Of a DNA stretch of 64,000 nucleotides, positions 1 through 64,000 are shown in pieces. This DNA is from Parolsenella massiliensis (GTDB lineage Bacteria; Actinomycetota; Coriobacteriia; Coriobacteriales; Atopobiaceae). Location: contig NZ_LT671675.1 in the NCBI RefSeq assembly GCF_900143685.1, forward strand, positions 719,111-783,110, written 5' to 3'. Position 1 is the first letter of the stretch. The number at the start of each line of letters is the position of its first letter. Position numbers and translations under genes: made by a program. Below the pieces are notes generated by a model. That model was not told where the DNA came from. It made no database searches and worked only from the letters and a program-made list of their open reading frames with translations.

Positions 1-1110
1 GTCGTCTGCGTGGGCGCCTGGGCCCCGGGCCACGTGGGCCTCGAGTACGGCGAGGAGCACGACGTCCTGGAGTTCCTGCGCGCCGCCAAGGCCGGAGAGG
101 ACCTCTCCGCGCTTGGGACCGACATCGTGATCGTGGGCGCCGGCAACACCGCCATGGACGCCGCGCGCGTCGCCAAGCGCCTGCCGGGCGTCGAGAACGT
201 GCGCATCGTCTACCGCCGCACGAAGCGCTTCATGCCCGCCGACGAGGACGAGCTGCAGGAGGCCCTGGCCGACGGCGTCGAGTTCTGCGAGCTGCTCGCG
301 CCCAGGGGCGTCAGGTGCGGCAAGCTCACCTGCGATGTCATGAAGCTCGGCGAGGCCGACGAGTCCGGTCGCCAGCGCCCCGTCGCTACCGGCGAGACCG
401 TCGAGGTCCCGGCCACGGCCGTCATCTGCGCCGTGGGCGAGCACATCGAGGGTGAGGTCTTCGCCTCCGCCGGCGTCGAGGTCGACCGCAAGGGCCGCCC
501 GGCCGGCACCGCCACGGGTGTGGACGGCGTCTGGGCTGCCGGCGACTGCCGCCGTGGCCCCGCGACGTTCGTCGAGGCCATCGCCGACGCGCAGGCCGTG
601 GCCCGCGACATGCTCGGCGCCGACTTCAACGCCTACGCCGAGGCCAACGCCGCCGCCTCCGTCGAGCAGTGCTACGAGCGCAAGGGCACCCTCTCCACCG
701 AGGCCGCCCCGATCAACAACAGCCGCTGCCTGGGCTGCGCCAAGGTCTGCGAGGCCTGCTGCGACGTCTGCCCCAACCGCGCCAACGTCGCCATCGAGGT
801 GCCGGGCCTGGCCCAGCACCAGGTGGTCCACGTGGACGGCATGTGCAACGAGTGCGGCAACTGCGCCGTCTTCTGCCCGTGGGAGGGCCGCCCGTTCAAG
901 GACAAGCTCACCCTGTTCTGGAGCGCCGAGGACATGGGCGCCTCCGAGAACCGCGGCTTCCTGCCGCAGGCCGACGGCTCGTTCCTCGTCCGCCTTGCCA
1001 CGGGCACGGGCGCCTATGACGTCGACGACGCCAACTGCGGCCTGCCCGAGGACGTCCGCCTCACGATCAAGGCCGTGCGCGACTCCTACGGCTACCTGCT
1101 CGCCAAGTAG
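1..1110 (+). CDS. ygfK: YgfK-type FAD/NAD(P) and iron-sulfur oxidoreductase, C-terminal part (5' end outside window)
   Basis: The frame is open from base 1, so only about 369 C-terminal residues of a protein that is normally about 1000 residues are present. Visible are a Rossmann motif (VGAGNTAMDAARVA, near nt 133-174) of a GltD-like domain, the trailing YRRTKRFMPADEDE, a second flavin contact (VWAAGDCRRGP, near nt 528-560) and two cysteine clusters (CLGCAKVCEACCDVCPN near nt 727-777; CNECGNCAVFCP near nt 847-882) that should bind [4Fe-4S]. In E. coli and gut anaerobes YgfK belongs to the selenium/purine cluster and is needed for anaerobic purine breakdown; its older name is putative selenate reductase. 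It is followed by a polyferredoxin and an XdhD-like enzyme, which suggests an electron chain between purine oxidation and reduction. The exact substrate is not shown by the sequence. Confidence 0.88.
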   Translation, partial: VVCVGAWAPGHVGLEYGEEHDVLEFLRAAKAGEDLSALGTDIVIVGAGNTAMDAARVAKRLPGVENVRIVYRRTKRFMPADEDELQEALADGVEFCELLAPRGVRCGKLTCDVMKLGEADESGRQRPVATGETVEVPATAVICAVGEHIEGEVFASAGVEVDRKGRPAGTATGVDGVWAAGDCRRGPATFVEAIADAQAVARDMLGADFNAYAEANAAASVEQCYERKGTLSTEAAPINNSRCLGCAKVCEACCDVCPNRANVAIEVPGLAQHQVVHVDGMCNECGNCAVFCPWEGRPFKDKLTLFWSAEDMGASENRGFLPQADGSFLVRLATGTGAYDVDDANCGLPEDVRLTIKAVRDSYGYLLAK

Positions 1111-1250
1111 GTGAGTTGCCGGGCGGGCGTCCCTCCCGCGCCCGTCCGGCTCGATCCTCAGGGAGGATCCCCAAGTCATTTGGACGCCTGCGGGGCCTGG
1201 GCCTCGCGCCCGATCTCGCAGGCGTCCCGCGAGAAACGAAAGGCCGAGAC

Positions 1251-1766
1251 ATGGCCTACGAGACCAAGAACACCCAGGGCGCCAAGCCTGCTGCCAAGCG
1301 GCCGCGAAAGCCCCGCCCCGTCGCCGTCGTCATGTGCAACGGCGGCTGCGACCTGCAGGGCTGCAAGCAGGGCTGCATCGGCTGCGGAACGTGCGTGGGC
1401 GTCTGCCGCAAGAACGCCATCCGCATCAACGAGCGCGGCGTGGCCGTCGTCGACCGCGACGCCTGCATCGGCTGTGGCCTGTGCGCGCGCTCCTGCGAGC
1501 AGGGCGTCATCCAGCTCGTCGAGCGCGAGTTCACAATCACGGCGCGCTGCTCCAACACCGAGAAGGGCTCAGACGCCAAGCTCGAGTGCGACAACAGCTG
1601 CGTGGCCTGCGGCGCCTGCGAGCGCGCCTGCCCGGCCGGCGCCATCCACGTTGTCGACAACCACGCCGTCATCGACTGGGTGCACTGCATCGCCTGTGGC
1701 ATGTGCGCCACGAAGTGTCCGAGAAACGTCATCCGCGACGCCTTTGGCATCGTGGCCAAGAGGTAG
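1251..1766 (+). CDS. Polyferredoxin (multiple 4Fe-4S), electron-transfer partner of the purine island
   Basis: This 171-residue protein starts at ATG 1251 (GAAACGAAAGG upstream as weak ribosome site); longer in-frame extensions upstream look non-coding. It is cysteine-rich: CNGGCDLQGCKQGC then CIGCGTCVGVC near residues 28-52, CIGCGLCARSC near 71-81, CVACGACERAC near 115-125 and CIACGMCATKC near 147-157, each a [4Fe-4S] motif, as in RnfB-like ferredoxin modules. It lies between ygfK and the xdhD-like gene, 12 bases before the latter. The inferred role is passing electrons from the molybdenum hydroxylase, which has no FAD subunit beside it, to the YgfK flavin/Fe-S protein. No signal peptide or membrane segment is visible. 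Confidence 0.85.
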   Translation: MAYETKNTQGAKPAAKRPRKPRPVAVVMCNGGCDLQGCKQGCIGCGTCVGVCRKNAIRINERGVAVVDRDACIGCGLCARSCEQGVIQLVEREFTITARCSNTEKGSDAKLECDNSCVACGACERACPAGAIHVVDNHAVIDWVHCIACGMCATKCPRNVIRDAFGIVAKR

Positions 1767-1778
1767 GGGAGGAAAGAC

Positions 1779-4556
1779 ATGGCTGCCAAGTACAAGCTTC
1801 ACATCAACGGCCAGGACTACGTCACGTCCGAGAACAAGTCGATCCTGCGCTACCTGCGCGACGATCTCAACCTTACGAGCGTCAAGGACGGCTGCTCGGA
1901 GGGCGCCTGCGGCACGTGCACGATCATTGTCGACAACCAGGCCGTCAAGTCGTGCGTGCTCACCACGAAGCTCGCCCGGGGCCACGACATCGTGACGATC
2001 GAGGGCCTCACCGAGCGCGAGCAGGAGGCGTTCGTCTACGCGTTCGGCACCGCCGGCGCCGTGCAGTGCGGCTTCTGCATCCCGGGCATGGTCATGGCAG
2101 GCGCCGCCCTGTGCCGCCGCACGCCCGACCCCACGGACCTTCAGATCTCCCAGGCCATCAAGGGCAACGTCTGCCGCTGCACCGGCTACAAGCGCATCCT
2201 CGTGGGCATCAAGAAGGCCGCCGCCATCCTTCGCGGCGACGAGCAGATCGACCCGGCCGCCGAGCGCGGCGACAACTACGCCGTGGGCGAGCAGATTTTC
2301 CGCGTGGACGTCCGCCGCAAGGTGCTGGGCTTTGGCAAGTACCCCGACGACATGACCGAGGCCGACTTCCCCGGCCTGTGCTACACCTCCGCGGTGCGCT
2401 CCAAGTACCCGCGCGCCCGCGTCCTCTCCATCGACGCGAGCAAGGCCGAGGCGCTTCCCGGCGTCGTGGGCGTGCTCACGGCCAAGGACGTGCCCCACAA
2501 CCAGGTGGGCCACCTCATCCAGGACTGGGACGTCATGATCGCCGAGGGCGACGTCACGCGCTGCCTGGGAGACGCCATCGCGCTCGTTGTGGCCGAGGAC
2601 GCAAAGACCCTCGAGAAGGCCAAGAAGCTCGTCAAGATCCAGTACGAGGAGCTCGAGCCCATCCGCTCCATCGAGGAGGCCAAGGCCCCCGGCGCCCCGC
2701 GCATCCACGACAGCTTCTTTGCGTTCGGCAACACCGTCGAGCTCAAGGACAACGTCTGTCAGAGCCGCCACGTCACGCGCGGCGACGCCGCGAAGGCGCT
2801 CGCCGAGTCCGCCTACACGGTGACGCAGCGATTCATCACCCCGTTCACCGAGCACGCGTTCCTCGAGCCCGAGTGCGCCGTGGCCGCCCCCTACAAGGAC
2901 GGCGTCAAGATTTGGTCCACCGACCAGGGCGCCTACGACACGCGCAAGGAGTGCGCGCACATGTTTGGCTGGGACGCCACGCCCGAGCGCGTCGTCGTCG
3001 AGACGATGCTCGTGGGCGGCGGCTTCGGCGGCAAGGAGGACGTCTCCTGCCAGCACCTGGCCGCGCTGGCCGCCTACAAGTTCGGCCGTCCGGTCAAGTG
3101 CCGCTTCACGCGCCAGGAGTCGCTGTACTTCCACCCCAAGCGCCACGCCATGGACGGCACGTTCACGCTCGGGTGCGACAAGGACGGCAACTTCACGGGC
3201 CTCGACTGCGAGATCAACTTCGACACGGGTGCCTACGCGAGCCTGTGCGGCCCGGTGCTGGAGCGCGCCTGCACCCACTCCGTGGGTCCCTACAAGTACC
3301 AGAACACCGACATCCGCGGCTACGGCTACTACACCAACAACCCGCCCGCGGGCGCCTTCCGCGGCTTTGGCGTGTGCCAGTCCGAGTTCGCCCTCGAGAG
3401 CCTCATCGACCTGCTCGCCGAGAAAGCCGGCCTCGACCCGTGGGAGATCCGCTACCGCAACGCCATTGAGCCGGGCGAGGTCCTGCCCAACGGCCAGATC
3501 GCGGACTGCTCCACGGCCCTCAAGGAGACGCTCGACGCCGTGAAGGACGTCTACTACGCCAACCCCGGCCGTGCGGGCCTTGCCTGCTCCATGAAGAATG
3601 CGGGCGTGGGCGTGGGCCTGCCCGACGCGGGCCGCTGCAACATCCGCGTGGAGGACGGCCGCGCGGTCATCTACGCCGCCACCTCCGACATCGGCCAGGG
3701 CTGCAACACCGTGTTTCTCCAGGACGTCGCCGAGGCCACGGGGCTTCCCCTCTCGTGCATCGCCAACGGCGAGTGCTCCACCGAGGCGGCGCCCGACTCG
3801 GGCACCACGTCCGGCTCTCGCCAGACCGTCGTCACCGGCGAGGCGGTGCGCGGCGCGGCGTTCCTGCTGCGTGACGCCATGCTGGCCGTCGAGCGCGGCG
3901 AGGCCGTGCCCGAGGAGCGCGTGAGCGCAAAGGGGGACGGCATCACCCACGAGTTCGCCGACGGCACCACGTTCGAGGTGCCGGCCGAGCAGCTCACGCC
4001 GGGTCACGCCGTGCATCCCGAGCACCCCTCAGACGCCCTGCGTGCCCTCGAGGGCCACGAGTTCTACTACGAGTACCTCGAGAAGACCGACAAGCTCGGT
4101 GCCGACGTGCCCAACCCCAAGAGCCACATCTGCTATGGCTTCGCCACGCACGTGGCAATCCTTGACGACGAGGGCAAGGTTTCCGAGTTCTACGCGGCGC
4201 ATGACTCGGGCCGCGTCATCAACCCCGTCGCCATCCAGGGCCAGATTGAAGGCGGCGTGCTCATGGGCATGGGATACGCGCTCACCGAGCAGTGGCCGCT
4301 CAAGGACTGCGTCCCCGAGGTCAAGTACGGCACGCTCGGACTGCTCCGCTCCACGGACATCCCCCAGATCCATGCGATCTACGTGGAGAAGGACGAACAG
4401 CTGCCCGTGGCCTACGGCGGCAAGGGCATCGGCGAGATCGCCACGATCCCGGCGGCTCCCGCCGTCCAGAACGCCTACCACGCCTGGGACGGCAAGCTCC
4501 GTTCCGACCTGCCCATGGCCGACACCTACTACAGCCACCGCCTCGGCCGCGACTAA
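1779..4556 (+). CDS. xdhD: XdhD-like single-chain molybdenum hydroxylase (2Fe-2S plus molybdopterin domains)
   Basis: A 925-residue protein with a good ribosome site (GGGGAGGAAAG) before ATG 1779. Residues about 1-160 form the two [2Fe-2S] domains (GACGTCTIIVD; QCGFCIPGMVMA; NVCRCTGYKRI). From about 185 on is the molybdopterin domain, with GGGFGGKEDV, GAFRGFG and the C-terminal GGKGIGEIATIPAAPA carrying the family's catalytic Glu. There is no FAD domain, as in E. coli XdhD/YgfN and the Se-dependent molybdenum hydroxylase family. Those enzymes take a labile selenium on the cofactor, not selenocysteine, and no in-frame TGA is present. The neighbours ygfK and polyferredoxin point to purine hydroxylation or its reversal; xanthine, hypoxanthine or a dioxopurine are all possible substrates. 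Confidence 0.9.
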   Translation: MAAKYKLHINGQDYVTSENKSILRYLRDDLNLTSVKDGCSEGACGTCTIIVDNQAVKSCVLTTKLARGHDIVTIEGLTEREQEAFVYAFGTAGAVQCGFCIPGMVMAGAALCRRTPDPTDLQISQAIKGNVCRCTGYKRILVGIKKAAAILRGDEQIDPAAERGDNYAVGEQIFRVDVRRKVLGFGKYPDDMTEADFPGLCYTSAVRSKYPRARVLSIDASKAEALPGVVGVLTAKDVPHNQVGHLIQDWDVMIAEGDVTRCLGDAIALVVAEDAKTLEKAKKLVKIQYEELEPIRSIEEAKAPGAPRIHDSFFAFGNTVELKDNVCQSRHVTRGDAAKALAESAYTVTQRFITPFTEHAFLEPECAVAAPYKDGVKIWSTDQGAYDTRKECAHMFGWDATPERVVVETMLVGGGFGGKEDVSCQHLAALAAYKFGRPVKCRFTRQESLYFHPKRHAMDGTFTLGCDKDGNFTGLDCEINFDTGAYASLCGPVLERACTHSVGPYKYQNTDIRGYGYYTNNPPAGAFRGFGVCQSEFALESLIDLLAEKAGLDPWEIRYRNAIEPGEVLPNGQIADCSTALKETLDAVKDVYYANPGRAGLACSMKNAGVGVGLPDAGRCNIRVEDGRAVIYAATSDIGQGCNTVFLQDVAEATGLPLSCIANGECSTEAAPDSGTTSGSRQTVVTGEAVRGAAFLLRDAMLAVERGEAVPEERVSAKGDGITHEFADGTTFEVPAEQLTPGHAVHPEHPSDALRALEGHEFYYEYLEKTDKLGADVPNPKSHICYGFATHVAILDDEGKVSEFYAAHDSGRVINPVAIQGQIEGGVLMGMGYALTEQWPLKDCVPEVKYGTLGLLRSTDIPQIHAIYVEKDEQLPVAYGGKGIGEIATIPAAPAVQNAYHAWDGKLRSDLPMADTYYSHRLGRD

Positions 4557-4601
4557 CGTGAACGGGGGACGTAACGTGAACGGGGGACGTGCCCCTGTTC
4601 G
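4555..4601 (+). repeat. 18-bp perfect tandem repeat overlapping the xdhD stop codon
   Basis: The 18-mer AACGTGAACGGGGGACGT occurs at 4555-4572 and 4573-4590. The first copy uses the last two bases of the xdhD stop. The second copy continues into GCCCCTGTTC, so GAACGGGGG can pair with CCCCTGTTC. The GGGGGACG core resembles other 3'-end repeats in this window (26292, 42711, 44302, 56101). Confidence 0.75.
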
Positions 4602-4621
4602 CGCCAAGGCACCTGATTCCT

Positions 4622-4654
4622 GGGGCCCGGACGAATCCGTCCGGGCCCCTTCTC
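4622..4654 (+). terminator. Rho-independent-type terminator after xdhD
   Basis: Perfect 12-bp stem GGGGCCCGGACG (4622-4633), loop AATC, CGTCCGGGCCCC (4638-4649), followed by TTCTCGTCTT. It ends the ygfK-ferredoxin-xdhD transcript. Confidence 0.85.
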
Positions 4655-5101
4655 GTCTTGGCCCCTGTCTCGCGCCCTGCCGTTGGCCCGATAAAAAAGC
4701 CTTATACCGATTTCTTTTTATTGTCAGACAAAATTCCAGACTTTTAACTCACTCGAGCTAGACGTTATTTCCAAAAATGAGAGCGAAAAACGGTTAACCG
4801 TCTGCCGGGTAAAACAGGCCGTATAAGCGGCGGAAACTTAAAAAATGTAAGCCTACCTGTAATTTAGTAGTAACTTTTTAGACCAGACAGTTAACCAACC
4901 CGTCATGCATGTCGGGTTACTCTGGGGACAGTCAATCCGACGCCACCGCCTCTCGGTGGCGTCACACAAGGAGGCTCCCCGGAGCTTGGCTGGTTTTACC
5001 CGCGCGGCAGAGGCAACGATCGAGCCCGCTTGACCGCGCGGGAGGAGAGGGGAGGGCACCGCGAACGCGGTGCAGGCGGGGAACATCGAAAGGTGGTACG
5101 T
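4655..5101 (+). promoter_or_regulatory. Long leader of the purine ABC operon with several inverted repeats; no known riboswitch recognised
   Basis: The gap before the ABC operon is far more AT-rich than the genes. It holds a stem AGACG/CGTCT (4760-4803) enclosing GTTATTTCC, which recurs before xdhA at 11288-11323; an operator-like 15-mer CTTAAAAAATGTAAG (4837-4851); an AACCCG/CGGGTT hairpin around ATGCAT (4897-4918); and a perfect 10-bp hairpin GACGCCACCG/CGGTGGCGTC (4939-4963) without a T-run. The classical purine-riboswitch core was looked for and not found. Control of transport by purine supply is likely but not shown. Confidence 0.5.
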
Positions 5102-6613
5102 ATGGCCGAGTTGCTGAGGATGGAGAACGTCAGCAAGTGCTTCGGTTCGTTCTACGCTAACAAGAACGTGAACCTCACGATCGAGCAAGGCGAGGTCCAC
5201 ACGCTCCTGGGCGAGAACGGCGCTGGCAAGTCCACGCTCATGAACGTCCTCATTGGTCTCTACACGCCAACTGAGGGCAAGATCTACATGCGCGGTCAGG
5301 AGGTGAACATCTCCAGCCCCGGCGTCGCCGTCGAGCACGGCATCGGCATGGTCCACCAGCACTTCATGCTCATCGAGGACATGACCGGCCTCGAGAACAT
5401 CATCCTTGGCGACAAGCGCCACAACAGCCCGCTGCTCCAGATCGCAGACGATCGCAAGACGATCGAGGAGCTCATGGACCGCTACGGCATGGAGATCGAC
5501 CTCGACGAGAAGGTCGGCGACATGTCCATCGGCATGCAGCAGCGCGTCGAGATCATGAAGGTGCTGTTCCGCGGCGCAGACCTCGTCATCCTTGACGAGC
5601 CCACAGCCGTGCTCACCGACCTCGAGGTCGAGGGCCTGTTCGACATCATGCACTCCCTCACCTCAGAGGGTAAGTCCATCATCTTCATCTCGCACAAGAT
5701 GCGCGAGGTCATGCACATCTCCGACCGCGTCACCGTCCTTCGCCGCGGCGAGATGATCGACACCCTGCGCGTCGCAGACACCACCGAGCAGGAGCTCGCC
5801 GACCTCATGATCGGCCAGAAGTTCCAGGAGAACACCTACGAGAAGGTCCAGACGCCCGGCGACGTGGCCTTCGAGCTCAAGGACGTCTCCTACCACCCCG
5901 AGGTCAAGCACGGTGGCCTCAAGGATATTTCCATGCAGATCCACAAGGGCGAGGTCCTGGGCGTGGCTGGCATCGACGGCAACGGCCAGTCCGAGCTCGC
6001 CTCGCTCGTCACGGGCCTCATCAAGCCCGAGTCCGGCAAGGTCATGGGCCTCGACGGCTCCGAGATCGCCCTGTTCAGCCCGAGCGCGTTCATCGACTCC
6101 GGCCTGGGCAACATCCCCGAGGACCGCAACAAGATGGGCCTCGTGGGAGACATGACCATCGCCGAGAACCTCGTCCTCAAGCAGACGACCTCTGACCGCT
6201 TCTCCGCGGGCCACGGCGCCTGGCTCAAGCTCGACGCCATCAACGAGTACGCCAACAAGCTCAAGGACGAGAACGACATCCGCTGCACGTCCGTCAACCA
6301 GACGGCCCGCTCGCTGTCTGGCGGCAACCAGCAGAAGGTCATCCTCGCCCGCGAGCTCGACTCGCACCCCAAGCTGCTCGTGGCCGTCTATCCCACGCGC
6401 GGCCTGGACATCGGCGCCACCGAGTTCATCCACAACCAGATCATCGCCCAGCGCGATGCTGGCTGCGCGGTGCTGCTCATCTCGGCCGACTTCGACGAGG
6501 TGCTGAAGCTCTCCGATAGGATCACGGTCCTGTTCGAGGGCGAGATCATGGGAACGTATCCTGGCGCGAATCCTCCCATCAAGGAGATTTCGCTCGCCAT
6601 GGCAGGAAAGTAG
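5102..6613 (+). CDS. BMP-family purine/nucleoside ABC transporter, double ATP-binding protein
   Basis: A 503-residue, two-domain ATPase of the sugar/nucleoside (RbsA/YufO-like) class. ATG 5102 is chosen because CGAAAGG lies just upstream and homology-like sequence starts there. Domain 1 has Walker A GENGAGKST (residues about 37-45), signature MSIGMQQRVEI and Walker B LVILDEPTAVL. Domain 2 has the degenerate Walker A GIDGNGQSE and signature SLSGGNQQKV, normal for this class, where one site is weak. It is cytoplasmic and drives the two permeases that follow (13-base gap, then a TAATG overlap). With BMP lipoproteins downstream and Mo hydroxylases on both sides, the likely cargo is a purine base or nucleoside; the sequence does not say which. 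Confidence 0.92.
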   Translation: MAELLRMENVSKCFGSFYANKNVNLTIEQGEVHTLLGENGAGKSTLMNVLIGLYTPTEGKIYMRGQEVNISSPGVAVEHGIGMVHQHFMLIEDMTGLENIILGDKRHNSPLLQIADDRKTIEELMDRYGMEIDLDEKVGDMSIGMQQRVEIMKVLFRGADLVILDEPTAVLTDLEVEGLFDIMHSLTSEGKSIIFISHKMREVMHISDRVTVLRRGEMIDTLRVADTTEQELADLMIGQKFQENTYEKVQTPGDVAFELKDVSYHPEVKHGGLKDISMQIHKGEVLGVAGIDGNGQSELASLVTGLIKPESGKVMGLDGSEIALFSPSAFIDSGLGNIPEDRNKMGLVGDMTIAENLVLKQTTSDRFSAGHGAWLKLDAINEYANKLKDENDIRCTSVNQTARSLSGGNQQKVILARELDSHPKLLVAVYPTRGLDIGATEFIHNQIIAQRDAGCAVLLISADFDEVLKLSDRITVLFEGEIMGTYPGANPPIKEISLAMAGK

Positions 6614-6626
6614 GAGGGGAGGAACA

Positions 6627-7742
6627 GTGGCTGACAACAAGAAGCTGGCAAAGGCCAAGAAGGCCGCCTCGACCCCTGAGGAGCAGCGCGAGAAGCGCCT
6701 GATGATCCTCACCCCGATCGTCTCGGTTCTGCTCGCCCTCATCGTGGGCGCCATCGTCATCGCGTGCCTGGGCAAGAGCCCCATCCAGGGCTATGCCGCC
6801 ATGCTGCAGGGCTCGCTCGGTGACGCCGGCAAGATCGGCAAGACGCTCGAGCGCGCGTGCCCGCTCATCTTCACGGGCCTGGCCGCGGTGTTCGCCTACA
6901 AGTGCGGCGTGTTCAACCTCGGCGGCGAGGGTCAGTTCATCATGGGCGGCTGCGCCACGGCCACGGTCGTGCTTGGCCTTCACCTCACCGGTCCCATGGG
7001 CCTTCTGCTCGGCATCATCGCCGGCATCGTCGTGGGTGGCATCTGGGCGCTCATCCCCGGCATCATGAAGATCACGCGTGGCCTCAACGAGATGATCACC
7101 ACGATCATGCTCAACTACATCGCCATGTACTTCATGGAGTACATCTTCAAGAACGTCTTCTCCGACCAGGGCCTGCCCAAGACGCTCGCCATGCCCAAGT
7201 CCACGCACCTCATGGACGTCGGCAGCGCCCATGTGGGCGTCATCCTGGCCATCGTGCTCGGCGTGTTCCTCTGGTACGTCATCTTCCGCACGTCGTTCGG
7301 CTTCAAGATCCGCGCCGTGGGCATGAGCCCCACCGCCTCCAAGGTCAACGGCTTCCCCGTGCGCGCCCTCGTGCTGCTCGCCTTCGTCATCTCCGGCGCC
7401 ATCGCTGGCATGGGAGGCGCCGTGGAGCTGCTCGGCAAGACCCCGTTCCGCCTCGCTGACGGCTTCGGCTCCGGCTTTGGCTTCGACGGCGTTGCCATCG
7501 CGCTCATCGCGCAGCTCAACCCCATCGCAGCGATCTTCGTGGCCCTGCTGTTCGGAATCCTGTCCACGGGCGGCACGATGATGCAGTCCGTCATCGGCGT
7601 GCCCACGGCCATCGTCGACATCGTCCGCGGCCTCATCATCATCTTCGCCGTCGCCGGCATGGCCATGGTGAAGCTGCCCAAGGTCAAGGCGTTCTTCGCC
7701 AACCTTGGCTCCAAGAACAAGAAAGCTGAGGTGAACGCGTAA
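6627..7742 (+). CDS. ABC transporter permease 1 (BMP/nucleoside type)
   Basis: A 371-residue integral membrane protein with a GTG start at 6627 behind a strong GGAGGGGAGGAAC site. After a charged lysine-rich N-terminus come about 8-10 hydrophobic segments, with the family pattern FAYKCGVFNLGGEGQF (near residues 90-105), LNEMITTIMLNYIA, and a C-terminal stretch with GFGFDGVAIALI. This matches the BPD_transp_2/YufP-like permeases of BMP-dependent importers. It forms the channel with the next gene, which it overlaps by one base (TAATG). Confidence 0.92.
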   Translation: MADNKKLAKAKKAASTPEEQREKRLMILTPIVSVLLALIVGAIVIACLGKSPIQGYAAMLQGSLGDAGKIGKTLERACPLIFTGLAAVFAYKCGVFNLGGEGQFIMGGCATATVVLGLHLTGPMGLLLGIIAGIVVGGIWALIPGIMKITRGLNEMITTIMLNYIAMYFMEYIFKNVFSDQGLPKTLAMPKSTHLMDVGSAHVGVILAIVLGVFLWYVIFRTSFGFKIRAVGMSPTASKVNGFPVRALVLLAFVISGAIAGMGGAVELLGKTPFRLADGFGSGFGFDGVAIALIAQLNPIAAIFVALLFGILSTGGTMMQSVIGVPTAIVDIVRGLIIIFAVAGMAMVKLPKVKAFFANLGSKNKKAEVNA

Positions 7743-8674
7743 TGGACTTCATGGTTGCGCTTCCCACCATCGTCAAGGCAATGGCGATGGGCGCCGTGCC
7801 CATCCTTCTCGCGGCGCTCGGCGAGGTCTTCTCCGAGAGGGCCGGTCTCGTCAATATCGGTCTCGAGGGCATCATGGCTGTCGGAGCGTTCGTGGCGTTT
7901 GCCGTGGGCAAGGTCACGGGCAACCTCTGGCTCGGCCTTCTGGTGGGCATGCTCGCGGGCGTGCTGGTGAACCTCATCTACGCCTTCTGCACGGTCACGC
8001 TCTGCTCGGACCACGTGGTCACGTCGATGGCCATCAACATCCTGGCCCCGGCCGTGGCGCTGTTTGGCTATAACCTGTTCGTGGGCGCCAACTCCGCCAA
8101 CGCCACGGGCAGCCAGATGGCAAGCCTGGCCATCCCCGGCCTGTCTGACGTCCCCATCGTGGGCAACGGCCTGTTCAACCAGACGCTCCTTGCCTACCTG
8201 GCGTTCCTGCTCGTGCCCGTCGTGTCGTTCTTCTTCAAGCGCTGCCGCGCCGGCCTGTCGTTCCGCTCCGTGGGTGAGAACCCGCAGGCCGCCGAGACCC
8301 TCGGCATCAACGTCGTGCGCACCAAGTACGTGGCCTGCGTCGTCTGCGGCGCCCTCGCCGCGGCCGGTGGTGCGTTCCTGACGCTGTGCTACACGCCGAT
8401 CTACACGGACGGCATCGTGATGGGCCGCGGCTTCATCGCGCTGGCAACCGTCATCTTCGGTCGCTGGAGCGCCGTGGGCGTCATGGGCGCCAGCCTGCTC
8501 TTCGGCTTCTTCGACGGCCTCAACGTGGCCCTGCAGGCCCAGTTCCAGGCCGCGCCGGTCATGTTCTTCAAGATGATCCCGTACGTCTTCACGATCATCG
8601 CGCTGCTGTTCTTCGGCTCCAAGCACGCCGGCCCCAAGGCAAACGGCCAGCCGTACTTCCGCGAGTCCCGCTAG
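7742..8674 (+). CDS. ABC transporter permease 2 (BMP/nucleoside type)
   Basis: A 310-residue membrane protein whose ATG overlaps the stop of permease 1, so translation is probably coupled. It carries the family signature LGEVFSERAGLVNIGLEGIM near residues 25-45, followed by multiple hydrophobic helices and a RSVGENPQAAETLGINV loop that contacts the ATPase. It is the shorter second permease (YufQ-like) of the heterodimeric channel. It ends 151 bases before the first lipoprotein gene, with a strong hairpin between. Confidence 0.92.
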   Translation: MDFMVALPTIVKAMAMGAVPILLAALGEVFSERAGLVNIGLEGIMAVGAFVAFAVGKVTGNLWLGLLVGMLAGVLVNLIYAFCTVTLCSDHVVTSMAINILAPAVALFGYNLFVGANSANATGSQMASLAIPGLSDVPIVGNGLFNQTLLAYLAFLLVPVVSFFFKRCRAGLSFRSVGENPQAAETLGINVVRTKYVACVVCGALAAAGGAFLTLCYTPIYTDGIVMGRGFIALATVIFGRWSAVGVMGASLLFGFFDGLNVALQAQFQAAPVMFFKMIPYVFTIIALLFFGSKHAGPKANGQPYFRESR

Positions 8675-8682
8675 CTCTTTTC

Positions 8683-8715
8683 GCCGGGTTGGGCGGCCCG
8701 CTCGCCCAACCCGGC
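8683..8715 (+). promoter_or_regulatory. Intercistronic 13-bp hairpin between permease and lipoprotein genes
   Basis: Perfect stem GCCGGGTTGGGCG (8683-8695) / CGCCCAACCCGGC (8703-8715) with no T-run. Such hairpins often protect mRNA ends or lower read-through, so that the binding protein is made in excess over the channel. This role is inferred. Confidence 0.6.
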
Positions 8716-8825
8716 CTGAATTGAGGGTGTCAGCTGCCTTAAAGCTGGGTATCAGTGTTTGTATGTTTGCAGGGCAAGGAGGGCGCAACGGGTGCGCCCG
8801 CAACGAGTGGGAAGGTAAGACCATC

Positions 8826-9944
8826 ATGAGTGAGTCCAAGAAATCCCAGTCCCGAGTCATGCTCAACAGGCGCCAGGCCCTCGGCCTCGGTGGCGCCGCG
8901 GCGCTGACGGTCGCCCTGGCCGGCTGCGGTGGCGGCTCCGGCTCGGCCGCCACGGCCGCCGCGTCCGACTCCGCGGACGGCAAGTCCAGCTACAAGGTCG
9001 CCATGATCATGAGTGGCACCATTACCGACGGTGGCTGGGACCAGGGTCACTACGAGTCGCTCAAGCGCGCCATCGACGCCCACTCCAACTGGGAGATGCT
9101 CGAGCCCAAGGAGAACACGGCAGACGCCGACGCCGCCACGGCCGCCCAGTCCTACATCGACCAGGACGTCGACCTCATCGTGGGCAATGGCAACCAGTTC
9201 GCCTCCGACTGGGCCGAGGTCATTGCCGGTGCCGCCGACGAGCACCCCAACGTCAACTTCCTCATCACGAACACCGACCCCGAGGCCGAGATGGGCGACT
9301 ACGAGAACCTCGACCACGTCGAGACCGTGCTGCCCGACTTCGTCCAGACGGGCGCCCTGGCCGGCGTCGTCGCCGGTCTCATGACCCAGACGAAGAGCAT
9401 CGGCTTCATCGGTGGCATGAAGCTCCCGTCCACGACGAAGAAGTACTCCGCCTTCCTCGCCGCGGCCCAGAAGATCGATGCCTCCATCACGGGCCAGTAC
9501 AACTTCGAGGCCGGCTTCACCGACGCCTCCCTTGGCACCAAGCTCGCCGAGCAGTGGATCAACTCCAACAACGTCGACGTCATGTGGGGCGACGCCTCCG
9601 CGGTTGACAACGGCGTGCGCCAGGCCCTGCAGAACGCCGGTGCCGACACGCACTTCGACATCGCCCAGCCCATCGATACCGTCGGCGACGACCAGCCGAC
9701 CGTCGTGACCTCCACGATCACCGACTGGATGATCGGCCAGGCCATGGACGAGATCGAGGGCGGCAAGTTCGGCGGCGGCAAGGCCATCACCGGCAACATG
9801 GACAACGGTGGCGTGTCGCTCGGCAAGTTCTCCGACAAGGTCTCCCAGGACGTCCAGGACAAGATCGCCGAGTACTCCGACCAGATCAAGGCCGGCACGT
9901 TCATCAGCGACTCCGACGTCGAGGCCATCGAGAAGGGCCTCTAG
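8826..9944 (+). CDS. BMP-family substrate-binding lipoprotein 1
   Basis: A 372-residue lipoprotein starting at ATG 8826 (GGGAAGG upstream); in-frame sequence before it is not protein-like. The N-terminus has a twin-arginine-like NRRQALGLGG, a hydrophobic stretch and a lipobox LAGC, so it is probably Tat-exported and lipid-anchored. The mature part follows a glycine/serine/alanine-rich linker and has the BMP/Med (PF02608-type) pattern, with SYKVAMIMSG, GGWDQGHYESL and DVDLIVGNGNQF. It should bind the purine or nucleoside outside the membrane and deliver it to the permeases. A close duplicate follows at 10059. Confidence 0.92.
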   Translation: MSESKKSQSRVMLNRRQALGLGGAAALTVALAGCGGGSGSAATAAASDSADGKSSYKVAMIMSGTITDGGWDQGHYESLKRAIDAHSNWEMLEPKENTADADAATAAQSYIDQDVDLIVGNGNQFASDWAEVIAGAADEHPNVNFLITNTDPEAEMGDYENLDHVETVLPDFVQTGALAGVVAGLMTQTKSIGFIGGMKLPSTTKKYSAFLAAAQKIDASITGQYNFEAGFTDASLGTKLAEQWINSNNVDVMWGDASAVDNGVRQALQNAGADTHFDIAQPIDTVGDDQPTVVTSTITDWMIGQAMDEIEGGKFGGGKAITGNMDNGGVSLGKFSDKVSQDVQDKIAEYSDQIKAGTFISDSDVEAIEKGL

Positions 9945-9976
9945 ACCCTCTCGACATAACGTCTAGGTAGCAAGGG

Positions 9977-10011
9977 ACCGGGTCGGACTTGCTTCGACCC
10001 GGTTCTCTTTT
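9977..10011 (+). terminator. Terminator/attenuator between the two BMP lipoprotein genes
   Basis: Stem ACCGGGTCG (9977-9985) / CGACCCGGT (9995-10003) followed by TCTCTTTT. It would partly or fully separate transcription of the second lipoprotein from the ABC operon. Confidence 0.75.
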
Positions 10012-10016
10012 GGTAT

Positions 10017-10038
10017 GTGTCCGTAAAAAAGTACGGAC
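10017..10038 (+). promoter_or_regulatory. Perfect 8-bp inverted repeat upstream of the second BMP gene
   Basis: TGTCCGTA (10017-10024) and TACGGACA (10031-10038) flank an A-rich loop, 20 bases before the start codon. It could be an operator or a 5' mRNA hairpin. Confidence 0.5.
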
Positions 10039-10058
10039 ATAAACAGGAAGGGAATAAC

Positions 10059-11159
10059 ATGAAGGATCACAAGCTCGTCTCCAGGCGTGACGCCATCAAG
10101 CTCGGCGCCGGTGCCGCCACGGCCGCTGCCGCCCTGTCGCTCGTTGGCTGTGGTGGCTCCTCCGACAACTCCGGCTCCGGTGACGCCGCCGAGGCCAAGG
10201 ACAGCTACAAGGTCGCCCTCGTCATCTCGGGACCTGCCCTCGACGGCGGCTGGGGCCAGGGCCACTACGAGTCCCTGCAGAAGGCCTGCGAGGAGAACTC
10301 CAAGTGGGAGATGCTCGAGCCCAAGGAGAACACCGCCTCCGCCGACGCCGCCACGGCCGCCCAGTCCTACGTCGACCAGGACGTCGACCTCATCATCGCT
10401 GCGGGCAACGAGTTCTGCTCCGACTGGGCCGAGGTCGTTGCCGAGGCCGCCGAGTCGCACCCCAACGTGCACTTCCTCATGACGAACACCGATCCTTCCA
10501 CCGACCTCGCCGACTACGAGACGCTCGACAACCTCGAGACCGTCCAGGTCAACCTCAAGCAGGCCGGCTCCCTGGCTGGCGTCGTCGCCGGCCTCATGAC
10601 GAAGTCCAACTGCATCGGCTTCGTCGGTGGCATGCGCATCCCCACGACGCTCACGAAGTACTCCGCCTACCTCGCGGCCGCCCAGAAGGTCAACTCGGGC
10701 GTCAAGGGCGTCTACAACTTCGAGGCCGGCTTCTCCGACGCCTCTGCCGGCGTGAAGCTCACCGAGTCCTGGATTGGCACGGACAACGTCGACGTCATGT
10801 GGTGCGACGCCTCCGCCGTTGACGGCGGCGTGCGCCAGGCCCTCGAGACCGCCGGTGCCGACACGCACTTCAACATCGCCCAGCCGATCGACCTGTGCGG
10901 CTCCGACCACCCCTGCGTCATCACCTCCACCGTCACCGACTGGAAGATGGGAGAGGCCATGAGCGCCATCGAGGACGGCTCCTTCGGCGGCGGCAGGGTC
11001 ATCGAGGCCAACATTGACAACGGCGGCATCTCGCTGGGCAAGTACTCCGACGCCGTCCCCCAGGACGTCCAGGACAAGGTTGCCGAGTACACCGACCAGA
11101 TCAAGGCCGACACCCTCGTCTCCGACGACGAGGTCGAGGCCATCAGGTCCGGCCTGTAA
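10059..11159 (+). CDS. BMP-family substrate-binding lipoprotein 2 (tandem paralogue)
   Basis: A 366-residue paralogue of the preceding lipoprotein; ATG 10059 has AGGAAGGG upstream. The signal is a clear twin-arginine type (SRRDAIKLGAG) with lipobox LVGC. Long blocks match lipoprotein 1 (for example DAATAAQSY.DQDVDLI and FEAGF.DAS), while the region after VALVISGPALDGG differs, so its ligand preference may differ too. A terminator precedes it and another follows, so it may have its own promoter. No ATPase or permease is dedicated to it, so it presumably shares the upstream channel. Confidence 0.9.
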   Translation: MKDHKLVSRRDAIKLGAGAATAAAALSLVGCGGSSDNSGSGDAAEAKDSYKVALVISGPALDGGWGQGHYESLQKACEENSKWEMLEPKENTASADAATAAQSYVDQDVDLIIAAGNEFCSDWAEVVAEAAESHPNVHFLMTNTDPSTDLADYETLDNLETVQVNLKQAGSLAGVVAGLMTKSNCIGFVGGMRIPTTLTKYSAYLAAAQKVNSGVKGVYNFEAGFSDASAGVKLTESWIGTDNVDVMWCDASAVDGGVRQALETAGADTHFNIAQPIDLCGSDHPCVITSTVTDWKMGEAMSAIEDGSFGGGRVIEANIDNGGISLGKYSDAVPQDVQDKVAEYTDQIKADTLVSDDEVEAIRSGL

Positions 11160-11199
11160 GGCTCGCCGGCTGGCTTTACGCCTGACGAACTGGCGCTCG

Positions 11200-11236
11200 A
11201 GGCGCTCCTCGCACGCTCGCGAGGGGCGCCTTTCTT
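11200..11236 (+). terminator. Terminator after the second BMP gene
   Basis: Stem AGGCGCTCCTCGC (11200-11212) / GCGAGGGGCGCCT (11219-11231) with one G-U pair, then TTTCTT. It closes the transporter unit. Confidence 0.8.
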
Positions 11237-11422
11237 ATGTGCGCGCCAGGTCAATTCGTTGAAGTCAACCGCATATAACGCCCAGCTCAGACGCGTTATT
11301 TCCGATTGACTAGTACCCGTCTGCGCGTCCAAATCGCCCGCTCACCGTATCGCCTCCGCCAGTAATTCTCTCGGTAATAAACTTTTGTTTGCATGCAAGA
11401 CAACTTTTGAGAGTGAGGCGTC
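11237..11422 (+). promoter_or_regulatory. Regulatory region before xdhABC with a leader stem and AT-rich direct repeats
   Basis: The AT-rich gap contains CAGACG/CGTCTG (11288-11323) enclosing GTTATTTCC, as in the ABC-operon leader. It also holds two AT-rich direct repeats, TAAACTTTTGTTTG (11378-11391) and CAACTTTTGAG (11401-11411), the first of which resembles the operator-like sites before dpaL apart from one missing base. The ribosome site is GAGTGAGG before ATG 11423. Confidence 0.45.
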
Positions 11423-13765
11423 ATGGAAAAGCTCAGGGAGGTTGGCCGTCCCGTTGTTCGCGTCGACGCGTATGACAAGGTGACGGGCCGCGCCAAGTTC
11501 ACGGATGACCTGTGCCCCAAGCCCTGCCTCGAGGCAAAGATCTACCACGCCACGATCGGCAATGGTGTCGTCAAGTCCATCGTCACGTCCGAGGCTGAGA
11601 AGGTTCCCGGCATCGTCGCGGTGTTCACCTGCTTCGACGTGCCCGACATCTGCTACCCGGTCGCTGGCCACCCCTGGTACGCCGACAGCGCCGCCGCCAA
11701 GCGCGACCAGGCCGACCGCAAGCTGCTCGACTCGCGCGTGCGCATCTACGGCGACAACATCGCCGTCGTCGTGGGCGAGGACACGGTGTGCTGTGACCGC
11801 GCGCTCAAGAAGATCAAGGTCGAGTACGAGGAGTACCCCGTCGTCTACGACCCCATCGAGTCCATGAAGGGCACGAACCCGCCCGTCCAGGAGCGCAAGC
11901 CCGACAACATCGTGGCCCACTCGCTTGCCCGCACCTCCGAGGAGAACCTTGCCAAGGCCGGCTACAAGACGGTCGAGGAGGCCCTCGAGGACCCGAAGTA
12001 CCACCACGTGAGCATCCATGCGGAGTCCCGCGAGCAGTCCCAGGTGCACATCGAGACGTGCGTCTCGTACTGCTACATGGAGGGCGGCAAGATCGTCTGC
12101 GTCTCCTCCACCCAGATTCCCCACGTCGTGCGACGCGTCATTGGTCAGGCGCTCGGCATCCCCTGGGGCGACGTCCGCGTCATCAAGCCCTACATCGGCG
12201 GCGGCTTCGGCACGAAGCAGGACGTGCACTACGAGCCGCTCAACGCCTGGATCTGCAAGCAGATCGGCGGCCGCTGCGTCAAGCTCGAGCTCACGCGCGA
12301 GGAGCTGTTCTGGGACACGTCGGGCCGTCAGCCCAAGAGCTTCGACGTCGAGTGCTCCTATGACGACGACATGAACCTGCACGCGCGCAAGATCGTGGCC
12401 TACTCCAACACGGGCGGCTACGTCCACCACGGCCACGCCCTCGTGCTCAACTCCGTGAACTCGTTCCGTTGGCTCTACCACACCCAGGAGGTCGCGACGC
12501 ACTCCGAGGCGTTCACGATCCACACGAACGGTCCGCACACGGGCGCCATGCGCGCCTACGGCGTGCCCGAGGGCAACTGGGCTGCCGAGTGCCTCATGGG
12601 AGACATCGCCTACGACAACGGCTGGGACGGCGTCGAGTTCCGCCTCAAGAACGTCTACACGGACAAGTTCGTGGACGAGTTCACACCTGGTGGCATCATC
12701 GCGGCCCACACCTGCGGCATCCCCGAGTGCGTCGAGAAGGGCAAGGAGTACATCGAGTGGGACAAGAAGCGCGCTGAGTACGCGGGGGAGACCGGCCCCA
12801 TCCGCCACGGCGTGGGCGTCGCGTTCTTCGTGTACAAGACGGCCGTCGCCCCGTTCGCGCTCGAGACGGCAACGGCTGCCGTGACGCTCAACCAGGACGG
12901 CTCCATCCAGCTGCAGATGGGCGCCACCGAGATCGGCCAGGGCGCGGACACGGTATTCTCGCAGATGGCCGCCGAGGCCATTGGCGTTGACACCGAGGAC
13001 ATCCACGTCGTGTCGTTCCAGGACACCGACGTCACGCCCTATGACTCGGGCGCCTACGCCTCGCGCCAGACCTACGTCTCGGGCACCGCGGTGAAGAAGG
13101 CCGGCGAGACCCTGCACAAGAAGATCGTCGACTACGCGCACTACCTGTTCCCCAGCGCGCAGGGCGAGCTTACGCTTCGCGACCACAAGATCTATGACGT
13201 GGTGGGAAACGTCGTCTGCACGCTTCCCGAGCTTGCTCTGGAGGCCTACTACAACCTCGACGCCGCCGACCAGCTCCACGCTCACGAGACGATCAACGTG
13301 CACACGAACTCGATCGCCGGCGGCTGCACGTTCGCAGACGTCACGGTGGACATGCCACTCGGCAAGGTCACGGTGAACAAGATCATCAACGTCCAGGACT
13401 CGGGTCGGCTCATCAACCCCAAGCTCGTGGAGCAGCAGATTCACGGCGGCATGGCGCAGGGCATCGGCTACGGCCTGTTCGAGGAGCTGCAAGTGGACCC
13501 CAAGACCGCCCGCGTGCTCAACCCGACGCTTCTCGACTACAAGATTCCCACGACCATGGACCTGCCCGACCTCAAGGCCGACTTCGTCGAGAAGCCCGAC
13601 CCCACGGGCCCCTATGGCAACAAGGCCGTGGGCGAGACGCCGGCCATCTCGCCGGCGGCCGCCATCCGTGACGCCATCTTGAACGCCACGGGCTGCAAGT
13701 TCTACGTCGAGCCCATGACGCCGCAGCGTCTCTTCGAGGGCTTCAAGAAGGAGGGGCTCATCTAA
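11423..13765 (+). CDS. xdhA: Xanthine dehydrogenase-type molybdopterin subunit
   Basis: A 780-residue molybdopterin subunit of the xanthine oxidase family; E. coli XdhA is about 750. Visible are the N-terminal hammerhead domain (RVDAYDKVTGRAKFTDDL), the cofactor-contact motif GGGFGTKQDV near residues 258-267, MRAYGVPEGN near 376-385, the EIGQGADTVFSQ block near 505-516 and GNKAVGETPAISPAAA near 733-748 with the likely catalytic Glu. It acts in the cytoplasm with the FAD and Fe-S subunits encoded next (TAATG overlap). The purine context makes a purine or hydroxypurine the likely substrate; other azaheterocycles remain possible because the family is broad. Confidence 0.88.
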   Translation: MEKLREVGRPVVRVDAYDKVTGRAKFTDDLCPKPCLEAKIYHATIGNGVVKSIVTSEAEKVPGIVAVFTCFDVPDICYPVAGHPWYADSAAAKRDQADRKLLDSRVRIYGDNIAVVVGEDTVCCDRALKKIKVEYEEYPVVYDPIESMKGTNPPVQERKPDNIVAHSLARTSEENLAKAGYKTVEEALEDPKYHHVSIHAESREQSQVHIETCVSYCYMEGGKIVCVSSTQIPHVVRRVIGQALGIPWGDVRVIKPYIGGGFGTKQDVHYEPLNAWICKQIGGRCVKLELTREELFWDTSGRQPKSFDVECSYDDDMNLHARKIVAYSNTGGYVHHGHALVLNSVNSFRWLYHTQEVATHSEAFTIHTNGPHTGAMRAYGVPEGNWAAECLMGDIAYDNGWDGVEFRLKNVYTDKFVDEFTPGGIIAAHTCGIPECVEKGKEYIEWDKKRAEYAGETGPIRHGVGVAFFVYKTAVAPFALETATAAVTLNQDGSIQLQMGATEIGQGADTVFSQMAAEAIGVDTEDIHVVSFQDTDVTPYDSGAYASRQTYVSGTAVKKAGETLHKKIVDYAHYLFPSAQGELTLRDHKIYDVVGNVVCTLPELALEAYYNLDAADQLHAHETINVHTNSIAGGCTFADVTVDMPLGKVTVNKIINVQDSGRLINPKLVEQQIHGGMAQGIGYGLFEELQVDPKTARVLNPTLLDYKIPTTMDLPDLKADFVEKPDPTGPYGNKAVGETPAISPAAAIRDAILNATGCKFYVEPMTPQRLFEGFKKEGLI

Positions 13766-14646
13766 TGTATGACATCGAATCGCTGTACGAGGCAACGAGC
13801 GTGGCAGACGCCTGCCAGGCCCTCGCGGCAGACCCCGCCGCCGAGGTCATCGCCGGCGGCACGGACGTGCTCGTGAAGCTTCGCGAGGGCAAGGGCGCCC
13901 CGGCTCATCTCGTCTCCATCCACGGCCTTACTGACGAGCTCGACGGAGTCACGCTCGCCGACGACGGCACGGTCGAGATCGGTCCCATCACGTGGTTCCA
14001 CCACGTCACGACGAGCCCCGTCATCCAGGCCACCGTGCCCACGCTCGGCGAGGCCTGCGACACCCCGGGCGGCCCGCAGCTGCGCGTCTCAGGCACAATT
14101 GGCGGCAACGTCTGCACGGCTGCCACCTCGGCAGACTCCGCCTCCACGCTGTTCGCCTATGGCGCGCTGCTCGACGTCCAGAGCGTGCGTGGCATGCGCA
14201 CCATCCCCATCGAGGAGTGGTACGCGGGTCCCGGCCGCTCGCACAAGGAGCGCGACGAGGTGCTCGTGAGGATCCGCATCCCCAAGGACCACTACGAGGG
14301 CTTCACCGGCTACTACTTCAAGTATGGCAAGCGCAACGCCCTGGAGATCACGACGATGGGCTGCTGCTGCCTCGTGAAGCTCGCGGACGACAAGCGCACG
14401 ATCGACGACATCCGCCTGGCGTTCGGCGTCGCGGGCCCCACGCCCATGAGGGCGCTGGCCGCCGAGGACGCCGTGCGTGGCATGGACGTCCACGATGCCG
14501 TGGAGCGCATCGGCGAGCTCGCGGCCGAGTGCACGAACCCGCGTGACAGCTGGCGCGCGTCGAAGGACTTCCGCCTCCAGCTCATCAAGGAGATGTCGAA
14601 GCGCTCCCTCACGTATGCGGCGCGCAGGGGAGGAGCTGATCTGTAA
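13765..14646 (+). CDS. xdhB: Xanthine dehydrogenase-type FAD-binding subunit
   Basis: A 293-residue CoxM/XdhB-like FAD subunit starting on the last base of the xdhA stop. The first FAD motif is AEVIAGGTDVLVKLREGK (near residues 29-46) and the second is GGPQLRVSGTIGGNVCTA (near 101-118), followed by a CO dehydrogenase flavoprotein C-terminal domain. It passes electrons from the Fe-S subunit to an acceptor such as NAD+ or ferredoxin. It overlaps xdhC by one base, so the three subunits are translationally coupled. E. coli XdhB is 292 residues, an excellent length match. Confidence 0.9.
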   Translation: MYDIESLYEATSVADACQALAADPAAEVIAGGTDVLVKLREGKGAPAHLVSIHGLTDELDGVTLADDGTVEIGPITWFHHVTTSPVIQATVPTLGEACDTPGGPQLRVSGTIGGNVCTAATSADSASTLFAYGALLDVQSVRGMRTIPIEEWYAGPGRSHKERDEVLVRIRIPKDHYEGFTGYYFKYGKRNALEITTMGCCCLVKLADDKRTIDDIRLAFGVAGPTPMRALAAEDAVRGMDVHDAVERIGELAAECTNPRDSWRASKDFRLQLIKEMSKRSLTYAARRGGADL

Positions 14647-15140
14647 TGGACATGAAGATTCTGAAGTGCACGGTGAACGGTAGGGAAGTCCAGGTGGGCT
14701 ATGACCCGCGCGAGTCGCTGCTCGACACGCTGCGCAACCGCCTTGGCCTCACGAGCGTCAAGCGCGGCTGCGAGGTGGGCGAGTGCGGTGCCTGCACCGT
14801 CCTCATCGACGGCGTCGCCACCGACACGTGCCTGTACCTCACCGACTGGGCACAGGGCAAGGACATCCTCACTGTGGAGGGCCTGCAGGCCCCGGATGGC
14901 ACGCTCAACCCCGTTCAGCAGGCGTTTATTGACCAGTTCGCCGTGCAGTGCGGCTTCTGCATCCCCGGCATCATCATGAGCGCCATGGAGATGATCAACA
15001 CCGGCAAGACCTACACGCGCGACGAGATCCGCAAGAACCTCTCCGGTCACCTGTGCCGCTGCACGGGCTACCAGAACGTCATCGATGGCGTCGAGAAGGC
15101 CATCGAGATCGTCCACGGGGAGTGCGGCTCCGAGGAGTAA
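14646..15140 (+). CDS. xdhC: Xanthine dehydrogenase-type 2Fe-2S subunit
   Basis: A 164-residue protein with two [2Fe-2S] clusters. The plant-type cluster is at CEVGECGACTVLIDG (near residues 41-55) and the second at VQCGFCIPGIIM plus HLCRCTGYQNV (near 101-145). It is the electron relay of the XdhABC complex, matching the CoxS/XdhC family in length (about 160). It is the last gene of the operon, and a strong terminator follows within ten bases. It is paralogous to the N-terminal domains of the XdhD-like protein at 1779. Confidence 0.92.
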   Translation: MDMKILKCTVNGREVQVGYDPRESLLDTLRNRLGLTSVKRGCEVGECGACTVLIDGVATDTCLYLTDWAQGKDILTVEGLQAPDGTLNPVQQAFIDQFAVQCGFCIPGIIMSAMEMINTGKTYTRDEIRKNLSGHLCRCTGYQNVIDGVEKAIEIVHGECGSEE

Positions 15141-15145
15141 CGAGA

Positions 15146-15186
15146 AGGCGGGCCCGGCTCACCATCGAGCCGGGCCCGCCTCTTTT
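15146..15186 (+). terminator. Strong terminator after xdhABC
   Basis: Perfect 15-bp stem AGGCGGGCCCGGCTC (15146-15160) / GAGCCGGGCCCGCCT (15167-15181), then CTTTT. Confidence 0.92.
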
Positions 15187-15222
15187 GTAGCGCGGCGTTG
15201 GCGTGAAGTCCCTGCGCGGGCG

Positions 15223-15702
15223 CTACGCCCACTTCACGATGATCGTGTTGTTGTCGATCTTTCCGTTGCCCTTCTCGGCACCGTCGCCCACCTCAACGTC
15301 ATAGCCCAGCCGCTGCAGGTCGTTCACGAACTTGGCCAGGCGCGAGCTGTACGTGTTGAGGATGCGGGCGGTCTGGATGGGCGAGATGAGGTCCTGGTCG
15401 CGCCCGTAGATGATGTCGCAGATGGCGTCGGCGACGTTCGTGTTGCTGTTGGCGACCAGGTCGTTGTAGAACGAGTTGCCCTCGCCCTCGCCATCGCCGT
15501 CGCTGGGGGCGAACTTCACGGACAGGACGGTGCGCCCGAACTTGGCGTACATGCGGATGCGCGTGTCCGTGCGGTGGATGGCGTTTCTGATGGCCCAGCT
15601 GATGGCGTTGTTGGACAGCGTGTCCGCCGCGGCCGTCTCCCTCGTGGGGTCCGCCTCGGCGGCCAGCGCGCGGGCCTCCTCGGCCTTGATCATGTCGAGC
15701 AT
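15223..15702 (-). CDS. Hypothetical protein in the purine island
   Basis: A 159-residue protein read against the island, with a good ribosome site (AAGGAGACGCC) before ATG 15702. It has no signal peptide or membrane helix. It starts with an acidic, alanine-rich helix, has a glycine/glutamate-rich stretch (DGDGEGEGN) in the middle, and ends IDNNTIIVKWA. I do not recognise the family. It converges on xdhABC and diverges from the purine permease, sharing the 15703-15973 region with it. A regulatory or accessory role is possible only by location; an unrelated conserved hypothetical is equally possible. Confidence 0.7.
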   Translation of the reverse strand: MLDMIKAEEARALAAEADPTRETAAADTLSNNAISWAIRNAIHRTDTRIRMYAKFGRTVLSVKFAPSDGDGEGEGNSFYNDLVANSNTNVADAICDIIYGRDQDLISPIQTARILNTYSSRLAKFVNDLQRLGYDVEVGDGAEKGNGKIDNNTIIVKWA

Positions 15703-15834
15703 GGCGTCTCCTTGGGTCCTTCTCGTCGTTTCTCGTTGATGAATTTGAGTATAAGCGCAAGGTCATACCCTTTTGGGATGACCTCTGACCGTTCACGTCC
15801 AAAAATCGGCCGTTGGCGTCCCGCTCGTGACTTC

Positions 15835-15849
15835 CTAACAAAATGTAAG
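15835..15849 (+). promoter_or_regulatory. Operator-like 15-mer upstream of the purine permease
   Basis: CTAACAAAATGTAAG matches CTTAAAAAATGTAAG before the ABC operon (13/15) and the palindrome CTAACAATTTGTTAG before dpaL (12/15). It is followed by the AT-rich TGAATATTCTTTAGG, a possible -10 region, and lies 125 bases before the permease start. Confidence 0.45.
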
Positions 15850-15973
15850 CACATCTGAATATTCTTTAGGGTGTTTTATCGCCCCAATAAGGGGATGATG
15901 TGCGGCTGGCCCCGGGCCATCTGGGCCGGGTCGCGCAGGCGCGTGTCAGAGCGCCCTCACGAGAGGAACATGA

Positions 15974-17356
15974 ATGGACAACACCAAGGAGACCGAGGCG
16001 GGCCTCGACAAGTCGCTGTTCAAGCGCGACGGCTTCCCGCCCCTGAGCTCGCTCATCCCGACGTCTTTGCAGCACGTGCTTGCCTCGTTTGCCGGCGTCA
16101 TCACGCCTGCGATGATGATCGCCACCACGTGCGGCTTCACGGCCGAGCAGGAGACGGCCATCATCCAGGTGGCGCTCATCCTGTCGGCCATCGACACGCT
16201 GCTCCAGCAGTTCCCGCTGTTCGGGCGCATCGGTTCGGGCCTGCCCATCCTCACGGGCGCCTCGTTCGCGTTCCTGCCGGCCCTGCAGGCCGTGGGCGGT
16301 GAGTTCGGCTTCTCGATCATTCTCGGCGCCGAGATGGTCGGCGGCATCGTGGCCATCATCTTCAGCCTGTTCTACGACAAGATCAGGTGGATCTTCCCGC
16401 CGCTCGTCACGGGCACGGTCATCTTCACCATCGGCGTGTCGCTGTACCCCACGGCCATCAAGTACATCGCCGGTGGCGTGGGCACCGAGAACTTCGGCAG
16501 CGCCATGAACTGGATCGTGGGCCTCATCACGTTCGCTGTGACGTTTGGCCTCACGAACTTCACCAAGGGCATCACCAAGATCGGCTCCATCTTCTTCGCC
16601 ATCATCATCGGCTGCGTCGTGTCCATCCCGTTCGGCATGATCGACCCCTCCGGCATCGGCGAGGCCGCCTGGTTCTCCCTGCCCAAGTTCATGCCGTTCG
16701 CGATCGACTTCGACCCGGCCGTGTGCATCACGATCGCCATCATCTACGTCATGGTGAACATCCAGCTCATCGGCGACCTCTCCGCCGCTACGGCCGGCTC
16801 CATGGACCGCATGCCCAAGGGCAGGGAGATCTCTGGCGGCATCATGGCCCAGGGCCTCGTCTCCATCCTGTCATCGCTGTTCGGCGGCGTGCCCACCTCG
16901 GCCTTTGGCCAGAACGTTGGCATCATCGTGAGCACGAAGGTCATCAACCGCTGGGTCTTCGGCGGCGCCGCCATCGTCTTCATGGCCGCGGGACTCTGCC
17001 CCAAGCTCTCGGCGCTTCTGCTCATGATTCCGCAGCCCGTCATCGGCGGCGCCACCATCAGCGTCTTTGGCACCATCACCCTGAACGGCATCCGAATCCT
17101 CGTGAAGGACGGCCTCACGCCGCGCACCTGCACCATCTTCGGCGTCTCCGTGGCCTTTGGCCTGGGCATCGCCCAGGTCTCCGGTTCGCTCACGGGCGTT
17201 GGCATGCCTGGCTGGATCAACACGATCTTTGGCACCTCGGCCATCACGCCGTGCGCCATCATGGCCATCGTGCTCAACCTGCTCATGCCTCCCGAGCCCG
17301 TCGAGGAGGAGAAGAAGCTCCACGTCTCCGACAGCGACTCGGAGGACGAGGAGTAG
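15974..17356 (+). CDS. NCS2-family purine (xanthine/uric acid/uracil-type) permease
   Basis: A 460-residue transporter with ribosome site GAGAGG before ATG 15974. It has about 14 hydrophobic segments and NCS2 hallmarks: LQHVLASFAGVITPAMMI at TM1, GSGLPILTGASFAFLPA in the TM3 region, and GGVPTSAFGQNVGI (near residues 306-319) with the QN-x-G substrate-site motif. The C-terminal tail is acidic (SDSDSEDEE). Family members are proton symporters for xanthine, urate or uracil; the island makes a purine most likely. It is monocistronic or nearly so, with a terminator 60 bases after the stop. It offers a second uptake route beside the ABC importer. Confidence 0.9.
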   Translation: MDNTKETEAGLDKSLFKRDGFPPLSSLIPTSLQHVLASFAGVITPAMMIATTCGFTAEQETAIIQVALILSAIDTLLQQFPLFGRIGSGLPILTGASFAFLPALQAVGGEFGFSIILGAEMVGGIVAIIFSLFYDKIRWIFPPLVTGTVIFTIGVSLYPTAIKYIAGGVGTENFGSAMNWIVGLITFAVTFGLTNFTKGITKIGSIFFAIIIGCVVSIPFGMIDPSGIGEAAWFSLPKFMPFAIDFDPAVCITIAIIYVMVNIQLIGDLSAATAGSMDRMPKGREISGGIMAQGLVSILSSLFGGVPTSAFGQNVGIIVSTKVINRWVFGGAAIVFMAAGLCPKLSALLLMIPQPVIGGATISVFGTITLNGIRILVKDGLTPRTCTIFGVSVAFGLGIAQVSGSLTGVGMPGWINTIFGTSAITPCAIMAIVLNLLMPPEPVEEEKKLHVSDSDSEDEE

Positions 17357-17415
17357 TCCATCTGCTACACGTTCGGTGGCGCGGCTTCTTCCCCGAGCCG
17401 CTCGCCGTTGTGTCC

Positions 17416-17453
17416 GAGGGTCGTCCCGCCACGCGCGGGCGGCCCTCTTTTTT
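17416..17453 (+). terminator. Terminator after the purine permease
   Basis: GAGGGTCGTCCCGC pairs with GCGGGCGGCCCTC (one bulge), followed by TTTTTT at 17448-17453. Confidence 0.85.
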
Positions 17454-17754
17454 GGGAAGCTAACAATTTGTTAGGGGCGTGGGCGGGGCGCCGCAGCGAA
17501 TGTGTCGCTCGTGTGACGGACAGGCGCGTCGGCACCGCTGATCGTTATGTCAACTAGTGCGTTGACGTGCGTGTTCGATACGTGACGGTCCGGAGCCGCA
17601 TCTCTCGCTCGCGGCCATTTTCGCAACGCTCACCAGACGGGGCAAAACCACCCTTGAATCTAAAACAAAGTGTGGTTTCATATGGAGTAACAAACTATTT
17701 GTTTGGTTATCAAACAAATAGTTGAATGCAACCAACCAAGGAGGTCTCGGTAAC
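17454..17754 (+). promoter_or_regulatory. dpaL promoter region with three operator-like sites
   Basis: CTAACAATTTGTTAG (17460-17474) is a perfect palindrome around one base. CAAACTATTTGTTTG (17691-17705) matches it at 12 of 15 positions. CAAACAAATAGTTG (17711-17724) is the reverse of the same site, so 17693-17705 and 17711-17723 form a perfect 13-bp inverted repeat with a 5-base loop. TTGAAT (17654-17659) and TCATAT (17678-17683), 18 bases apart, are a plausible promoter that would start transcription just before that inverted repeat. GTCAAC/GTTGAC (17549-17566) is a further small palindrome. The ribosome site AAGGAGG (17738-17744) precedes the GTG at 17755. Confidence 0.6.
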
Positions 17755-18969
17755 GTGAGCGAGAAGATTCAGTGGGCCATCAACCACATGCCCAAGAGCG
17801 ATGACGCGCACCTCGGCATCATGTCGCTCGACAACGTCAAGAAGGCCCGCGCCTTCCACAAGAGCTTCCCGCAGTACACCGTGACGCCGCTCGCTCGCCT
17901 CGACGGCCAGGCCGCCCGCCTGGGCCTTGGCAACCTGTGCGTCAAGGACGAGAGCTACCGCTTCGGTCTCAACGCCTTCAAGGTGCTCGGCGGCTCCTTC
18001 GCCATGGCCAACTACATCGCTGACGAGACCAACCAGGACGTCGCCGACTGCACGTTCGACTACCTGACCTCCGACAAGCTCGCGAAGGACTTCGGCCAGG
18101 CCACGTTCTTCACCGCCACCGACGGCAACCACGGCCGTGGCGTCGCCTGGGCCGCCAACAAGCTCGGCCAGAAGGCCGTCGTGCACATGCCCAAGGGCTC
18201 CACGAAGCCGCGCTTCGACAACATCGCCGCCGAGGGCGCCAAGGTGACCATCGAGGAGGTCAACTACGACGAGTGCGTCCGCATGGCCGCCGCCGAGGCT
18301 GACGCCTGCGAGCGTGGCGTCATCGTGCAGGACACCGCCTGGGAGGGCTACGAGAAGATCCCGTCCTGGATCATGGAGGGCTACGGCACCATGGCCTCCG
18401 AGGCTGCCGAGCAGCTCCGCGAGATGGCCATCAACCGCCCGACGCACGTGTTCGTCCAGGCTGGCGTGGGCTCTCTCGCCGGCGCCGTCGTAGGCTACTT
18501 CACGAACCTGTTCCCGGACAACCCGCCCACGTTCGTCGTGGCCGAGTGCGCCCCTGCCGCCTGCCTGTACAAGGGCGCTGCCGCCGGTGACGGCGACCCG
18601 CGCATCGTTGACGGCGACATGCCCTCGATCATGGCCGGCCTGTGCTGCGGCGAGCCCAACATCCTGGGCTGGGACATCCTGCGCAACCACGTGACGGCGT
18701 TCGTCTCCTGCCCCGACTGGGTGACGGCCCGCGGCATGCGCACCCTCGGCGCCCCCGAGAAGGGCGACCCGCGCGTGATCTCCGGCGAGTCCGGCGCCGT
18801 GACGACCGGCCTTGTCGAGACGCTCATGCTCGACCCCGAGTACGCTGAGCTCAAGGAGGCCATCGGCCTGGACAAGACGAGCTCCGTGCTCTGCTTCTCC
18901 ACCGAGGGCGACACCGACCCCGAGCAGTACCGCCGCATCGTCTGGGAGGGCGAGTACCCCACCTGCTAG
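17755..18969 (+). CDS. dpaL: 2,3-diaminopropionate ammonia-lyase (YgeX family)
   Basis: A 404-residue PLP enzyme of fold type II. GTG 17755 is chosen over the in-frame TTG at 17722 because AAGGAGG sits 10 bases upstream of it and the family length is about 400. The Schiff-base lysine lies in NAFKVLGG (near residue 78), the phosphate-binding region is ATDGNHGRGVAW (near 119-130), and a glycine loop QAGVGSLAGA follows. The family converts 2,3-diaminopropionate to pyruvate and ammonia through 2-aminoacrylate, and in gut bacteria the gene is required for anaerobic purine/urate breakdown. It starts the ygeX-ygeY-ygeW-carbamate kinase run, with RidA nearby at 25418. Confidence 0.93.
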   Translation: MSEKIQWAINHMPKSDDAHLGIMSLDNVKKARAFHKSFPQYTVTPLARLDGQAARLGLGNLCVKDESYRFGLNAFKVLGGSFAMANYIADETNQDVADCTFDYLTSDKLAKDFGQATFFTATDGNHGRGVAWAANKLGQKAVVHMPKGSTKPRFDNIAAEGAKVTIEEVNYDECVRMAAAEADACERGVIVQDTAWEGYEKIPSWIMEGYGTMASEAAEQLREMAINRPTHVFVQAGVGSLAGAVVGYFTNLFPDNPPTFVVAECAPAACLYKGAAAGDGDPRIVDGDMPSIMAGLCCGEPNILGWDILRNHVTAFVSCPDWVTARGMRTLGAPEKGDPRVISGESGAVTTGLVETLMLDPEYAELKEAIGLDKTSSVLCFSTEGDTDPEQYRRIVWEGEYPTC

Positions 18970-19037
18970 GCACCACCGCCACGCCAGTGGCTTCATGCAA
19001 TAGGTAACGAAGGCCATCGAACAGAAAGGTTCACGAC

Positions 19038-20423
19038 ATGGCTAAGCAGCTCGACTACGATCTCATCAAGAAGACCGCCCAGGACTACGGCAAGGACATG
19101 ACGGCGTTCCTGCGCGCCATGATCTCTCACCCGTCCGAGTCCTGCGAGGAGGGCGAGGTCGTCGCCTGCATCAAGGCCGAGATGGAGAAGCTGGGCTTCG
19201 ACGAGGTCAAGGTCGACGGCCTTGGCAACGTCATGGGCTTCATGGGCGAGGGCGACAAGATCATCGCCATCGACTCCCACATCGACACCGTGGGCATCGG
19301 CAACCGTGACAACTGGGACTTCGACCCCTACGAGGGCTTCGAGGACGACCAGCTCATCGGCGGCCGCGGCGGCTCCGACCAGGAGGGCGGCATGGCCTCT
19401 GCGACCTACGCTGCCAAGATGATGAAGGACCTCGACCTCATCCCCGAGGGCTACAAGGTCATGGTCGTCGGCACGGTCCAGGAGGAGGACTGTGACGGCA
19501 TGTGCTGGCAGTACATCTACAACGTCGACGGCATCAAGCCCGAGTTCGTCATCTCCACCGAGCCCACCGACGGCGGCATCTACCGTGGTCACCGTGGCCG
19601 CATGGAGATTCGCGTCGACGTCCACGGCACGTCCTGCCACGGCTCTGCCCCCGAGCGCGGCGACAATGCCATCTACAAGATGGCCGACATCATCGCCGAC
19701 GTCCGCAAGCTCAACAACAATGGCTGCGACGAGTCCACGGACGTCAAGGGCCTCGTCAAGATGCTCGACCCCAAGTACAACCCCGAGCACTACGAGGACG
19801 CCCGCTTCCTGGGCCGCGGCACCTGCACCGTCTCCCAGATCTTCTACACCTCGCCGTCCCGCTGCGCCGTGGCCGACTCCTGCGCCATCTCCATCGACCG
19901 CCGCATGACCGCCGGTGAGACCTACAAGTCCTGCCTCGCCGAGGTCGAGAACCTCCCGGCCGTCAAGAAGTACGGCGACGACGTCAAGGTCTCCATGTAC
20001 ATGTACGACCGTCCGTCCTGGACCGGCGAGGTCTACGAGACCGAGGCCTACTTCCCGACGTGGATCAACAAGGAGTCCGCGCCGCACGTCAAGGCCCTCG
20101 TCGACGCCCACAAGGCGCTCTTCGGTGACGAGCGCATCGGCTGCGAGAAGTCCATGGACAAGCGCGCCGGCCGTCCGCTGTGCGACAAGTGGACCTTCTC
20201 CACGAACTGCGTGTCCATCCAGGGCCGCTACGGCATCCCCTGCGTCGGCTTTGGCCCCGGCGCCGAGTCCCAGGCCCACGCGCCCAACGAGGTCACCTAC
20301 AAGCAGGACCTCCCGACCTGCGCCGCCCTCTATGTCGCTGCCCTCAACCTCTACGATCCCTCGCAGGCTGACGGCAACGCCACGACCTACCGCGCCGAGC
20401 TCACGGACAACGACATCAAGTAG
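19038..20423 (+). CDS. ygeY: YgeY-type M20-family metallohydrolase
   Basis: A 461-residue M20 peptidase-like hydrolase with AGAAAGG before ATG 19038. Metal-binding motifs are visible: [10 protein letters not shown] (near residues 81-90), [14 protein letters not shown] (near 112-125), the general-base pair QEED near 154, and STEPTDGG. The C-terminal [13 protein letters not shown] carries the last metal His. The family is annotated as selenium-metabolism-linked hydrolase and should cut an amide or ureido bond in a ring-opened purine product; the exact substrate is inferred. It lies 68 bases after dpaL and 121 before ygeW, in the same order as in E. coli apart from the position of ygeW. Confidence 0.92.
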
Positions 20424-20544
20424 TCGCCCGTCTCGCACGCCGCTTTAGAATCTTGCCTGCCGCCCCGGCTCGGGGAGCAAAGGGGCGGCAGGACCCGCGC
20501 GGGCAAGCGTCCGCGCACACAACCACTAGGGGAGAGGAAACCCA

Positions 20545-21744
20545 ATGAGCGATATCCAGCAGTATCTCGACGTCCTGTCTGGCCTTGACTTCAAGGGCAT
20601 GTACAACAACGACTTCCTGCACACCTGGGACAAGACGACCGACGAGCTGAAGGCCCTCTACGCCACCGCCGCGGCCCTGCGTAACCTCCGCGAGCGCAAC
20701 ATCTCCTCCAAGATCTTCGACTCGGGCCTGGCCGTGTCGCTGTTCCGTGACAACTCCACGCGCACCCGCTTCTCCTTCTCCAAGGCCTCCAACCTGCTCG
20801 GCCTCGAGCTCCAGGACCTCGACGAGAAGAAGTCCCAGATCGCCCACGGCGAGACCGTCCGCGAGACCGCCACGATGATTTCCTTCATGGCCGACGTCAT
20901 CGGCATCCGTGACGACATGTACATCGGCAAGGGCGACGCCTACATGAAGGAGGTCTCCGAGTCCGTCCAGCAGGCCTACGCCGACGGCGTCCTCGACCAC
21001 CGTCCGACGCTCATCTCCCTGCAGTCCGACTCCGACCACCCCACGCAGTCCTCTGCCGACATGCTCTACCTCATCGAGGAGTTCGGTGGCCTCGAGAACC
21101 TCAAGGGCAAGAAGGTTGCCGTGACCTGGGCCTACTCGCCCTCCTACGGCAAGCCGCTGTCCTGCCCGCAGTCGCTCATCTCGCTGCTCCCGCGCTTCGG
21201 CATGGACGTCACCCTGGCCCACCCCGAGGGCTACGACCTCATGCCCGAGGTCGTCGAGCGCGCCAAGGGCTACGCCGCCGAGAACGGCACCTCCTTCAAG
21301 CAGGTCAACACGATGGCCGAGGCCTTCGAGGGCGCCGACATCGTGATCCCGAAGTCCTGGGCTCCGTATGCCGCCATGGAGAAGCGCACGAACCTCTACG
21401 CCGAGGGTGACGATGCCGGCATCGCCGCGCTCGAGAAGGAGCTTCTCGCCCAGAACGCCACGCACCAGGACTGGTGCTCCACGACCGACCTCATGGCCAA
21501 GACGGCCAACGGCCAGGACACGATCTTCATGCACCCGCTGCCCGCCGACATCTCCGGTGTCTCCTGCGAGCACGGCGAGGTCATGGCCGACGTCTTCGAC
21601 ATGCACCGCGACGGCATGTACAAGGAGGCTTCCTACAAGCCCTACGCCATCGCTGCCATGATGTTCCTCCAGAAGGTTGCCGACCCCGTCGCGACGCTCA
21701 AGGCGCTCGAGGCCGCCGGCACCCCCCGCTGGTATCAGGCCTAA
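20545..21744 (+). CDS. ygeW: Knotted carbamoyltransferase YgeW
   Basis: A 399-residue carbamoyltransferase (ATCase/OTCase superfamily) with strong site GGGGAGAGG before ATG 20545. The carbamoyl-phosphate loop is FRDNSTRTRFSF (near residues 68-79), followed by a helix with KKSQIAHGETVRETA. The HPTQSSADML motif near 160-169 and a C-terminal HPLPADISG block are also present. In the purine pathway it can run in the phosphorolytic direction, turning a ureido/carbamoyl intermediate into carbamoyl phosphate for the carbamate kinase encoded next. That direction is inferred from the neighbouring kinase and from the known cluster. Confidence 0.93.
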   Translation: MSDIQQYLDVLSGLDFKGMYNNDFLHTWDKTTDELKALYATAAALRNLRERNISSKIFDSGLAVSLFRDNSTRTRFSFSKASNLLGLELQDLDEKKSQIAHGETVRETATMISFMADVIGIRDDMYIGKGDAYMKEVSESVQQAYADGVLDHRPTLISLQSDSDHPTQSSADMLYLIEEFGGLENLKGKKVAVTWAYSPSYGKPLSCPQSLISLLPRFGMDVTLAHPEGYDLMPEVVERAKGYAAENGTSFKQVNTMAEAFEGADIVIPKSWAPYAAMEKRTNLYAEGDDAGIAALEKELLAQNATHQDWCSTTDLMAKTANGQDTIFMHPLPADISGVSCEHGEVMADVFDMHRDGMYKEASYKPYAIAAMMFLQKVADPVATLKALEAAGTPRWYQA

Positions 21745-21791
21745 TGCCCCCGCGTCGGCCTAGCCGACTCGAGGCCTGATACACCTCAAAA

Positions 21792-21876
21792 GCCGGCCCC
21801 CACTGGGGGCCGGCGCTAGTTGGGACCCCCTCGGCCACCTCGCCATCCCCCCCCTCAAGTGGGGTGGCCGAGGGGG
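21792..21876 (+). promoter_or_regulatory. Two strong hairpins and a C8 tract before carbamate kinase
   Basis: GCCGGCCCCC (21792-21801) / GGGGGCCGGC (21805-21814) has a 3-base loop. CCCCCTCGGCCACC (21826-21839) / GGTGGCCGAGGGGG (21863-21876) encloses a loop containing eight consecutive C (21847-21854) and CTCAAGTGGGG, which allows alternative pairing. Neither stem is followed by a T-run, so attenuation or mRNA processing is more likely than a simple terminator. Confidence 0.55.
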
Positions 21877-21911
21877 AACCCTGTCGCTTACCCTTTTGAA
21901 CGGAGTCCCCC

Positions 21912-22853
21912 ATGTCCAAGCGCATCGTCGTTGCCCTCGGCGGCAACGCCCTTGGCAAGAACCTTCCCGAGCAGATGCAGGCCGTCCAGGTGACCTCCAA
22001 GGCCATCGTGGACCTCATCGAACAGGGCAACGAGGTCGTCGTCGTGCACGGCAACGGTCCTCAAGTTGGCATGATCGCCAACGCCATGACCGAGCTGACG
22101 CGCAGCGATCCCGAGAAGTACATCCCGTGCCCGCTGTCCGTCTGCGGCGCCATGAGCCAGGGCTACATCGGCTATGACCTGCAGAACGCCCTTCGCGAGG
22201 AGATGGAGCGCCGCGGCATCGCCAAGGGCGTCGCCACCGTCCTCACGCAGGTCGAGGTCGACCCGGCAGACCCGGCCTTCGAGAACCCCACGAAGCCCAT
22301 CGGCTCGTTCATGAGCAAGGAGGAGGCCGAGGGCCTCAAGGAGAGCCGCGGCTACGACTTCGTCGAGGACTCCGGCCGAGGCTATCGCCGCGTCGTCGCC
22401 TCCCCGAAGCCTAAGCGCATCGTCGAGCTCGACACGATCTCCTCGCTCGTGGCAGCCAACCACGTGGTCATCGCCTGCGGTGGCGGCGGCATCCCCGTCG
22501 AGCCCACGGGCAACCACCACCTCAAGGGCGCCGCTGCCGTTATCGACAAGGACTTCGCGGCCGAGCTTCTCGCCGAGTCCCTCGATGCCGACTACCTCGT
22601 GATCCTCACGGCCGTCGAGAAGGTCGCCGTGCGCTTTGGCAAGCCGGACGAGGAGTGGCTCGACGCCCTCACGCCCGAGCGCGCCCACGAGCTCGCCGAC
22701 GCCGGCGAGTTTGGCAAGGGCTCCATGGAGCCGAAGGTCCTGGCTGCCGCGGCGTTCGCCGAGAGCAAGCCTGGCCGTTCCGCCCTCATCACGCTGCTCG
22801 AGAAGGCGCGTGACGGCATCGACGGCAAGACCGGCACCACCATTCGCGCCTAA
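21912..22853 (+). CDS. arcC: Carbamate kinase (ArcC/YqeA family)
   Basis: A 313-residue amino-acid-kinase-family protein; ATG 21912 lies behind GAACGGAGTCCCCC. It has the nucleotide/phosphate glycine motif GGNALGKNL (near residues 9-17), EVVVVHGNGPQVG (near 40-52), CGGGGIPV (near 194-201), and the TAVEKVAV segment typical of carbamate kinases. It converts carbamoyl phosphate and ADP to ATP, CO2 and ammonia, the energy-conserving step of the island. It follows ygeW, which should supply the carbamoyl phosphate. The hairpin-rich gap suggests expression is tuned separately. Confidence 0.95.
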   Translation: MSKRIVVALGGNALGKNLPEQMQAVQVTSKAIVDLIEQGNEVVVVHGNGPQVGMIANAMTELTRSDPEKYIPCPLSVCGAMSQGYIGYDLQNALREEMERRGIAKGVATVLTQVEVDPADPAFENPTKPIGSFMSKEEAEGLKESRGYDFVEDSGRGYRRVVASPKPKRIVELDTISSLVAANHVVIACGGGGIPVEPTGNHHLKGAAAVIDKDFAAELLAESLDADYLVILTAVEKVAVRFGKPDEEWLDALTPERAHELADAGEFGKGSMEPKVLAAAAFAESKPGRSALITLLEKARDGIDGKTGTTIRA

Positions 22854-22865
22854 GCGAACTCACGT

Positions 22866-22908
22866 GCAGGCCGCGCCCGGAACCGCAGGTTTCCCGGGTG
22901 CGGCCTGC
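22866..22908 (+). terminator. Terminator-like hairpin after carbamate kinase
   Basis: GCAGGCCGCGCCCGG (22866-22880) / CCGGGTGCGGCCTGC (22894-22908), with one G-U pair. Only a weak T-run (CTTACTTT) follows. Confidence 0.6.
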
Positions 22909-22969
22909 GCTTACTTTGACGCGCGCAATCGTCGCGCGTGCCCAAGCCACGGTCGGGGATAATGGACAC

Positions 22970-23947
22970 ATGAGGCAAAGCGTACGGACATATCTGGTAG
23001 ACGAGAGCGGCGAGCGAGTCTTCGGGCCCGGTCCCGCCGAGCTGCTTCGCCGCATCCGCGAGTACGGGAGCCTTCGTGCAGCGGCCATCTCCATGGGGAT
23101 GGCCTACACGAAGGCACTCGCACTTGTCCGCAAGGCCGAGAAGGGCCTGGGTGCCCCGCTCACCACGCGCGTCGTGGGAGGCTCGGGGGGCGGAGGCTCC
23201 ACGCCCACGCCCGAGGCAGACGAGCTGCTCGCGTCCTACGAGCGCTGGACGGCCGCCTGCGAGGGGAGCGCCGGCGCCCAGTACGCCTCGGCGTTTGCGA
23301 AGGGCGTGACCGCCACGACCCATGACGACGCAGACGCTGCCGCGCGCCGCGTTGGCGTGGCCGTGCTCGCCGCGGGTCACGCGCGTCGCTACGGCGCCAA
23401 CAAGCTTGCCGAGCCCCTCATGGGCGAGGCCGTGCTCGAGCGCACGCTCGGATGCGTGCCGCCGGGCTGCCCCATCGTGGTGGCGTGCGGCTCGCGTGAG
23501 GCGCAAGCTATCTGCGAGCGCCGCGGCATCGACGTCGTGCACCCAGACGGCGGCTCCGAGCAGAGCGACTCCATGAGGGCGCTCGTGGCCTACGCGCAGC
23601 GTGCGGGCTGGGACGCCTGCGTCTTCGTGCCCGGCGACCAGCCGCTCGTCGAGCAGGGGAGCATCCGCACGATGCTTGCGGTCTCTGCCGCGAACCCAGA
23701 TGCGGTCATCCGCCTGTCCTGGCGTGGGCGCGCCGCCTCGCCTTCTCTGTTCCCGGCGTCGCTGTTCTCGCGCCTCTCCCAGGTCACGGGAGACGCGGGA
23801 GGCTCTGCGGTTCTGGGTGACGACACGCGCTCCATCTCGGTGGAGGCGTCGTGGCCCTGGGAGCTCTGGGACATTGACACGCCCGATGACCTCGGACGTT
23901 GCCAGGAGATTATCGAATGTGGTCTTGGTCGTGGAGGGAGTAACTAG
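22970..23947 (+). CDS. ModE-like HTH domain fused to a MocA/MobA-like nucleotidyltransferase
   Basis: A 325-residue two-domain protein. ATG 22970 is chosen; GATAAT ends six bases before it, so the mRNA may be nearly leaderless. Residues about 1-90 look like the winged helix of ModE (LLRRIREYGSLRAAAISMGM, KALALVRKAEKGLG, then GGSGGGGSTPT). Residues about 120-325 are a MobA/MocA-type NTP transferase: VAVLAAGHARRYGANK nucleotide loop, FVPGDQPLVEQ metal-binding Asp block, and a DDL ending. MocA adds CMP to molybdopterin for xanthine-dehydrogenase-class enzymes. The fusion may let the enzyme sense Mo or cofactor state and bind DNA, or the HTH may regulate this island. The hydantoinase start lies one base after the stop. 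Confidence 0.82.
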   Translation: MRQSVRTYLVDESGERVFGPGPAELLRRIREYGSLRAAAISMGMAYTKALALVRKAEKGLGAPLTTRVVGGSGGGGSTPTPEADELLASYERWTAACEGSAGAQYASAFAKGVTATTHDDADAAARRVGVAVLAAGHARRYGANKLAEPLMGEAVLERTLGCVPPGCPIVVACGSREAQAICERRGIDVVHPDGGSEQSDSMRALVAYAQRAGWDACVFVPGDQPLVEQGSIRTMLAVSAANPDAVIRLSWRGRAASPSLFPASLFSRLSQVTGDAGGSAVLGDDTRSISVEASWPWELWDIDTPDDLGRCQEIIECGLGRGGSN

Positions 23948-23948
23948 C

Positions 23949-25316
23949 ATGGTCATCATTCAGGGTGGCACGCTTGTGTGCCCCGACGGGCTGCGTCGCG
24001 GAGACGTGGCGCTCGACGGCGACAAGGTCGTGCGCATCGCGAGCGCGATCGAGCCCGCCGCCGGCGACGAGGTGTATGACGCGCACGGCTGCTGGGTGTT
24101 TCCCGGCTTCATCGACGCGCACACGCACATGCAGTGCTGGACGGGCATCGACTGGACGGCCGACAGCTTCGAGACGGGCACGCGCGCCGCGGCGTGCGGC
24201 GGCACCACGACGATCGTGGACTACGCCACGGCCGACCGAGGCGTCACGATGCCCGATGCCCTCGACGAGTGGCACAAGCGCGCCGACGGCACGTGCACGG
24301 CAAACTACGCCTTCCACATGGCGCTCGCCGAGTGGAACGAGCGCAACCGCGCCGACCTCTCCGTCATGCGCGAGCGCGGCGTTTGCTCGTTCAAGTCCTA
24401 CTTTGCCTACGACCACCTGCGCCTCGATGACGCCGAGACGCTCGAGCTTCTCGAGGCCCTGAAGCCCCTGGGCGGCACGCTGTGCGTCCACTGCGAGAAC
24501 GGCACGCTCGTCGATGCCCTGCAGCAGCGCGTCTATGACGCGGGCATCCACGGCCCCGAGGGACACCCCCTGAGCCGCCCCGCCGAGTGCGAGGCCGAGG
24601 CCATCAGCCGCCTGCTGTATCTGGCGCACCTCGCCGGTGACGCCCGTGTGAACGTGGTGCACCTCTCGACCAAGCTTGGCCTCGAGGCCATTCGAGCCGC
24701 CAAGGCCCGCGGTCAGAAGAACATCTTCGTGGAGACGTGCCCGCAGTACCTGCTGCTCGATGACACGTGCTTCCTCAAGGACGGCCAGGACGGCCTCGAG
24801 GGCCTCGAGTTCGTCATGAGCCCGCCACCGCGCAAGCCCGCCGACCGCACGGCGCTGCGTGAGGCGCTCGTCAACGGCGAGATCGACACGATTGCCACGG
24901 ACCACTGCAGCTTCAACATCCACGGCCAGAAGGACCGCGGCATCGACGACTTCCGCAAGGTTCCCAACGGCGGCGCCGGCGTGGAGCACCGCCCCGCGCT
25001 CATCGCCACGACGTTCGCAGACCAGCTTGGTCCCGAGGACCTGTGCCGCCTCATGAGCGAGAACCCCGCCAAGGTCTTTGGCATGTGGCCCGCAAAGGGT
25101 CGTCTCGCCGAAGGTGCCGACGCGGACATCTGCGTGTGGGACCCGTCCGTGAGCTGGACGATCAGCGCGGCCACGCAGCACCAGAACGTCGACCATACGC
25201 CCTACGAGGGCTTCGAGTGCCAGGGCCGCAGTCGCTTCACGTTCGTGAACGGCGTCCTGGCCGCCCGCGAGGGCGAGCCCACCGGCGAGCTGCCCGGCCG
25301 CTACGTTAGCCGCTAG
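23949..25316 (+). CDS. hyuA: Dihydropyrimidinase/hydantoinase (HyuA/SsnA-class amidohydrolase)
   Basis: A 455-residue cyclic amidohydrolase; ATG 23949 follows GGAGGGAG closely. Metal ligands of the D-hydantoinase type are visible: DAHTHMQCW (near residues 56-64), a carboxylated lysine in SFKSYFAYDHL (near 147-157), VHCENG (near 180-185), VVHLST (near 237-242) and the Asp in ATDHCSFN (near 316-323). It should hydrolyse a cyclic ureide or imide, that is, a ring-opened purine intermediate, in the cytoplasm. E. coli places hyuA/ygeZ between ygeY and yqeA; here it follows the mocA-like fusion with a one-base gap, so the two are probably one operon. Confidence 0.93.
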   Translation: MVIIQGGTLVCPDGLRRGDVALDGDKVVRIASAIEPAAGDEVYDAHGCWVFPGFIDAHTHMQCWTGIDWTADSFETGTRAAACGGTTTIVDYATADRGVTMPDALDEWHKRADGTCTANYAFHMALAEWNERNRADLSVMRERGVCSFKSYFAYDHLRLDDAETLELLEALKPLGGTLCVHCENGTLVDALQQRVYDAGIHGPEGHPLSRPAECEAEAISRLLYLAHLAGDARVNVVHLSTKLGLEAIRAAKARGQKNIFVETCPQYLLLDDTCFLKDGQDGLEGLEFVMSPPPRKPADRTALREALVNGEIDTIATDHCSFNIHGQKDRGIDDFRKVPNGGAGVEHRPALIATTFADQLGPEDLCRLMSENPAKVFGMWPAKGRLAEGADADICVWDPSVSWTISAATQHQNVDHTPYEGFECQGRSRFTFVNGVLAAREGEPTGELPGRYVSR

Positions 25317-25344
25317 TTGACAAAGGGACACTCCCTTTGTCAAC
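25316..25344 (+). terminator. Perfect 13-bp hairpin starting at the hyuA stop codon
   Basis: GTTGACAAAGGGA (25316-25328) / TCCCTTTGTCAAC (25332-25344) with loop CAC. No T-run. Its TTGACA/AAAGGGAC pattern makes it a member of the 3'-end repeat family seen elsewhere in the window. Confidence 0.65.
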
Positions 25345-25417
25345 CCGCTTGGTACCATGCCCCGGTTCCGGGGTTCGAGATATGCCGCGTCACGCGGCAC
25401 GAGAGAAGGAGTTTCAC

Positions 25418-25798
25418 ATGGCCATTGAGGCAATCGTCACCGACAAGGCTCCTGCCGCCGTTGGTCCCTACTCCGCCGCCACCAAGGCCGGCAACTGCAT
25501 CCACGTCTCCGGCCAGCTGCCGGTTGACCCTGCCACCGGCGAGTTTGCCGGCGACGACATCGCTTCCCAGACTCGTCAGAGCCTGACGAACGTCAAGAAT
25601 GTGCTCGAGGCCGCCGGCGCCACCATGGCCGACGTCGCCGAGACCACCGTCCTGCTCGACTCCATCGCCGACTTCGGCGCCATGAACGAGGTCTACGCTG
25701 AGTTCTTCTCCGCTCCGTACCCGGCCCGCGCCGCCTTCGAGGTCGCCGCGCTGCCCAAGGGTGCCAAGGTCGAGATCAAGGCCGTCGCCTACCTGTAA
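25418..25798 (+). CDS. ridA: RidA-family enamine/imine deaminase
   Basis: A 126-residue YjgF/YER057c/UK114 protein with AGAAGGAG before ATG 25418. It has the family pattern APAAVGPYSAATKAG (near residues 12-26), SGQLPVDP, and the active-site block PARAAFEVAALPKGAKVEIK (near 103-122) with the key Arg and Glu. RidA hydrolyses reactive 2-aminoacrylate to pyruvate and ammonia. DpaL at 17755 releases exactly that intermediate, so placing ridA at the end of the purine island makes biochemical sense. A general housekeeping role is equally compatible. It is a single-gene unit with a terminator after it. Confidence 0.95.
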   Translation: MAIEAIVTDKAPAAVGPYSAATKAGNCIHVSGQLPVDPATGEFAGDDIASQTRQSLTNVKNVLEAAGATMADVAETTVLLDSIADFGAMNEVYAEFFSAPYPARAAFEVAALPKGAKVEIKAVAYL

Positions 25799-25831
25799 GG
25801 CGTCTTGTTGGGTCACATGACCGCTTCGAGT

Positions 25832-25864
25832 GGGGGCCGTGCCCATGGGGTGCGGCCCCTTTTC
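25832..25864 (+). terminator. Terminator after ridA
   Basis: GGGGCCG (25833-25839) pairs with CGGCCCC (25853-25859), with an inner GCCC/GGGT stem, then TTTTCT. Confidence 0.8.
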
Positions 25865-25989
25865 TGTGGCGCGACCGTCCATACCGCTCGCGGCTAATTT
25901 GCGTTTCTCAGGCGGTGCGGGGTGTGGCTGGGGTAGACTAGAACCCGTGGCCTAAGCGGCCACGTATTGTTCAGCGCGCAAGCGCATTT

Positions 25990-26009
25990 GTTGCCCCCGG
26001 AGGGGCAAA
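25990..26009 (+). promoter_or_regulatory. Short hairpin in the cspA leader
   Basis: TTGCCCC/GGGGCAA with a CGGA-type loop, just upstream of the AAGAAAGG ribosome site. Cold-shock leaders often fold in a temperature-dependent way; that is only inferred here. Confidence 0.45.
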
Positions 26010-26026
26010 CGAAAGAAAGGCACGTC

Positions 26027-26233
26027 ATGGCTCAGGGTACTGTTAAGTGGTTCAATCCGGACAAGGGCTACGGCTTCATCTCTCGCGAGGACGGCGACGA
26101 CCTGTTCGTCCACTACTCCGAGATTCAGATGGACGGCTTCAAGACTCTTGACGAGGGCCAGGCTGTCGAGTTCGACATCACCACTGGTCAGAACGGCAAG
26201 CTCCAGGCCTCCAACGTCCGTAAGCTCGCCTAA
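26027..26233 (+). CDS. cspA: Cold-shock protein, CspA family
   Basis: A 68-residue single cold-shock domain with ATG 26027 behind AGAAAGG. RNP1 is [10 protein letters not shown] (near residues 13-22) and RNP2 is DLFVHYS (near 25-31), where most family members have VFVHFS. It binds single-stranded RNA/DNA as a chaperone at low temperature or in fast growth. It has its own promoter region (GGTAGACT near 25935) and terminator. The codon choice is less GC-extreme than in its neighbours, as often seen for highly expressed small proteins. Confidence 0.97.
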
Positions 26234-26258
26234 GTCCGACTTACATACGCTTGGAAGA

Positions 26259-26288
26259 GGGGCGTCCCAACCGGGGCGCCCCTTTTTT
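26259..26288 (+). terminator. Terminator after cspA
   Basis: GGGGCGTCCC / GGGGCGCCCC-type stem around CAACC, followed by TTTTTT (26283-26288). Confidence 0.88.
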
Positions 26289-26291
26289 GTG

Positions 26292-26375
26292 CGGTGACAG
26301 AACGACCCCGTCCACAGAACGACCCCGTCCCCAACTGTCACCGTGACACGTGGGGACGGGGTCAAACTGTCACCG
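26292..26375 (-). repeat. GGTGACA/GACCCCGTCCCC 3'-end repeat, compound copy
   Basis: Ends are CGGTGACA (26292) and TGTCACCG (to 26375), with another TGTCACCGTGACA junction inside. The core GACCCCGTCC occurs twice as ACAGAACGACCCCGTCC and once reversed as GGGGACGGGGTC. It starts one base after the stop codon of the LTA-synthase-like gene, read in that gene's direction. Confidence 0.7.
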
Positions 26376-26376
26376 T

Positions 26377-28542
26377 CTATTGGACCTTGGTGGCAAACTC
26401 CAGATACTGGACGTGCGAGAGCTTCTTGAACGCGTCGTTGGCGCGCTCGTAGGCATAAATCGCCTCGGACGGCATGGGTGTCTCGGGGCCCTCGTTGGCC
26501 AGGCTGTTGTGCCAGAAGCCCTGGTTGTCCTGGTAGGCGAACAGGTTGATGGCCGGCATCTCGAGACGTGCGCCCAGGGCGGCCTTCTGGTAGGTCGTGA
26601 GGGGCGCTCCCACGGCATCGGCCATGAGGGCGCCGAGCGTGCTCGTGGAGGCCTGTTCGATGCGCATGCCGTCCGTGGCGGCCACGTCGTAGTTGGCCCA
26701 GACCATATAGTTGGTCTGGTAGGCGCGGGCGGCGTGGGTGGCGTCGTCCTCGCCCGTGTAAAGCGCGTCGTTGATGTTCATGCCGATGTTGGGCTGGTGG
26801 TCGCCAAAGAACACGAGCACGACGGGCCTGTCGAGCGTGCGCAGCTGCTCGATGAACCACGCCAGGTCGCGGTCGGACGCGTCGATGCAGGCGAGGTACT
26901 CGTTGAGCTGGGCGTCCACGGCCTGCCCAAGGTAGCCCGTCTCGTAGCCGCGCAGCTGATCGGGGTCGATGTTGCCCTGGTCGTAGCCGCTGTGGTTCTG
27001 CATGGTGACGTCGAGGATGAACTGCGGGTCGCTGCCGCTCGCGAGCTGCTCGAGGACCTTCTCGTAGGTTGCCTGGTCCGTGACGCCGCTGTGGAACGTG
27101 GGGGCGCCGGCGAAGTCGTCGATGGAGAGGAACTGGTCAAAGCCCATCTCCTCGTAGACCTGCTCGCGGTTCCAGTTCGTGGGGAGGTTGGGGTGCATGG
27201 CCGTGGTGGCATACCCCAGCTCGGAGAACTGGCGCGCCAGGTTGGCGGGCCCCTCAAGGTCGTAGAGTGTGTAGGGATACAGTCCCATGCCGATGTAGGC
27301 CAGGCTGTTGCCGGTCATGGCCTCGAACTCGGAGTTGCAGGTGCCGCCGCCGTAGGCCGACACGGCGAGGTTGCCGCGCACGAGCGCGTCGTTAATGGAC
27401 TTGAAGTAGCTCGGGCCCTCGTAGCCCACGCCCAAGTCCCCGTAGATGCTTGAGAGGTCGCTGAACGTCTCGTTCATGACGACGACCACGCTGGGCTTCT
27501 CGGAGGCGAACTGCGCCTGGCGGGCCTCGATGACCGCGGGGTCGCAGCTTGCGTCGTAGGCCTGTGCGAGCGAGGCCTCCGTGGCGGCGGCCTCCTCGTC
27601 GGTGTAGCCCTCGGGCACGGAGATCTTCATGTCCTGGGCCATGGTGAGAAACGTAGGCACAAAGCCTTGCGCGTAGTAGCTGTTGGCGGGCCATCAGTAG
27701 TCGATGCTGGTGCCGTAGGTCTCGCGGATGTCGCAGGTGTTGTAGGCGTTGACGCCGCTCCACACGCAGCAGATGGCCACCACGGCCGTGATGGCAGCGC
27801 GCAGCCATGGGCGCACGGGGGACTTGCCGCTGGGGCGCATGAGCATGCAGGCGACGAGCGAGGCGAGAAGCGCCACGATGCCTTGGGCGATCTGCGGGGT
27901 GGCCTCGTAGGTGAAGCTGCTGCCCACGGCCGCCGCGGTGCCAAGGGCCATGAGGTCGGACGGCAGGATCGCGGTGCCCTTGAGCACGAGCATGAAGCCC
28001 TGAGCGATGCCGAGGGCGTCGAGCCCGGCCACGGCGAGCGCGAGAACCGCGCCGCGTCGCTGGCCCACGAAGTAGGCGCTGACGAGGACGATGGTGACGA
28101 CGGAGCGCTCCAGCCTGATGAGGGAGGGGTCGACCTCGGACAGGTTCGTGTTCCACGGCAGCTCGAGCGTGAGCGTCGTGGCGGCGACGAGGGCCACGAG
28201 CAGCAGCACATCGCGTGCCACGGGGATGGCGCGGCCCAGCACGCTCGTCTTGAGGTCCTCGCTGTTAGCGAGGGCATCGAGCGGGCGCAGCAGGTACTCG
28301 CGGGCCACGGAGAGCGCCGCGCCGGCCAGGGCTATGGCTTCGATGAGGGCGAACGAGTCGTCGTCGATGACGAGCAGGCCGCTCGCGCGCACCTGTGCTA
28401 ACGCAATGGCGACAACGACAAAGACGAGCGCCCACAGGATGCTCGCCGGCTTGAGAAGGGGATGCAGGCCGCGCATGCGCTCGCGCAGGCCCTCAAGATT
28501 GAGTTTGGGGTTCATGTCACCTCGGTAACGGGATTGATGCAA
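26377..28542 (-). pseudogene. LTA synthase/phosphoglycerol transferase-like protein interrupted by an in-frame TGA
   Basis: The frame from ATG 28542 runs to TGA at 27694-27696 and continues in the same frame, with no shift, to 26377 (about 720 codons in total). The first 282 residues are membrane-spanning. After the TGA come WPANSYYAQGFVPTFLT and a sulfatase-fold catalytic domain: VVVVMNETFSDLS carrying the likely nucleophile Thr, MHPNLPTNWNR, and FFGDHQPNIG. The intact enzyme would polymerise or transfer glycerol phosphate to wall or membrane polymers outside the cell. Restart at GTG 27660 or ATG 27618 could give a membrane-free domain with no export signal. A nonsense mutation, a sequencing error or TGA read-through are the options; both halves otherwise look intact. 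Confidence 0.82.
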
Positions 28543-28623
28543 CCCTTATAGTTTACAGGAAAGCTGCGAGGTAGTTAGGGGTGCTCGTGTGCGGCCGGGC
28601 GCGTTCGGGGCCAGCCGCGGGCG

Positions 28624-28992
28624 CTACAGCTCCGTGACGCTGCCCGCACCGTAGCCCTCGTTGCGCACGACGTGGCGCAGCTCGTCGGCCTTGGCCGGCT
28701 CCTTGGTGCGCACGGTGGCCGTGCCGGCCGCGAGGTCGACGCTCGCCATGGTGCCCGGGCGCGCGTTGAAGGCGTTCGCGATGCGCTTGGCGCAGTTCTC
28801 GCAGCTCATGCCGTCGACCTTGACCTGGTAGACGTGGGCGTAGTGGCTCGCGTCCTTGTCTTTCGGCCCCTTGGCGCGCACGACGTCGGCCCCGCCGCAG
28901 CAGTCTCCCTTGCCGCCTCGAGCAACGTAGCCGCGGATGACGAGAACCGCCGCGACGACGACGGCAACGACGATGATGATGTTGATGGCCAC
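28624..28992 (-). CDS. Membrane-anchored heavy-metal-associated (HMA) domain protein
   Basis: About 122 residues from GTG 28992 (GGAGG just upstream, tight spacing); an upstream in-frame extension to 29058 lacks such a site. One N-terminal hydrophobic helix (INIIIVVAVVVAAVLVI) is followed by a short CCGG motif and then an HMA domain with the metal site GMSCENC (near residues 65-71). Such FeoB-associated-like/CopZ-like proteins bind copper or other soft metals and hand them to P-type ATPases; none is in the window. The CCGG pair next to the membrane may be a second metal site. Copper handling is an inference. Confidence 0.8.
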   Translation of the reverse strand: MAINIIIVVAVVVAAVLVIRGYVARGGKGDCCGGADVVRAKGPKDKDASHYAHVYQVKVDGMSCENCAKRIANAFNARPGTMASVDLAAGTATVRTKEPAKADELRHVVRNEGYGAGSVTEL

Positions 28993-29192
28993 TCTGCCTC
29001 CAAGTGTTTGTCTCGGTTTACTTTCCTCAGTGTAGCGCGTCTGGCGGACGTTGGGCACGGCTCCGCGGCCTCGCGTGCAGCTCGCGCGTCTGAGGGCACC
29101 GCCTGTCCCAAGATAACTTTCAGGTTTGATTCAATCTGGTAGCCTGAGAGCTACAGGGGCGGGGAAGGCCTGCCCGAGGAGGAAGGAGCACC

Positions 29193-29807
29193 ATGGAGTA
29201 CAAGAGCATCGCACGAAGGGCGCTCGCCCTCGTCTGCACGGTTGCGCTCGCCGCCGTGCCAGCGCTTGGCCTCACCGCCTGCGGTGGCCCCAGTGACGAG
29301 GAGCTCATCAAGCAGACGCTCACCGCGGACCTCGATGCCGTCAAGACGGTTGACGAGGACACCGTCAAGAGCATGATGGGCGACAGCCTGGTGAGCGAGA
29401 TGAAGGGCTACGGCATCGACGCGTACGAGTTCTACTCCAACTGCGTCAAGGCCTTCTCGTATGACAACCTGGCCGTGAAGGTGGACGGAGATACCGCCAC
29501 CGCCACGGTTGACGTCACGAACGTCGACGTCGAGAAGGTCATGACGGCGTGGATGAACGACGTCTCGGCCTACATCACCTCGCAGGAGGCCATCGACGAC
29601 TACAACAACCTGGGCGAGAACGGCATGATGCAGAAGCTGCTGCAGAACCTCACCGATGCCCTTGGCGCGGACGACGCTCCAACCAGGACCGGCACTATGT
29701 CCATCGACCTCAAGAAGGGCGACGACGGCTGGGAGCTCTCGGACAGCTCGGAGCTTGCGTCCCTCGTGTTCGCCGGTGCCGACCTCAGCAGCCTCGATAA
29801 CCTGTAG
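29193..29807 (+). CDS. Lipoprotein, DUF5105-like
   Basis: A 204-residue lipoprotein with strong site GAGGAAGGAG before ATG 29193. The signal peptide (RRALALVCTVALAAVPALG) ends in lipobox LTAC near residue 30. The mature part starts with acidic EEL and helical repeats (ADLDAVKTVDEDTVKSM) and ends ADLSSLDNL. The pattern resembles DUF5105/DUF4878-type lipoproteins of Actinobacteria and Firmicutes, whose function is unknown. It is flanked by genes on the opposite strand and looks monocistronic. Confidence 0.85.
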   Translation: MEYKSIARRALALVCTVALAAVPALGLTACGGPSDEELIKQTLTADLDAVKTVDEDTVKSMMGDSLVSEMKGYGIDAYEFYSNCVKAFSYDNLAVKVDGDTATATVDVTNVDVEKVMTAWMNDVSAYITSQEAIDDYNNLGENGMMQKLLQNLTDALGADDAPTRTGTMSIDLKKGDDGWELSDSSELASLVFAGADLSSLDNL

Positions 29808-29857
29808 CGAGCGGTTGGGCTCGCGGCAGCCGTGAACGCGCGGGCTCGTGCCGGCCG

Positions 29858-30388
29858 CTAGGCCCTCACATACGTGTCGAACTCAAAGGCGACTCCCTCG
29901 GGCGTGACGAGGGGGTCGCCGTTCTCGTCATGGGTGCGGGCGGCCGCAAGGCGCCAGGAGGCGTCCTCGTCCAAGTTGGGGAAGTACGTGTCTGCCGGCC
30001 TCACGCAGTGGTTCTTCGTGACCTCGGCCGTGGCGCAGCGGCCGATGAGCGCGTGGTAGAGCGCGCCGCCGCCGATGAGCCAGGTCTGATCATCTGCGAT
30101 GAGCTCAAGGGCCTCCTCGATGGAGTGGGCCACCTCCACGCCCTCGCGCGCAAACGAGGCGTCTCGCGTGAGCACGACGTTGCGGCGGTTGGGGAGGGGG
30201 CGGCCGCCCGGGAAGCTCTCGAGCGTGCGACGGCCCATAAGCACGGTGTGGCCCTTGGTGCAGGCGACGAAGTGGCGCATGTCCCGGCGGTTTTCGACCA
30301 CCATACCGCCATCCAGGCCGATGCCCCAGTCGTCGCACACGGCGACGATGGCGTGAAGCGTGGCAATGGGGACGGGTTCCGTTGTCAC
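29858..30388 (-). CDS. folA: Dihydrofolate reductase
   Basis: A 176-residue DHFR. GTG 30388 is chosen because AAGGAGGCC lies at proper distance. It has the family features AIVAVCDDWGIGLDG (near residues 11-25), the active-site acid in RRDMRHF, the cofactor motifs VLMGRRTLESFPG and the GGGALYHALI loop near 107-116. It reduces dihydrofolate formed by ThyA, whose gene lies 15 bases upstream in the same operon, the classic thyA-folA pair. The slightly long C-terminus (AFEFDTYVRA) is normal for the family. Confidence 0.95.
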   Translation of the reverse strand: MTTEPVPIATLHAIVAVCDDWGIGLDGGMVVENRRDMRHFVACTKGHTVLMGRRTLESFPGGRPLPNRRNVVLTRDASFAREGVEVAHSIEEALELIADDQTWLIGGGALYHALIGRCATAEVTKNHCVRPADTYFPNLDEDASWRLAAARTHDENGDPLVTPEGVAFEFDTYVRA

Positions 30389-30403
30389 CGTTGGCCTCCT
30401 TGG

Positions 30404-31252
30404 CTAGACCGCGATGGGGATGTTCTTTACCTGCGGGCCGTGCTCGTAGCCCTCGACGACGAGGTCGTCGGTCGTGAAGTCGTAGAAGTCCGTGACCTCG
30501 GGGTTGAGCGAGACGCGCGGCGCGTCGTAACGCGGGCGGGAGATGAGCTCGCGGATGATGTCGACGTGGCGGTCGTAGATGTGGGCGTCGGCGATGACGT
30601 GCACGAGCTGGCCGGCCTCCATGCCCACGCTCTGGGCCACCATCATGAGCAGGATGGCGTACTGGCACACGTTCCAGTTGTTGGCCGCGAGCACGTCCTG
30701 GCTGCGCTGGTTGAGCACCATGTTGAGCGTGAGCCTGTCGTGGCCCGGTGTCTGGGTGACGTTGTAGGTGCAGCTGTAGGCGCACGGATAGAGGTTCATC
30801 TCGGAGAGGTCGGCGAACACGTAGGTGTTCGTCATGATGCGGCGCGAGAAGGGCGTCTCGCGAAGGTCATAGAGGACCTTGTCCATCTGGTCCATGTCGC
30901 CCTGCGGATAGTGGGACTTCTGGCCGATCTGGTAGCCGTAGGCCTTGCCGATGGAACCCGTCTCGTCTGCCCACTCGTCCCAGATGTGTGAGTGCAGGTC
31001 GTGGATGTTGTTGGACTTTCTCTGGTAGATCCAAAGCACCTCGTCCATGGCACTCTTGAGCGCGGTGCGGCGCAGCGTGAGCGCGGGGAACTCCTGGCGC
31101 AGGTCATAGCGGTTCACGACGCCGAACTGCTTGATGGTGTAGGCGGGCGTGCCGTCCTCCCAGTGGGGGCGCACCTTCTGGCCCTCCGTGGTGGTGCCGT
31201 TCTCGATGATGTCTGTGCACATGGCGCAGAACAGGTCGTCTGCCTTGCTCAT
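30404..31252 (-). CDS. thyA: Thymidylate synthase
   Basis: A 282-residue ThyA-type synthase with AAAGGACG before ATG 31252. The catalytic Cys sits in LYPCAYSC (near residues 155-162), followed by LNQRSQDVLAANNW, the phosphate/dUMP-binding block; the N-terminal loop and HVIADAHIYDRH near 225-236 are also present. The active-site block reads YPCAY rather than the E. coli-type PPCH, the variant seen in some Firmicutes-type enzymes. It makes dTMP from dUMP using methylene-tetrahydrofolate. It lies in a panD/membrane protein/thyA/folA run, with 15 bases before folA. Confidence 0.95.
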   Translation of the reverse strand: MSKADDLFCAMCTDIIENGTTTEGQKVRPHWEDGTPAYTIKQFGVVNRYDLRQEFPALTLRRTALKSAMDEVLWIYQRKSNNIHDLHSHIWDEWADETGSIGKAYGYQIGQKSHYPQGDMDQMDKVLYDLRETPFSRRIMTNTYVFADLSEMNLYPCAYSCTYNVTQTPGHDRLTLNMVLNQRSQDVLAANNWNVCQYAILLMMVAQSVGMEAGQLVHVIADAHIYDRHVDIIRELISRPRYDAPRVSLNPEVTDFYDFTTDDLVVEGYEHGPQVKNIPIAV

Positions 31253-31294
31253 GGAACGTCCTTTCTGGGCGGGCGCGTTGGCGCCGTGGGCACG

Positions 31295-32149
31295 CTACTT
31301 GTTGGCGGCCGAGGCCGACAGGGCGCGCGTGAGGTCGATGGCGGGGTCGGTGACGTCGCTCGCGTCGTTGTCGAGGTCTGCGAGCTCCTGCTCGGTGTGA
31401 CCCTCGGGTGAGGCGAGAATCGCGACGAGCTGGGAGAGCTTGTCCCAGCGCTGCCTCGTGGCGTCGCGGCCCTCGGTGAGGTTCTCGAGGATGTTCGCGG
31501 CGGAGGCGCCGGTGATGGAGCCCTCCTCGGGCAGGGCAAGCGCGTCGATGGAGGCGGCCGTGTCCTGGCAGACGGTGGCGGCCTGGGCGAGCTCGTCTGC
31601 GCGCGTGGCGTCGTCTGTGGCGGCCTGGGCGGCGCGCAGGTGGCCGGCGAGCTGGGCGGCGGCGTCGGCGTCGGTCTTGGCGAGGGTCTTCACGTAGGAG
31701 GACACGACCTGCTGCGAGCCCGAGTAGTCGCTCGCGAAGACGTAGTCGTTTACGGAGTAGTCGGCGGCGGTGAGCTCGACGTCGAAGACGTTGTCGGCCG
31801 TGAGGTTGCGCGAGGAGCGGCCCTTGGGCTCGAGGTCGTCGAGGAAGTCGTCGTAGTCCAGGTCGTCGTAGAGATGGCTGTCGTAGTAGGCGTCGCTGGC
31901 GACCTCGCCGGCGGCAACGACGAGGTTGGAGACGGCGAGGCCGAGCGCCACGAGCACGGCGAGGGCCGCCACGACGATGACGTAGGGGAGCGCCCCTGCG
32001 TGGTTGTCGGTGGAGGTGGTGGCGCTGGCGCTCTCGATGACGGGCTGTGGGGCCGGTGCAGGAGTGGGCTGCGGCTGCGGGCTGGGCTGCGGGGTTGAGG
32101 CAGGCGTGGCCGCAGGCTGCGGGGCGCTCTGCTGGGTGTTCTCGTCCAT
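31295..32149 (-). CDS. Membrane protein with proline-rich N-terminus, unknown
   Basis: A 284-residue protein with AGAGGACACGCC before ATG 32149. Residues about 10-35 are a proline/glutamine/alanine-rich low-complexity segment. One transmembrane helix (LPYVIVVAALAVLVALGLAV) lies near 53-72. The rest is extracellular-like: an acidic, tyrosine-rich stretch (YYDSHLYDDLDYDDFLDDL), then alanine-rich helices. The layout resembles single-pass proteins of Actinobacteria with DUF4190/TadE-like prefixes, but I do not recognise the family. It lies in the panD-thyA-folA run with short gaps (30 and 42 bases). Confidence 0.75.
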   Translation of the reverse strand: MDENTQQSAPQPAATPASTPQPSPQPQPTPAPAPQPVIESASATTSTDNHAGALPYVIVVAALAVLVALGLAVSNLVVAAGEVASDAYYDSHLYDDLDYDDFLDDLEPKGRSSRNLTADNVFDVELTAADYSVNDYVFASDYSGSQQVVSSYVKTLAKTDADAAAQLAGHLRAAQAATDDATRADELAQAATVCQDTAASIDALALPEEGSITGASAANILENLTEGRDATRQRWDKLSQLVAILASPEGHTEQELADLDNDASDVTDPAIDLTRALSASAANK

Positions 32150-32179
32150 GGCGTGTCCTCTCGTGGGGGATGTGCGGCT

Positions 32180-32572
32180 CTAGGCGAGGTCCTCGAGGCG
32201 GCCGTGGCACTCGTAGCGCGTGAGGCGCGCGATCTTGTTGTGCTCGTCCACGAAGACGACGCGCGGCTGGTTCTCGCGGGCCTCCTCGGGCGTCATCTGG
32301 GCGTAGCACATGATGATGACCTTGTCGCCGGGGGTCACGAGGTGGGCGGCCGCGCCGTTCAGGCAGATGACGCCGCTGCCCGGCTCGCCGGAGATGACGT
32401 AGGTCTCCAGGCGTGAGCCCGTCTCGACGTCCGCGACCTGGACCTTCTCGTACTCCAGGATGCCCGCGGCGTCCATGAGCTGCTGATCGATGGTGATCGA
32501 GCCGATGTAGTCAACCTCGGCCTGGGTGACCGTGGCGCGGTGAATCTTGCCCTTGAGCATGTTGAGCTGCAT
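32180..32572 (-). CDS. panD: Aspartate 1-decarboxylase
   Basis: A 130-residue pyruvoyl enzyme (family about 125). The self-cleavage site is the Gly-Ser of YIGSITID (near residues 22-29), which yields the pyruvoyl group; the K/R/Y residues of [14 protein letters not shown] and the [15 protein letters not shown] loop are present. It makes beta-alanine for pantothenate. The other pantothenate genes, panB and panC, lie 9 kb away at 40909-42656, so the pathway is split. The GAGAGCGAGAAC before ATG 32572 is a weak ribosome site. Confidence 0.96.
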
Positions 32573-32753
32573 TGTTCTCGCTCTCTTTTGCGCTTCGCGC
32601 GCGATGCCGCGCGTCTAACGGATATACGTTACACCTCAGGGGAGCGAAGCGCGAGATGCCGCGGCCGAAGCCCATCGTAATTGCGCGATGCCTTCAGCAC
32701 CTGCGGCATCCGCGACACTCGTGACAGGCGCGATGCGCAGGCGCCCGCGACGG

Positions 32754-32829
32754 AAAAAAGAGCCCCGCCGGCGCGAACCGACGAGGCTCATCATGATTGG
32801 CCATCACGCAGCCGTTGGCGCGGGGCTCT
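32754..32829 (-). terminator. Terminator of the surface-protein operon
   Basis: Read on the - strand, AGAGCCCCGC (32829-32820) pairs with GCGGGGCTCT (32768-32759), enclosing about 50 bases, and is followed by TTTTTT (32759-32754). It starts three bases after the BspA-like stop codon. Confidence 0.75.
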
Positions 32830-32831
32830 GG

Positions 32832-34743
32832 TTAGGCCGCCAGGGCTGTCGCGTCGGTGGCGTCCCCGGCGGAGGCGCTTGTGGCATCGCTGCCGGTGGT
32901 GGCGTTGGGCACGCTGCCCTCGGGCTCGTCACCCGCGGCATTGGTGCTCGTGCCGGGCTCATGGCCAGTTGTGTCGCCGGCATCGGGCGTGGTGCCCTGC
33001 TCGGCAGCCGGTGCCTCGGGTGTGGTGCCCTGGTTAGTGTCCGGGGCCCCGGGAGTCGCCGGCACCGCGGCCGCGTCGCCCTCATTGGCGGGATTGCCTC
33101 GGGGCACGTACTCCGCCTTCGTGTAGTACGTCGCCGCGACCCCGACCGGCACGTTTGCGATCGCGTACGCGGTCCCGTCGGCCCCGTAGAGGGTGCTGGG
33201 GAGCGAAGTCGACGTCAGGCTCTTCGTCCACTGGCCCCCGAGAGTCAGTGAACGGAGCGAGGAGCAGCCGTTGAACATTTCGCCAACGTTGCTGACCTTG
33301 GCAGAGCTCCAGTTCGAAAGGTCAAGTGAAGCGAGCGAGGAACAGCCGTAGAACGTGCGAGACATGCTCGTGACGCTCGAGACGTCCCACTTCGAGACGT
33401 CGAGCGTTGTGAGCTTGCTGCAGGTCTCGAACATGCCGGATATGAGCGTGACGCTCGAGACGTTCCAATTCTTCACGTCGAGCGTTGTGAGATTGCTGCA
33501 GGTCTCGAACATGGCGCGCATATCCGTGACCTTCGAGACGTCCCACTTCTTCACGTCGAGAGTTGTGAGCTTGCTGCAGGCCCTGAACGTGCTATGCATG
33601 TTCGTGACCTTCGAGACGTCCCACTCCGAGACGTCGAGCGCAGCGAGCGAGGAACAGCCATAGAACGTGGCGGCCATGCTCGAGACGCTCGAGACGTTCC
33701 AGTTCGTCACGTCGAGCTTGGCAAGGGTAGAACAGCCGTAGAACATGTTGGACATGTCCGTGACGCTCGAGACGTGCCACCCCGAGACGTCGAGCTCAGC
33801 GAGCGAAGAACAGCCGTAGAACGTGCCGTACATGTTCGTGACGCTCGAGACGTTCCACTCCGAGACGTCGAGTGTGGCGAGCGAGGAACAGCCGTAGAAC
33901 GTGCCGATCATGCTCGTGACCTTCGAGACGTTCCACTTCGAGACGTCGAGCGTGGCGAGCGAGGAACAGCCGTAGAACGTGATGCGCATGCTCGTCGTTC
34001 TCGACGTGTCAAGTTTGGCAAGGTTTGCCGTGGTGAGATTCTTACAGCCCTTGAACCAGCCCTCCATCGTCTCGGGGCTGATGCCCTCGTCGACGGCGGT
34101 CACGCTCGTAAGGCGGTCGCTTCCGTTAAAGAGATTCGTCATGTTCTCGATGCCCGTGACCACCTTGGTGACCGTGCGGCCGTCGAAGGTGTCGCCGACG
34201 TCGGGGACCTCGAACCTCTTGTAGAGGCCGGCGGTGTTATCCGAATACCACACGGCGAAGGCCTGCTTCTGCCCGAAGGAGAAGTCGACCTTGGCGAGCG
34301 CGGAGGCACCGTTCGCGGCGGCCTCGAGCGTGGAGGCGTTGGCGGTCGCGTCGAGCTTGCTCACGGACCAGTCGACGGAGACGCTTGCGCCCGGGGCGAG
34401 CGTCTCGCCGGTCTTAGCCTGCGAGAAGGAGCCGTTCTGGTAGGAGAACCACTGGGACTTGGCGTCGCCCGCGACGGACGAGCTTGCGGAGAGGGAGATC
34501 GCCTTGTCGGAGGAGGTGACGGAGACCGCGCCCAGGCTGACCTCCTCGGAGCCCACGTTCTTCATCTCCCAGCTTGATGGTGTGATGACGTTGCCGTCGT
34601 GCTTGACGACGCAGGGGACGGTCGTGGGGACGTTCACGTCGACCTGGCCCTCCGCCGCGAGGGCGGGGGGGGGGAGCGGCGACGAGCGCGGCCACGAGCG
34701 AGAGAGCGCCCGCGAGGGCGCCGAGGAGCCTACTCCTGGTCAT
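32832..34743 (-). CDS. BspA-like leucine-rich-repeat surface protein, frame broken at a C10 tract (phase-variable OFF state)
   Basis: ATG 34743 (AAGGGGGC upstream) encodes a signal peptide (SRLLGALAGALSLVAALVAAP), then the frame is lost in ten consecutive C (34674-34665 on this strand). Removing one C restores a PPPALAAEG cleavage site and joins to the 601-residue downstream frame (about 636 residues in all). The mature part has an N-terminal beta-rich region (NVPTTVP...; VTSSDKAISLS) and then about eleven 26-residue DUF285/BspA repeats (FYGCSSLATLDVSKWNVS). The tail is rich in Pro, Thr, Glu and Gly with no LPXTG. Such repeats mediate adhesion to host proteins or other bacteria. Start GTG/ATG near 34637 would give an unexported form. 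The gene overlaps the MPQTG gene by 14 bases. Confidence 0.85.
33240..34075 (-). repeat. About eleven 78-bp repeats inside the BspA-like gene
   Basis: Units of 78 bases (26 residues) follow each other with period 78; the FYGC/FETC codons recur near 33264, 33342, 33420 and so on to 34044. Near-identical DNA blocks (for example around GAACAGCCGTAGAACGTG) could recombine and change the repeat number. Confidence 0.85.
34665..34674 (-). repeat. Homopolymer G10 (C10 on the coding strand), candidate phase-variation tract
   Basis: Ten G on the + strand between GGGC and AGCGG, the longest mononucleotide run seen in the window. It sits at the signal peptide/mature junction. C9 puts the gene in frame; C10 does not. 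Confidence 0.85.
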
Positions 34744-35041
34744 CGTGTGCCCCCTTGTGATCGCGCGAAGTCACGGCGAGGCCTGCCGCACACGCGGCGG
34801 CGCCCGCCAGCAGGAACGGCGTCCAAGCTGCTGGATCTCCCGTCTGCGGCATGCGGCCGCCGGCGGGCCTTGCGGACGTCTGGTTGTTCTCGCCGTCCTG
34901 GTCCCAACCGGGGCCGGCGACGATGGTGACTTCGGTCGTGCCAGTGTCGGACGCCTGCGCGAGCGCGGGTGCCGGGCAGAGCACGAGGGCCCCGGCAAGC
35001 GTTAGCGCGGCGGCTGTCGCCGCTCCTCTTCTAGCGTCCAT
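34730..35041 (-). CDS. Small secreted protein with MPQTG sorting-like signal
   Basis: A 103-residue protein. An N-terminal signal peptide (AATAAALTLAGALVLCPAPA, cleavage after ALA) is followed by TGTTEVTIVAGPG, a short mature domain with an acidic GWDQDGENN segment, then MPQTG (near residues 66-70), a hydrophobic helix (WTPFLLAGAAACAAGLAV) and a short charged tail. That is the layout of a sortase substrate with Met in place of Leu. Small LPXTG proteins of about 110 residues are standard members of WxL/Csc cell-surface clusters. It lies 10 bases after the WxL-like gene and overlaps the LRR gene by 14. No sortase gene is in the window. Confidence 0.8.
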   Translation of the reverse strand: MDARRGAATAAALTLAGALVLCPAPALAQASDTGTTEVTIVAGPGWDQDGENNQTSARPAGGRMPQTGDPAAWTPFLLAGAAACAAGLAVTSRDHKGAHDDQE

Positions 35042-35051
35042 CGACTGCCGC

Positions 35052-35621
35052 CTACTGAGCGGAACCCGCGGCGAGCGTCCACGTGACGGTCGCGGCTTTC
35101 TGGGCGGAGGAGAGGTTGAGGTTCACGTTGGCGACCCTGCCGGTCGAGGCGACGGCGACGGAGTCGGTCGCGGAGCCCGCGTAGCCCATGTCCCAGGTCG
35201 CCTTTCCGGAGAGGTTGTCGGGGTGGGCGGCGGAGACGCCGTTGAGCTCGAAGGACAGCGCGTTGGCGTCGCTGGACTTCGAGGCATCGGCGACGAGCTT
35301 CCAGTCCGTGCCCTCAGTGGAGGCGGACATGCCGGTCACGTGGATGGGGAAGACGGACTTGTTGGTGATCTTGGTCGCCTCGGCGGAGGGGCCGACGAGG
35401 GTGCCATCAGCCTTGGCGGCGAACGGGATCACCGTGGGGACCTCGAAGTTGAGCTGGTCTTTGCCTTGGGTGTCCTTCTCGGCCTGGATGGTGACCTCAG
35501 TCGAGCCGGTGTTGCCGCTCGTGACGGCGTTGCCAGCGGCAAACGCCGCGACGGGCGCGAGGGTGGTCGCGGCAAGCGCGAGGCCGCAGGCGACGGCCGC
35601 GGCGTGCTTCTTGATAGACAT
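35052..35621 (-). CDS. WxL-like secreted surface protein
   Basis: A 189-residue secreted protein; ATG 35621 has AAAGAAGG upstream and the in-frame extension to 35672 looks non-coding. The signal peptide (AAAVACGLALAATTLAPVAA) ends in AFA-A. The mature part begins TGSTEVTIQAEKD, has EVPTVIPF like the NVPTTVP start of the LRR protein, and carries two W-x-L motifs: DWKL near the middle and TVTWTLAAGS at the C-terminus, the position where WxL domains end. WxL proteins bind peptidoglycan without covalent anchoring. The assignment is by motif only; overall similarity may be remote. Confidence 0.72.
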   Translation of the reverse strand: MSIKKHAAAVACGLALAATTLAPVAAFAAGNAVTSGNTGSTEVTIQAEKDTQGKDQLNFEVPTVIPFAAKADGTLVGPSAEATKITNKSVFPIHVTGMSASTEGTDWKLVADASKSSDANALSFELNGVSAAHPDNLSGKATWDMGYAGSATDSVAVASTGRVANVNLNLSSAQKAATVTWTLAAGSAQ

Positions 35622-35853
35622 AGTGCCTTCTTTCTGTTGGCTTCCTGCCTTTGCTATGGAACGCGGGCACATGCCCGCGGGTTCCCGAATGGGGTGCGCT
35701 GGGCGCGGCGGGGGCGAGCTGGTAGCGGGAGCGCGCTAAATGCTGGGGTGCGCTGACCGTGGGGGCGCGCTGACCACGGCGTCCTGCGGCAAGCGCGCGC
35801 CGGCTGCCGCCTCGAACGGCGTTGCGGTTCGGTGCCGACCGTTTGACCTGGCG

Positions 35854-36363
35854 CTATTCGACAATCTCCACCGTCACGGATTGCGGGTTGCCGGTGGCCT
35901 TGCCCGTCGCGGCGTCCGCCGCGCTCACGGTGATGGTCGCCTCGCCGGTGTGAGCATCCGCGGCATCGACCCACTCGACGGTGTTGCCCGGGCTCACGAT
36001 GCCGGACTTGTAGAGGACCTTGCTGTCCTGCTCGAGGGTGAAGATCTGGCTGAAACGCGAGTCCTGCGCGTTCACGACGTTCACGCGGACGCGGCCGTTC
36101 TGCAGCTGGGGCTTGGCGGCCACGGAGATGGTCATGCGGCTCTCCTCGACCTGGCGGTCGAGCTCGGCACGGATCTCGTCGTCGGACATGCCCTCGAATG
36201 AGGTGACGGTGGCGCCGGCGTCCGCCCTGGGAGCGAGGAAGTGCCACGCGACGAGGGCGCCAGCCCCAACGAGGCAGGCTACCAGCAAGATGGTGAGCAC
36301 CACCTTGGTCGCCCTTCGCTTGGTGAGTTTGGTTTCTCCCTCAACCTTTGCGTGCTTGTTCAT
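35854..36363 (-). CDS. Membrane-anchored surface protein, first gene of the surface operon
   Basis: A 169-residue protein with GGGGAGGAAGC before ATG 36363. A lysine-rich cytoplasmic start and one helix (VVLTILLVACLVGAGALVAW, near residues 21-40) anchor it. The outside part has a short acidic coil (MSDDEIRAELDRQVEESRM) and a beta-rich domain with NAQDSRFSQIFTLEQD and a VTVEIVE ending. It may play the part of the DUF916-type component of Csc clusters, but I do not see that domain. The gap to the WxL-like gene is 232 bases, so a separate promoter is possible. Confidence 0.75.
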   Translation of the reverse strand: MNKHAKVEGETKLTKRRATKVVLTILLVACLVGAGALVAWHFLAPRADAGATVTSFEGMSDDEIRAELDRQVEESRMTISVAAKPQLQNGRVRVNVVNAQDSRFSQIFTLEQDSKVLYKSGIVSPGNTVEWVDAADAHTGEATITVSAADAATGKATGNPQSVTVEIVE

Positions 36364-36840
36364 TGCTTCCTCCCCTGGGGGACAAGTCCGTTCCCGGTGA
36401 TCCTGGTTATCTGTAGGCCTATCCAGGATTTGAATCCTAACACGTAAGTGGGATTATGTCTTTTAAGGGAGAACTATCCAATAAGTCTGTAATAAGAGCA
36501 GCGTTCGATTTGCAGCTTTCGCAGCTATCAAATCGAAATTAGGAGAACCCTACACTTAATGAAGGCTATGGATTGTGTTAAATCGTCCGCAAATTTCAGG
36601 GAATCTTGTCCGTAATAATACGCACGATACGTCCGCTCGCGACTTGATGTGACCGGCTCGAATGCCGTGTCGGGGGCATGCAAAAGGAGTGGGGCCGTCG
36701 CCAACCGGTTTGGCGACGGCCCCACAGAGCCTTGGCTGTGGCCGCGAGCGGTTGGCGATGAGTCCTGCAAGACTATCCAATCGGAGCGACCGGTGAAGTT
36801 GTTGTTGCGCGGCGTTGCCGCGCGCGGCCGATAAGGCCTG
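36364..36840. other. AT-rich gap with two inverted repeats, no gene seen
   Basis: The gap holds the promoter side of the surface operon. TTCGATTTG (36504-36512) and CAAATCGAA (36529-36537) form a 9-bp inverted repeat. TGGGGCCGTCGCCAA (36690-36704) / TTGGCGACGGCCCCA (36710-36724) is a perfect 15-bp hairpin with a 5-base loop and no T-run on either side. AGGATT/AATCCT near 36433-36446 is a small palindrome. No frame with coding character was found. Confidence 0.6.
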
Positions 36841-37413
36841 CTAGAGTGACAGGAACAGCTCGTGGATGCGCGTGTCTTCGTCAAGCTCGGGGTGGAAGGC
36901 GAGGGTGAGCTGGTTGCCCTGACGTGCGGCGACAATGCGGCCATCAACGGTCGCGAGCGCCTCGGCGGCCTCGCCCACGGAGACGATCCTCGGCGCGCGG
37001 ATGAACGTCATCGGAACCCCTCCGACGCCCTTGAGCTCTGCGTTCGCGTGGAAGCTGCCGAGCTGCCTGCCGTAGGCGTTGCGCTCGACCTCGATGTCCA
37101 TCGTGGCGAGGCGCGGCGTGCCCTTGTCGTCGTGGGCGGCGAGCTTCTTGGCCAAAAGAATCATGCCCGCGCAGGTGCCGAGCGTCGGCATGCCCGCGGC
37201 GATGTGCTCGCGAAGCGGCTCGAGCATGCCGAGCTCGTCGAGGAGCTTGCCCTGCGTTGTCGACTCGCCGCCGGGGAGGATGAGACGGTCGAAGGGCTGT
37301 TCGAGGTCAGACGCCTGCCTGAGCTCGAGCCAGTTCGCGCCGAGGCGGTCGAGCATCTGCTCGTGCTCGGCGAAGGCGCCTTGGACTGCGAGGATTGCGG
37401 TCGTGCGCGCCAT
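36841..37413 (-). CDS. pdxT: Pyridoxal 5'-phosphate synthase glutaminase subunit
   Basis: A 190-residue class-I glutamine amidotransferase. The catalytic Cys lies in LGTCAGMIL (near residue 79), with RLILPGGESTTQGKL (near 43-57) and the His/Glu of LAFHPELDEDTRIHE (near 170-184). It supplies ammonia to PdxS for PLP synthesis. Its start overlaps or abuts the pdxS stop at 37413, giving a translationally coupled pair. Sequence before ATG 37413 lies inside pdxS. Confidence 0.96.
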   Translation of the reverse strand: MARTTAILAVQGAFAEHEQMLDRLGANWLELRQASDLEQPFDRLILPGGESTTQGKLLDELGMLEPLREHIAAGMPTLGTCAGMILLAKKLAAHDDKGTPRLATMDIEVERNAYGRQLGSFHANAELKGVGGVPMTFIRAPRIVSVGEAAEALATVDGRIVAARQGNQLTLAFHPELDEDTRIHELFLSL

Positions 37414-38294
37414 TAGCGGCCACGCTCTTCCATGATGATGTCGATCTCGTCGGCGTTGATGCCCACCATGGCCTCGCCGAGGTTTTCGGAGAGCTGGGCG
37501 ATGAGCTTGGCGTCCTGGTAGTTTGCGACGGCCTTGACGATGGCGTCGGCGCGCTTGGCCGGGTCGCCGGACTTGAAGATGCCCGAGCCCACGAAGACGC
37601 CCTCGGCGCCGAGCTGCATCATGAGTGCGGCGTCCGCCGGGGTGGCCACGCCGCCGGCGGCGAAGTTCACGACGGGGAGCTTGCCGTTCTTGTGGACGTA
37701 GCGCACGAGCTCGACGGGCACGGCGAGCTGCTTGGCGGCCTCGAAGAGCTCGTCGTCGCGCAGGGCCACCACGTCGCGGATCTGCTTGTTGATCTTGCGC
37801 ATGTGGCGCACGGCCTGCACGACGTCGCCCGTGCCCGGCTCGCCCTTCGTGCGGATCATCGTGGCGCCCTCGGCCACGCGGCGCAGGGCCTCGCCAAGGT
37901 CGCGCGCGCCGCAGACGAACGGGACGTCGAACTGGGTCTTGTCGATGTGGTAGGTGTCGTCGGCGGGAGTGAGGACCTCGGACTCGTCGACGTAGTCAAT
38001 CTCGATGGCCTGCAGCACCTGCGCCTCCACGATGTGGCCGATGCGGCACTTGGCCATGACGGGGATGGAGACGGCCTGCTGGATGCCGGCGATCATGGCC
38101 GGGTCGCTCATGCGGGAGACGCCGCCGGCCGCGCGGATGTCGGCCGGGATGCGCTCGAGGGCCATGACGGCGCAGGCGCCGGCCTCCTCGGCGACGCGCG
38201 CCTGCTCGGGCGTGGTGACGTCCATGATGACGCCGCCCTTGAGCATCTGGGCGAGCTGGCGGTTGAGCTGGACGCGGTCGTTGGTCTGGGTCAT
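37413..38294 (-). CDS. pdxS: Pyridoxal 5'-phosphate synthase lyase subunit
   Basis: A 293-residue PdxS (family about 290); ATG 38294 has CAGGAGGCC upstream and begins the conserved [18 protein letters not shown]. The Schiff-base lysine is in [15 protein letters not shown] (near residues 80-94), and [20 protein letters not shown] and GVFVGSGIF form the phosphate-binding region. It condenses ribose 5-phosphate, glyceraldehyde 3-phosphate and ammonia to PLP. PdxR is divergent, 133 bases away, and probably controls it. Confidence 0.97.
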
Positions 38295-38396
38295 GTGGGC
38301 CTCCTGGGCTGGCGTGGTTGCTGGATGGCTTGATAGGCTACGCGCATACTGGCATTGGCAAAATGCCCAGAGCATGAGAAACTTAGCGGGTCAGAA

Positions 38397-38427
38397 TAAG
38401 GCCAGTTGGGGAGCGTGGTAAGGCCAG
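38397..38427 (+). promoter_or_regulatory. Direct repeat TAAGGCCAG x2 before pdxR
   Basis: TAAGGCCAG at 38397-38405 and again at 38419-38427, 22 bases start to start (two helical turns). The second copy abuts the pdxR start codon. MocR regulators of the PdxR type are known to bind direct repeats between pdxR and pdxS. CTGGCATT and AAAATGCCCAG nearby (about 38349-38370) form an imperfect palindrome. Confidence 0.5.
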
Positions 38428-39819
38428 ATGCTTGACTACGACATGGGCGCACGGGGTGACTGCTCGCTCTATGACTATCTCTACCAGCGGATTCGCGATG
38501 ACGTCATGTCTGGCGAGATTGCCGCGGGGCAAAGACTTCCCTCCAAGCGTGCGCTGGCCCAGCACCTGGGCGTGAGCGTCGTGACGGTGGAGGGGGCTTA
38601 TGCCCAGCTCGTGGCCGAGGGCTACGTTCGCTCGAGGCCACGTAGCGGCTACTTTGCCTGCGCGGTGCCAAAGGGCGTGGGCCTGTCGGGCGTATCGGCT
38701 CCGGAGGTGGGCGGCGCCGGCGTCGTGCGCCCGGCCGACGACGATACGGACCTCACGAGCTCGACATCGTTCTCGGGTGACGCGGCTCGGCTGTGGGCGC
38801 GGGCGCTTCGCCAGACGCTTGCGAGCGAGCCGGAGGACGAGGTGTTTGCGCCGGCTCCCGCGCAGGGCTCTGCCCGGCTGAGGCGTGCCATTGCCGGGCA
38901 CCTTCGCCAGACGCGCGGGCTTGCGGTCGACCCCTCGCGCATCGTGGTGGGGGCGGGCGCCCAGATGCTCGATGTGATGATCTCCCAGCTTGTGGGCGTG
39001 GGCCATACGTTTGCCGTGGAGGATCCGGGCTACGTGCGGCTTACGCGCATCTATGAGGCGTGTGGCCAGCGCGTGCTCCACGTGCCGCTCGATGAGCAGG
39101 GCGTTTGCGTGGACGCGCTTGGGGACGCGGACGTGCTGCACCTGATGCCGTCGCACCAATTTCCCACGGGGCGCGTGACCTCGATCAGCAGGCGCTACGA
39201 GCTGCTGGGCTGGGCCGCCGCGCGTTCCGGTCGCTGGCTTGTCGAGGATGACTATGACTGCGAGTTCAGGCTGGCGGGGCGTCCCGTGCCGGCGCTGCTC
39301 AGCATCGACGCAGCTGGCAGGGTGATATACACGAACACGTTCTCGAAGAGCCTGGGCAGCGCGCTTCGTCTCGCCTACATGGTGCTTCCTGAGGAGTTGA
39401 TGGATCGCTACTCACGTGAACTTGGCTTTTATTCGAGCACGGTGAGCTCCGTGCAGCAGGTGACGCTCGCGCGCATCCTCGAGGACAGAAGCTACGAGCG
39501 CCATGTGGCCCGCGTGCGCAAGCGCTGTCGTGACGTTCGCGACGCGCTCGTCGCTGCGGCGCGCTCCCAGGGCGGCACGATGCGTGTTGAGGAGCCGGAT
39601 TCCGGATTGCATGCCGTTGTTGCTGTTTATGGCGACGCAGCCGCCGTTGCCAAGCGTGCCTTGGCGGCCGGCATTCCACAGGCCGCTTTTGTGCCCATGG
39701 ATCGCTATGCCTGGGATGGGGCGAACGCGTCGGACGATGGCCGGACGCGGTTTGTTGTCCCCTATGACGCGCTCGATGCGGAGACGGCCGCCCATTTTGC
39801 TGATTTGGCGTTCGAGTAG
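38428..39819 (+). CDS. pdxR: PdxR-type MocR regulator (GntR HTH plus aminotransferase-like domain)
   Basis: A 463-residue MocR protein. Residues about 12-80 are a GntR winged helix (DDVMSGEIAAGQRLPSKRALAQ; VSVVTVEGAYAQLVAEGYV). From about 110 on is a fold-type I aminotransferase-like domain with PAQGSARLRRAI, VEDDYDCEFRLAG and the PLP lysine in NTFSKSLGSALRLAY (near residue 309). It should sense PLP and adjust pdxST, which lies divergently. It is on the + strand with the 38397-38427 repeat as likely operator. Start ATG 38428 is used; ATG 38443 is an alternative. Confidence 0.92.
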   Translation: MLDYDMGARGDCSLYDYLYQRIRDDVMSGEIAAGQRLPSKRALAQHLGVSVVTVEGAYAQLVAEGYVRSRPRSGYFACAVPKGVGLSGVSAPEVGGAGVVRPADDDTDLTSSTSFSGDAARLWARALRQTLASEPEDEVFAPAPAQGSARLRRAIAGHLRQTRGLAVDPSRIVVGAGAQMLDVMISQLVGVGHTFAVEDPGYVRLTRIYEACGQRVLHVPLDEQGVCVDALGDADVLHLMPSHQFPTGRVTSISRRYELLGWAAARSGRWLVEDDYDCEFRLAGRPVPALLSIDAAGRVIYTNTFSKSLGSALRLAYMVLPEELMDRYSRELGFYSSTVSSVQQVTLARILEDRSYERHVARVRKRCRDVRDALVAAARSQGGTMRVEEPDSGLHAVVAVYGDAAAVAKRALAAGIPQAAFVPMDRYAWDGANASDDGRTRFVVPYDALDAETAAHFADLAFE

Positions 39820-40082
39820 GTGTCTGCGAAGTCGATTTGCCGCGCGAAGCTTGCGAAAAGGGGTGTCCGTTAAATCAAAGTGTCGCCTTGTTGACGGCTA
39901 GATTCGAGTTCTCCGAGTAGCACCTGCATTTGTGTTTGGAAAACCCGAGGTAAATCGAGCGTGCGCTTGCCGATCCCGCAAATGCCGTCGCGTTGAGAGG
40001 CCCTGATGCCTGGCGACGCGTTGAAAAGACACAAAGGGGAGGCCCACGAGCTTATCTTCAGCGACTGGCGAAGGCTGGTTGC

Positions 40083-40907
40083 TTAGCTCTCACGGCGGGC
40101 GGCGATCTCGCGGCAGCGCTGGGTGAGCAGCTCGTAGACGGCGCGATTGCTGCCGTCGAGGCATGCGAGATGGCGCTCGATCGTGGCCTCGTCGCCACGC
40201 GCGGCCGGGCCGGTGAGCGAGGCGGCAACGCCGTCTGTGGCCACGTGCTCGGTGTTGCCCAGGAACAGCGACGCCAGCGCGGCCTCAGCGTCCGTGCGCT
40301 CAAAGCCGCAGCGGGCCAGCTCTTCGGCGGCCATGTCGTACAGCGCCGCCACGAGGTTCGACGCCATAACGGCGGCGGCGTGGTAGCGGGGCTTCTCGGC
40401 CGCGTCGATGCACGTTACGTGGTTGCCGCGTGACACGAGCAGCGCCTCGAGCACATTACAGGCGGTGCCGTCTCCCTCGAGGGTGAACCAGGCACGACCC
40501 AGCTCCTGCCAGCTGTCAAACCTGCTGCTCACGGCATACAACGGATGGCACGATGCCACGTATGCACCCGCCTCGCGGCAGGCGGCAAGCGCCTCTGATC
40601 CCGTGGCACCCGAGCAGTGAGCGACGATCTTGCCAGCAAGGCCAACGCCGCACCCAGCAAGTTCGCCAGCGACGCCCGCAATGGCCGCATCTGTCGTCGT
40701 CACAAACACGAGGTCCGCGGCCGCAGCGGCATCCGCCAGCGACTCGAACGCAACGCCACCGGCAAACGCTGCCGCTTCCCGTGCACTCTCAATCCGCCGA
40801 GAAAAGAAGCCGGCAAGGCGCACCGCTTCGCTTTCCGCCAAATGGCGGGCGAGCGAGCAGCCAACCTTGCCGGCTCCCACAAACGCGATGTTCACGCGCT
40901 CGGTCAC
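40083..40907 (-). CDS. Rossmann-fold DUF2520-type dehydrogenase in the pantothenate operon
   Basis: A 274-residue protein with GTG 40907 one base after the panC stop. The NAD(P) motif is VNIAFVGAGKVGCSLARHL (near residues 5-23), followed by VFVTTTDAAIAGVA. A second block HCSGATGSEAL and SCHPLYAVSS matches DUF2520 Rossmann-like proteins, with a helical C-terminal dimerisation domain. Its place after panB and panC, with no panE-type gene visible, makes it a candidate ketopantoate reductase; this is an inference. Other hydroxyacid or pyrroline-carboxylate-reductase-like activities are possible. Confidence 0.82.
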   Translation of the reverse strand: MTERVNIAFVGAGKVGCSLARHLAESEAVRLAGFFSRRIESAREAAAFAGGVAFESLADAAAAADLVFVTTTDAAIAGVAGELAGCGVGLAGKIVAHCSGATGSEALAACREAGAYVASCHPLYAVSSRFDSWQELGRAWFTLEGDGTACNVLEALLVSRGNHVTCIDAAEKPRYHAAAVMASNLVAALYDMAAEELARCGFERTDAEAALASLFLGNTEHVATDGVAASLTGPAARGDEATIERHLACLDGSNRAVYELLTQRCREIAARRES

Positions 40908-40908
40908 G

Positions 40909-41811
40909 CTAGGCGCCGCAGCAGCACGAGCCGCCGTTGCAGCCACAGCCGCAGTCGTCCTTCTCGGGTTCGTAGATGAAGTTGTCGATGAGGCGCGTCT
41001 TGCCAATGTAGACGGCCATGGCGCACAGCACCGGCGCGTCCTCGATGCGATCGATCTGCACGATGTTCTCGAAGTCGACCATCTTCACGTAGTCGATCTT
41101 GGCGAGTGGCTCGGCCTCGATGATGGCCTTCATGGCGTCGAGCACGTTCTTGGCGTCACGCTCGCCGGCCTCGACCATCTTCTGGCCCGCGAACACGGCG
41201 CGAGACAGGCACAGCGCCGCGGTGCGCTCCTCGGGCGAGAGGTAGGTGTTGCGCGAGCTCTTGGCCAGGCCGTCCTCCTCGCGGATGATGGGGCAGCCCA
41301 CGATCTGGATGCCAAAGTTGAGGTCGCGGACCATGCGACGAATGACGGAGAGCTGCTGGGCGTCCTTCTGGCCAAAGTAGGCGCGGTCCGGCGTCACGAT
41401 GTTGAACAGCTTGGAGACCACGGTGCACACGCCACGGAAGTGGATGGGGCGCGTGAGGCCGCACAGCTCGTGCGTGAGCTCGTCCATGTTGACGTAGGTG
41501 CAGGCGTTGGGCGCGTACATCTCGCTGGGCTCGGGGTGGAAGACCAGGGCGGCGCCGGCCTCCTCGCACAGCTTGCAGTCGCGCTCAAAGTCACGCGGGT
41601 AGCTCTCGAGGTCCTCGGTGGGGCCAAACTGCGTGGGGTTCACGAAGTCGCTGACCACGACGCGGTCGTTCTCGGCCGCGGCGCGCACGATGAGGCTCTT
41701 GTGGCCCTCGTGCAGAAAGCCCATGGTGGGGACGAGGCCCACGGTGAGGCCCTCGCGCTTCCAGGCCCTGACCTGCTCGCGAACCTCGGCGACGGTGGTG
41801 ACTGCCTTCAT
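40909..41811 (-). CDS. panC: Pantoate-beta-alanine ligase with a Cys-rich C-terminal tail
   Basis: A 300-residue PanC (family about 280). ATG 41811 shares bases with the panB stop (TAATG). The ATP motif PTMGFLHEGHKSLI (near residues 30-43), FVNPTQFGPTEDLE and the KMSKS-related SSRNTYLS block (near 190-197) are present. The last 16 residues read DDCGCGCNGGSCCCGA, six cysteines that are not part of the PanC family and may bind a metal or Fe-S cluster. The enzyme joins pantoate to the beta-alanine made by PanD. It lies between panB and the DUF2520 gene. Confidence 0.95.
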   Translation of the reverse strand: MKAVTTVAEVREQVRAWKREGLTVGLVPTMGFLHEGHKSLIVRAAAENDRVVVSDFVNPTQFGPTEDLESYPRDFERDCKLCEEAGAALVFHPEPSEMYAPNACTYVNMDELTHELCGLTRPIHFRGVCTVVSKLFNIVTPDRAYFGQKDAQQLSVIRRMVRDLNFGIQIVGCPIIREEDGLAKSSRNTYLSPEERTAALCLSRAVFAGQKMVEAGERDAKNVLDAMKAIIEAEPLAKIDYVKMVDFENIVQIDRIEDAPVLCAMAVYIGKTRLIDNFIYEPEKDDCGCGCNGGSCCCGA

Positions 41812-42656
41812 TAGTTGTTCCTCCTGATCTGGTCCATGACCTCGGGATCCATCTTGAAGCCGTTCTCGAACGCGGGGAACTCGCCGGACTGAACGGCCTC
41901 CGCGTAGTCCTCGTATGCCTGGCGAATCGTGTCGCCAACCTGGGCAAACTGGCGCACGAACTTGGGCTTGAACCCGCCCGGCGTCATGCCGAGAAGGTCC
42001 TGCGCCACGAGCACCTGGCCGTCGCAGCCCGCGCCCGCGCCGATACCAATCGTGAAGCAGTGGGTGAGCTTGGACGTGATGAACTCGGCGAGGTCGCGCG
42101 GGACGCACTCGAGCACCACGGCGAAGGCGCCGGCCTCCTGGACCGCCAGGGCGTCGTCGACGATGCGCTGGGCGTTCTCGGCGCTCTTGCCCTGTACCTT
42201 GAAGCCGCCGAAGGCGTTGGCGCTCTGCGGCGTCATGCCCACGTGGCCCACGACGGGGATGCCCGCCTCCACGATGGCGCTGATCTGGGGCGCGCAGCGC
42301 ACGCCGCCCTCGAGCTTGACGGCCTGGCAGCCGCCCTCCTTCATGAGGCGGCCGGAGTTGGCGAGCGCCTGCTCGGGCCCAAGCTGGTAGGACATGAACG
42401 GCATATCGCCCACGACGAACGTGTCGCTCGTGGCGCGCGTGACGGCGCGCGTGTGGTGGACCATGTCGTCCATGGTCACGGGGATGGTGTCCTCGTAGCC
42501 GAGCATCGTCATGCCAAGGGAGTCGCCCACGAGGATCATGTTGATGCCCGCGGCCTCCACGATGCTTGCCATGGAATAGTCGTAGCTGGTGACCATCGTC
42601 ACCTTTTGGCCCTCGACCACCTGCTTGGCCAGGGTGAGAACGGTGTTCTTTGCCAT
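41811..42656 (-). CDS. panB: 3-methyl-2-oxobutanoate hydroxymethyltransferase
   Basis: A 281-residue PanB with AAAGGAAGC before ATG 42656. It has VTMVTSYDYSMASIVEAAGI (near residues 18-37), the metal site LVGDSLGMTMLGY (near 41-53), TIPVTMDDMVHHTRAV, and GGVRCAPQISAIVEAGIPVVGHVGMTPQ (near 113-140). It makes ketopantoate from 2-oxoisovalerate and methylene-tetrahydrofolate, the first step of pantothenate synthesis. It is the first gene of panB-panC-DUF2520 and is translationally coupled to panC. Confidence 0.97.
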   Translation of the reverse strand: MAKNTVLTLAKQVVEGQKVTMVTSYDYSMASIVEAAGINMILVGDSLGMTMLGYEDTIPVTMDDMVHHTRAVTRATSDTFVVGDMPFMSYQLGPEQALANSGRLMKEGGCQAVKLEGGVRCAPQISAIVEAGIPVVGHVGMTPQSANAFGGFKVQGKSAENAQRIVDDALAVQEAGAFAVVLECVPRDLAEFITSKLTHCFTIGIGAGAGCDGQVLVAQDLLGMTPGGFKPKFVRQFAQVGDTIRQAYEDYAEAVQSGEFPAFENGFKMDPEVMDQIRRNN

Positions 42657-42710
42657 GCGCTTCCTTTCGCGCTGGGGGATTGGCAACAAATTATTGTAGC
42701 CCTCGCCGAC

Positions 42711-42745
42711 GGTGACACCCGGGGACGGGGCCGTTTTGTCACCGC
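42711..42745 (-). repeat. GGTGACA/GGGGACGGGG repeat near the NUDIX stop codon
   Basis: CGGTGACA (42711) and TGTCACCG (to 42745) bracket a CGGGGACGGGGCCG core. It begins seven bases after the NUDIX stop, read in that gene's direction. Same family as 26292-26375. Confidence 0.7.
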
Positions 42746-42752
42746 CACGCCG

Positions 42753-43169
42753 CTACATGTGCATGCTGTCGAAGACGTCTGACCACGCGATGCCCAGCGA
42801 ACGCGCCACCTCGAGGTCTGCCGGCAGCCAGTCCACACTGAGAAGATCGTCGCGGCCGAGCCAACGAAGCTCCTGGTGCTCGAGCATCTGGGGCTCGGCG
42901 TCCGCGGGGATGGGCGCGCAGAAGACGTCCATGACGAGGTCAAGCTCGGGGCCTGTGTGGCGCACCGTGGTGTAGGGCCAAAGAACGCCCAGCTCAAAGG
43001 CTAGCTCCTCGCGAACCTCGCGGCGGCAGGCGTCCTCAGCCGTCTCACTGGGCTCGATCTTTCCGCCGGGAAGCTCCCAGCCCTCCGCGCCATCGCTGCG
43101 CCGCGCGGCAAGCACCTTGCCGTCCTTCACGATGATTGCGGCTGCAACGTGCAGGTTTTTGTCGCTCAT
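42753..43169 (-). CDS. NUDIX hydrolase (MutT-like), copy 1
   Basis: A 138-residue NUDIX protein. The NUDIX box is GKIEPSETAEDACRREVREEL (near residues 36-56), with WELPGG before it. The N-terminal VAAAIIVKDGKVLAARRSDG and the C-terminal ELRWLGRDDLLSVDWLPAD match MutT/(deoxy)nucleoside triphosphate pyrophosphohydrolases, which remove 8-oxo-dGTP. A second, similar copy lies at 49369-49758. It is single-gene, divergent from the flavodoxin-like gene across a repeat-rich gap. Confidence 0.9.
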   Translation of the reverse strand: MSDKNLHVAAAIIVKDGKVLAARRSDGAEGWELPGGKIEPSETAEDACRREVREELAFELGVLWPYTTVRHTGPELDLVMDVFCAPIPADAEPQMLEHQELRWLGRDDLLSVDWLPADLEVARSLGIAWSDVFDSMHM

Positions 43170-43275
43170 GTTTGCCTCGCTGTTCTCGATGCTGTAACGA
43201 GCGTGATTCTACCCAACGTACGGGGCGTTTTTGGTGGCTTGAATCCCCACCTGGGGCGTGCCCGAGAAAGTAAGT

Positions 43276-43402
43276 GCGAAATTGTGTAGCCAAAGGTCGC
43301 TGCGCTGAGTAGCCGGAATACTTGTAACGCTGCTACCTGCGGGTTTGATATCTGCACGTTTGCTTCTACTCGGCGGTTTGCGTTTTAGCTACACAATTTC
43401 GC
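43276..43402 (+). repeat. 66-nt core element, copy A, with outer inverted arms
   Basis: Outer arms GCGAAATTGTGTAGC (43276-43290) and GCTACACAATTTCGC (43388-43402) are perfect 15-bp partners. Core 43307-43372 is 66 bases with GAGTAG at 1-6, CTACCTGC at 27-34, TTTG at 38-41 and CTACTCG at 60-66. The inner stem is GTAGC/GCTAC, whereas copies B and C have GTAGAC/GTCTAC, so pairing is kept while bases change. Confidence 0.8.
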
Positions 43403-43435
43403 ATCCATAGCCGCGGAGGCTCGATCCGAAAAGAA

Positions 43436-43560
43436 CGAATTTCCGAGGCTAAATTGGGATTGCCCGAGTAGACCAATAGTATGCATCGCGTCTACCTGCG
43501 ATTTTGCCGGGAGGAGCCTTGTGACTACTCGCCAGGTTGCTATTTGGCCTCGGAATTTCG
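43436..43560 (+). repeat. 66-nt core element, copy B, with outer inverted arms
   Basis: Outer arms CGAATTTCCGAGGCTAAAT (43436-43454) and ATTTGGCCTCGGAATTTCG (43542-43560) pair at 17 of 19 positions and are unrelated in sequence to the arms of copy A. Core 43466-43531 is again 66 bases with the same four invariant blocks at the same positions. Confidence 0.8.
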
Positions 43561-43676
43561 CAATCACTTGCACGCACGCCCCCAAAATCGACTCACCTCG
43601 CCGTCAACGTTGGGGTACAAACGCATATGACGCGCGCGGCCGGGGAGCCGCCACGAATCATCGACAAGGAGAGATC

Positions 43677-44204
43677 ATGAGGGTAGTCATCCTTAACGGC
43701 AGCCCCCGCAAGGGTGCAAACACCGAGGTAATGGCCAACGCGTTCGCCGATGAGGCTCGCGCGTGCGGGAACGACGCCGAGGTCGTTAACGTTGGCCTCA
43801 TGGACATCCACGGCTGCCGCGGCTGCCAGTACTGCTTTGCCCACGAGGGCACCTGCGTCCAGAAGGACGACATGGCGGGTGTGCTCGAGAAACTGCGCGA
43901 GGCAGACGTCGTGGTGTTCGCCTCGCCCATCTACTGGTTCGATATCACGGCGCAAGAGAAGGCCGCGATCGACCGTCTGTATGCCTTTGGCGGCGTGGGC
44001 TTCCCGTTCCACCGCGTGGCGCTGCTGCTGGATTCCGCGAGCGACGGCGTCTACACGGCCGCCATCTCGCAGTACAACGACACGTGCGCCTACTGCAAGT
44101 GGGAGAGCCTGGGCGTCGTGTGCGTGCCGGGCATGGAGGGTCGCGACTCCATGACGAGCTCGCCCAAGCTTGCCGAGGTACGAGAGCTTGCTCACCGTAT
44201 CTAG
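43677..44204 (+). CDS. NADPH-dependent FMN reductase/flavodoxin-like protein
   Basis: A 175-residue protein; ATG 43677 follows AAGGAGAG. The FMN-binding phosphate loop is ILNGSPRKGANTEVM (near residues 4-18), with CRGCQYCFAHEGTCVQKDDM, whose cysteines are typical of the iron-sulfur-flavoprotein-like/NADPH-FMN reductases, and FASPIYWFDITAQEKAAIDR near 80-99. It probably reduces a quinone, nitro compound or flavin in the cytoplasm. The cysteines may bind a metal or act in redox; that is not certain. It is a single gene with its own terminator. Confidence 0.88.
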   Translation: MRVVILNGSPRKGANTEVMANAFADEARACGNDAEVVNVGLMDIHGCRGCQYCFAHEGTCVQKDDMAGVLEKLREADVVVFASPIYWFDITAQEKAAIDRLYAFGGVGFPFHRVALLLDSASDGVYTAAISQYNDTCAYCKWESLGVVCVPGMEGRDSMTSSPKLAEVRELAHRI

Positions 44205-44241
44205 CTGCGGTTTATTCACGTTCCGAGAAGGAAGCGCGAGA

Positions 44242-44274
44242 ACGGCGTCGGGCTGCTGCCCCGGCGCCGTTTTT
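44242..44274 (+). terminator. Terminator after the flavodoxin-like gene
   Basis: ACGGCGTCGGG / CCCCGGCGCCGT around a GCTGCTG loop, followed by TTTTT. Confidence 0.85.
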
Positions 44275-44301
44275 GTTGCGCGGCGGCATGCCAGAGGAAC
44301 C

Positions 44302-44339
44302 CGTCCCCAATGGCAGGCTACGTCCCCAATGGCAGGCTA
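44302..44339 (-). repeat. Perfect 19-bp tandem repeat ending in the antiporter stop codon
   Basis: CGTCCCCAATGGCAGGCTA at 44302-44320 and 44321-44339. Read with the gene, the second copy contains the antiporter stop (TAG) and then TGCCATTGGGGACG. Same GGGGACG-type core as the other 3'-end repeats. Confidence 0.75.
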
Positions 44340-46334
44340 GAGGCCCATCTGCAGCAGGTAGATCTCCTCGCGAAGCTCGCGGGCCGCGTGGGTGCTCAGC
44401 TCGCCGGCGTCGTGCAGGCGGCGGATCTGCTCGAGCTCAAGCGACAGGCCCACGGCCTCGATGTCGCGTGCCTGCTCGCGAATGCGCGCCCGCGCCTGCG
44501 CCGCGTTGCCGTCCGAGAACGTCATGGCCAGGTGCGCCCGGTGCTCGCCGGCGAGTCTCCGCGCGGCGCTGGCCTGCCCGTCGTCGAGCTCGCCCGCCAT
44601 GGCAGCAAGCGCGTCAATGGCATGCTGCTCGGTTGCCCGGTGCAGCTCCGCCAGCTCGCGGCGCTCGGCCTCGTCGCCGCGTCCGTGAAGCGCGCGTCCC
44701 ACGCGGGCCAGATGCGCGTGGCGCCGCGCTCGCCCTCCGCTGGCGCCGCGGTGCAACCCATAGGCGCCGCGCAGCTGCTCGAGAGCCGCCATGTAGCGCT
44801 CCGCAACTTCGCGGCTGGTCTCACCGCGCTCCGCCCGCGCACGAACGAACGCAAGCTGCAGGTCAAGCACGCGAACGCGCAGCTCGCGCATGGCGTCGGG
44901 AGACGTCTCCACCTGCAGTACGCCGTCGAGCCGGTCTCGGTAGGTGCGCAGCGCCAGGCGCGTGGCGGCGCGTGTCTCGGGCGTGGCGCGCTCGGCCAGC
45001 TCGTCGATCACGGAGCGCAGGACGCGCGCCTTGGCTCGGGCGAGCGCGGCGTCGGCCTCGGTGGTGTCCTCGGCCGGGGCCAGCGCGGGCACGATGAAGT
45101 TCGCAAGCAGCAAGGTGAGCACAATGACGCCCGACGCCACAAAGATGAGCAGGCTACGCTGGGGAAACGCCGAACCCGCCTCGGTGAGGTAGGGGAGCGT
45201 GAGCATGATGGAGAGCGTCACCGCGCCCTTGGGCCCGCTCAGGCAGGTAACGAGCGCGCTGCGCATGAGCGCCGCCGTGCCCGTGCCCGCGTACTCCTCG
45301 GCGTGGCGGCCGCGGTGGATCTTCTCGAGCACAAGGACCCACGCAAGGCGGATGCCCACCACGATCGCGGTGACAAGCAGCACCAGGCCGCAGATCCAGG
45401 CAGCATCGGCGCCGTGCGAGACGCGCCAGACGGGCCCGAGCGTGCTGGGGAGCTTCATCCCCAGCAGCACGAACAGCGTGCCGTTGATGGCAAACGTGAG
45501 CAGCTCCCAAACGCTCTCGCTGGCAAGCGCGTGGCGGCTCGCCTCCACCGTGAGGCCGCGCGGGGAGAAGCGCATGAGAAGGCCCGCGGCCACCACGGCC
45601 AGGATGCCGCTCACGCCGAGCTCCTCGGCGGCCAGAAACGTCACGAAGGGCGTGAGCACCTCAAAGAGCACGTGCTCGGTGGGCGTCTCCAGGCCAAGGT
45701 CGCGCACCTTGGCAACCACGAGTGTGATGAGCGCGCCCAGGGCCAGGCCCACGACGATGCCGCCAAAGAAGTCGGCCGCGAAGGCGGCAGCGGCGTGCGT
45801 GGCCGAGAACTCGCCGGTGACAGCAGCCGCCACGGCGAACTCGAAGCACACGACGCCCGACGCGTCGTTGAACAGGGCCTCACCGGACAGCAGCGACTTC
45901 TGGCGTCGCGTGAGCGTGACGTTGGCGCCCATGGCGGCCACGGCCGCGGCGTCGGTGGGGCCAAGCGCCGCGCCCAGCGCGAAGGCCGCGGCAAGCGGGA
46001 TGGCGGGGCTCGCGAGGTACAGGGCCAGGCCGCACGCGAGCGTCGTGGCGATGACGAGACCTATGGCAAGCGAGGCCACGGGCGCCCAGGCGGCAAGAAG
46101 CGCCTGCTTGTCGGCGTGGCGGCTCTCCTCGAACAGCAGCGGAGCAATGAACAGGACGAGAAAGAGCTCCGGGTCGCGGAAGACCTGAGTGGGGTCGGCG
46201 GTGACGAGGCACCCCACGGCGGCGCCGAGCGCGATCTGCACGAGCGGCAGCGACACGCGCGGAAGCACCTGGCTGAACACGCTGGAGGCCAGCAGGCATC
46301 CTATGAGCAGAAGAACGATCTCGAACGAGGACAT
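44337..46334 (-). CDS. Na+/H+ antiporter, CPA1/NhaP type
   Basis: A 665-residue monovalent cation/proton antiporter with GAAAGGC before ATG 46334. About 12-13 membrane helices span residues 1-410, including the LFIAPLLFEESRHAD block (near 62-76), ALGAALGPTDAAAVAAMG with the TD motif (near 119-136), and LSGEALFNDASGVV with the ND pair (near 147-160). The last 240 residues are a helical, arginine/glutamate-rich cytosolic domain (ETRAATRLALRTYRDRL...) with coiled-coil character. It probably removes Na+ and helps pH balance. It is a single gene on the - strand. Confidence 0.92.
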   Translation of the reverse strand: MSSFEIVLLLIGCLLASSVFSQVLPRVSLPLVQIALGAAVGCLVTADPTQVFRDPELFLVLFIAPLLFEESRHADKQALLAAWAPVASLAIGLVIATTLACGLALYLASPAIPLAAAFALGAALGPTDAAAVAAMGANVTLTRRQKSLLSGEALFNDASGVVCFEFAVAAAVTGEFSATHAAAAFAADFFGGIVVGLALGALITLVVAKVRDLGLETPTEHVLFEVLTPFVTFLAAEELGVSGILAVVAAGLLMRFSPRGLTVEASRHALASESVWELLTFAINGTLFVLLGMKLPSTLGPVWRVSHGADAAWICGLVLLVTAIVVGIRLAWVLVLEKIHRGRHAEEYAGTGTAALMRSALVTCLSGPKGAVTLSIMLTLPYLTEAGSAFPQRSLLIFVASGVIVLTLLLANFIVPALAPAEDTTEADAALARAKARVLRSVIDELAERATPETRAATRLALRTYRDRLDGVLQVETSPDAMRELRVRVLDLQLAFVRARAERGETSREVAERYMAALEQLRGAYGLHRGASGGRARRHAHLARVGRALHGRGDEAERRELAELHRATEQHAIDALAAMAGELDDGQASAARRLAGEHRAHLAMTFSDGNAAQARARIREQARDIEAVGLSLELEQIRRLHDAGELSTHAARELREEIYLLQMGL

Positions 46335-46457
46335 GCAAGCCTTTCGTGGTGGGGGCGTGCTGGAAAGAGTATCGCCGAGATGGGCCTAGGATGCAGGGGA
46401 AACAACGCGCCTTTGCTATCCTGGGCCTATCCGTCTCTTTAAGGTTGGTTGGTGCAT

Positions 46458-49364
46458 ATGGGTGATTTCGAGAACGGCTCGCTCGAGCAGGGCATTCGCG
46501 CCGCATTCGTTGACGAGAGCCTTCCGTGCGATGAGGACAGCCGTCCCACAATTATCTCGAACAACAAGTCGCTGGGCATCGATCTGCTTACGGTGATTAG
46601 AACGCAGCTCTCTAGCTGTGATTCATTCGATTTCTGCGTTGCGTTTGTGGGCGAGAGCGGGCTTCAGCCCCTCGTGGACATTCTCGCCGAGCTCAAGAAG
46701 CGAGGCGTCCGCGGCCGCTTGCTCACGTCGACGTACCTCAACTTCAACTCTCCTGCCACCTTCAGGAAGCTCCTCGAGTACGACAACATCGAGGTTCGCG
46801 TCTACCAGGGCAACCTCCATGCCAAGGGCTACGTCTTTGATCGGGACGAGACGAGCACGGTGATCGTTGGAAGCTCCAACCTCACGCAGATGGCCCTGAC
46901 CTGCAACAAAGAGTGGAACGTGCTGTTCCGTTCCTATGACAAAGGCGGTTTGCTTCGCTCCGTCAGAAGCGAGTTCGCCGAGCTCTGGAATTCCGACAAG
47001 ACGACCGCGCTGGCACCCGAATGGATTGACGAATACGAGAAATACCGAGCCTCCCAAGCGCCTCGCCGTGCAGCCAAAGCGGCGTTTAACGACGGTGCCG
47101 AGAAGCCTGAAGGTCGGGGCACTCTCACGCTCAAGCCGAACAAGATGCAGCAGCTTGCGCTCGCTGCGCTCGAGAAGCTACATCGGCATGACGAGCCCCG
47201 TGCGCTGCTCGTCTCTGCCACAGGTACGGGAAAGACTTACCTGTCTGCCTTTGACGTGGCGCGGGTCAATCCCGCTCGCGTGCTGTTCCTCGTGCACCGC
47301 CGCCGCATTCTCGAGGCCTCGCTCAAGAGCTACCAGAGGCTTCTTGGCGACAAGTACACCTATGGGATCTACCAGCCAGGCAAGGCCGAGAACAAGCCAA
47401 CGTGTCTGTTCGCCATGTGCTCGAGCGTGGCGCCTCACCTGGAAGACTTCAGCCCAGACGAGTTTGACTACATCGTGATTGACGAGGCCCACCGCGTGGG
47501 CTCTGCGAGCTACAAGAAGATCGTCGACTTCTTCACGCCCGAGTTCTATCTGGGCATGACGGCCACTCCTAGCAGGACCGATGGCTTTGACGTGTTTGCG
47601 CTGTTCAACCACGTTATTGCCTTCCAGATCACCCTGCAGGACGCGCTTGCGAACGACATGCTTGCCCCGTTTCACTACTTTGGCGTCGCCGACCTCGAGA
47701 TTGACGAGGAGAGCTATGACGATGCCGGGCTGTTTGTCCGCCTCACGTCCGATGAGCGCGTTCGACACGTGGCGGAGAAGATCGAGGAGTATACGGTCGA
47801 CAAGCGCAACCGTCGCGGCCTCATCTTCTGCGGTCGGAACGACGAGGCGGCCGAGCTCTCGCGCAAACTTAACGAGATGGGGTATCGCACGCTGGCCATC
47901 TCGGGCGAGAACAGCGACGCCGAGAGGGACGAGGCCATCGCTCGTCTCGAGGCCGGAGAGCTTGAGTACCTGCTTTCGGTCGACATCCTCAACGAGGGCG
48001 TGGACATCCCCTCGCTCAACCAGATCATCATGCTGCGCCGCACGGAGTCCGCGATCGTGTTCGTGCAGCAGCTCGGTCGTGGTCTCAGGAAGGCTGAGAA
48101 TAAGGACTATGCCCTTGTGCTCGACTTTATTGGCAACTACCAGCAAAACTTCTTTGTGCCCATCGCCCTGTCTGGCGACCGCACGTACAACAAGGACAAC
48201 CTCCGAGCCATTGTCGAGGAGGGGAGCGCCGTCATCCCAGGCTGCTCGACCATCACGTTCGATGAGGTTTCCAAGTCCCGCATCTACCGCGCCATCGACG
48301 GTGGGGACTTCAGCGCAGCTAGGCTCATCAGGGACGAGTACCGAACGCTTCGCAACATGCTTGGCAAGATCCCCTCGCTCGGTGACTTCGATGCGAACGG
48401 GGCCATCGACCCGCTGCGTATCTTCAAGAAGTTCGGCTCATACCATGCGTTTCTCTCGAAGTACGAAGAGGACAACGACGTTCACTTTTCGCCTGTCCAG
48501 GAAACCATCCTGGAGTTCATCTCCAGAAAGCTCGCGGGTGGCAAACGAGCCAGTGACCTGTGGCTTATTCGCAAGATCGTGAGCGAGAAGGAGTTCGTGC
48601 TGCCCGCGTCGAGCGTGGCTATGGGCGGCCCCTACGGGTGGAGCCTCCGGGACCGCACCTATCACTCTTCGCTGGCGCTGCTCTCGGGTTCCTTTGGTGC
48701 CTCCGGCAAGTTCGAGCCGCTTCTCAGTGTCGATGGCGACAAGGCTGAGGTATCCGAGGGCTTTTCTCGCGCCTTGGACGATCCGGAGTTTGCGAAGCAG
48801 CTTCTGGAGCTTATCGACTTTGGCATCGCGAGGAACGCCGAGACGTATGCAAACACCTACGCGGATACGGACCTCGTGTTGAACGCCAAGTACTCCTACG
48901 AGGAGGTTTGCTGCCTGCTTGGCTGGGACAAGAACGTCAACGGCCAGAACATCGGTGGCTACAAGTACGACGCCAAGACGAACACGTATCCCGTGTTCAT
49001 TAACTACGAGAAGGCCCCTGAAATCTCGGACTCCATCAAGTACGAGGATCGTTTTGTCTCCGAGAAGAAGATTGTCGCCATTTCGAAACAGCCTCGAACG
49101 CTTGAGTCGCCCGAGATCAAGAGGCTAAAGGGCTGGCCCGAGAACGGCATGAGGACCTACCTGTTTGTCCGCAAGAACAAGGACGACAGGGACGGTGGCA
49201 AGGAGTTCTACTTCCTTGGGGAGATGCACCCGACGCAAGAATATGCGCCCATTACCATTGCCGGTAAGAGCGCGGTTGAGATCACGTATGAGCTGGACCA
49301 TGCGGTTGACCGCAGCCTGTACAACTATTTGACGAGCAACATCGAGCCTGATGAGGTTGCCTAG
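46458..49364 (+). CDS. PLD-domain DEAD/DEAH helicase with DUF3427-type C-terminus
   Basis: A 968-residue protein; ATG 46458 follows AAGGTTGG, and in-frame TTG/GTG codons just before it are alternatives. Residues about 50-170 are a PLD-like nuclease domain with HAKGYVFDR (H-x-K) and VGSSNLT. Residues about 220-540 are an SF2 helicase: Walker A SATGTGKTYLS, DEAH box VIDEAHRVG, MTATPSRTDG and arginine-finger QQLGRGLRKA. The C-terminal about 400 residues match DUF3427. Such proteins often sit with NUDIX genes, as here, and are suspected in defence or DNA repair. Codon use is somewhat less GC-rich than in the neighbours. Confidence 0.88.
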   Translation: MGDFENGSLEQGIRAAFVDESLPCDEDSRPTIISNNKSLGIDLLTVIRTQLSSCDSFDFCVAFVGESGLQPLVDILAELKKRGVRGRLLTSTYLNFNSPATFRKLLEYDNIEVRVYQGNLHAKGYVFDRDETSTVIVGSSNLTQMALTCNKEWNVLFRSYDKGGLLRSVRSEFAELWNSDKTTALAPEWIDEYEKYRASQAPRRAAKAAFNDGAEKPEGRGTLTLKPNKMQQLALAALEKLHRHDEPRALLVSATGTGKTYLSAFDVARVNPARVLFLVHRRRILEASLKSYQRLLGDKYTYGIYQPGKAENKPTCLFAMCSSVAPHLEDFSPDEFDYIVIDEAHRVGSASYKKIVDFFTPEFYLGMTATPSRTDGFDVFALFNHVIAFQITLQDALANDMLAPFHYFGVADLEIDEESYDDAGLFVRLTSDERVRHVAEKIEEYTVDKRNRRGLIFCGRNDEAAELSRKLNEMGYRTLAISGENSDAERDEAIARLEAGELEYLLSVDILNEGVDIPSLNQIIMLRRTESAIVFVQQLGRGLRKAENKDYALVLDFIGNYQQNFFVPIALSGDRTYNKDNLRAIVEEGSAVIPGCSTITFDEVSKSRIYRAIDGGDFSAARLIRDEYRTLRNMLGKIPSLGDFDANGAIDPLRIFKKFGSYHAFLSKYEEDNDVHFSPVQETILEFISRKLAGGKRASDLWLIRKIVSEKEFVLPASSVAMGGPYGWSLRDRTYHSSLALLSGSFGASGKFEPLLSVDGDKAEVSEGFSRALDDPEFAKQLLELIDFGIARNAETYANTYADTDLVLNAKYSYEEVCCLLGWDKNVNGQNIGGYKYDAKTNTYPVFINYEKAPEISDSIKYEDRFVSEKKIVAISKQPRTLESPEIKRLKGWPENGMRTYLFVRKNKDDRDGGKEFYFLGEMHPTQEYAPITIAGKSAVEITYELDHAVDRSLYNYLTSNIEPDEVA

Positions 49365-49368
49365 TTTT

Positions 49369-49758
49369 TTAAGCGAGGGACTTCTCGAGCTCCTTGACCA
49401 CCTTGATGTCTGCCGGCAGCCAATCGACGGACCAGAGCTTACCGGTTTCGAGCCAGCGGAGGTTCTCGTGCTCGGAATCGTTGATGGTCCCGTTGGCGAT
49501 GCAGCAGGTGAAGCAGTCCATGACGAGGTGGAACGTCTCGTAGTCGTGCTCGACGGTGCAGAGGGGCTCCAGGTTGCCAATGGTGACGTGGAGCTCCTCC
49601 TGTATCTCTCGGATGCACGCGTCTGAGCTCGTCTCACCGGGTTCGAGCTTTCCGCCGGGGAACTCCCAACCGTCCTTGAACTCGCCGTAGCCTCGCTGCG
49701 CGGCAAGAATCTTCTCTCCGTCACGAATGATTGCGGCTGCTACGTGGATCGTCTTCAT
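49369..49758 (-). CDS. NUDIX hydrolase (MutT-like), copy 2, convergent with the helicase
   Basis: A 129-residue NUDIX protein; ATG 49758 has GAGGAGACGCGC upstream. The NUDIX box is GKLEPGETSSDACIREIQEEL (near residues 33-53) and the ending SVDWLPADIKVVKELEKS is nearly the same as in copy 1 at 42753. It should hydrolyse oxidised (deoxy)nucleoside triphosphates. Its stop lies four bases from the helicase stop (a T-rich gap serves both), which fits the frequent helicase-NUDIX association; they are on opposite strands here. Confidence 0.9.
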   Translation of the reverse strand: MKTIHVAAAIIRDGEKILAAQRGYGEFKDGWEFPGGKLEPGETSSDACIREIQEELHVTIGNLEPLCTVEHDYETFHLVMDCFTCCIANGTINDSEHENLRWLETGKLWSVDWLPADIKVVKELEKSLA

Positions 49759-49848
49759 GATGCGCGTCTCCTCTTCGCTGTTTGCCAGGGAGCAGTATAG
49801 GCGTTTGGCATTTGGTGCTCTTGGGCGTTGATCGTGTGGATCGTGAAG

Positions 49849-50235
49849 ATGATGCGCGAGGGCCGGGCGGATGTTTGGGATCGGTACTCTTCCTCCTACA
49901 TGGAATTGCAGGATGGGGAGCATCGAATGGACGAGCTGATTGCGTGGTACGAAGGCATTCTTGGCAAGCTTGCGCTGCTGGATGAGTGCGAGCAGGGAGC
50001 CTGCTATCGAGTTGGCGATGGGGTGTATGTCTCGGAGCGCGATTTTGAAGGGCTATTCTGCTCGACCGTGGAGCGAACTATATGGATGTGCCTCAGGAAT
50101 GCCGAGCTGATGGGGGAGTTCGATCTCGAGCTCTCCCGCCTTTCTCGCCACGTGAGCGACATCGCTTGGCTCGACGTCGAGCTTGTCCGCCTTCTCGAAT
50201 CAGACGATGCCAGCTGCTTTTTCACGGAGTTGTAG
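49849..50235 (+). CDS. Hypothetical protein
   Basis: A protein of about 128 residues if started at ATG 49849 (ATG 49852 and upstream TTG/GTG codons are alternatives; no strong ribosome site is seen). It is helical and acidic, with DRYSSSYMELQDGEHRMDELI near the N-terminus and RVGDGVYVSERDFEGLF in the middle. I do not recognise the family. Codon use is more AT-rich than in the neighbours, which with the helicase/NUDIX/Vsr context suggests a variable, perhaps acquired, segment. Confidence 0.55.
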   Translation: MMREGRADVWDRYSSSYMELQDGEHRMDELIAWYEGILGKLALLDECEQGACYRVGDGVYVSERDFEGLFCSTVERTIWMCLRNAELMGEFDLELSRLSRHVSDIAWLDVELVRLLESDDASCFFTEL

Positions 50236-50254
50236 ACGGTGGGCCAGGAACCTT

Positions 50255-50280
50255 GCAAAAAAAGCCGGGAGGTAGCTCCC
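50255..50280 (-). terminator. Hairpin with T-run on the - strand
   Basis: GCCGGGAG/CTCCCGGC with loop GTAG, preceded on + by an A7 run, so a proper terminator only for leftward transcripts. No leftward gene lies immediately upstream, so it may be bidirectional or left from a lost gene. Confidence 0.6.
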
Positions 50281-50453
50281 GGCGTCTCGTCAGAAGCTTG
50301 TGAAAGCCTCCATCCATAGGATACCAGGCATCTTTGGCCTGATATGCGAGCTTTAGATCTTGAGCTGCTCGCGCTAAATGTGTTGGGACTCGGCCTCATT
50401 CCCTGCATCCGCTATCCTATCCCGCGGGCAAGCGGCCGCGCGAGGGGAGGGGC

Positions 50454-51008
50454 ATGGTATCCGAGGCAACGCGCCACGTGATGCAGGCGAACAAGTCGAA
50501 GAACACCAAGCCCGAGCTCAAGGTGCGTGCGGCTCTGCGCGCCGCCGGGCTTCCCGGCTATCGCCTCCACTGGAAGGCCGCGCCCGGCAAGCCCGACATC
50601 TGCTATCCGGGCCGCAAGGTCGCCATCTTTGTGAACGGCTGTTTCTGGCATCGCTGCCCGTACTGCGCCCTGTCCACGCCCAAGTCAAACGTTGACTTCT
50701 GGCTGGCCAAGTTCGCGCGCAACCGTGCTCGCGACGAGCGTGACTGCGAGCTTCTCGCGCAAGACGGCTGGACGGTGCTCGTCATCTGGGAGTGCCGCCT
50801 CAAGAAGGCGCGCTTTGAAGCCACGATGGACGAGGTGGTGCGCATCGTGCGCGCGTCGGGTGAGGGCGCCGCGCCCCGGCCGCGATCGCATGCCGTTCTC
50901 GCCGGCCCAGACCTTGTCTGGCCCGCCGCCGGCGCGGCCATCGAGATAGGCTCGGCCCCGGCCCGCGTGCATCGCCAGCGGGCGCGGATGCTCAGGCGCC
51001 GCCATTAG
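50454..51008 (+). CDS. vsr: Very-short-patch-repair (Vsr)-type DNA mismatch endonuclease
   Basis: A 184-residue protein with GAGGGGAGG before ATG 50454. It has the Vsr pattern: RHVMQANKSKNTKPELKVR (near residues 7-25), the catalytic region GKPDICYPGRKVAIFVNGCF (near 44-63) with the Asp, WHRCPYC (near 64-70), and VIWECRLKK (near 110-118). Vsr nicks T:G mismatches made by deamination of 5-methylcytosine. No dcm-type methyltransferase gene is visible in the window, so its partner is elsewhere or absent. The last about 45 residues, arginine/alanine-rich, extend beyond the usual length (about 140). Confidence 0.9.
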   Translation: MVSEATRHVMQANKSKNTKPELKVRAALRAAGLPGYRLHWKAAPGKPDICYPGRKVAIFVNGCFWHRCPYCALSTPKSNVDFWLAKFARNRARDERDCELLAQDGWTVLVIWECRLKKARFEATMDEVVRIVRASGEGAAPRPRSHAVLAGPDLVWPAAGAAIEIGSAPARVHRQRARMLRRRH

Positions 51009-51071
51009 TGCGACAATAGGACACTAACGAACGCGGCCCCGCGGCCGCGCGAGCAACCGAGGAGGTGCGGC

Positions 51072-51938
51072 ATGGCGGTCTACGTCACGAGCGACGCGCA
51101 CGGTCACGTGCGGGCGTTGGACAAGGTTCTCGAGCAGGTATCGCTTGGCGAGAACGACGAGCTCTATGTGCTCGGCGACCTCATCGACCGCGGCCCCGAC
51201 CCCATGGGCGTGGTCTCTCTCGTGCGCTCGCTGCCCCAGGCACGCGTTTTGCTGGGCAACCACGAGGACCTCATGATGCTCGCCATAGGCCGCACGGGCG
51301 CTCCGAGGGATGGCGCGTTCGACACCTCTGGCCTCAACGTTGAGGCCTTCACGGACTGGATGAACTGGATGCAGAACGGCGGCGCCGCCACCGCCGAGCA
51401 ACTCGAGCGTCTGTCTTGCGAGGAGTACGCAGGCTACCTGGACTGGGTTCGCGAGCTGCCGCTCTATGCCACGGCGACCGCCGGTGGGCGCACCTTTGCG
51501 CTGAGCCATGCGGGCATAAGCGCGGGCGTTGCGCTTGAGTGGTTGGGCACGCACGCGGGTGCCAACCTGGAGGACCCCGAGGTGCTCGCGGAGATGCTTG
51601 CCGCCCAGCAGCGCGATGACCTGCTGTGGATTCGTGCGGAGTTCTGGGGATGCCCCACCACGCTCGTTGGCGCGGATGGCCACGGCCCCGTTGTGGTTGC
51701 GGGACACACGCCGTCTCCGCTGCTATCTGTTTACGCCGCCGACGAGGGTGTTGCCTGCATGAACGAGGACGGCAAGGGCATGGTCGTGGAGCTGGGCGCC
51801 TGTCCGGCCACCGGCTTTGTGGCCGACCGCATCGACGTTGACTGCGCCGCCGCGAGCGGGACGGGCGTGGGCCGCGTGGGCGTGCTTCGCCTTGATGACC
51901 TTAAGACCTGGTATGCGGACATCCGAGAGGGAGAGTAG
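51072..51938 (+). CDS. Calcineurin-like metallophosphoesterase (PrpE/ApaH-like)
   Basis: A 288-residue phosphoesterase with CGAGGAGGTG before ATG 51072. Metal and active-site motifs are in order: SDAHGHVRAL (near residues 7-16), GDLIDRGPDPMG (near 36-47), LLGNHEDLM (near 63-71), LSHAGI (near 144-149) and VAGHTPSP (near 211-218). It resembles serine/threonine protein phosphatases of the PPP type and diadenosine tetraphosphatases, so the substrate is open. It acts in the cytoplasm. The SGNH gene follows immediately, with a one-base gap to its GTG start. Confidence 0.88.
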   Translation: MAVYVTSDAHGHVRALDKVLEQVSLGENDELYVLGDLIDRGPDPMGVVSLVRSLPQARVLLGNHEDLMMLAIGRTGAPRDGAFDTSGLNVEAFTDWMNWMQNGGAATAEQLERLSCEEYAGYLDWVRELPLYATATAGGRTFALSHAGISAGVALEWLGTHAGANLEDPEVLAEMLAAQQRDDLLWIRAEFWGCPTTLVGADGHGPVVVAGHTPSPLLSVYAADEGVACMNEDGKGMVVELGACPATGFVADRIDVDCAAASGTGVGRVGVLRLDDLKTWYADIREGE

Positions 51939-51939
51939 C

Positions 51940-53427
51940 GTGGACTGGGGCGCGGCGGGCGTCTCCGGGGCTGGCGCTGGCGCGAGTGCGGCCGGGGCGG
52001 CTTCGGCTGACGCCGTGGCGGCTGCGGCGGGCGTTGGCGCCCGGGCTGGCGAGCCCACGTGCTGCGCGTATGCCCGCGAGCTCATCCGCGGTGCCGTGGA
52101 GCTCGAGGAGCTGCCGTATGGCTGGGTGCGCCCTTGGCGTTTCTCAGCCGGTCAGCGCCGGGCGCTTGCGAGCTGCCTTGCCTGGTATCCGGGCATCTTT
52201 CGCCAGATGGCTACCTGTACCGCCGGCATTCGCCTTGAGTTCGAGACGGACGCCTCCGAGGTGTTCATCGAGGTGCGAACAGACCGCGAGCCCCGCGCCA
52301 CAAGAAACGTGCTCAAGGGCATGAAGCCCGAGGTGGGAGATGCAAACGCCGCGCACGACGGCTTCTCGTTCGATGTGGACGGAAAGCACAGGGCGGGCGA
52401 GGTGCGCCTGGGCCCCGTTGCGGGCTCCTACGCCGCCGCCACGGCTGCGGCCTCGATGCCGGGCGAGTGGGCCGCGGGCATCACGCTCGAGCTTGGCGAG
52501 CTTGCGGGCCACCGTGGCCTCATGGAGCTGCCGGGCTTTGGGCGCTCGCACCGCGTCTGCGTGTGGCTGCCGGTGCTTAGGGGCTGTGAGCTCGGGCGCA
52601 TTGCCGGAAACGGCACGTTTGTGAGGGCCGTTGGGGGTGCGGAGGAGCCTGCGCTTCTCGTGCTCGGCGACTCCGTGGCCCAGGGCTTCACGACGGGCGA
52701 CCCTGCGCTTGCGTGGCCCTCGCTGGTTTCTCGCGAGCTAGGCGTGCCACTCGTGAACCAGAGCGTGGGCGCGCAGGTGTTCCAGGAGAGCGCGGTGGCG
52801 CCGCTGCCCACGAACGCGGGCGTGCCGGCGCTGGTCATCGTGGCACTGGGCGCCAACTACCGGTACGGCCGCTGCAACGAGCGCGTCGTGGCGCGCGAGA
52901 TCGCGGCGTGTCTCGAGCATGTGGACGAGCTGTGGCCCAGCGTGCCATTCGTGGTGCTCAAGCCGCACGTGGGCGCGCGCGAGCCGGTTGCGGGCAGCTG
53001 CTTCGAGCGCGTGCCGGCGCTTATCGATGACGCGGTGGCTCGCGTGAGGCGCCGGCGCATGGCGGCGGGTGCGCCGGCGGTGCTGTCGCTGGCAACGCCC
53101 GCGCTGGAGGAGCGCAAGCTCTCGGATGCCGACGGCCATCCCACGGCAGCCGGTGCTGCCGCCCTCGCGCGCTTCGTGCTGGACGAGCTGCCCAAGCTCG
53201 AGTGCCGCTGCCTGGCCGAGACGGGCCGCTACGGGCGCTGCGGCGCGTGCGGACACGCGGGTGGCAAGGGCTCCGCGAAGGCCGGGCACGCAGGCGAGCA
53301 CGCCGCAAAGCATGCGCACGCCTCGGGTCGCGAGCACGCCGCAAAGCCTCCGGTCTTATCGGCCCCATCCATCGAGGACACGCCGCCGGGCCAGACCATC
53401 TCCATGTTCACGCTGCTAGACGAGTAG
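51940..53427 (+). CDS. SGNH/GDSL-type hydrolase with N-terminal extension and Cys/His-rich tail
   Basis: A 495-residue protein from GTG 51940 (GAGAGGGAGAG upstream). The first about 35 residues are alanine/glycine-rich. A non-catalytic beta domain (residues about 60-230) precedes the SGNH domain: block I LVLGDSVAQGF (Ser nucleophile, near 238-248), block III VALGANYRYG, and block V DADGHPT (Asp/His, near 392-398). It should cleave an ester, perhaps of a cell-wall or lipid group. The tail has CRC...CGACGH and many His/Ala repeats (HAGEHAAKHAHAS), unusual for the family and suited to metal binding. No export signal is visible. Confidence 0.82.
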   Translation: MDWGAAGVSGAGAGASAAGAASADAVAAAAGVGARAGEPTCCAYARELIRGAVELEELPYGWVRPWRFSAGQRRALASCLAWYPGIFRQMATCTAGIRLEFETDASEVFIEVRTDREPRATRNVLKGMKPEVGDANAAHDGFSFDVDGKHRAGEVRLGPVAGSYAAATAAASMPGEWAAGITLELGELAGHRGLMELPGFGRSHRVCVWLPVLRGCELGRIAGNGTFVRAVGGAEEPALLVLGDSVAQGFTTGDPALAWPSLVSRELGVPLVNQSVGAQVFQESAVAPLPTNAGVPALVIVALGANYRYGRCNERVVAREIAACLEHVDELWPSVPFVVLKPHVGAREPVAGSCFERVPALIDDAVARVRRRRMAAGAPAVLSLATPALEERKLSDADGHPTAAGAAALARFVLDELPKLECRCLAETGRYGRCGACGHAGGKGSAKAGHAGEHAAKHAHASGREHAAKPPVLSAPSIEDTPPGQTISMFTLLDE

Positions 53428-53436
53428 GGGACAGCC

Positions 53437-54675
53437 ATGCCTACGTTTGAGAACCGTTGCGCGCCCGGCCTTGGCGAGGGTCTCTCGCCAGACGTTGCCC
53501 AGGCCGTTCTCGAGCAGCGCGCTAGCGGACGTCTCAGCGAGTTTGCCACGCCCAACGCCCGTGCCCTGCGCCGCGTTGCCGCCGAGCGCGACCGCGACAC
53601 GCCCGAGCGCCCCGCTTTCGTGCGAGACGCCGAGAAGATCATCCATCTGCCCGCCTACAACCGCCTTGCGGGAAAGACGCAGGTCTTCTCGCTGCGTGCC
53701 AATGACGACATCACGCGTCGAGGCCTCCATGTGCAGCTCGTGAGCCGCGTGGCGCGTGACATCGGCCTGTCTCTGGGGCTCAACCTGGACCTCATCGAGG
53801 CCATCGCGCTTGGCCATGACATTGGTCACACGCCGTTCGGCCACGCCGGCGAGCGCTTCTTGAACGACGTCTACCACGAGCGCACCGGGCGCTGGTTCTT
53901 CCACAACGTGCAGAGCGTGCGCGTGCTCGACGTGCTGTACGGCCGCAACCTCACGCTCCAGACGCTCGACGGCGTCATCTGCCACAACGGCGAGTGCGAG
54001 CGCCAGGTGTTCGAGACGAGCGACCTTGCGAGCTTCTCGGAATTCGACGGAATCGTGGAGGGATGCTGGGCCACGGGCGAGGGCGCCATCGGGCACCTGC
54101 GGCCCATGACGCTCGAGGGATGCGTCGTGCGTCTCTCGGACATTATTGCCTACGTTGGCAAGGACCGGCAGGACGCCATCGCCTCGGGTGTGGTGGGCGA
54201 GGACTCGTTTTCCGACGGGCTGGGCAGCGCCTACAACACCTGGGCGCTGGGCGCGTTCATCACTGACGTGGTGGAGCACAGCTTTGGTCGCGACCGCATC
54301 GAGATGAGTGAGGCCGCGTTTGCCGAGATGCGCCGTGCCAAGCGCGAGAACTACGAGAGGATTTACAACGCCAGCGAGCTGTCCGGCGAGCTGTCCGGCG
54401 CATTTGCCGAGCTGTTCTCGCGCGTGTACGAGCGCATGCTGGGCGATTTGCGGGCCGGCGACGAGAGCAGCCCCGTGTTTAGGCATCACATCGTGGACGT
54501 GGAGCGGCAGCTTGCGCACTACGGGCGCACCTATGACTGGGAGAGCGACCTGGACCTCACGGCGGTGGACTACATCTCCTCGATGACCGACGACTACTTC
54601 GTGGCCCTCTGTGAGTCGCTGTTCCCCGACAGCGCGAGCGTGTTCCGCCGCCGCGGCTACTTCTGTGAGCGGTGA
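53437..54675 (+). CDS. dGTPase-like HD-domain phosphohydrolase
   Basis: A 412-residue protein with GTAGGGGAC before ATG 53437. The HD signature is ALGHDIGHTPFGHAGE (near residues 128-143), with HLPAYNRLAGKTQVF (near 70-84) and the second His/Asp pair in TLDGVICHNGE. This matches deoxyguanosine triphosphate triphosphohydrolases, which cut dNTPs to nucleoside and triphosphate; some serve as anti-phage enzymes. It lies between the SGNH gene and rarA. Its stop codon TGA is part of a GGTGACA repeat end. The substrate is inferred. Confidence 0.88.
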   Translation: MPTFENRCAPGLGEGLSPDVAQAVLEQRASGRLSEFATPNARALRRVAAERDRDTPERPAFVRDAEKIIHLPAYNRLAGKTQVFSLRANDDITRRGLHVQLVSRVARDIGLSLGLNLDLIEAIALGHDIGHTPFGHAGERFLNDVYHERTGRWFFHNVQSVRVLDVLYGRNLTLQTLDGVICHNGECERQVFETSDLASFSEFDGIVEGCWATGEGAIGHLRPMTLEGCVVRLSDIIAYVGKDRQDAIASGVVGEDSFSDGLGSAYNTWALGAFITDVVEHSFGRDRIEMSEAAFAEMRRAKRENYERIYNASELSGELSGAFAELFSRVYERMLGDLRAGDESSPVFRHHIVDVERQLAHYGRTYDWESDLDLTAVDYISSMTDDYFVALCESLFPDSASVFRRRGYFCER

Positions 54676-54702
54676 CATTGGTGCCGGGGCCAACTGCCAC
54701 CG
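54671..54702 (+). repeat. GGTGACA-type repeat covering the dGTPase stop codon
   Basis: GGTGACATTGGTGCCGGGG then CCAACTGCCACCG, with GTTGG-type complementarity inside. The stop TGA (54673-54675) lies within GGTGACA. Confidence 0.6.
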
Positions 54703-54732
54703 TGGCGCGGCTGGTGTCGTACAATCGTTCCC

Positions 54733-56100
54733 ATGGATACGCTATTCACAGAAGTCGAGCGCTACAAGCGCAACATGAACGCGCCGCTGGCCGTGCGCAT
54801 GCGCCCGCAGACGCTTGCCGAGTACGTGGGCCAGGCGCAGGCCGTGGGCCCGGACTCGTGGCTGCGCCGCGCCATCGAGCACGACGTGCTTTCGAGCGTC
54901 ATTCTCTACGGGCCGGCCGGCACGGGCAAGACCACGCTCGCGCGCATCATCGCCAACACCACGCACGCCGAGTTCACCGAGGTCTCGGCTGTCACGGGCA
55001 CGGTCAAGGACCTCCGCCGAGAGATCGACGCCGCCGAGAGCCGCCTCATGGCCCGCGGCATGCGCACGATCCTGTTCGTGGACGAGATTCACCGCTTCAG
55101 CCGCACGCAGCAAGACGCGCTGCTCCACGCCGTGGAGGACCGCATCGTGGTGCTCATTGGTGCCACGACCGAGAACCCCTACTTCGAGGTGAACTCCGCG
55201 CTCATCTCGCGCAGCCGCGTCGTGGAGCTGCAGCCGCTGGGGGATGACGACATCGCCACCCTCGTGCGACGTGCCTGCGACTCGCCGCACGGGCTTGCCG
55301 GCGCGTTTGCGCTGGCAGACGACGCGCTCGCGGAGATTGTGCAGCTTGCCGGGGGCGACGCGCGCTCCGCCCTCACGTCGCTGGAGCTCGCGAGCCAGAT
55401 GGCGCTGCCCGCCGGCGCCAAGGTGGGGCAGGATGGCGTGGCGGTGCTCGCAGACGGCACGCGCCTGGGCGAGGACGGCGCCGCGCCCCTGCCCATCACG
55501 CGCGAGAACGTTCTCGAGGCAAATCCGCGCCGGGGGCTTCCCTACGACAAGTCCGGCGATATGCACTACGACATCATCTCGGCGTTCATCAAGTCCATGC
55601 GCGGTAGCGACCCAGACGCCGTCCTCTACTGGCTCGCCCGCATGATCGACGCGGGCGAGGACCCCAAGTTCATTGCGCGGCGCATCATGATCCACGCAAG
55701 CGAGGACGTGGGCAACGCGGACCCGCAGGCGCTGCTCATTGCGCACGCGGCGTTCAAGTCTGCCGAGGTCATCGGCTATCCGGAGTGCCGCATCAACCTG
55801 GCCCAGGCGGCGCTTTACGTTTGTCTGGCGCCCAAGAGCAACGCCGCCGAGGCGGGCATTGACGCGGCGCTCGACGAGGTGCGTCACGGCCCTCGCCGAG
55901 ACGTGCCCAACCACCTGCGAGACCGCCATCGCCCCGGGTCGGAGGACTACGGCCCCTACCTCTACCCGCACAACTACCCGGAAGGCTGGGTGGAGCAGCA
56001 GTACCTGCCTGACGGTCTGGAGCGCGGCAGCTTCTTCCATCCCAGCGGGCGCGGCTGGGAGGCCTGGCGCCTCGACGCCACGCGCCGCGACCGTCCGTAG
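54733..56100 (+). CDS. rarA: RarA/MgsA replication-associated AAA+ recombination protein
   Basis: A 455-residue AAA+ ATPase. Walker A is GPAGTGKTTLAR (near residues 61-72), Walker B LFVDEIHRFSR (near 114-124), with sensor-2 and the C-terminal tetramerisation region (GLPYDKSGDMHYDIISAFIKS). It acts at stalled replication forks with SSB. The start ATG 54733 has no ribosome site, but TACAAT (54719-54724) ends eight bases before it, so a leaderless or near-leaderless mRNA is likely. It is followed by a 3'-end repeat and then the sigma-factor operon. Confidence 0.94.
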   Translation: MDTLFTEVERYKRNMNAPLAVRMRPQTLAEYVGQAQAVGPDSWLRRAIEHDVLSSVILYGPAGTGKTTLARIIANTTHAEFTEVSAVTGTVKDLRREIDAAESRLMARGMRTILFVDEIHRFSRTQQDALLHAVEDRIVVLIGATTENPYFEVNSALISRSRVVELQPLGDDDIATLVRRACDSPHGLAGAFALADDALAEIVQLAGGDARSALTSLELASQMALPAGAKVGQDGVAVLADGTRLGEDGAAPLPITRENVLEANPRRGLPYDKSGDMHYDIISAFIKSMRGSDPDAVLYWLARMIDAGEDPKFIARRIMIHASEDVGNADPQALLIAHAAFKSAEVIGYPECRINLAQAALYVCLAPKSNAAEAGIDAALDEVRHGPRRDVPNHLRDRHRPGSEDYGPYLYPHNYPEGWVEQQYLPDGLERGSFFHPSGRGWEAWRLDATRRDRP

Positions 56101-56227
56101 CGCCAAAGGGTAGTGCCAAAGGGGACGGGTCCCTTTGGGATGCTGGTGACTGTGCCAAAGGGGACGGGTTCAACTGGCTCCGGCGGCCTCCCCGCGCCTG
56201 CCAAACGTACCCGTCCCCTTTGACAGG
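56101..56227 (+). repeat. Compound GGGGACGGG repeat after rarA
   Basis: Three related units: CCAAAGGG...GTGCCAAAGGGGACGGG / TCCCTTTGG (56103-56138), TGTGCCAAAGGGGACGGGTT (56151-56170) and its inverse TGCCAAACGTACCCGTCCCC / TTTGACAGG (56199-56227). The outer unit pair could fold over about 80 bases. It starts right after the rarA stop. The TTGACA at 56220 could double as the -35 of the next gene (TAGAAT at 56241). Confidence 0.7.
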
Positions 56228-56306
56228 TCTCGCCGATGGGTAGAATGACACGCATAGCGAGCGCGCCCGCACGCGGCGGGCGCCACGAACACTTGGAGGA
56301 ATCCCG

Positions 56307-56924
56307 ATGGAGCCAATGACGATTGCCCTCATCGTCCTGGTCGTTGCCGGCGTTTGGGCCGTGGTCGAGCTTGCCCTCACCCTGCGTCAGACGCGCAAGA
56401 GCGTCTCCGAGCTCACGGACTCCGTGAACGACACGATCGGCGAGGTTCGCCCCGCCATCGCCAAGCTCGACGGTGCCATCGACGAGCTGCAGCCCGCCGT
56501 CAAGCAGATCGAGCCCATCCTCGAGAAGGCCGCCACCTCGGTTGACCTCATCAATGTTGACCTCGTGCGCGTCGAGGGCATCCTGTCCGACGTCAACTCC
56601 GTGACGGGCACCGGCGCCCGCGTCACCGAGGCGGTCACCGGCGCCGTTGAGCACGCGGCCGGCGGCGTTGCCGGCGTGGCCGCGAAGGTTGCCGGCAAGG
56701 TCACGGGCAAGCAGCCCTCCAAGCTCGCGGGCCACGAGGACCCGGCGAGCCTTGAGGCCCCCAAAGGCGAGGCTGCCGCGGACGCCCCGCGCGTGAGCGT
56801 CGAGCAGGTCAGCGGTGACACCGGCTACTTCACCTACCCGGCTGGCGAGGCCGCCGGCGAGAGCGTTGCCGGTGACGAGCCTGCCGCGGACGCCGCCGCC
56901 CAGCCCGCCTCCGAGAACGACTAG
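56307..56924 (+). CDS. DUF948-like membrane protein with helical stalk
   Basis: A 205-residue protein with TTGGAGGAATCCC before ATG 56307. One N-terminal helix (TIALIVLVVAGVWAVVELAL) is followed by DUF948-like heptad helices (SVSELTDSVNDTIGEVRPAIAKL...) with coiled-coil character, a glycine/alanine-rich segment, and an acidic tail (AGDEPAADAAAQPASEND). Such proteins are common beside general-stress or sporulation-like sigma genes and may be envelope stress factors, but the role is unknown. It is followed 14 bases later by the anti-sigma-like gene. Confidence 0.78.
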   Translation: MEPMTIALIVLVVAGVWAVVELALTLRQTRKSVSELTDSVNDTIGEVRPAIAKLDGAIDELQPAVKQIEPILEKAATSVDLINVDLVRVEGILSDVNSVTGTGARVTEAVTGAVEHAAGGVAGVAAKVAGKVTGKQPSKLAGHEDPASLEAPKGEAAADAPRVSVEQVSGDTGYFTYPAGEAAGESVAGDEPAADAAAQPASEND

Positions 56925-56937
56925 GGGAGCGAGAAAG

Positions 56938-57309
56938 ATGCAGAACAAGACCGTCTCCCTCAGCGTTCCGGCAGATCCCAGCTACGCGCGCCCCGTGCGC
57001 ATGCTTGCCGCGAACCTCGCCGTGCTTGCCGGCCTCACCGTCGAGGACGTCGAGGACGCCCGCATGGTTGCCGAGGAGGGCTTCGTGTGGTGCTGCGCCA
57101 CCAAGCCCGACACCTGTGACATCGAGTTCCACGTGGGCGCCGGCCAGATGGCCATCGAGTTCGCCTTTGGCCCCGAGAAGCTCCCCGAGGACGACCAGAC
57201 CTCGACCTACGCCGAGCTCATCCTCTCCGCCGTGTGCGACGAGTTCGCCTTTGACGAGGAAAGCCGCACGCTCAGGCTTGCGAAGAGTGTGGACGTCGCA
57301 GATGCCTAG
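56938..57309 (+). CDS. RsbW/SpoIIAB-like anti-sigma protein, degenerate ATP site
   Basis: A 123-residue protein; ATG 56938 follows GGGGAGCGAG. It has the HATPase layout of anti-sigma factors (SLSVPADPSYARPVRMLAAN; LTVEDVEDARMVAEEGFVW), but the N-box Asn expected after AEE is missing (EEGFVWCC), and no DxGxG is visible. It may therefore hold its sigma factor without the usual kinase activity. It overlaps the sigma gene by eight bases, a strong sign of a dedicated pair. No RsbV-like anti-anti-sigma gene is in the window. Confidence 0.78.
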   Translation: MQNKTVSLSVPADPSYARPVRMLAANLAVLAGLTVEDVEDARMVAEEGFVWCCATKPDTCDIEFHVGAGQMAIEFAFGPEKLPEDDQTSTYAELILSAVCDEFAFDEESRTLRLAKSVDVADA

Positions 57310-58159
57310 TGAATCCACAGAGCTCACCGCCGAGCAGCGCGCCGAGGCCCGGCGTGCCGCGGCCACGTCCGTGCGCGAGCTGCCGGGCACGCCCAAGGGC
57401 AAGCTCGCCTGGGACAAGGCCCGCACGCGCGAGCTGTTCCGCCTCTACAAGCAGGAGGGCGACGAGGACGCGCGCGGCGAGCTCGTCATGAGCCACCTCA
57501 ACCTCGTGCGCTTCCTCGCGAGCAAGTTCAAGAACCGCGGCGAGCCGCTCGACGACCTCATCCAGGTGGGGACGATCGGCCTCATCAAGGCCATCGACCG
57601 CTTCGACCCCGACCGCGGCCTGGAGTTCACCACCTACGCCACGCCCACGATCCTGGGCGAGATAAAGCGCCACTTCCGCGACAAGGGCTGGAGCGTCCGT
57701 GTGCCCAGGCGCCTGCAGGAGCTGTCGGCCAAGGTCAACCAGACCACCGACCAGCTCACGAAGGAGCTGCAGCGCACGCCCACCACCGAGGAGGTAGCTG
57801 CCAAGCTGGGCGTCTCCGTCGACGAGGTGCTCGAGGCCATGGAGTCCTCGAGTGCCTACAGCTCCGTGCCACTCGAGGGCGGCAGCTCCGATGACGACGA
57901 GACCCCTGCCGTCATCGACCACTACGCGAGCGTGGACGAGGACCTCACCTCTGCCGACGACCGCATGGTCATCGAGGACACCATCGCCGACTTCTCGCCC
58001 CGTGAGCAGGAAGTCCTTCGCATGCGCTTCAACGACGGCCTCACGCAGATAGAGATTGCCAAGCGCCTGGGCATCTCCCAGGTGCAGGTGAGCCGCCTGC
58101 TTCGCCGCACGCTCAAGAAGCTGCAGGAGAAGGTCGACCCCGAGGGGCTCGCGAAGTGA
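57302..58159 (+). CDS. SigB/SigF-family RNA polymerase sigma factor
   Basis: A 285-residue sigma-70 family protein (SigB/F/G class); ATG 57302 lies inside the anti-sigma gene. Region 2 has LVRFLASKFKNRGEPLDDLIQVGTIGL (near residues 67-93) and EFTTYATPTILGEIKRHFRDKGW (near 107-129). Region 3 has VPRRLQELSAKVN. Region 4 has LTQIEIAKRLGISQVQVSRLLRRTLKKL (near 247-274) with the HTH. It should switch on a stress or stationary-phase regulon. The AI-2E-family permease overlaps its stop (GTGA). Confidence 0.92.
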   Translation: MPSESTELTAEQRAEARRAAATSVRELPGTPKGKLAWDKARTRELFRLYKQEGDEDARGELVMSHLNLVRFLASKFKNRGEPLDDLIQVGTIGLIKAIDRFDPDRGLEFTTYATPTILGEIKRHFRDKGWSVRVPRRLQELSAKVNQTTDQLTKELQRTPTTEEVAAKLGVSVDEVLEAMESSSAYSSVPLEGGSSDDDETPAVIDHYASVDEDLTSADDRMVIEDTIADFSPREQEVLRMRFNDGLTQIEIAKRLGISQVQVSRLLRRTLKKLQEKVDPEGLAK

Positions 58160-59496
58160 CGTCGGGACGCAAGACGCCAGAGGAGCGCCAGCGCGCCTTC
58201 GAGTCCGCGAGGCTCATCGCCACGCGCGCGTGGGCGTTTGTGGGGTGCGCGCTCGCGTTCGTCATCGCGCTCGCGGCGCTGGGCTCGGTTGAGTCGGCGG
58301 TCCAGTGCGTGCTCGTGGGCGGCTTCGTTGGCTTTGTGTGCAGCTCGATGACCAACTGGCTCGAGCGCCACGGCGTGAGCCGGGCGGTGGGTGCGCTCAT
58401 CGCGCTTGCCGTGGTGATCGCCGTGCTCGTGGGGCTCGCGCTGTGGCTGATGCCGCTGTTCGTGAGCCAGCTCATGCAGCTGCTCGAGCGGCTGCCGGGG
58501 CTTCTCGCCCAGGCGCAGGACGCGGTGCAGGCGCTGTTTGCCACGTTTGGCTCCGAACGCACGGCAGAGATCCAGACGAACGTCCAGGGCTTCGTGGGCA
58601 TGCTGTCAGACGTGGGCACGAGCCTCACGCGCCAGCTCGCGAGCTGGCTTTCCACGGCGTTCGTTCCCAACGTCATGGGGATTGCGAACGACCTTGTGAT
58701 GTTCTTCCTCGGCCTTGTGATGGCCTACTGGTTTGCGAAGGACTACCCGGCGCTCATGCGCGAGTTTGGCGTCATCGCGGGCCCCAGGCACGACGAGGAC
58801 CTGTCGCTGCTCGTTGCCGTTCTGGGCCGCGCGGTGGGCGGCTACATGCGCGGCATCGTGATCACGAGCGTGCTCAACGGCGTCTTGGCGTTTGCGGGGT
58901 TTGCGCTGTGCGGCCACCCCTACGCGGGCCTCATGGGCATTCTCGTGGGACTTTTGCACTTTGTGCCCGTCGTGGGGCCGGCGGTGTCTGCGCTCATGGC
59001 AACGCTCACGGCTCTGTTCGCGAGCCCGGCCGTGGCCTTTTGGACGCTTGTGGTCTCCGTGGTTGCTCAGAACGTGGTCGACAACCTCGTGAGCCCGCTG
59101 GTGATGCAGAGCTCGGTGAAGATCCACCCGGCCATGAGCCTCATTGGCATCACCATGGGCGCGAGCCTGGGCGGCGCCGTCGGCATGGCCCTGGCCGTGC
59201 CGCTCACGGCTGCCGTCAAGGGCGCGTTCGTCTACTACTTCGAGAGCAAGACGGGTCGCCAGCTCGTGAGCTACGAGGGCGCGTTCTTCAAGGGGACGCC
59301 GTTCCATCACGCGGACGGCAGCCCCGTGCCCTCGTTCGACGCGCTCGACGACGACACGTTCCTCGCGGACTCGCGCCTGGTCGAGGCCGATGACATTGCC
59401 GACGCCCAAGCCGAGGAGAGCCCCGAGCATGAGGCAACCCTCGCCGACAAGATCCGCGAGACGCTCGTTGGCGGCGATGGTCCCAAGGCGTCGTAG
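58156..59496 (+). CDS. AI-2E/PerM-family permease
   Basis: A 446-residue membrane protein with GTG 58156 overlapping the sigma gene stop. About eight hydrophobic segments, a periplasmic-like helical region in the middle (LLERLPGLLAQAQDAVQALF), and the family end motif DNLVSPLVMQSSVKIHPAMSLIGIT (near residues 311-335) are visible. Despite the name, most members have unknown or Na+/H+-related roles. The C-terminal about 80 residues are acidic and cytoplasmic. It is the last gene of the sigma operon. Confidence 0.9.
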   Translation: MTSGRKTPEERQRAFESARLIATRAWAFVGCALAFVIALAALGSVESAVQCVLVGGFVGFVCSSMTNWLERHGVSRAVGALIALAVVIAVLVGLALWLMPLFVSQLMQLLERLPGLLAQAQDAVQALFATFGSERTAEIQTNVQGFVGMLSDVGTSLTRQLASWLSTAFVPNVMGIANDLVMFFLGLVMAYWFAKDYPALMREFGVIAGPRHDEDLSLLVAVLGRAVGGYMRGIVITSVLNGVLAFAGFALCGHPYAGLMGILVGLLHFVPVVGPAVSALMATLTALFASPAVAFWTLVVSVVAQNVVDNLVSPLVMQSSVKIHPAMSLIGITMGASLGGAVGMALAVPLTAAVKGAFVYYFESKTGRQLVSYEGAFFKGTPFHHADGSPVPSFDALDDDTFLADSRLVEADDIADAQAEESPEHEATLADKIRETLVGGDGPKAS

Positions 59497-59555
59497 GGGC
59501 TGCGCCATCGATTGCTGGATGCGTTCGCTTACGGGGCCCAATAAGTCTGACGGGC

Positions 59556-59687
59556 TGCGACGGCTCCGCGGCTGACGCCAAGGCCCTGCCACAGACCGGC
59601 GACTCCCCGGCCTCCGTCGCGCTTGCCGCTGCCGGCGCGGCCGCCGTGCTCGCCGGTGCGTTCGCGCTCCGTCGCCGCGGCGCGTAA
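59556..59687 (+). pseudogene. Remnant of an LPQTG cell-wall-anchored protein
   Basis: Read in one frame, the stretch gives DAKALPQTGDSPAS followed by a hydrophobic helix (VALAAAGAAAVLAGAFA) and LRRRGA, then TAA at 59685-59687: a complete sorting signal. Upstream the same frame has no start codon with a ribosome site and no protein-like sequence before the end of the permease gene (59496). It is the last about 40 codons of a lost surface protein. Confidence 0.78.
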
Positions 59688-59754
59688 GCTCCGCAGTTCT
59701 GGACCAAATCGCCTCGGCGGGCCCTTTTTCGTGCAGCGGAAGGCGCCTTCGCCT

Positions 59755-59877
59755 CTAAGTGAGCGGGCAAACGACCGCCTTCCGAGTAGACAAATTGCAC
59801 GCACCTCGTCTACCTGCAATTTTGCAAGGCATATATAGCCGTCTACTCGCGTGATCGCAATTTGCCCGCTCACTTAG
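59755..59877 (+). repeat. 66-nt core element, copy C, with outer inverted arms
   Basis: Outer arms CTAAGTGAGCGGGCAAA (59755-59771) and TTTGCCCGCTCACTTAG (59861-59877) are perfect 17-bp partners, unrelated to the arms of copies A and B. Core 59784-59849 is 66 bases with GAGTAG, CTACCTGC, TTTG and CTACTCG at the same positions. The left GAGTAGAC can pair with the middle GTCTAC or the right GTCTACTC. Confidence 0.82.
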
Positions 59878-60024
59878 CGCATCTTCGGGTTTTTGCGACC
59901 CGAAATCCACTCGAATGGTGCGCAGATGTGCTGTCTACAGCCCGCTCACGCCCGCATTCGCGCCGCTCGCGGTATACTTACACGGTTGAATGCACGCAGA
60001 CCAACCCGAACGTAGGGGAGACAT

Positions 60025-62685
60025 ATGAGCACCGCTGACTTTCCGACCATGACCACCGCCGAGATCCGCTCGGCGTTCCTCAACTTCTTCGAGGAGCGCG
60101 GCCTCAAGCTCTACCCGAGCTCCTCGCTCGTGCCGGAGGACCCCTCGCTGCTTCTTGCCAACGCTGGCATGAACCAGTTCAAGGAGTACTACCAGGGCAA
60201 GAAGACCATGAAGGAGGTCGGCGCCTGCAGCTGCCAGAAGTGCGTCCGCACCAATGACATCGACTGCATCGGCGAGGACGGCCGCCACCTCTCCTTCTTC
60301 GAGATGCTCGGCGACTTCTCCTTCGGCGGCGTCTCCAAGCAGCAGGCGTGCGCCTGGGCCTTCGAGCTCATCACCGAGAAGTTCAAGCTCCCGCTCGACC
60401 GCCTCTACTTCACCGTCTTCACCGACGACGACGAGACTCATGACATCTGGCGCTCCCTGGGCGTCGCCGAGGACCACATCTCGCGCCTGGGCGAGGACGA
60501 CAACTTCTGGGCGGCCGGCCCCACTGGACCCTGCGGCCCCTGCTCCGAGATCTACTTCGACCAGGGCGAGGAGGTCGGCTGCGGCAAGCCCGACTGCGCG
60601 CCCGGCTGTGACTGCGACCGCTTCCTCGAGTTCTGGAACCTCGTCTTCACACAGTTCGACCGTCAGGAGGACGGCTCCATGCCGGAGCTGCCGCACCGCA
60701 ACCTCGACACGGGCATGGGCCTGGAGCGCATGGCCGCCATCATGCAGCACAAGAGCGCCAACTACGACGGCGACATCATGCAGGGCCTCATCAAGCTCGG
60801 CGAGCAGATCTCTGGCAAGACGTATGACCCCGAGTCCTACACCGGCGCCTCCCGCAGCCTGCGCATCATCGCCGACCACGCGCGTGCCGTTGACTTCATG
60901 ATCTCCGACGGCATCCTGCCGGGCAACGAGGGCCGCGAGTACGTCCTTCGCCGCCTGCTGCGCCGCGCCGTCTTCCACGGCCGCCTGCTGGGCATCGAGG
61001 GCGCGTTCCTCACGAAGTTCATCGACGCCGTCAACGAGATCATGGGCGAGGCCTACCCCGATCTGCTCAAGAACGTTGCCCTGGTCAAGGGTATTGTGAG
61101 CGCCGAGGAGGAGCGCTTCTCCAACACGCTCGACACGGGTCGTGCCTACCTCGACGAGGCTTTCGAGGGCCTGGACGCCGGCGCCGTGCTGCCCGGCGAC
61201 GTGGCCTTCAAGCTCCACGACACCTACGGCTTCCCCATCGACCTCACGGTCGAGATCGCGCAGGGCACCGGCCACGAGGTCGACATGGACGCCTTCGACG
61301 CCTGCATGGCCGAGCAGAAGGAGCGTGCCCGCGCCGCCGCCAACCGCGATGCCTGGGGTGACTTCAACAACGTCTGGACCGCGCTGTCCGACGAGCTCGC
61401 TCCCACGCAGTTCGACGGCTACGAGCACAACGAGCTCGAGGGCGCCAAGGTCGTGGCCATCGTCTCGGCCGGCGAGCGTGTGAGCGAGGCCAAGGCCGGC
61501 GACGAGGTCGAGGTCCTGCTCGACCGCACGCCGTTCTACGCCGAGATGGGCGGCCAGGTGGGCGACACCGGCACGATTACCGGCGCTGGCGCCAAGCTCG
61601 AGGTCACGGACACGAAGGGCCACAACGGCCTGTACGCTCACGTCGCCAAGGTCGTCGAGGGCGAGATTCACGAGGGCGACGTCGTCACCGCCACGATCGA
61701 CGCGCACCGTCGCGAGCTCGTGCGCCGCAACCACACGGCCACGCACCTGCTCGACGCCGCGCTCAAGGCCGTGCTGGGCGACCACGTCAACCAGGCGGGC
61801 TCTCTCGTTGACGACCAGCGCCTGCGCTTCGACTTCACGCACTTCGAGGCTCTCACGGCCGAGCAGCTGCATGAGGTCGAGGACCTCGTGAACGTCGAGA
61901 TCTTCTCGGCCAAGCCGGTCGTCACGAAGGTCTGTGGCATCGAGGAGGCCAAGGCCGCCGGCGCCGTCGCCCTGTTTGGCGAGAAGTACGGCGACGTGGT
62001 GCGCATGGTCTCTGCCGGTACCGAGGACAAGCCGTTCAGCCGCGAGCTGTGCGGCGGCACGCACGCCCGCAACACCTCCGAGCTCGGCCTGTTCAAGATC
62101 GTCTCCGAGTCCTCCACCGGCTCCAACGTGCGCCGCATCGAGGCCGTGACGAGCCTGGGCGCCCTGGCCTGGCTCGACGAGCGCAACGACGCGCTTGACG
62201 CCGTGGCCGCCGAGCTCAAGTGCCGTCCCGAGGATGCCGCCGGCCGCATCGCCGACATCAAGGCCGGCGCCCGTGAGGCCGAGGCCAAGCTTAAGCAGGC
62301 CCTTCTCGGCGGCTCTTCCGACAAGATCCAGACGGCCATGGGCGCGGCCATCGACTGCGGCGCCTACAAGGCCGTCATCGCGCGTATGGACGGCCTGGAG
62401 GCCGGCGAGCTGCGCGAGGCCTGGGACGCCATTCGCGACAAGGCAAACGGCGGGGATGTCGCCTGCTTCCTGGCCACGGCCACGCCCGAGGGCAAGGTGG
62501 CCCTTCTTGCCGCCGCCACCGACGGCGCGGTGAAGGCCGGCTTTGGCGCTGGCGACGTCATCCGCAAGGTTGCCGAGCACGTCGGCGGACGTGGCGGTGG
62601 CCGTCCCAACATGGCCCAGGCCGGCGGCAAGGACGCCTCCGGCATCGAGGCGGCGCTGCAGGCCGCCCGCGAGATGCTGGCCTAG
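60025..62685 (+). CDS. alaS: Alanyl-tRNA synthetase
   Basis: An 886-residue AlaRS with GTAGGGGAG before ATG 60025. It has the class II catalytic domain (MTTAEIRSAFLNFFEERG; MNQFKEYYQGKK), GLERMAAIMQ, the editing-domain zinc site HTATHLLDAALK (near residues 573-584) and CGGTHARNTSE (near 675-685), and the C-terminal C-Ala glycine motif GGRGGGRPNMAQAGG (near 855-869). It charges tRNA-Ala and hydrolyses mischarged Ser/Gly. The order alaS-ruvX-mltG is common in Gram-positive bacteria. Confidence 0.98.
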   Translation: MSTADFPTMTTAEIRSAFLNFFEERGLKLYPSSSLVPEDPSLLLANAGMNQFKEYYQGKKTMKEVGACSCQKCVRTNDIDCIGEDGRHLSFFEMLGDFSFGGVSKQQACAWAFELITEKFKLPLDRLYFTVFTDDDETHDIWRSLGVAEDHISRLGEDDNFWAAGPTGPCGPCSEIYFDQGEEVGCGKPDCAPGCDCDRFLEFWNLVFTQFDRQEDGSMPELPHRNLDTGMGLERMAAIMQHKSANYDGDIMQGLIKLGEQISGKTYDPESYTGASRSLRIIADHARAVDFMISDGILPGNEGREYVLRRLLRRAVFHGRLLGIEGAFLTKFIDAVNEIMGEAYPDLLKNVALVKGIVSAEEERFSNTLDTGRAYLDEAFEGLDAGAVLPGDVAFKLHDTYGFPIDLTVEIAQGTGHEVDMDAFDACMAEQKERARAAANRDAWGDFNNVWTALSDELAPTQFDGYEHNELEGAKVVAIVSAGERVSEAKAGDEVEVLLDRTPFYAEMGGQVGDTGTITGAGAKLEVTDTKGHNGLYAHVAKVVEGEIHEGDVVTATIDAHRRELVRRNHTATHLLDAALKAVLGDHVNQAGSLVDDQRLRFDFTHFEALTAEQLHEVEDLVNVEIFSAKPVVTKVCGIEEAKAAGAVALFGEKYGDVVRMVSAGTEDKPFSRELCGGTHARNTSELGLFKIVSESSTGSNVRRIEAVTSLGALAWLDERNDALDAVAAELKCRPEDAAGRIADIKAGAREAEAKLKQALLGGSSDKIQTAMGAAIDCGAYKAVIARMDGLEAGELREAWDAIRDKANGGDVACFLATATPEGKVALLAAATDGAVKAGFGAGDVIRKVAEHVGGRGGGRPNMAQAGGKDASGIEAALQAAREMLA

Positions 62686-62694
62686 GTCGCTCGC

Positions 62695-63126
62695 ATGAGG
62701 GCGCTTGCGCTGGACATCGGCGAGGTTCGCATCGGCATCGCCGCGAGCGATGCCTCGGGGCGCATCGCGGGCCCCGTGAAGGTGCTTCCCGCAGCGGAGG
62801 TGCTGGGCCATGCCCGCACCTTCCGCCGCATCCTCGAGGACTATGAGCCCGAGGTGCTCGTCTGCGGCCGTCCCCAGACTATGTCTGGCGAGGACGGCCC
62901 GCAGGCCGAGCGCATCATGGCACAGGCCCGGCAGATCGCAGACGCCTGCGACCTGCCCCTCGAGTTTGCCGACGAGCGGCTCTCCTCGTCGGAGGCCAAG
63001 CGGATACTGCGTGAGCAAGGTCTGCGCGAGAAGCAGATGCGTGGCAAGGTTGATATGATTGCTGCGTCGTTGTTCCTGCAAGCGTGGCTCGATTCCCATG
63101 CTCATGGGGACACGCTTACTGACTAG
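62695..63126 (+). CDS. ruvX: RuvX/YqgF Holliday-junction resolvase-like protein
   Basis: A 143-residue RNase H-fold protein, nine bases after alaS. The first acidic motif is ALDIGEVRIGIAASD (near residues 4-18), with LVCGRPQTMSGEDGPQA (near 56-72), DERLSSSEAKRIL (near 90-102) and the last Asp in KVDMIAASLFLQAWLD. It is tied to pre-16S rRNA processing and DNA resolution. The usual GLP motif reads GRPQTMSGE here, a mild variation. Confidence 0.94.
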   Translation: MRALALDIGEVRIGIAASDASGRIAGPVKVLPAAEVLGHARTFRRILEDYEPEVLVCGRPQTMSGEDGPQAERIMAQARQIADACDLPLEFADERLSSSEAKRILREQGLREKQMRGKVDMIAASLFLQAWLDSHAHGDTLTD

Positions 63127-63176
63127 CAGACCGCCGCGGGTGCTTGGATGGGCCCACGTTTCGAGAGGGGCCTCAC

Positions 63177-64000
63177 ATGCCAGATTCCGCGCGCCGCCGT
63201 TCGCCGCGCTTCTCGAGCGAGGCGAACCCGTATAGCGCTTCGCGTCCCTCTACGGGTGGCAAGCGCTTCTCGGCGTCTGCGCCCGCGAACGGTGGCCGTG
63301 CCTCGAAGCCCGTTTCCTCCGCTCGCCATGCCGCGCGTCCCCGCCAGTCTGGCGCTGCGGCTCCTGCTCGCTCTGGGAGGGTGGCGACAGGTGGTGCCAC
63401 TCGCTCGCGCCAGGCCACGGCCGGCGGTGCCACTCGCTCGCGCCAGGCCACGGCCGGCATGCAGAGCTTGGCCACGCCCCGCTCTCGCTCGCAGCGCGAG
63501 GCCGCCCGTCGCGGTGGCCACACGAGGCGTGCACCCATCGTCGCAGGCGTCTTTGCCGCGGTCGTGGTCATTGCGGGCATCGTGTTTGCGGTTTCGCACT
63601 TTCTGCTGGCCAGGCCCGGCCAGGACACGCTTCCCAACCAGGGGACGCAGGTAGAGGTGGTCATCGACGACGGTTCGGGCGCCAACGCGGTTGCCGCGAA
63701 GCTCAAGGACGCCGGCGTCATCGCGAGCACGGACGAGTTCCTTTCGCAGGTGCAGAAGCAGAAGGCCGACTCCCAGATCAAGAGCGGCGCCTACGTGTTC
63801 ACGGTGGGGCAGGACCTCGACTCGATCATAAGCCAGCTCGTGAGCGGGCCAAACTCCACGACGGGCCGCCTCACCGTGCCTGAGGGCCTCACGGTGTCCC
63901 AGACCGCGCAGCTCGTCTCCGAGGCGCTCAGCGTCTCGAGCGACGACTTCACCGCCCAGGCGAAGGCCTCCAACTACGTGGCCGACTACCCCTTCCTGGC
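63177..64000 (+). CDS. mltG: MltG-type endolytic murein transglycosylase, N-terminal part (3' end outside window)
   Basis: The frame from ATG 63177 is open to the window end (about 274 residues seen). The first about 120 residues are a Ser/Arg/Ala-rich cytoplasmic segment with a perfect GGATRSRQATA duplication. Then comes one membrane helix (IVAGVFAAVVVIAGIVFAV) and an outside LysM-like region (VEVVIDDGSGANAVAAKLKDAGVI; LTVPEGLTVSQTAQLV), as in YceG/MltG. MltG cuts nascent glycan strands at the membrane. The catalytic Glu region lies beyond the window. The gene follows ruvX with a 50-base gap. Confidence 0.9.
   Translation, partial: MPDSARRRSPRFSSEANPYSASRPSTGGKRFSASAPANGGRASKPVSSARHAARPRQSGAAAPARSGRVATGGATRSRQATAGGATRSRQATAGMQSLATPRSRSQREAARRGGHTRRAPIVAGVFAAVVVIAGIVFAVSHFLLARPGQDTLPNQGTQVEVVIDDGSGANAVAAKLKDAGVIASTDEFLSQVQKQKADSQIKSGAYVFTVGQDLDSIISQLVSGPNSTTGRLTVPEGLTVSQTAQLVSEALSVSSDDFTAQAKASNYVADYPFL
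63390..63455 (+). repeat. 33-bp in-frame tandem repeat in mltG
   Basis: Two consecutive 33-base units (11 codons, GGATRSRQATA) differ at one base (GGT/GGC). They lie in the disordered cytoplasmic segment, so copy number could vary without loss of frame. Confidence 0.85.

Follow-up and report, generated by a model that had tools for sequence, protein, structure and literature searches.

At the end of a predicted signal peptide, a tract of ten C on the coding strand separates the start of a surface-protein gene from an intact LRR body lying one base out of frame, and we assign a probability of about 0.7 to the reading that this C10 is a slipped-strand phase-variation (contingency) tract. Slipped-strand on/off switching is a well-known mechanism. 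In the form proposed here, DNA polymerase would gain or lose a base within C10 and thereby shift the frame where the signal peptide ends. A third of the length classes would lead to the synthesis and export of an adhesin-like protein of about 636 residues, the others would end in a short junk product (for the assembled class, 109 aa), and neither of the two operon genes upstream would be affected by the switch. Tract length would then be expected to vary in the population, the LRR product would act in binding at the cell surface, and selection would maintain the tract. The features of the window, i.e., the whole stretch of 64 kb that was analysed, and the long G/C tracts of the genome are collected in Table 1.

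Table 1. Features around the C10 tract (window positions) and long G/C tracts of the genome (genome positions)
Feature	Position	Strand	Basis
C10 homopolymer, c-region of signal peptide, candidate slippage site	34665..34674	-	sequence; such runs avoided elsewhere in CDS
Start codon and signal peptide n/h-region, MTRSRLLGALAGALSLVAALVAA	34675..34743	-	translation
Shine-Dalgarno-like AAGGGGG, 6 nt 5' of ATG 34743	34750..34756	-	read from sequence
Out-of-frame product as assembled, 109 aa: signal peptide and junk tail	34414..34743	-	translation; no Pfam match
Intact body: unique N-terminal domain, DUF285/BspA-type LRR repeats, Pro/Thr-rich tail	32832..34637	-	Pfam
Upstream gene, 103 aa, signal peptide, MPQTGD and hydrophobic stretch	34730..35041	-	sequence; no Pfam match
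First gene of apparent operon, 189-aa exported protein	35052..35621	-	sequence; no Pfam match
G10, 107 nt 5' of 966-aa surface protein	genome 138940		
G9, intergenic	genome 359860		
G11, 3' end of hexapeptide acyltransferase, out of frame, beside sugar-biosynthesis genes	genome 366260 (L030:9929-10411)		
G12, 5' end of 1520-codon MPQTG protein with FctA/SpaA domains; signal peptide and state uncertain	genome 583457		
G10, the C10 of window 34665-34674	genome 753775		
G10, intergenic	genome 801405		
G11 on coding strand, 44 nt 5' of 2280-aa LPQTG protein with FctA/SpaA domains	genome 1191133		
G10 and G9, Shine-Dalgarno position of two HAD hydrolases	genome 1217699 and 1600857 (L034:4000-4009, L039:4001-4009)		
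G9, spacer of TTGACA-18-TAGTGT	genome 1319000		
C9, 3' end of 1037-aa ORF	genome 1514746		
C10, upstream regions	genome 1581032 and 1830088		

The C10 tract and the split reading frame

Around the tract, the minus strand reads ...GTCGCCGCT CCCCCCCCCC GCCCTCGCGGCGGAG..., the ten C being positions 34665-34674; this length is the consensus of a single assembly. In line with the first-pass annotation, it is the longest single-base run of the 64-kb window, where the second-longest G/C run is a C8 at 21847-21854. The latter lies in a GC-rich, inverted-repeat-like stretch in the gap between the genes at 20545-21744 and 21912-22853. Translation from the ATG at 34743 gives MTRSRLLGALAGALSLVAALVAAPPPRPRGGG..., in which a short basic n-region is followed by a hydrophobic core and by prolines, and stops after 109 aa. 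The frame of the LRR body is open over 601 codons, from 34637 to 32832, and is one base off that of the signal peptide. The two parts are joined only at tract lengths divisible by three, and arithmetic on the sequence gives, for a tract one base shorter, a joined frame of 636 aa with the junction ...VAAPPPALA-AEG. The earlier description of an out-of-frame C10 between signal peptide and LRR protein, with an ALA-A junction and 636 residues at C9, is therefore borne out by the minus-strand sequence and by this arithmetic. An alternative start for the LRR frame 5' of the tract was also considered and is ruled out, since the 34 open codons up to the TGA at 34742 contain no ATG, GTG or TTG. Because its frame lacks a start codon upstream, the assembled sequence yields no exported LRR product, nor would a start codon lying 3' of the signal peptide give one.

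With ten bases, the tract lies in the length range regarded as prone to slippage (8 or more bases), and its length modulo three sets the frame entering the LRR body. The gene behind it appears intact, combining the 601 open codons with strong Pfam matches (DUF285, 2.9e-67, in three stretches; LRR_5, 8.1e-20), and its tandem DUF285/LRR_5 repeats place it in the BspA/DUF285 family. A fixed one-base insertion would instead make it a plain, dead pseudogene, in line with the broken frame as assembled and the patchy distribution of the gene. However, the body carries no further stop or frameshift, and the lesion falls exactly in the sole long tract, where reversion is easy, which makes a pseudogene rather improbable. 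Phase variation is favoured because the frames split exactly at the tract and no other lesion is present in 601 codons.

RNA polymerase is known to slip at homopolymer runs. Slippage of this kind, or a ribosome shift on the C run, could supply a fraction of full-length protein from a fixed ten-base tract, and the RNA is strongly folded around the tract. That folding is not unusual (z -1.7, not significant) and thus does not single out RNA structure as a driver. Reframing at the RNA level makes no sense for the long tracts that lie 5' of genes in this genome, and the nearest measured precedent is slippage of DNA (PMC9187656); we consider it very improbable.

The LRR gene is the last of three in an apparent operon, followed on its 3' side by panD and a thymidylate synthase gene. 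Its ATG at 34743 is overlapped by 14 nt by the gene at 34730-35041, and the 189-aa product of the first gene shares with the LRR protein a short VPT-P-DG-PS motif (E 2e-4, 24 residues). No sorting signal was found in the LRR protein, whose C-terminus (...GDATDATALAA) has no PF00746 match; it thus falls outside the LPXTG, sortase-anchored proteins, while its neighbour at 34730-35041 has an MPQTGD-type signal. No match to the LRR protein exists in the single further species of the genus, and its N-terminal domain has no full match among 140 genomes of the family. A scan of genome contigs returned distant DUF285 relatives only, and a search of plasmids and viral contigs returned none. The lack of an orthologue with a tract in the genus mate and in the 140 family genomes was counted against phase variation.

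Run-length statistics and the quality of the consensus

The distribution of G/C runs was examined in a 304-kb sample (the window together with 20 stretches of 12 kb each), which contained 258 runs of length 5, 17 of length 6 and none of length 7. Over the whole genome, there are 15 runs of length 7 and 11 of length 8, two of these 11 inside an assembly artefact. With the artefact excluded, runs of 9 to 12 occur at 13 places, while extrapolation of the decay from length 6 to 7 gives about 0.3 runs of 9 or more. Long G/C tracts are a population apart from the shorter runs. In 218 kb of called CDS, synonymous codons were then resampled with the genome's own usage as a model of chance. Runs of 6, 7 and 8 were expected 64, 13.8 and 4.5 times but observed 7, 0 and 0 times, and Pro-Pro was never encoded as CCCCCC in the same 218 kb (22 expected). 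The coding sequence of this genome strongly avoids G/C runs of six or more, and the C10 in the signal peptide is a marked exception. The resampling rejects C10 as a chance product of codon use. Phase variation is favoured because G/C runs are avoided in coding sequence and yet 13 runs of at least nine exist.

The artefact, at genome positions 1500675-1500930 (L036:9176-9440), separates an ABC ATPase gene from the gene that follows it and reads C10-A-C24-G-C22 and more; it comprises poly-C runs of 10, 24, 22 and 15, one A18 run and a near-exact stretch of what we take to be a Nextera adapter. The C-terminus of the ABC ATPase is probably wrong in this record. Poor sequence has entered the assembly consensus, and reliance on one assembly with a poly-C/adapter artefact elsewhere was counted against phase variation. 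The consensus at C10 could likewise be a miscall, the long tract being real but recorded one base off and the gene being in frame, whether or not tract length varies in natural populations. Annotated G-tract lengths can also differ from measured ones in Bifidobacterium breve (PMC9187656), and the three tracts of this genome that are possibly intragenic at surface loci are all out of frame as assembled. A switching tract is, however, expected out of frame two-thirds of the time, and sequencing error is not expected to give the uniform strand bias found in 13 of 13 long tracts. A miscall is thus unlikely, and an error of one base would leave a nine-base tract at which slippage is still likely.

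Genome-wide tracts, strand bias and promoter-like context

At least five of the 13 long tracts lie in or just 5' of genes for surface proteins or surface sugars (753775, 138940, 366260, 583457 and 1191133), in a genome where the LPXTG anchor family (PF00746) matches at only seven places, a count that weak anchors escape. As assembled, the G11 at 366260 replaces the conserved C-terminal tail of the acyltransferase and may switch the acylation of a surface sugar. Similar tracts are found in relatives. At one locus (L207), a G10 falls within the signal-peptide sequence of a pilin-like VWA/FctA protein of 1011 aa and is out of frame as assembled; at two others (L175 and L178) tracts lie 5' of DUF285 surface proteins. 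In relative G021 the tracts have a scattered appearance, and some of them may be noise from assembly. Phase variation is favoured because at least five tracts touch surface or surface-sugar genes and the tracts of relatives are similar. Counted against it, several long tracts occur at non-surface genes, namely the two HAD hydrolases and a priA-like position. The G9-G10 runs of the hydrolases sit exactly at the Shine-Dalgarno position, where their length could tune translation.

All 13 long tracts follow one strand rule, irrespective of gene direction, the plus strand carrying G in the tracts at 138-801 kb and C in those at 1191-1830 kb. The shorter runs do not share this bias (three with and six against at length 8; five with and ten against at length 7). 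The probability of such a bias is 2.4e-4 with fixed halves and 0.019 when any two change points are allowed. Because the pooled skews flip sign between the halves (GC +0.015/-0.015, AT -0.040/+0.038), an origin near 0 and a terminus near 1 Mb are suggested. Every G/C run of at least nine would then have its G on the leading strand, a rule that runs of 7-8 do not follow. For the tracts listed in genomes G001 and G017, the rule appears less strict.

On the G strand, the dinucleotide TA directly follows the tract in 5 of the 13 own tracts, as compared with 2.5% after G4-G6 runs; this background is mostly coding and GC-richer than intergenic DNA, so that the binomial p of 1e-5 is too strong. Poly-G runs straight into a -10-like hexamer starting with TA at five own loci (L030, L032, L035, L037 and L038) and in one relative (L182), an arrangement suggestive of tracts in promoter spacers and of switching at the transcriptional level. 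In a promoter scan of all tracts, only the spacer-type promoters at 1319000 and L182 exceeded shuffles; the latter has a G10 as spacer of a TTGAAA-18-TATACT promoter before an exported protein (shuffle p 0.002). Tentatively, and at odds we put below even, the locus may belong to a genome-wide set of poly-G/C switches acting either on the frame of a signal peptide or on promoter spacing through a G run abutting a -10-like TA..T box. Tracts of at least nine would be retained only where the leading strand carries the G, the direction of replication deciding which of them grow or survive.

Known systems and significance

The closest known arrangement, an experimentally demonstrated switch, is that of the sortase-dependent pili of B. 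breve UCC2003, where a G10/G11 tract separates the Sec signal from the LPXTG body in the pilins bbr_0113 and bbr_1889; measurements on cultures grown from single colonies gave mixtures of lengths, and the joining length was enriched in mice (PMC9187656). As in the LRR locus, export signal and body lie in two frames around a G/C tract of 10-11 bases, the loss of one base joins them, and the length recorded in the reference genome is one that does not. The B. breve tract, in contrast, has G on the coding strand and sits in the first gene of a sortase/pilin operon whose product bears an LPXTG signal, whereas the LRR locus has C on the coding strand of the last operon gene and encodes a DUF285 LRR protein without sorting signal. 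Length variation was measured in B. breve, while the LRR locus is known from one assembly. Gardnerella, also an actinobacterium, has many long G/C tracts within surface-protein genes or 5' of them, and length variation has been shown for one gene (PMC11287997), but the tracts concern other families (GA module, Rib, FIVAR) and lie mostly upstream of the ORF. Phase variation is favoured because of these two precedents (PMC9187656; PMC11287997), and by analogy their results may carry over to the LRR locus. The LRR protein shares tandem DUF285/LRR_5 repeats with BspA/DUF285 surface proteins and differs from them in its N-terminal domain, which lacks a full-length relative in the 140 family genomes. 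The literature searched contained no BspA/DUF285 protein switched by a signal-peptide C tract, nor a description of phase variation in the bacterial group of the host. Judged by GC content, size and gene content, the host is probably an actinobacterium of Coriobacteriales type.

The proposal of a phase-variable surface protein made by the first-pass annotation fits the anatomy of the locus, the excess of long G/C tracts and their occurrence at surface genes both in this genome and in related ones, and it agrees with the B. breve precedent. Its further claims, of an OFF state in the sequenced strain and of both states coexisting in a population, are not yet supported; the apparent OFF state may reflect a miscall or the state of a minority.

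If phase variation operates at C10, the on/off switching of surface proteins by poly-G/C tracts, known from experiments in Gardnerella and bifidobacteria, would extend to a further group of actinobacteria. The analysis provides a defined list of tracts for deep sequencing, and it suggests a testable link between the direction of replication and which homopolymers become switches.
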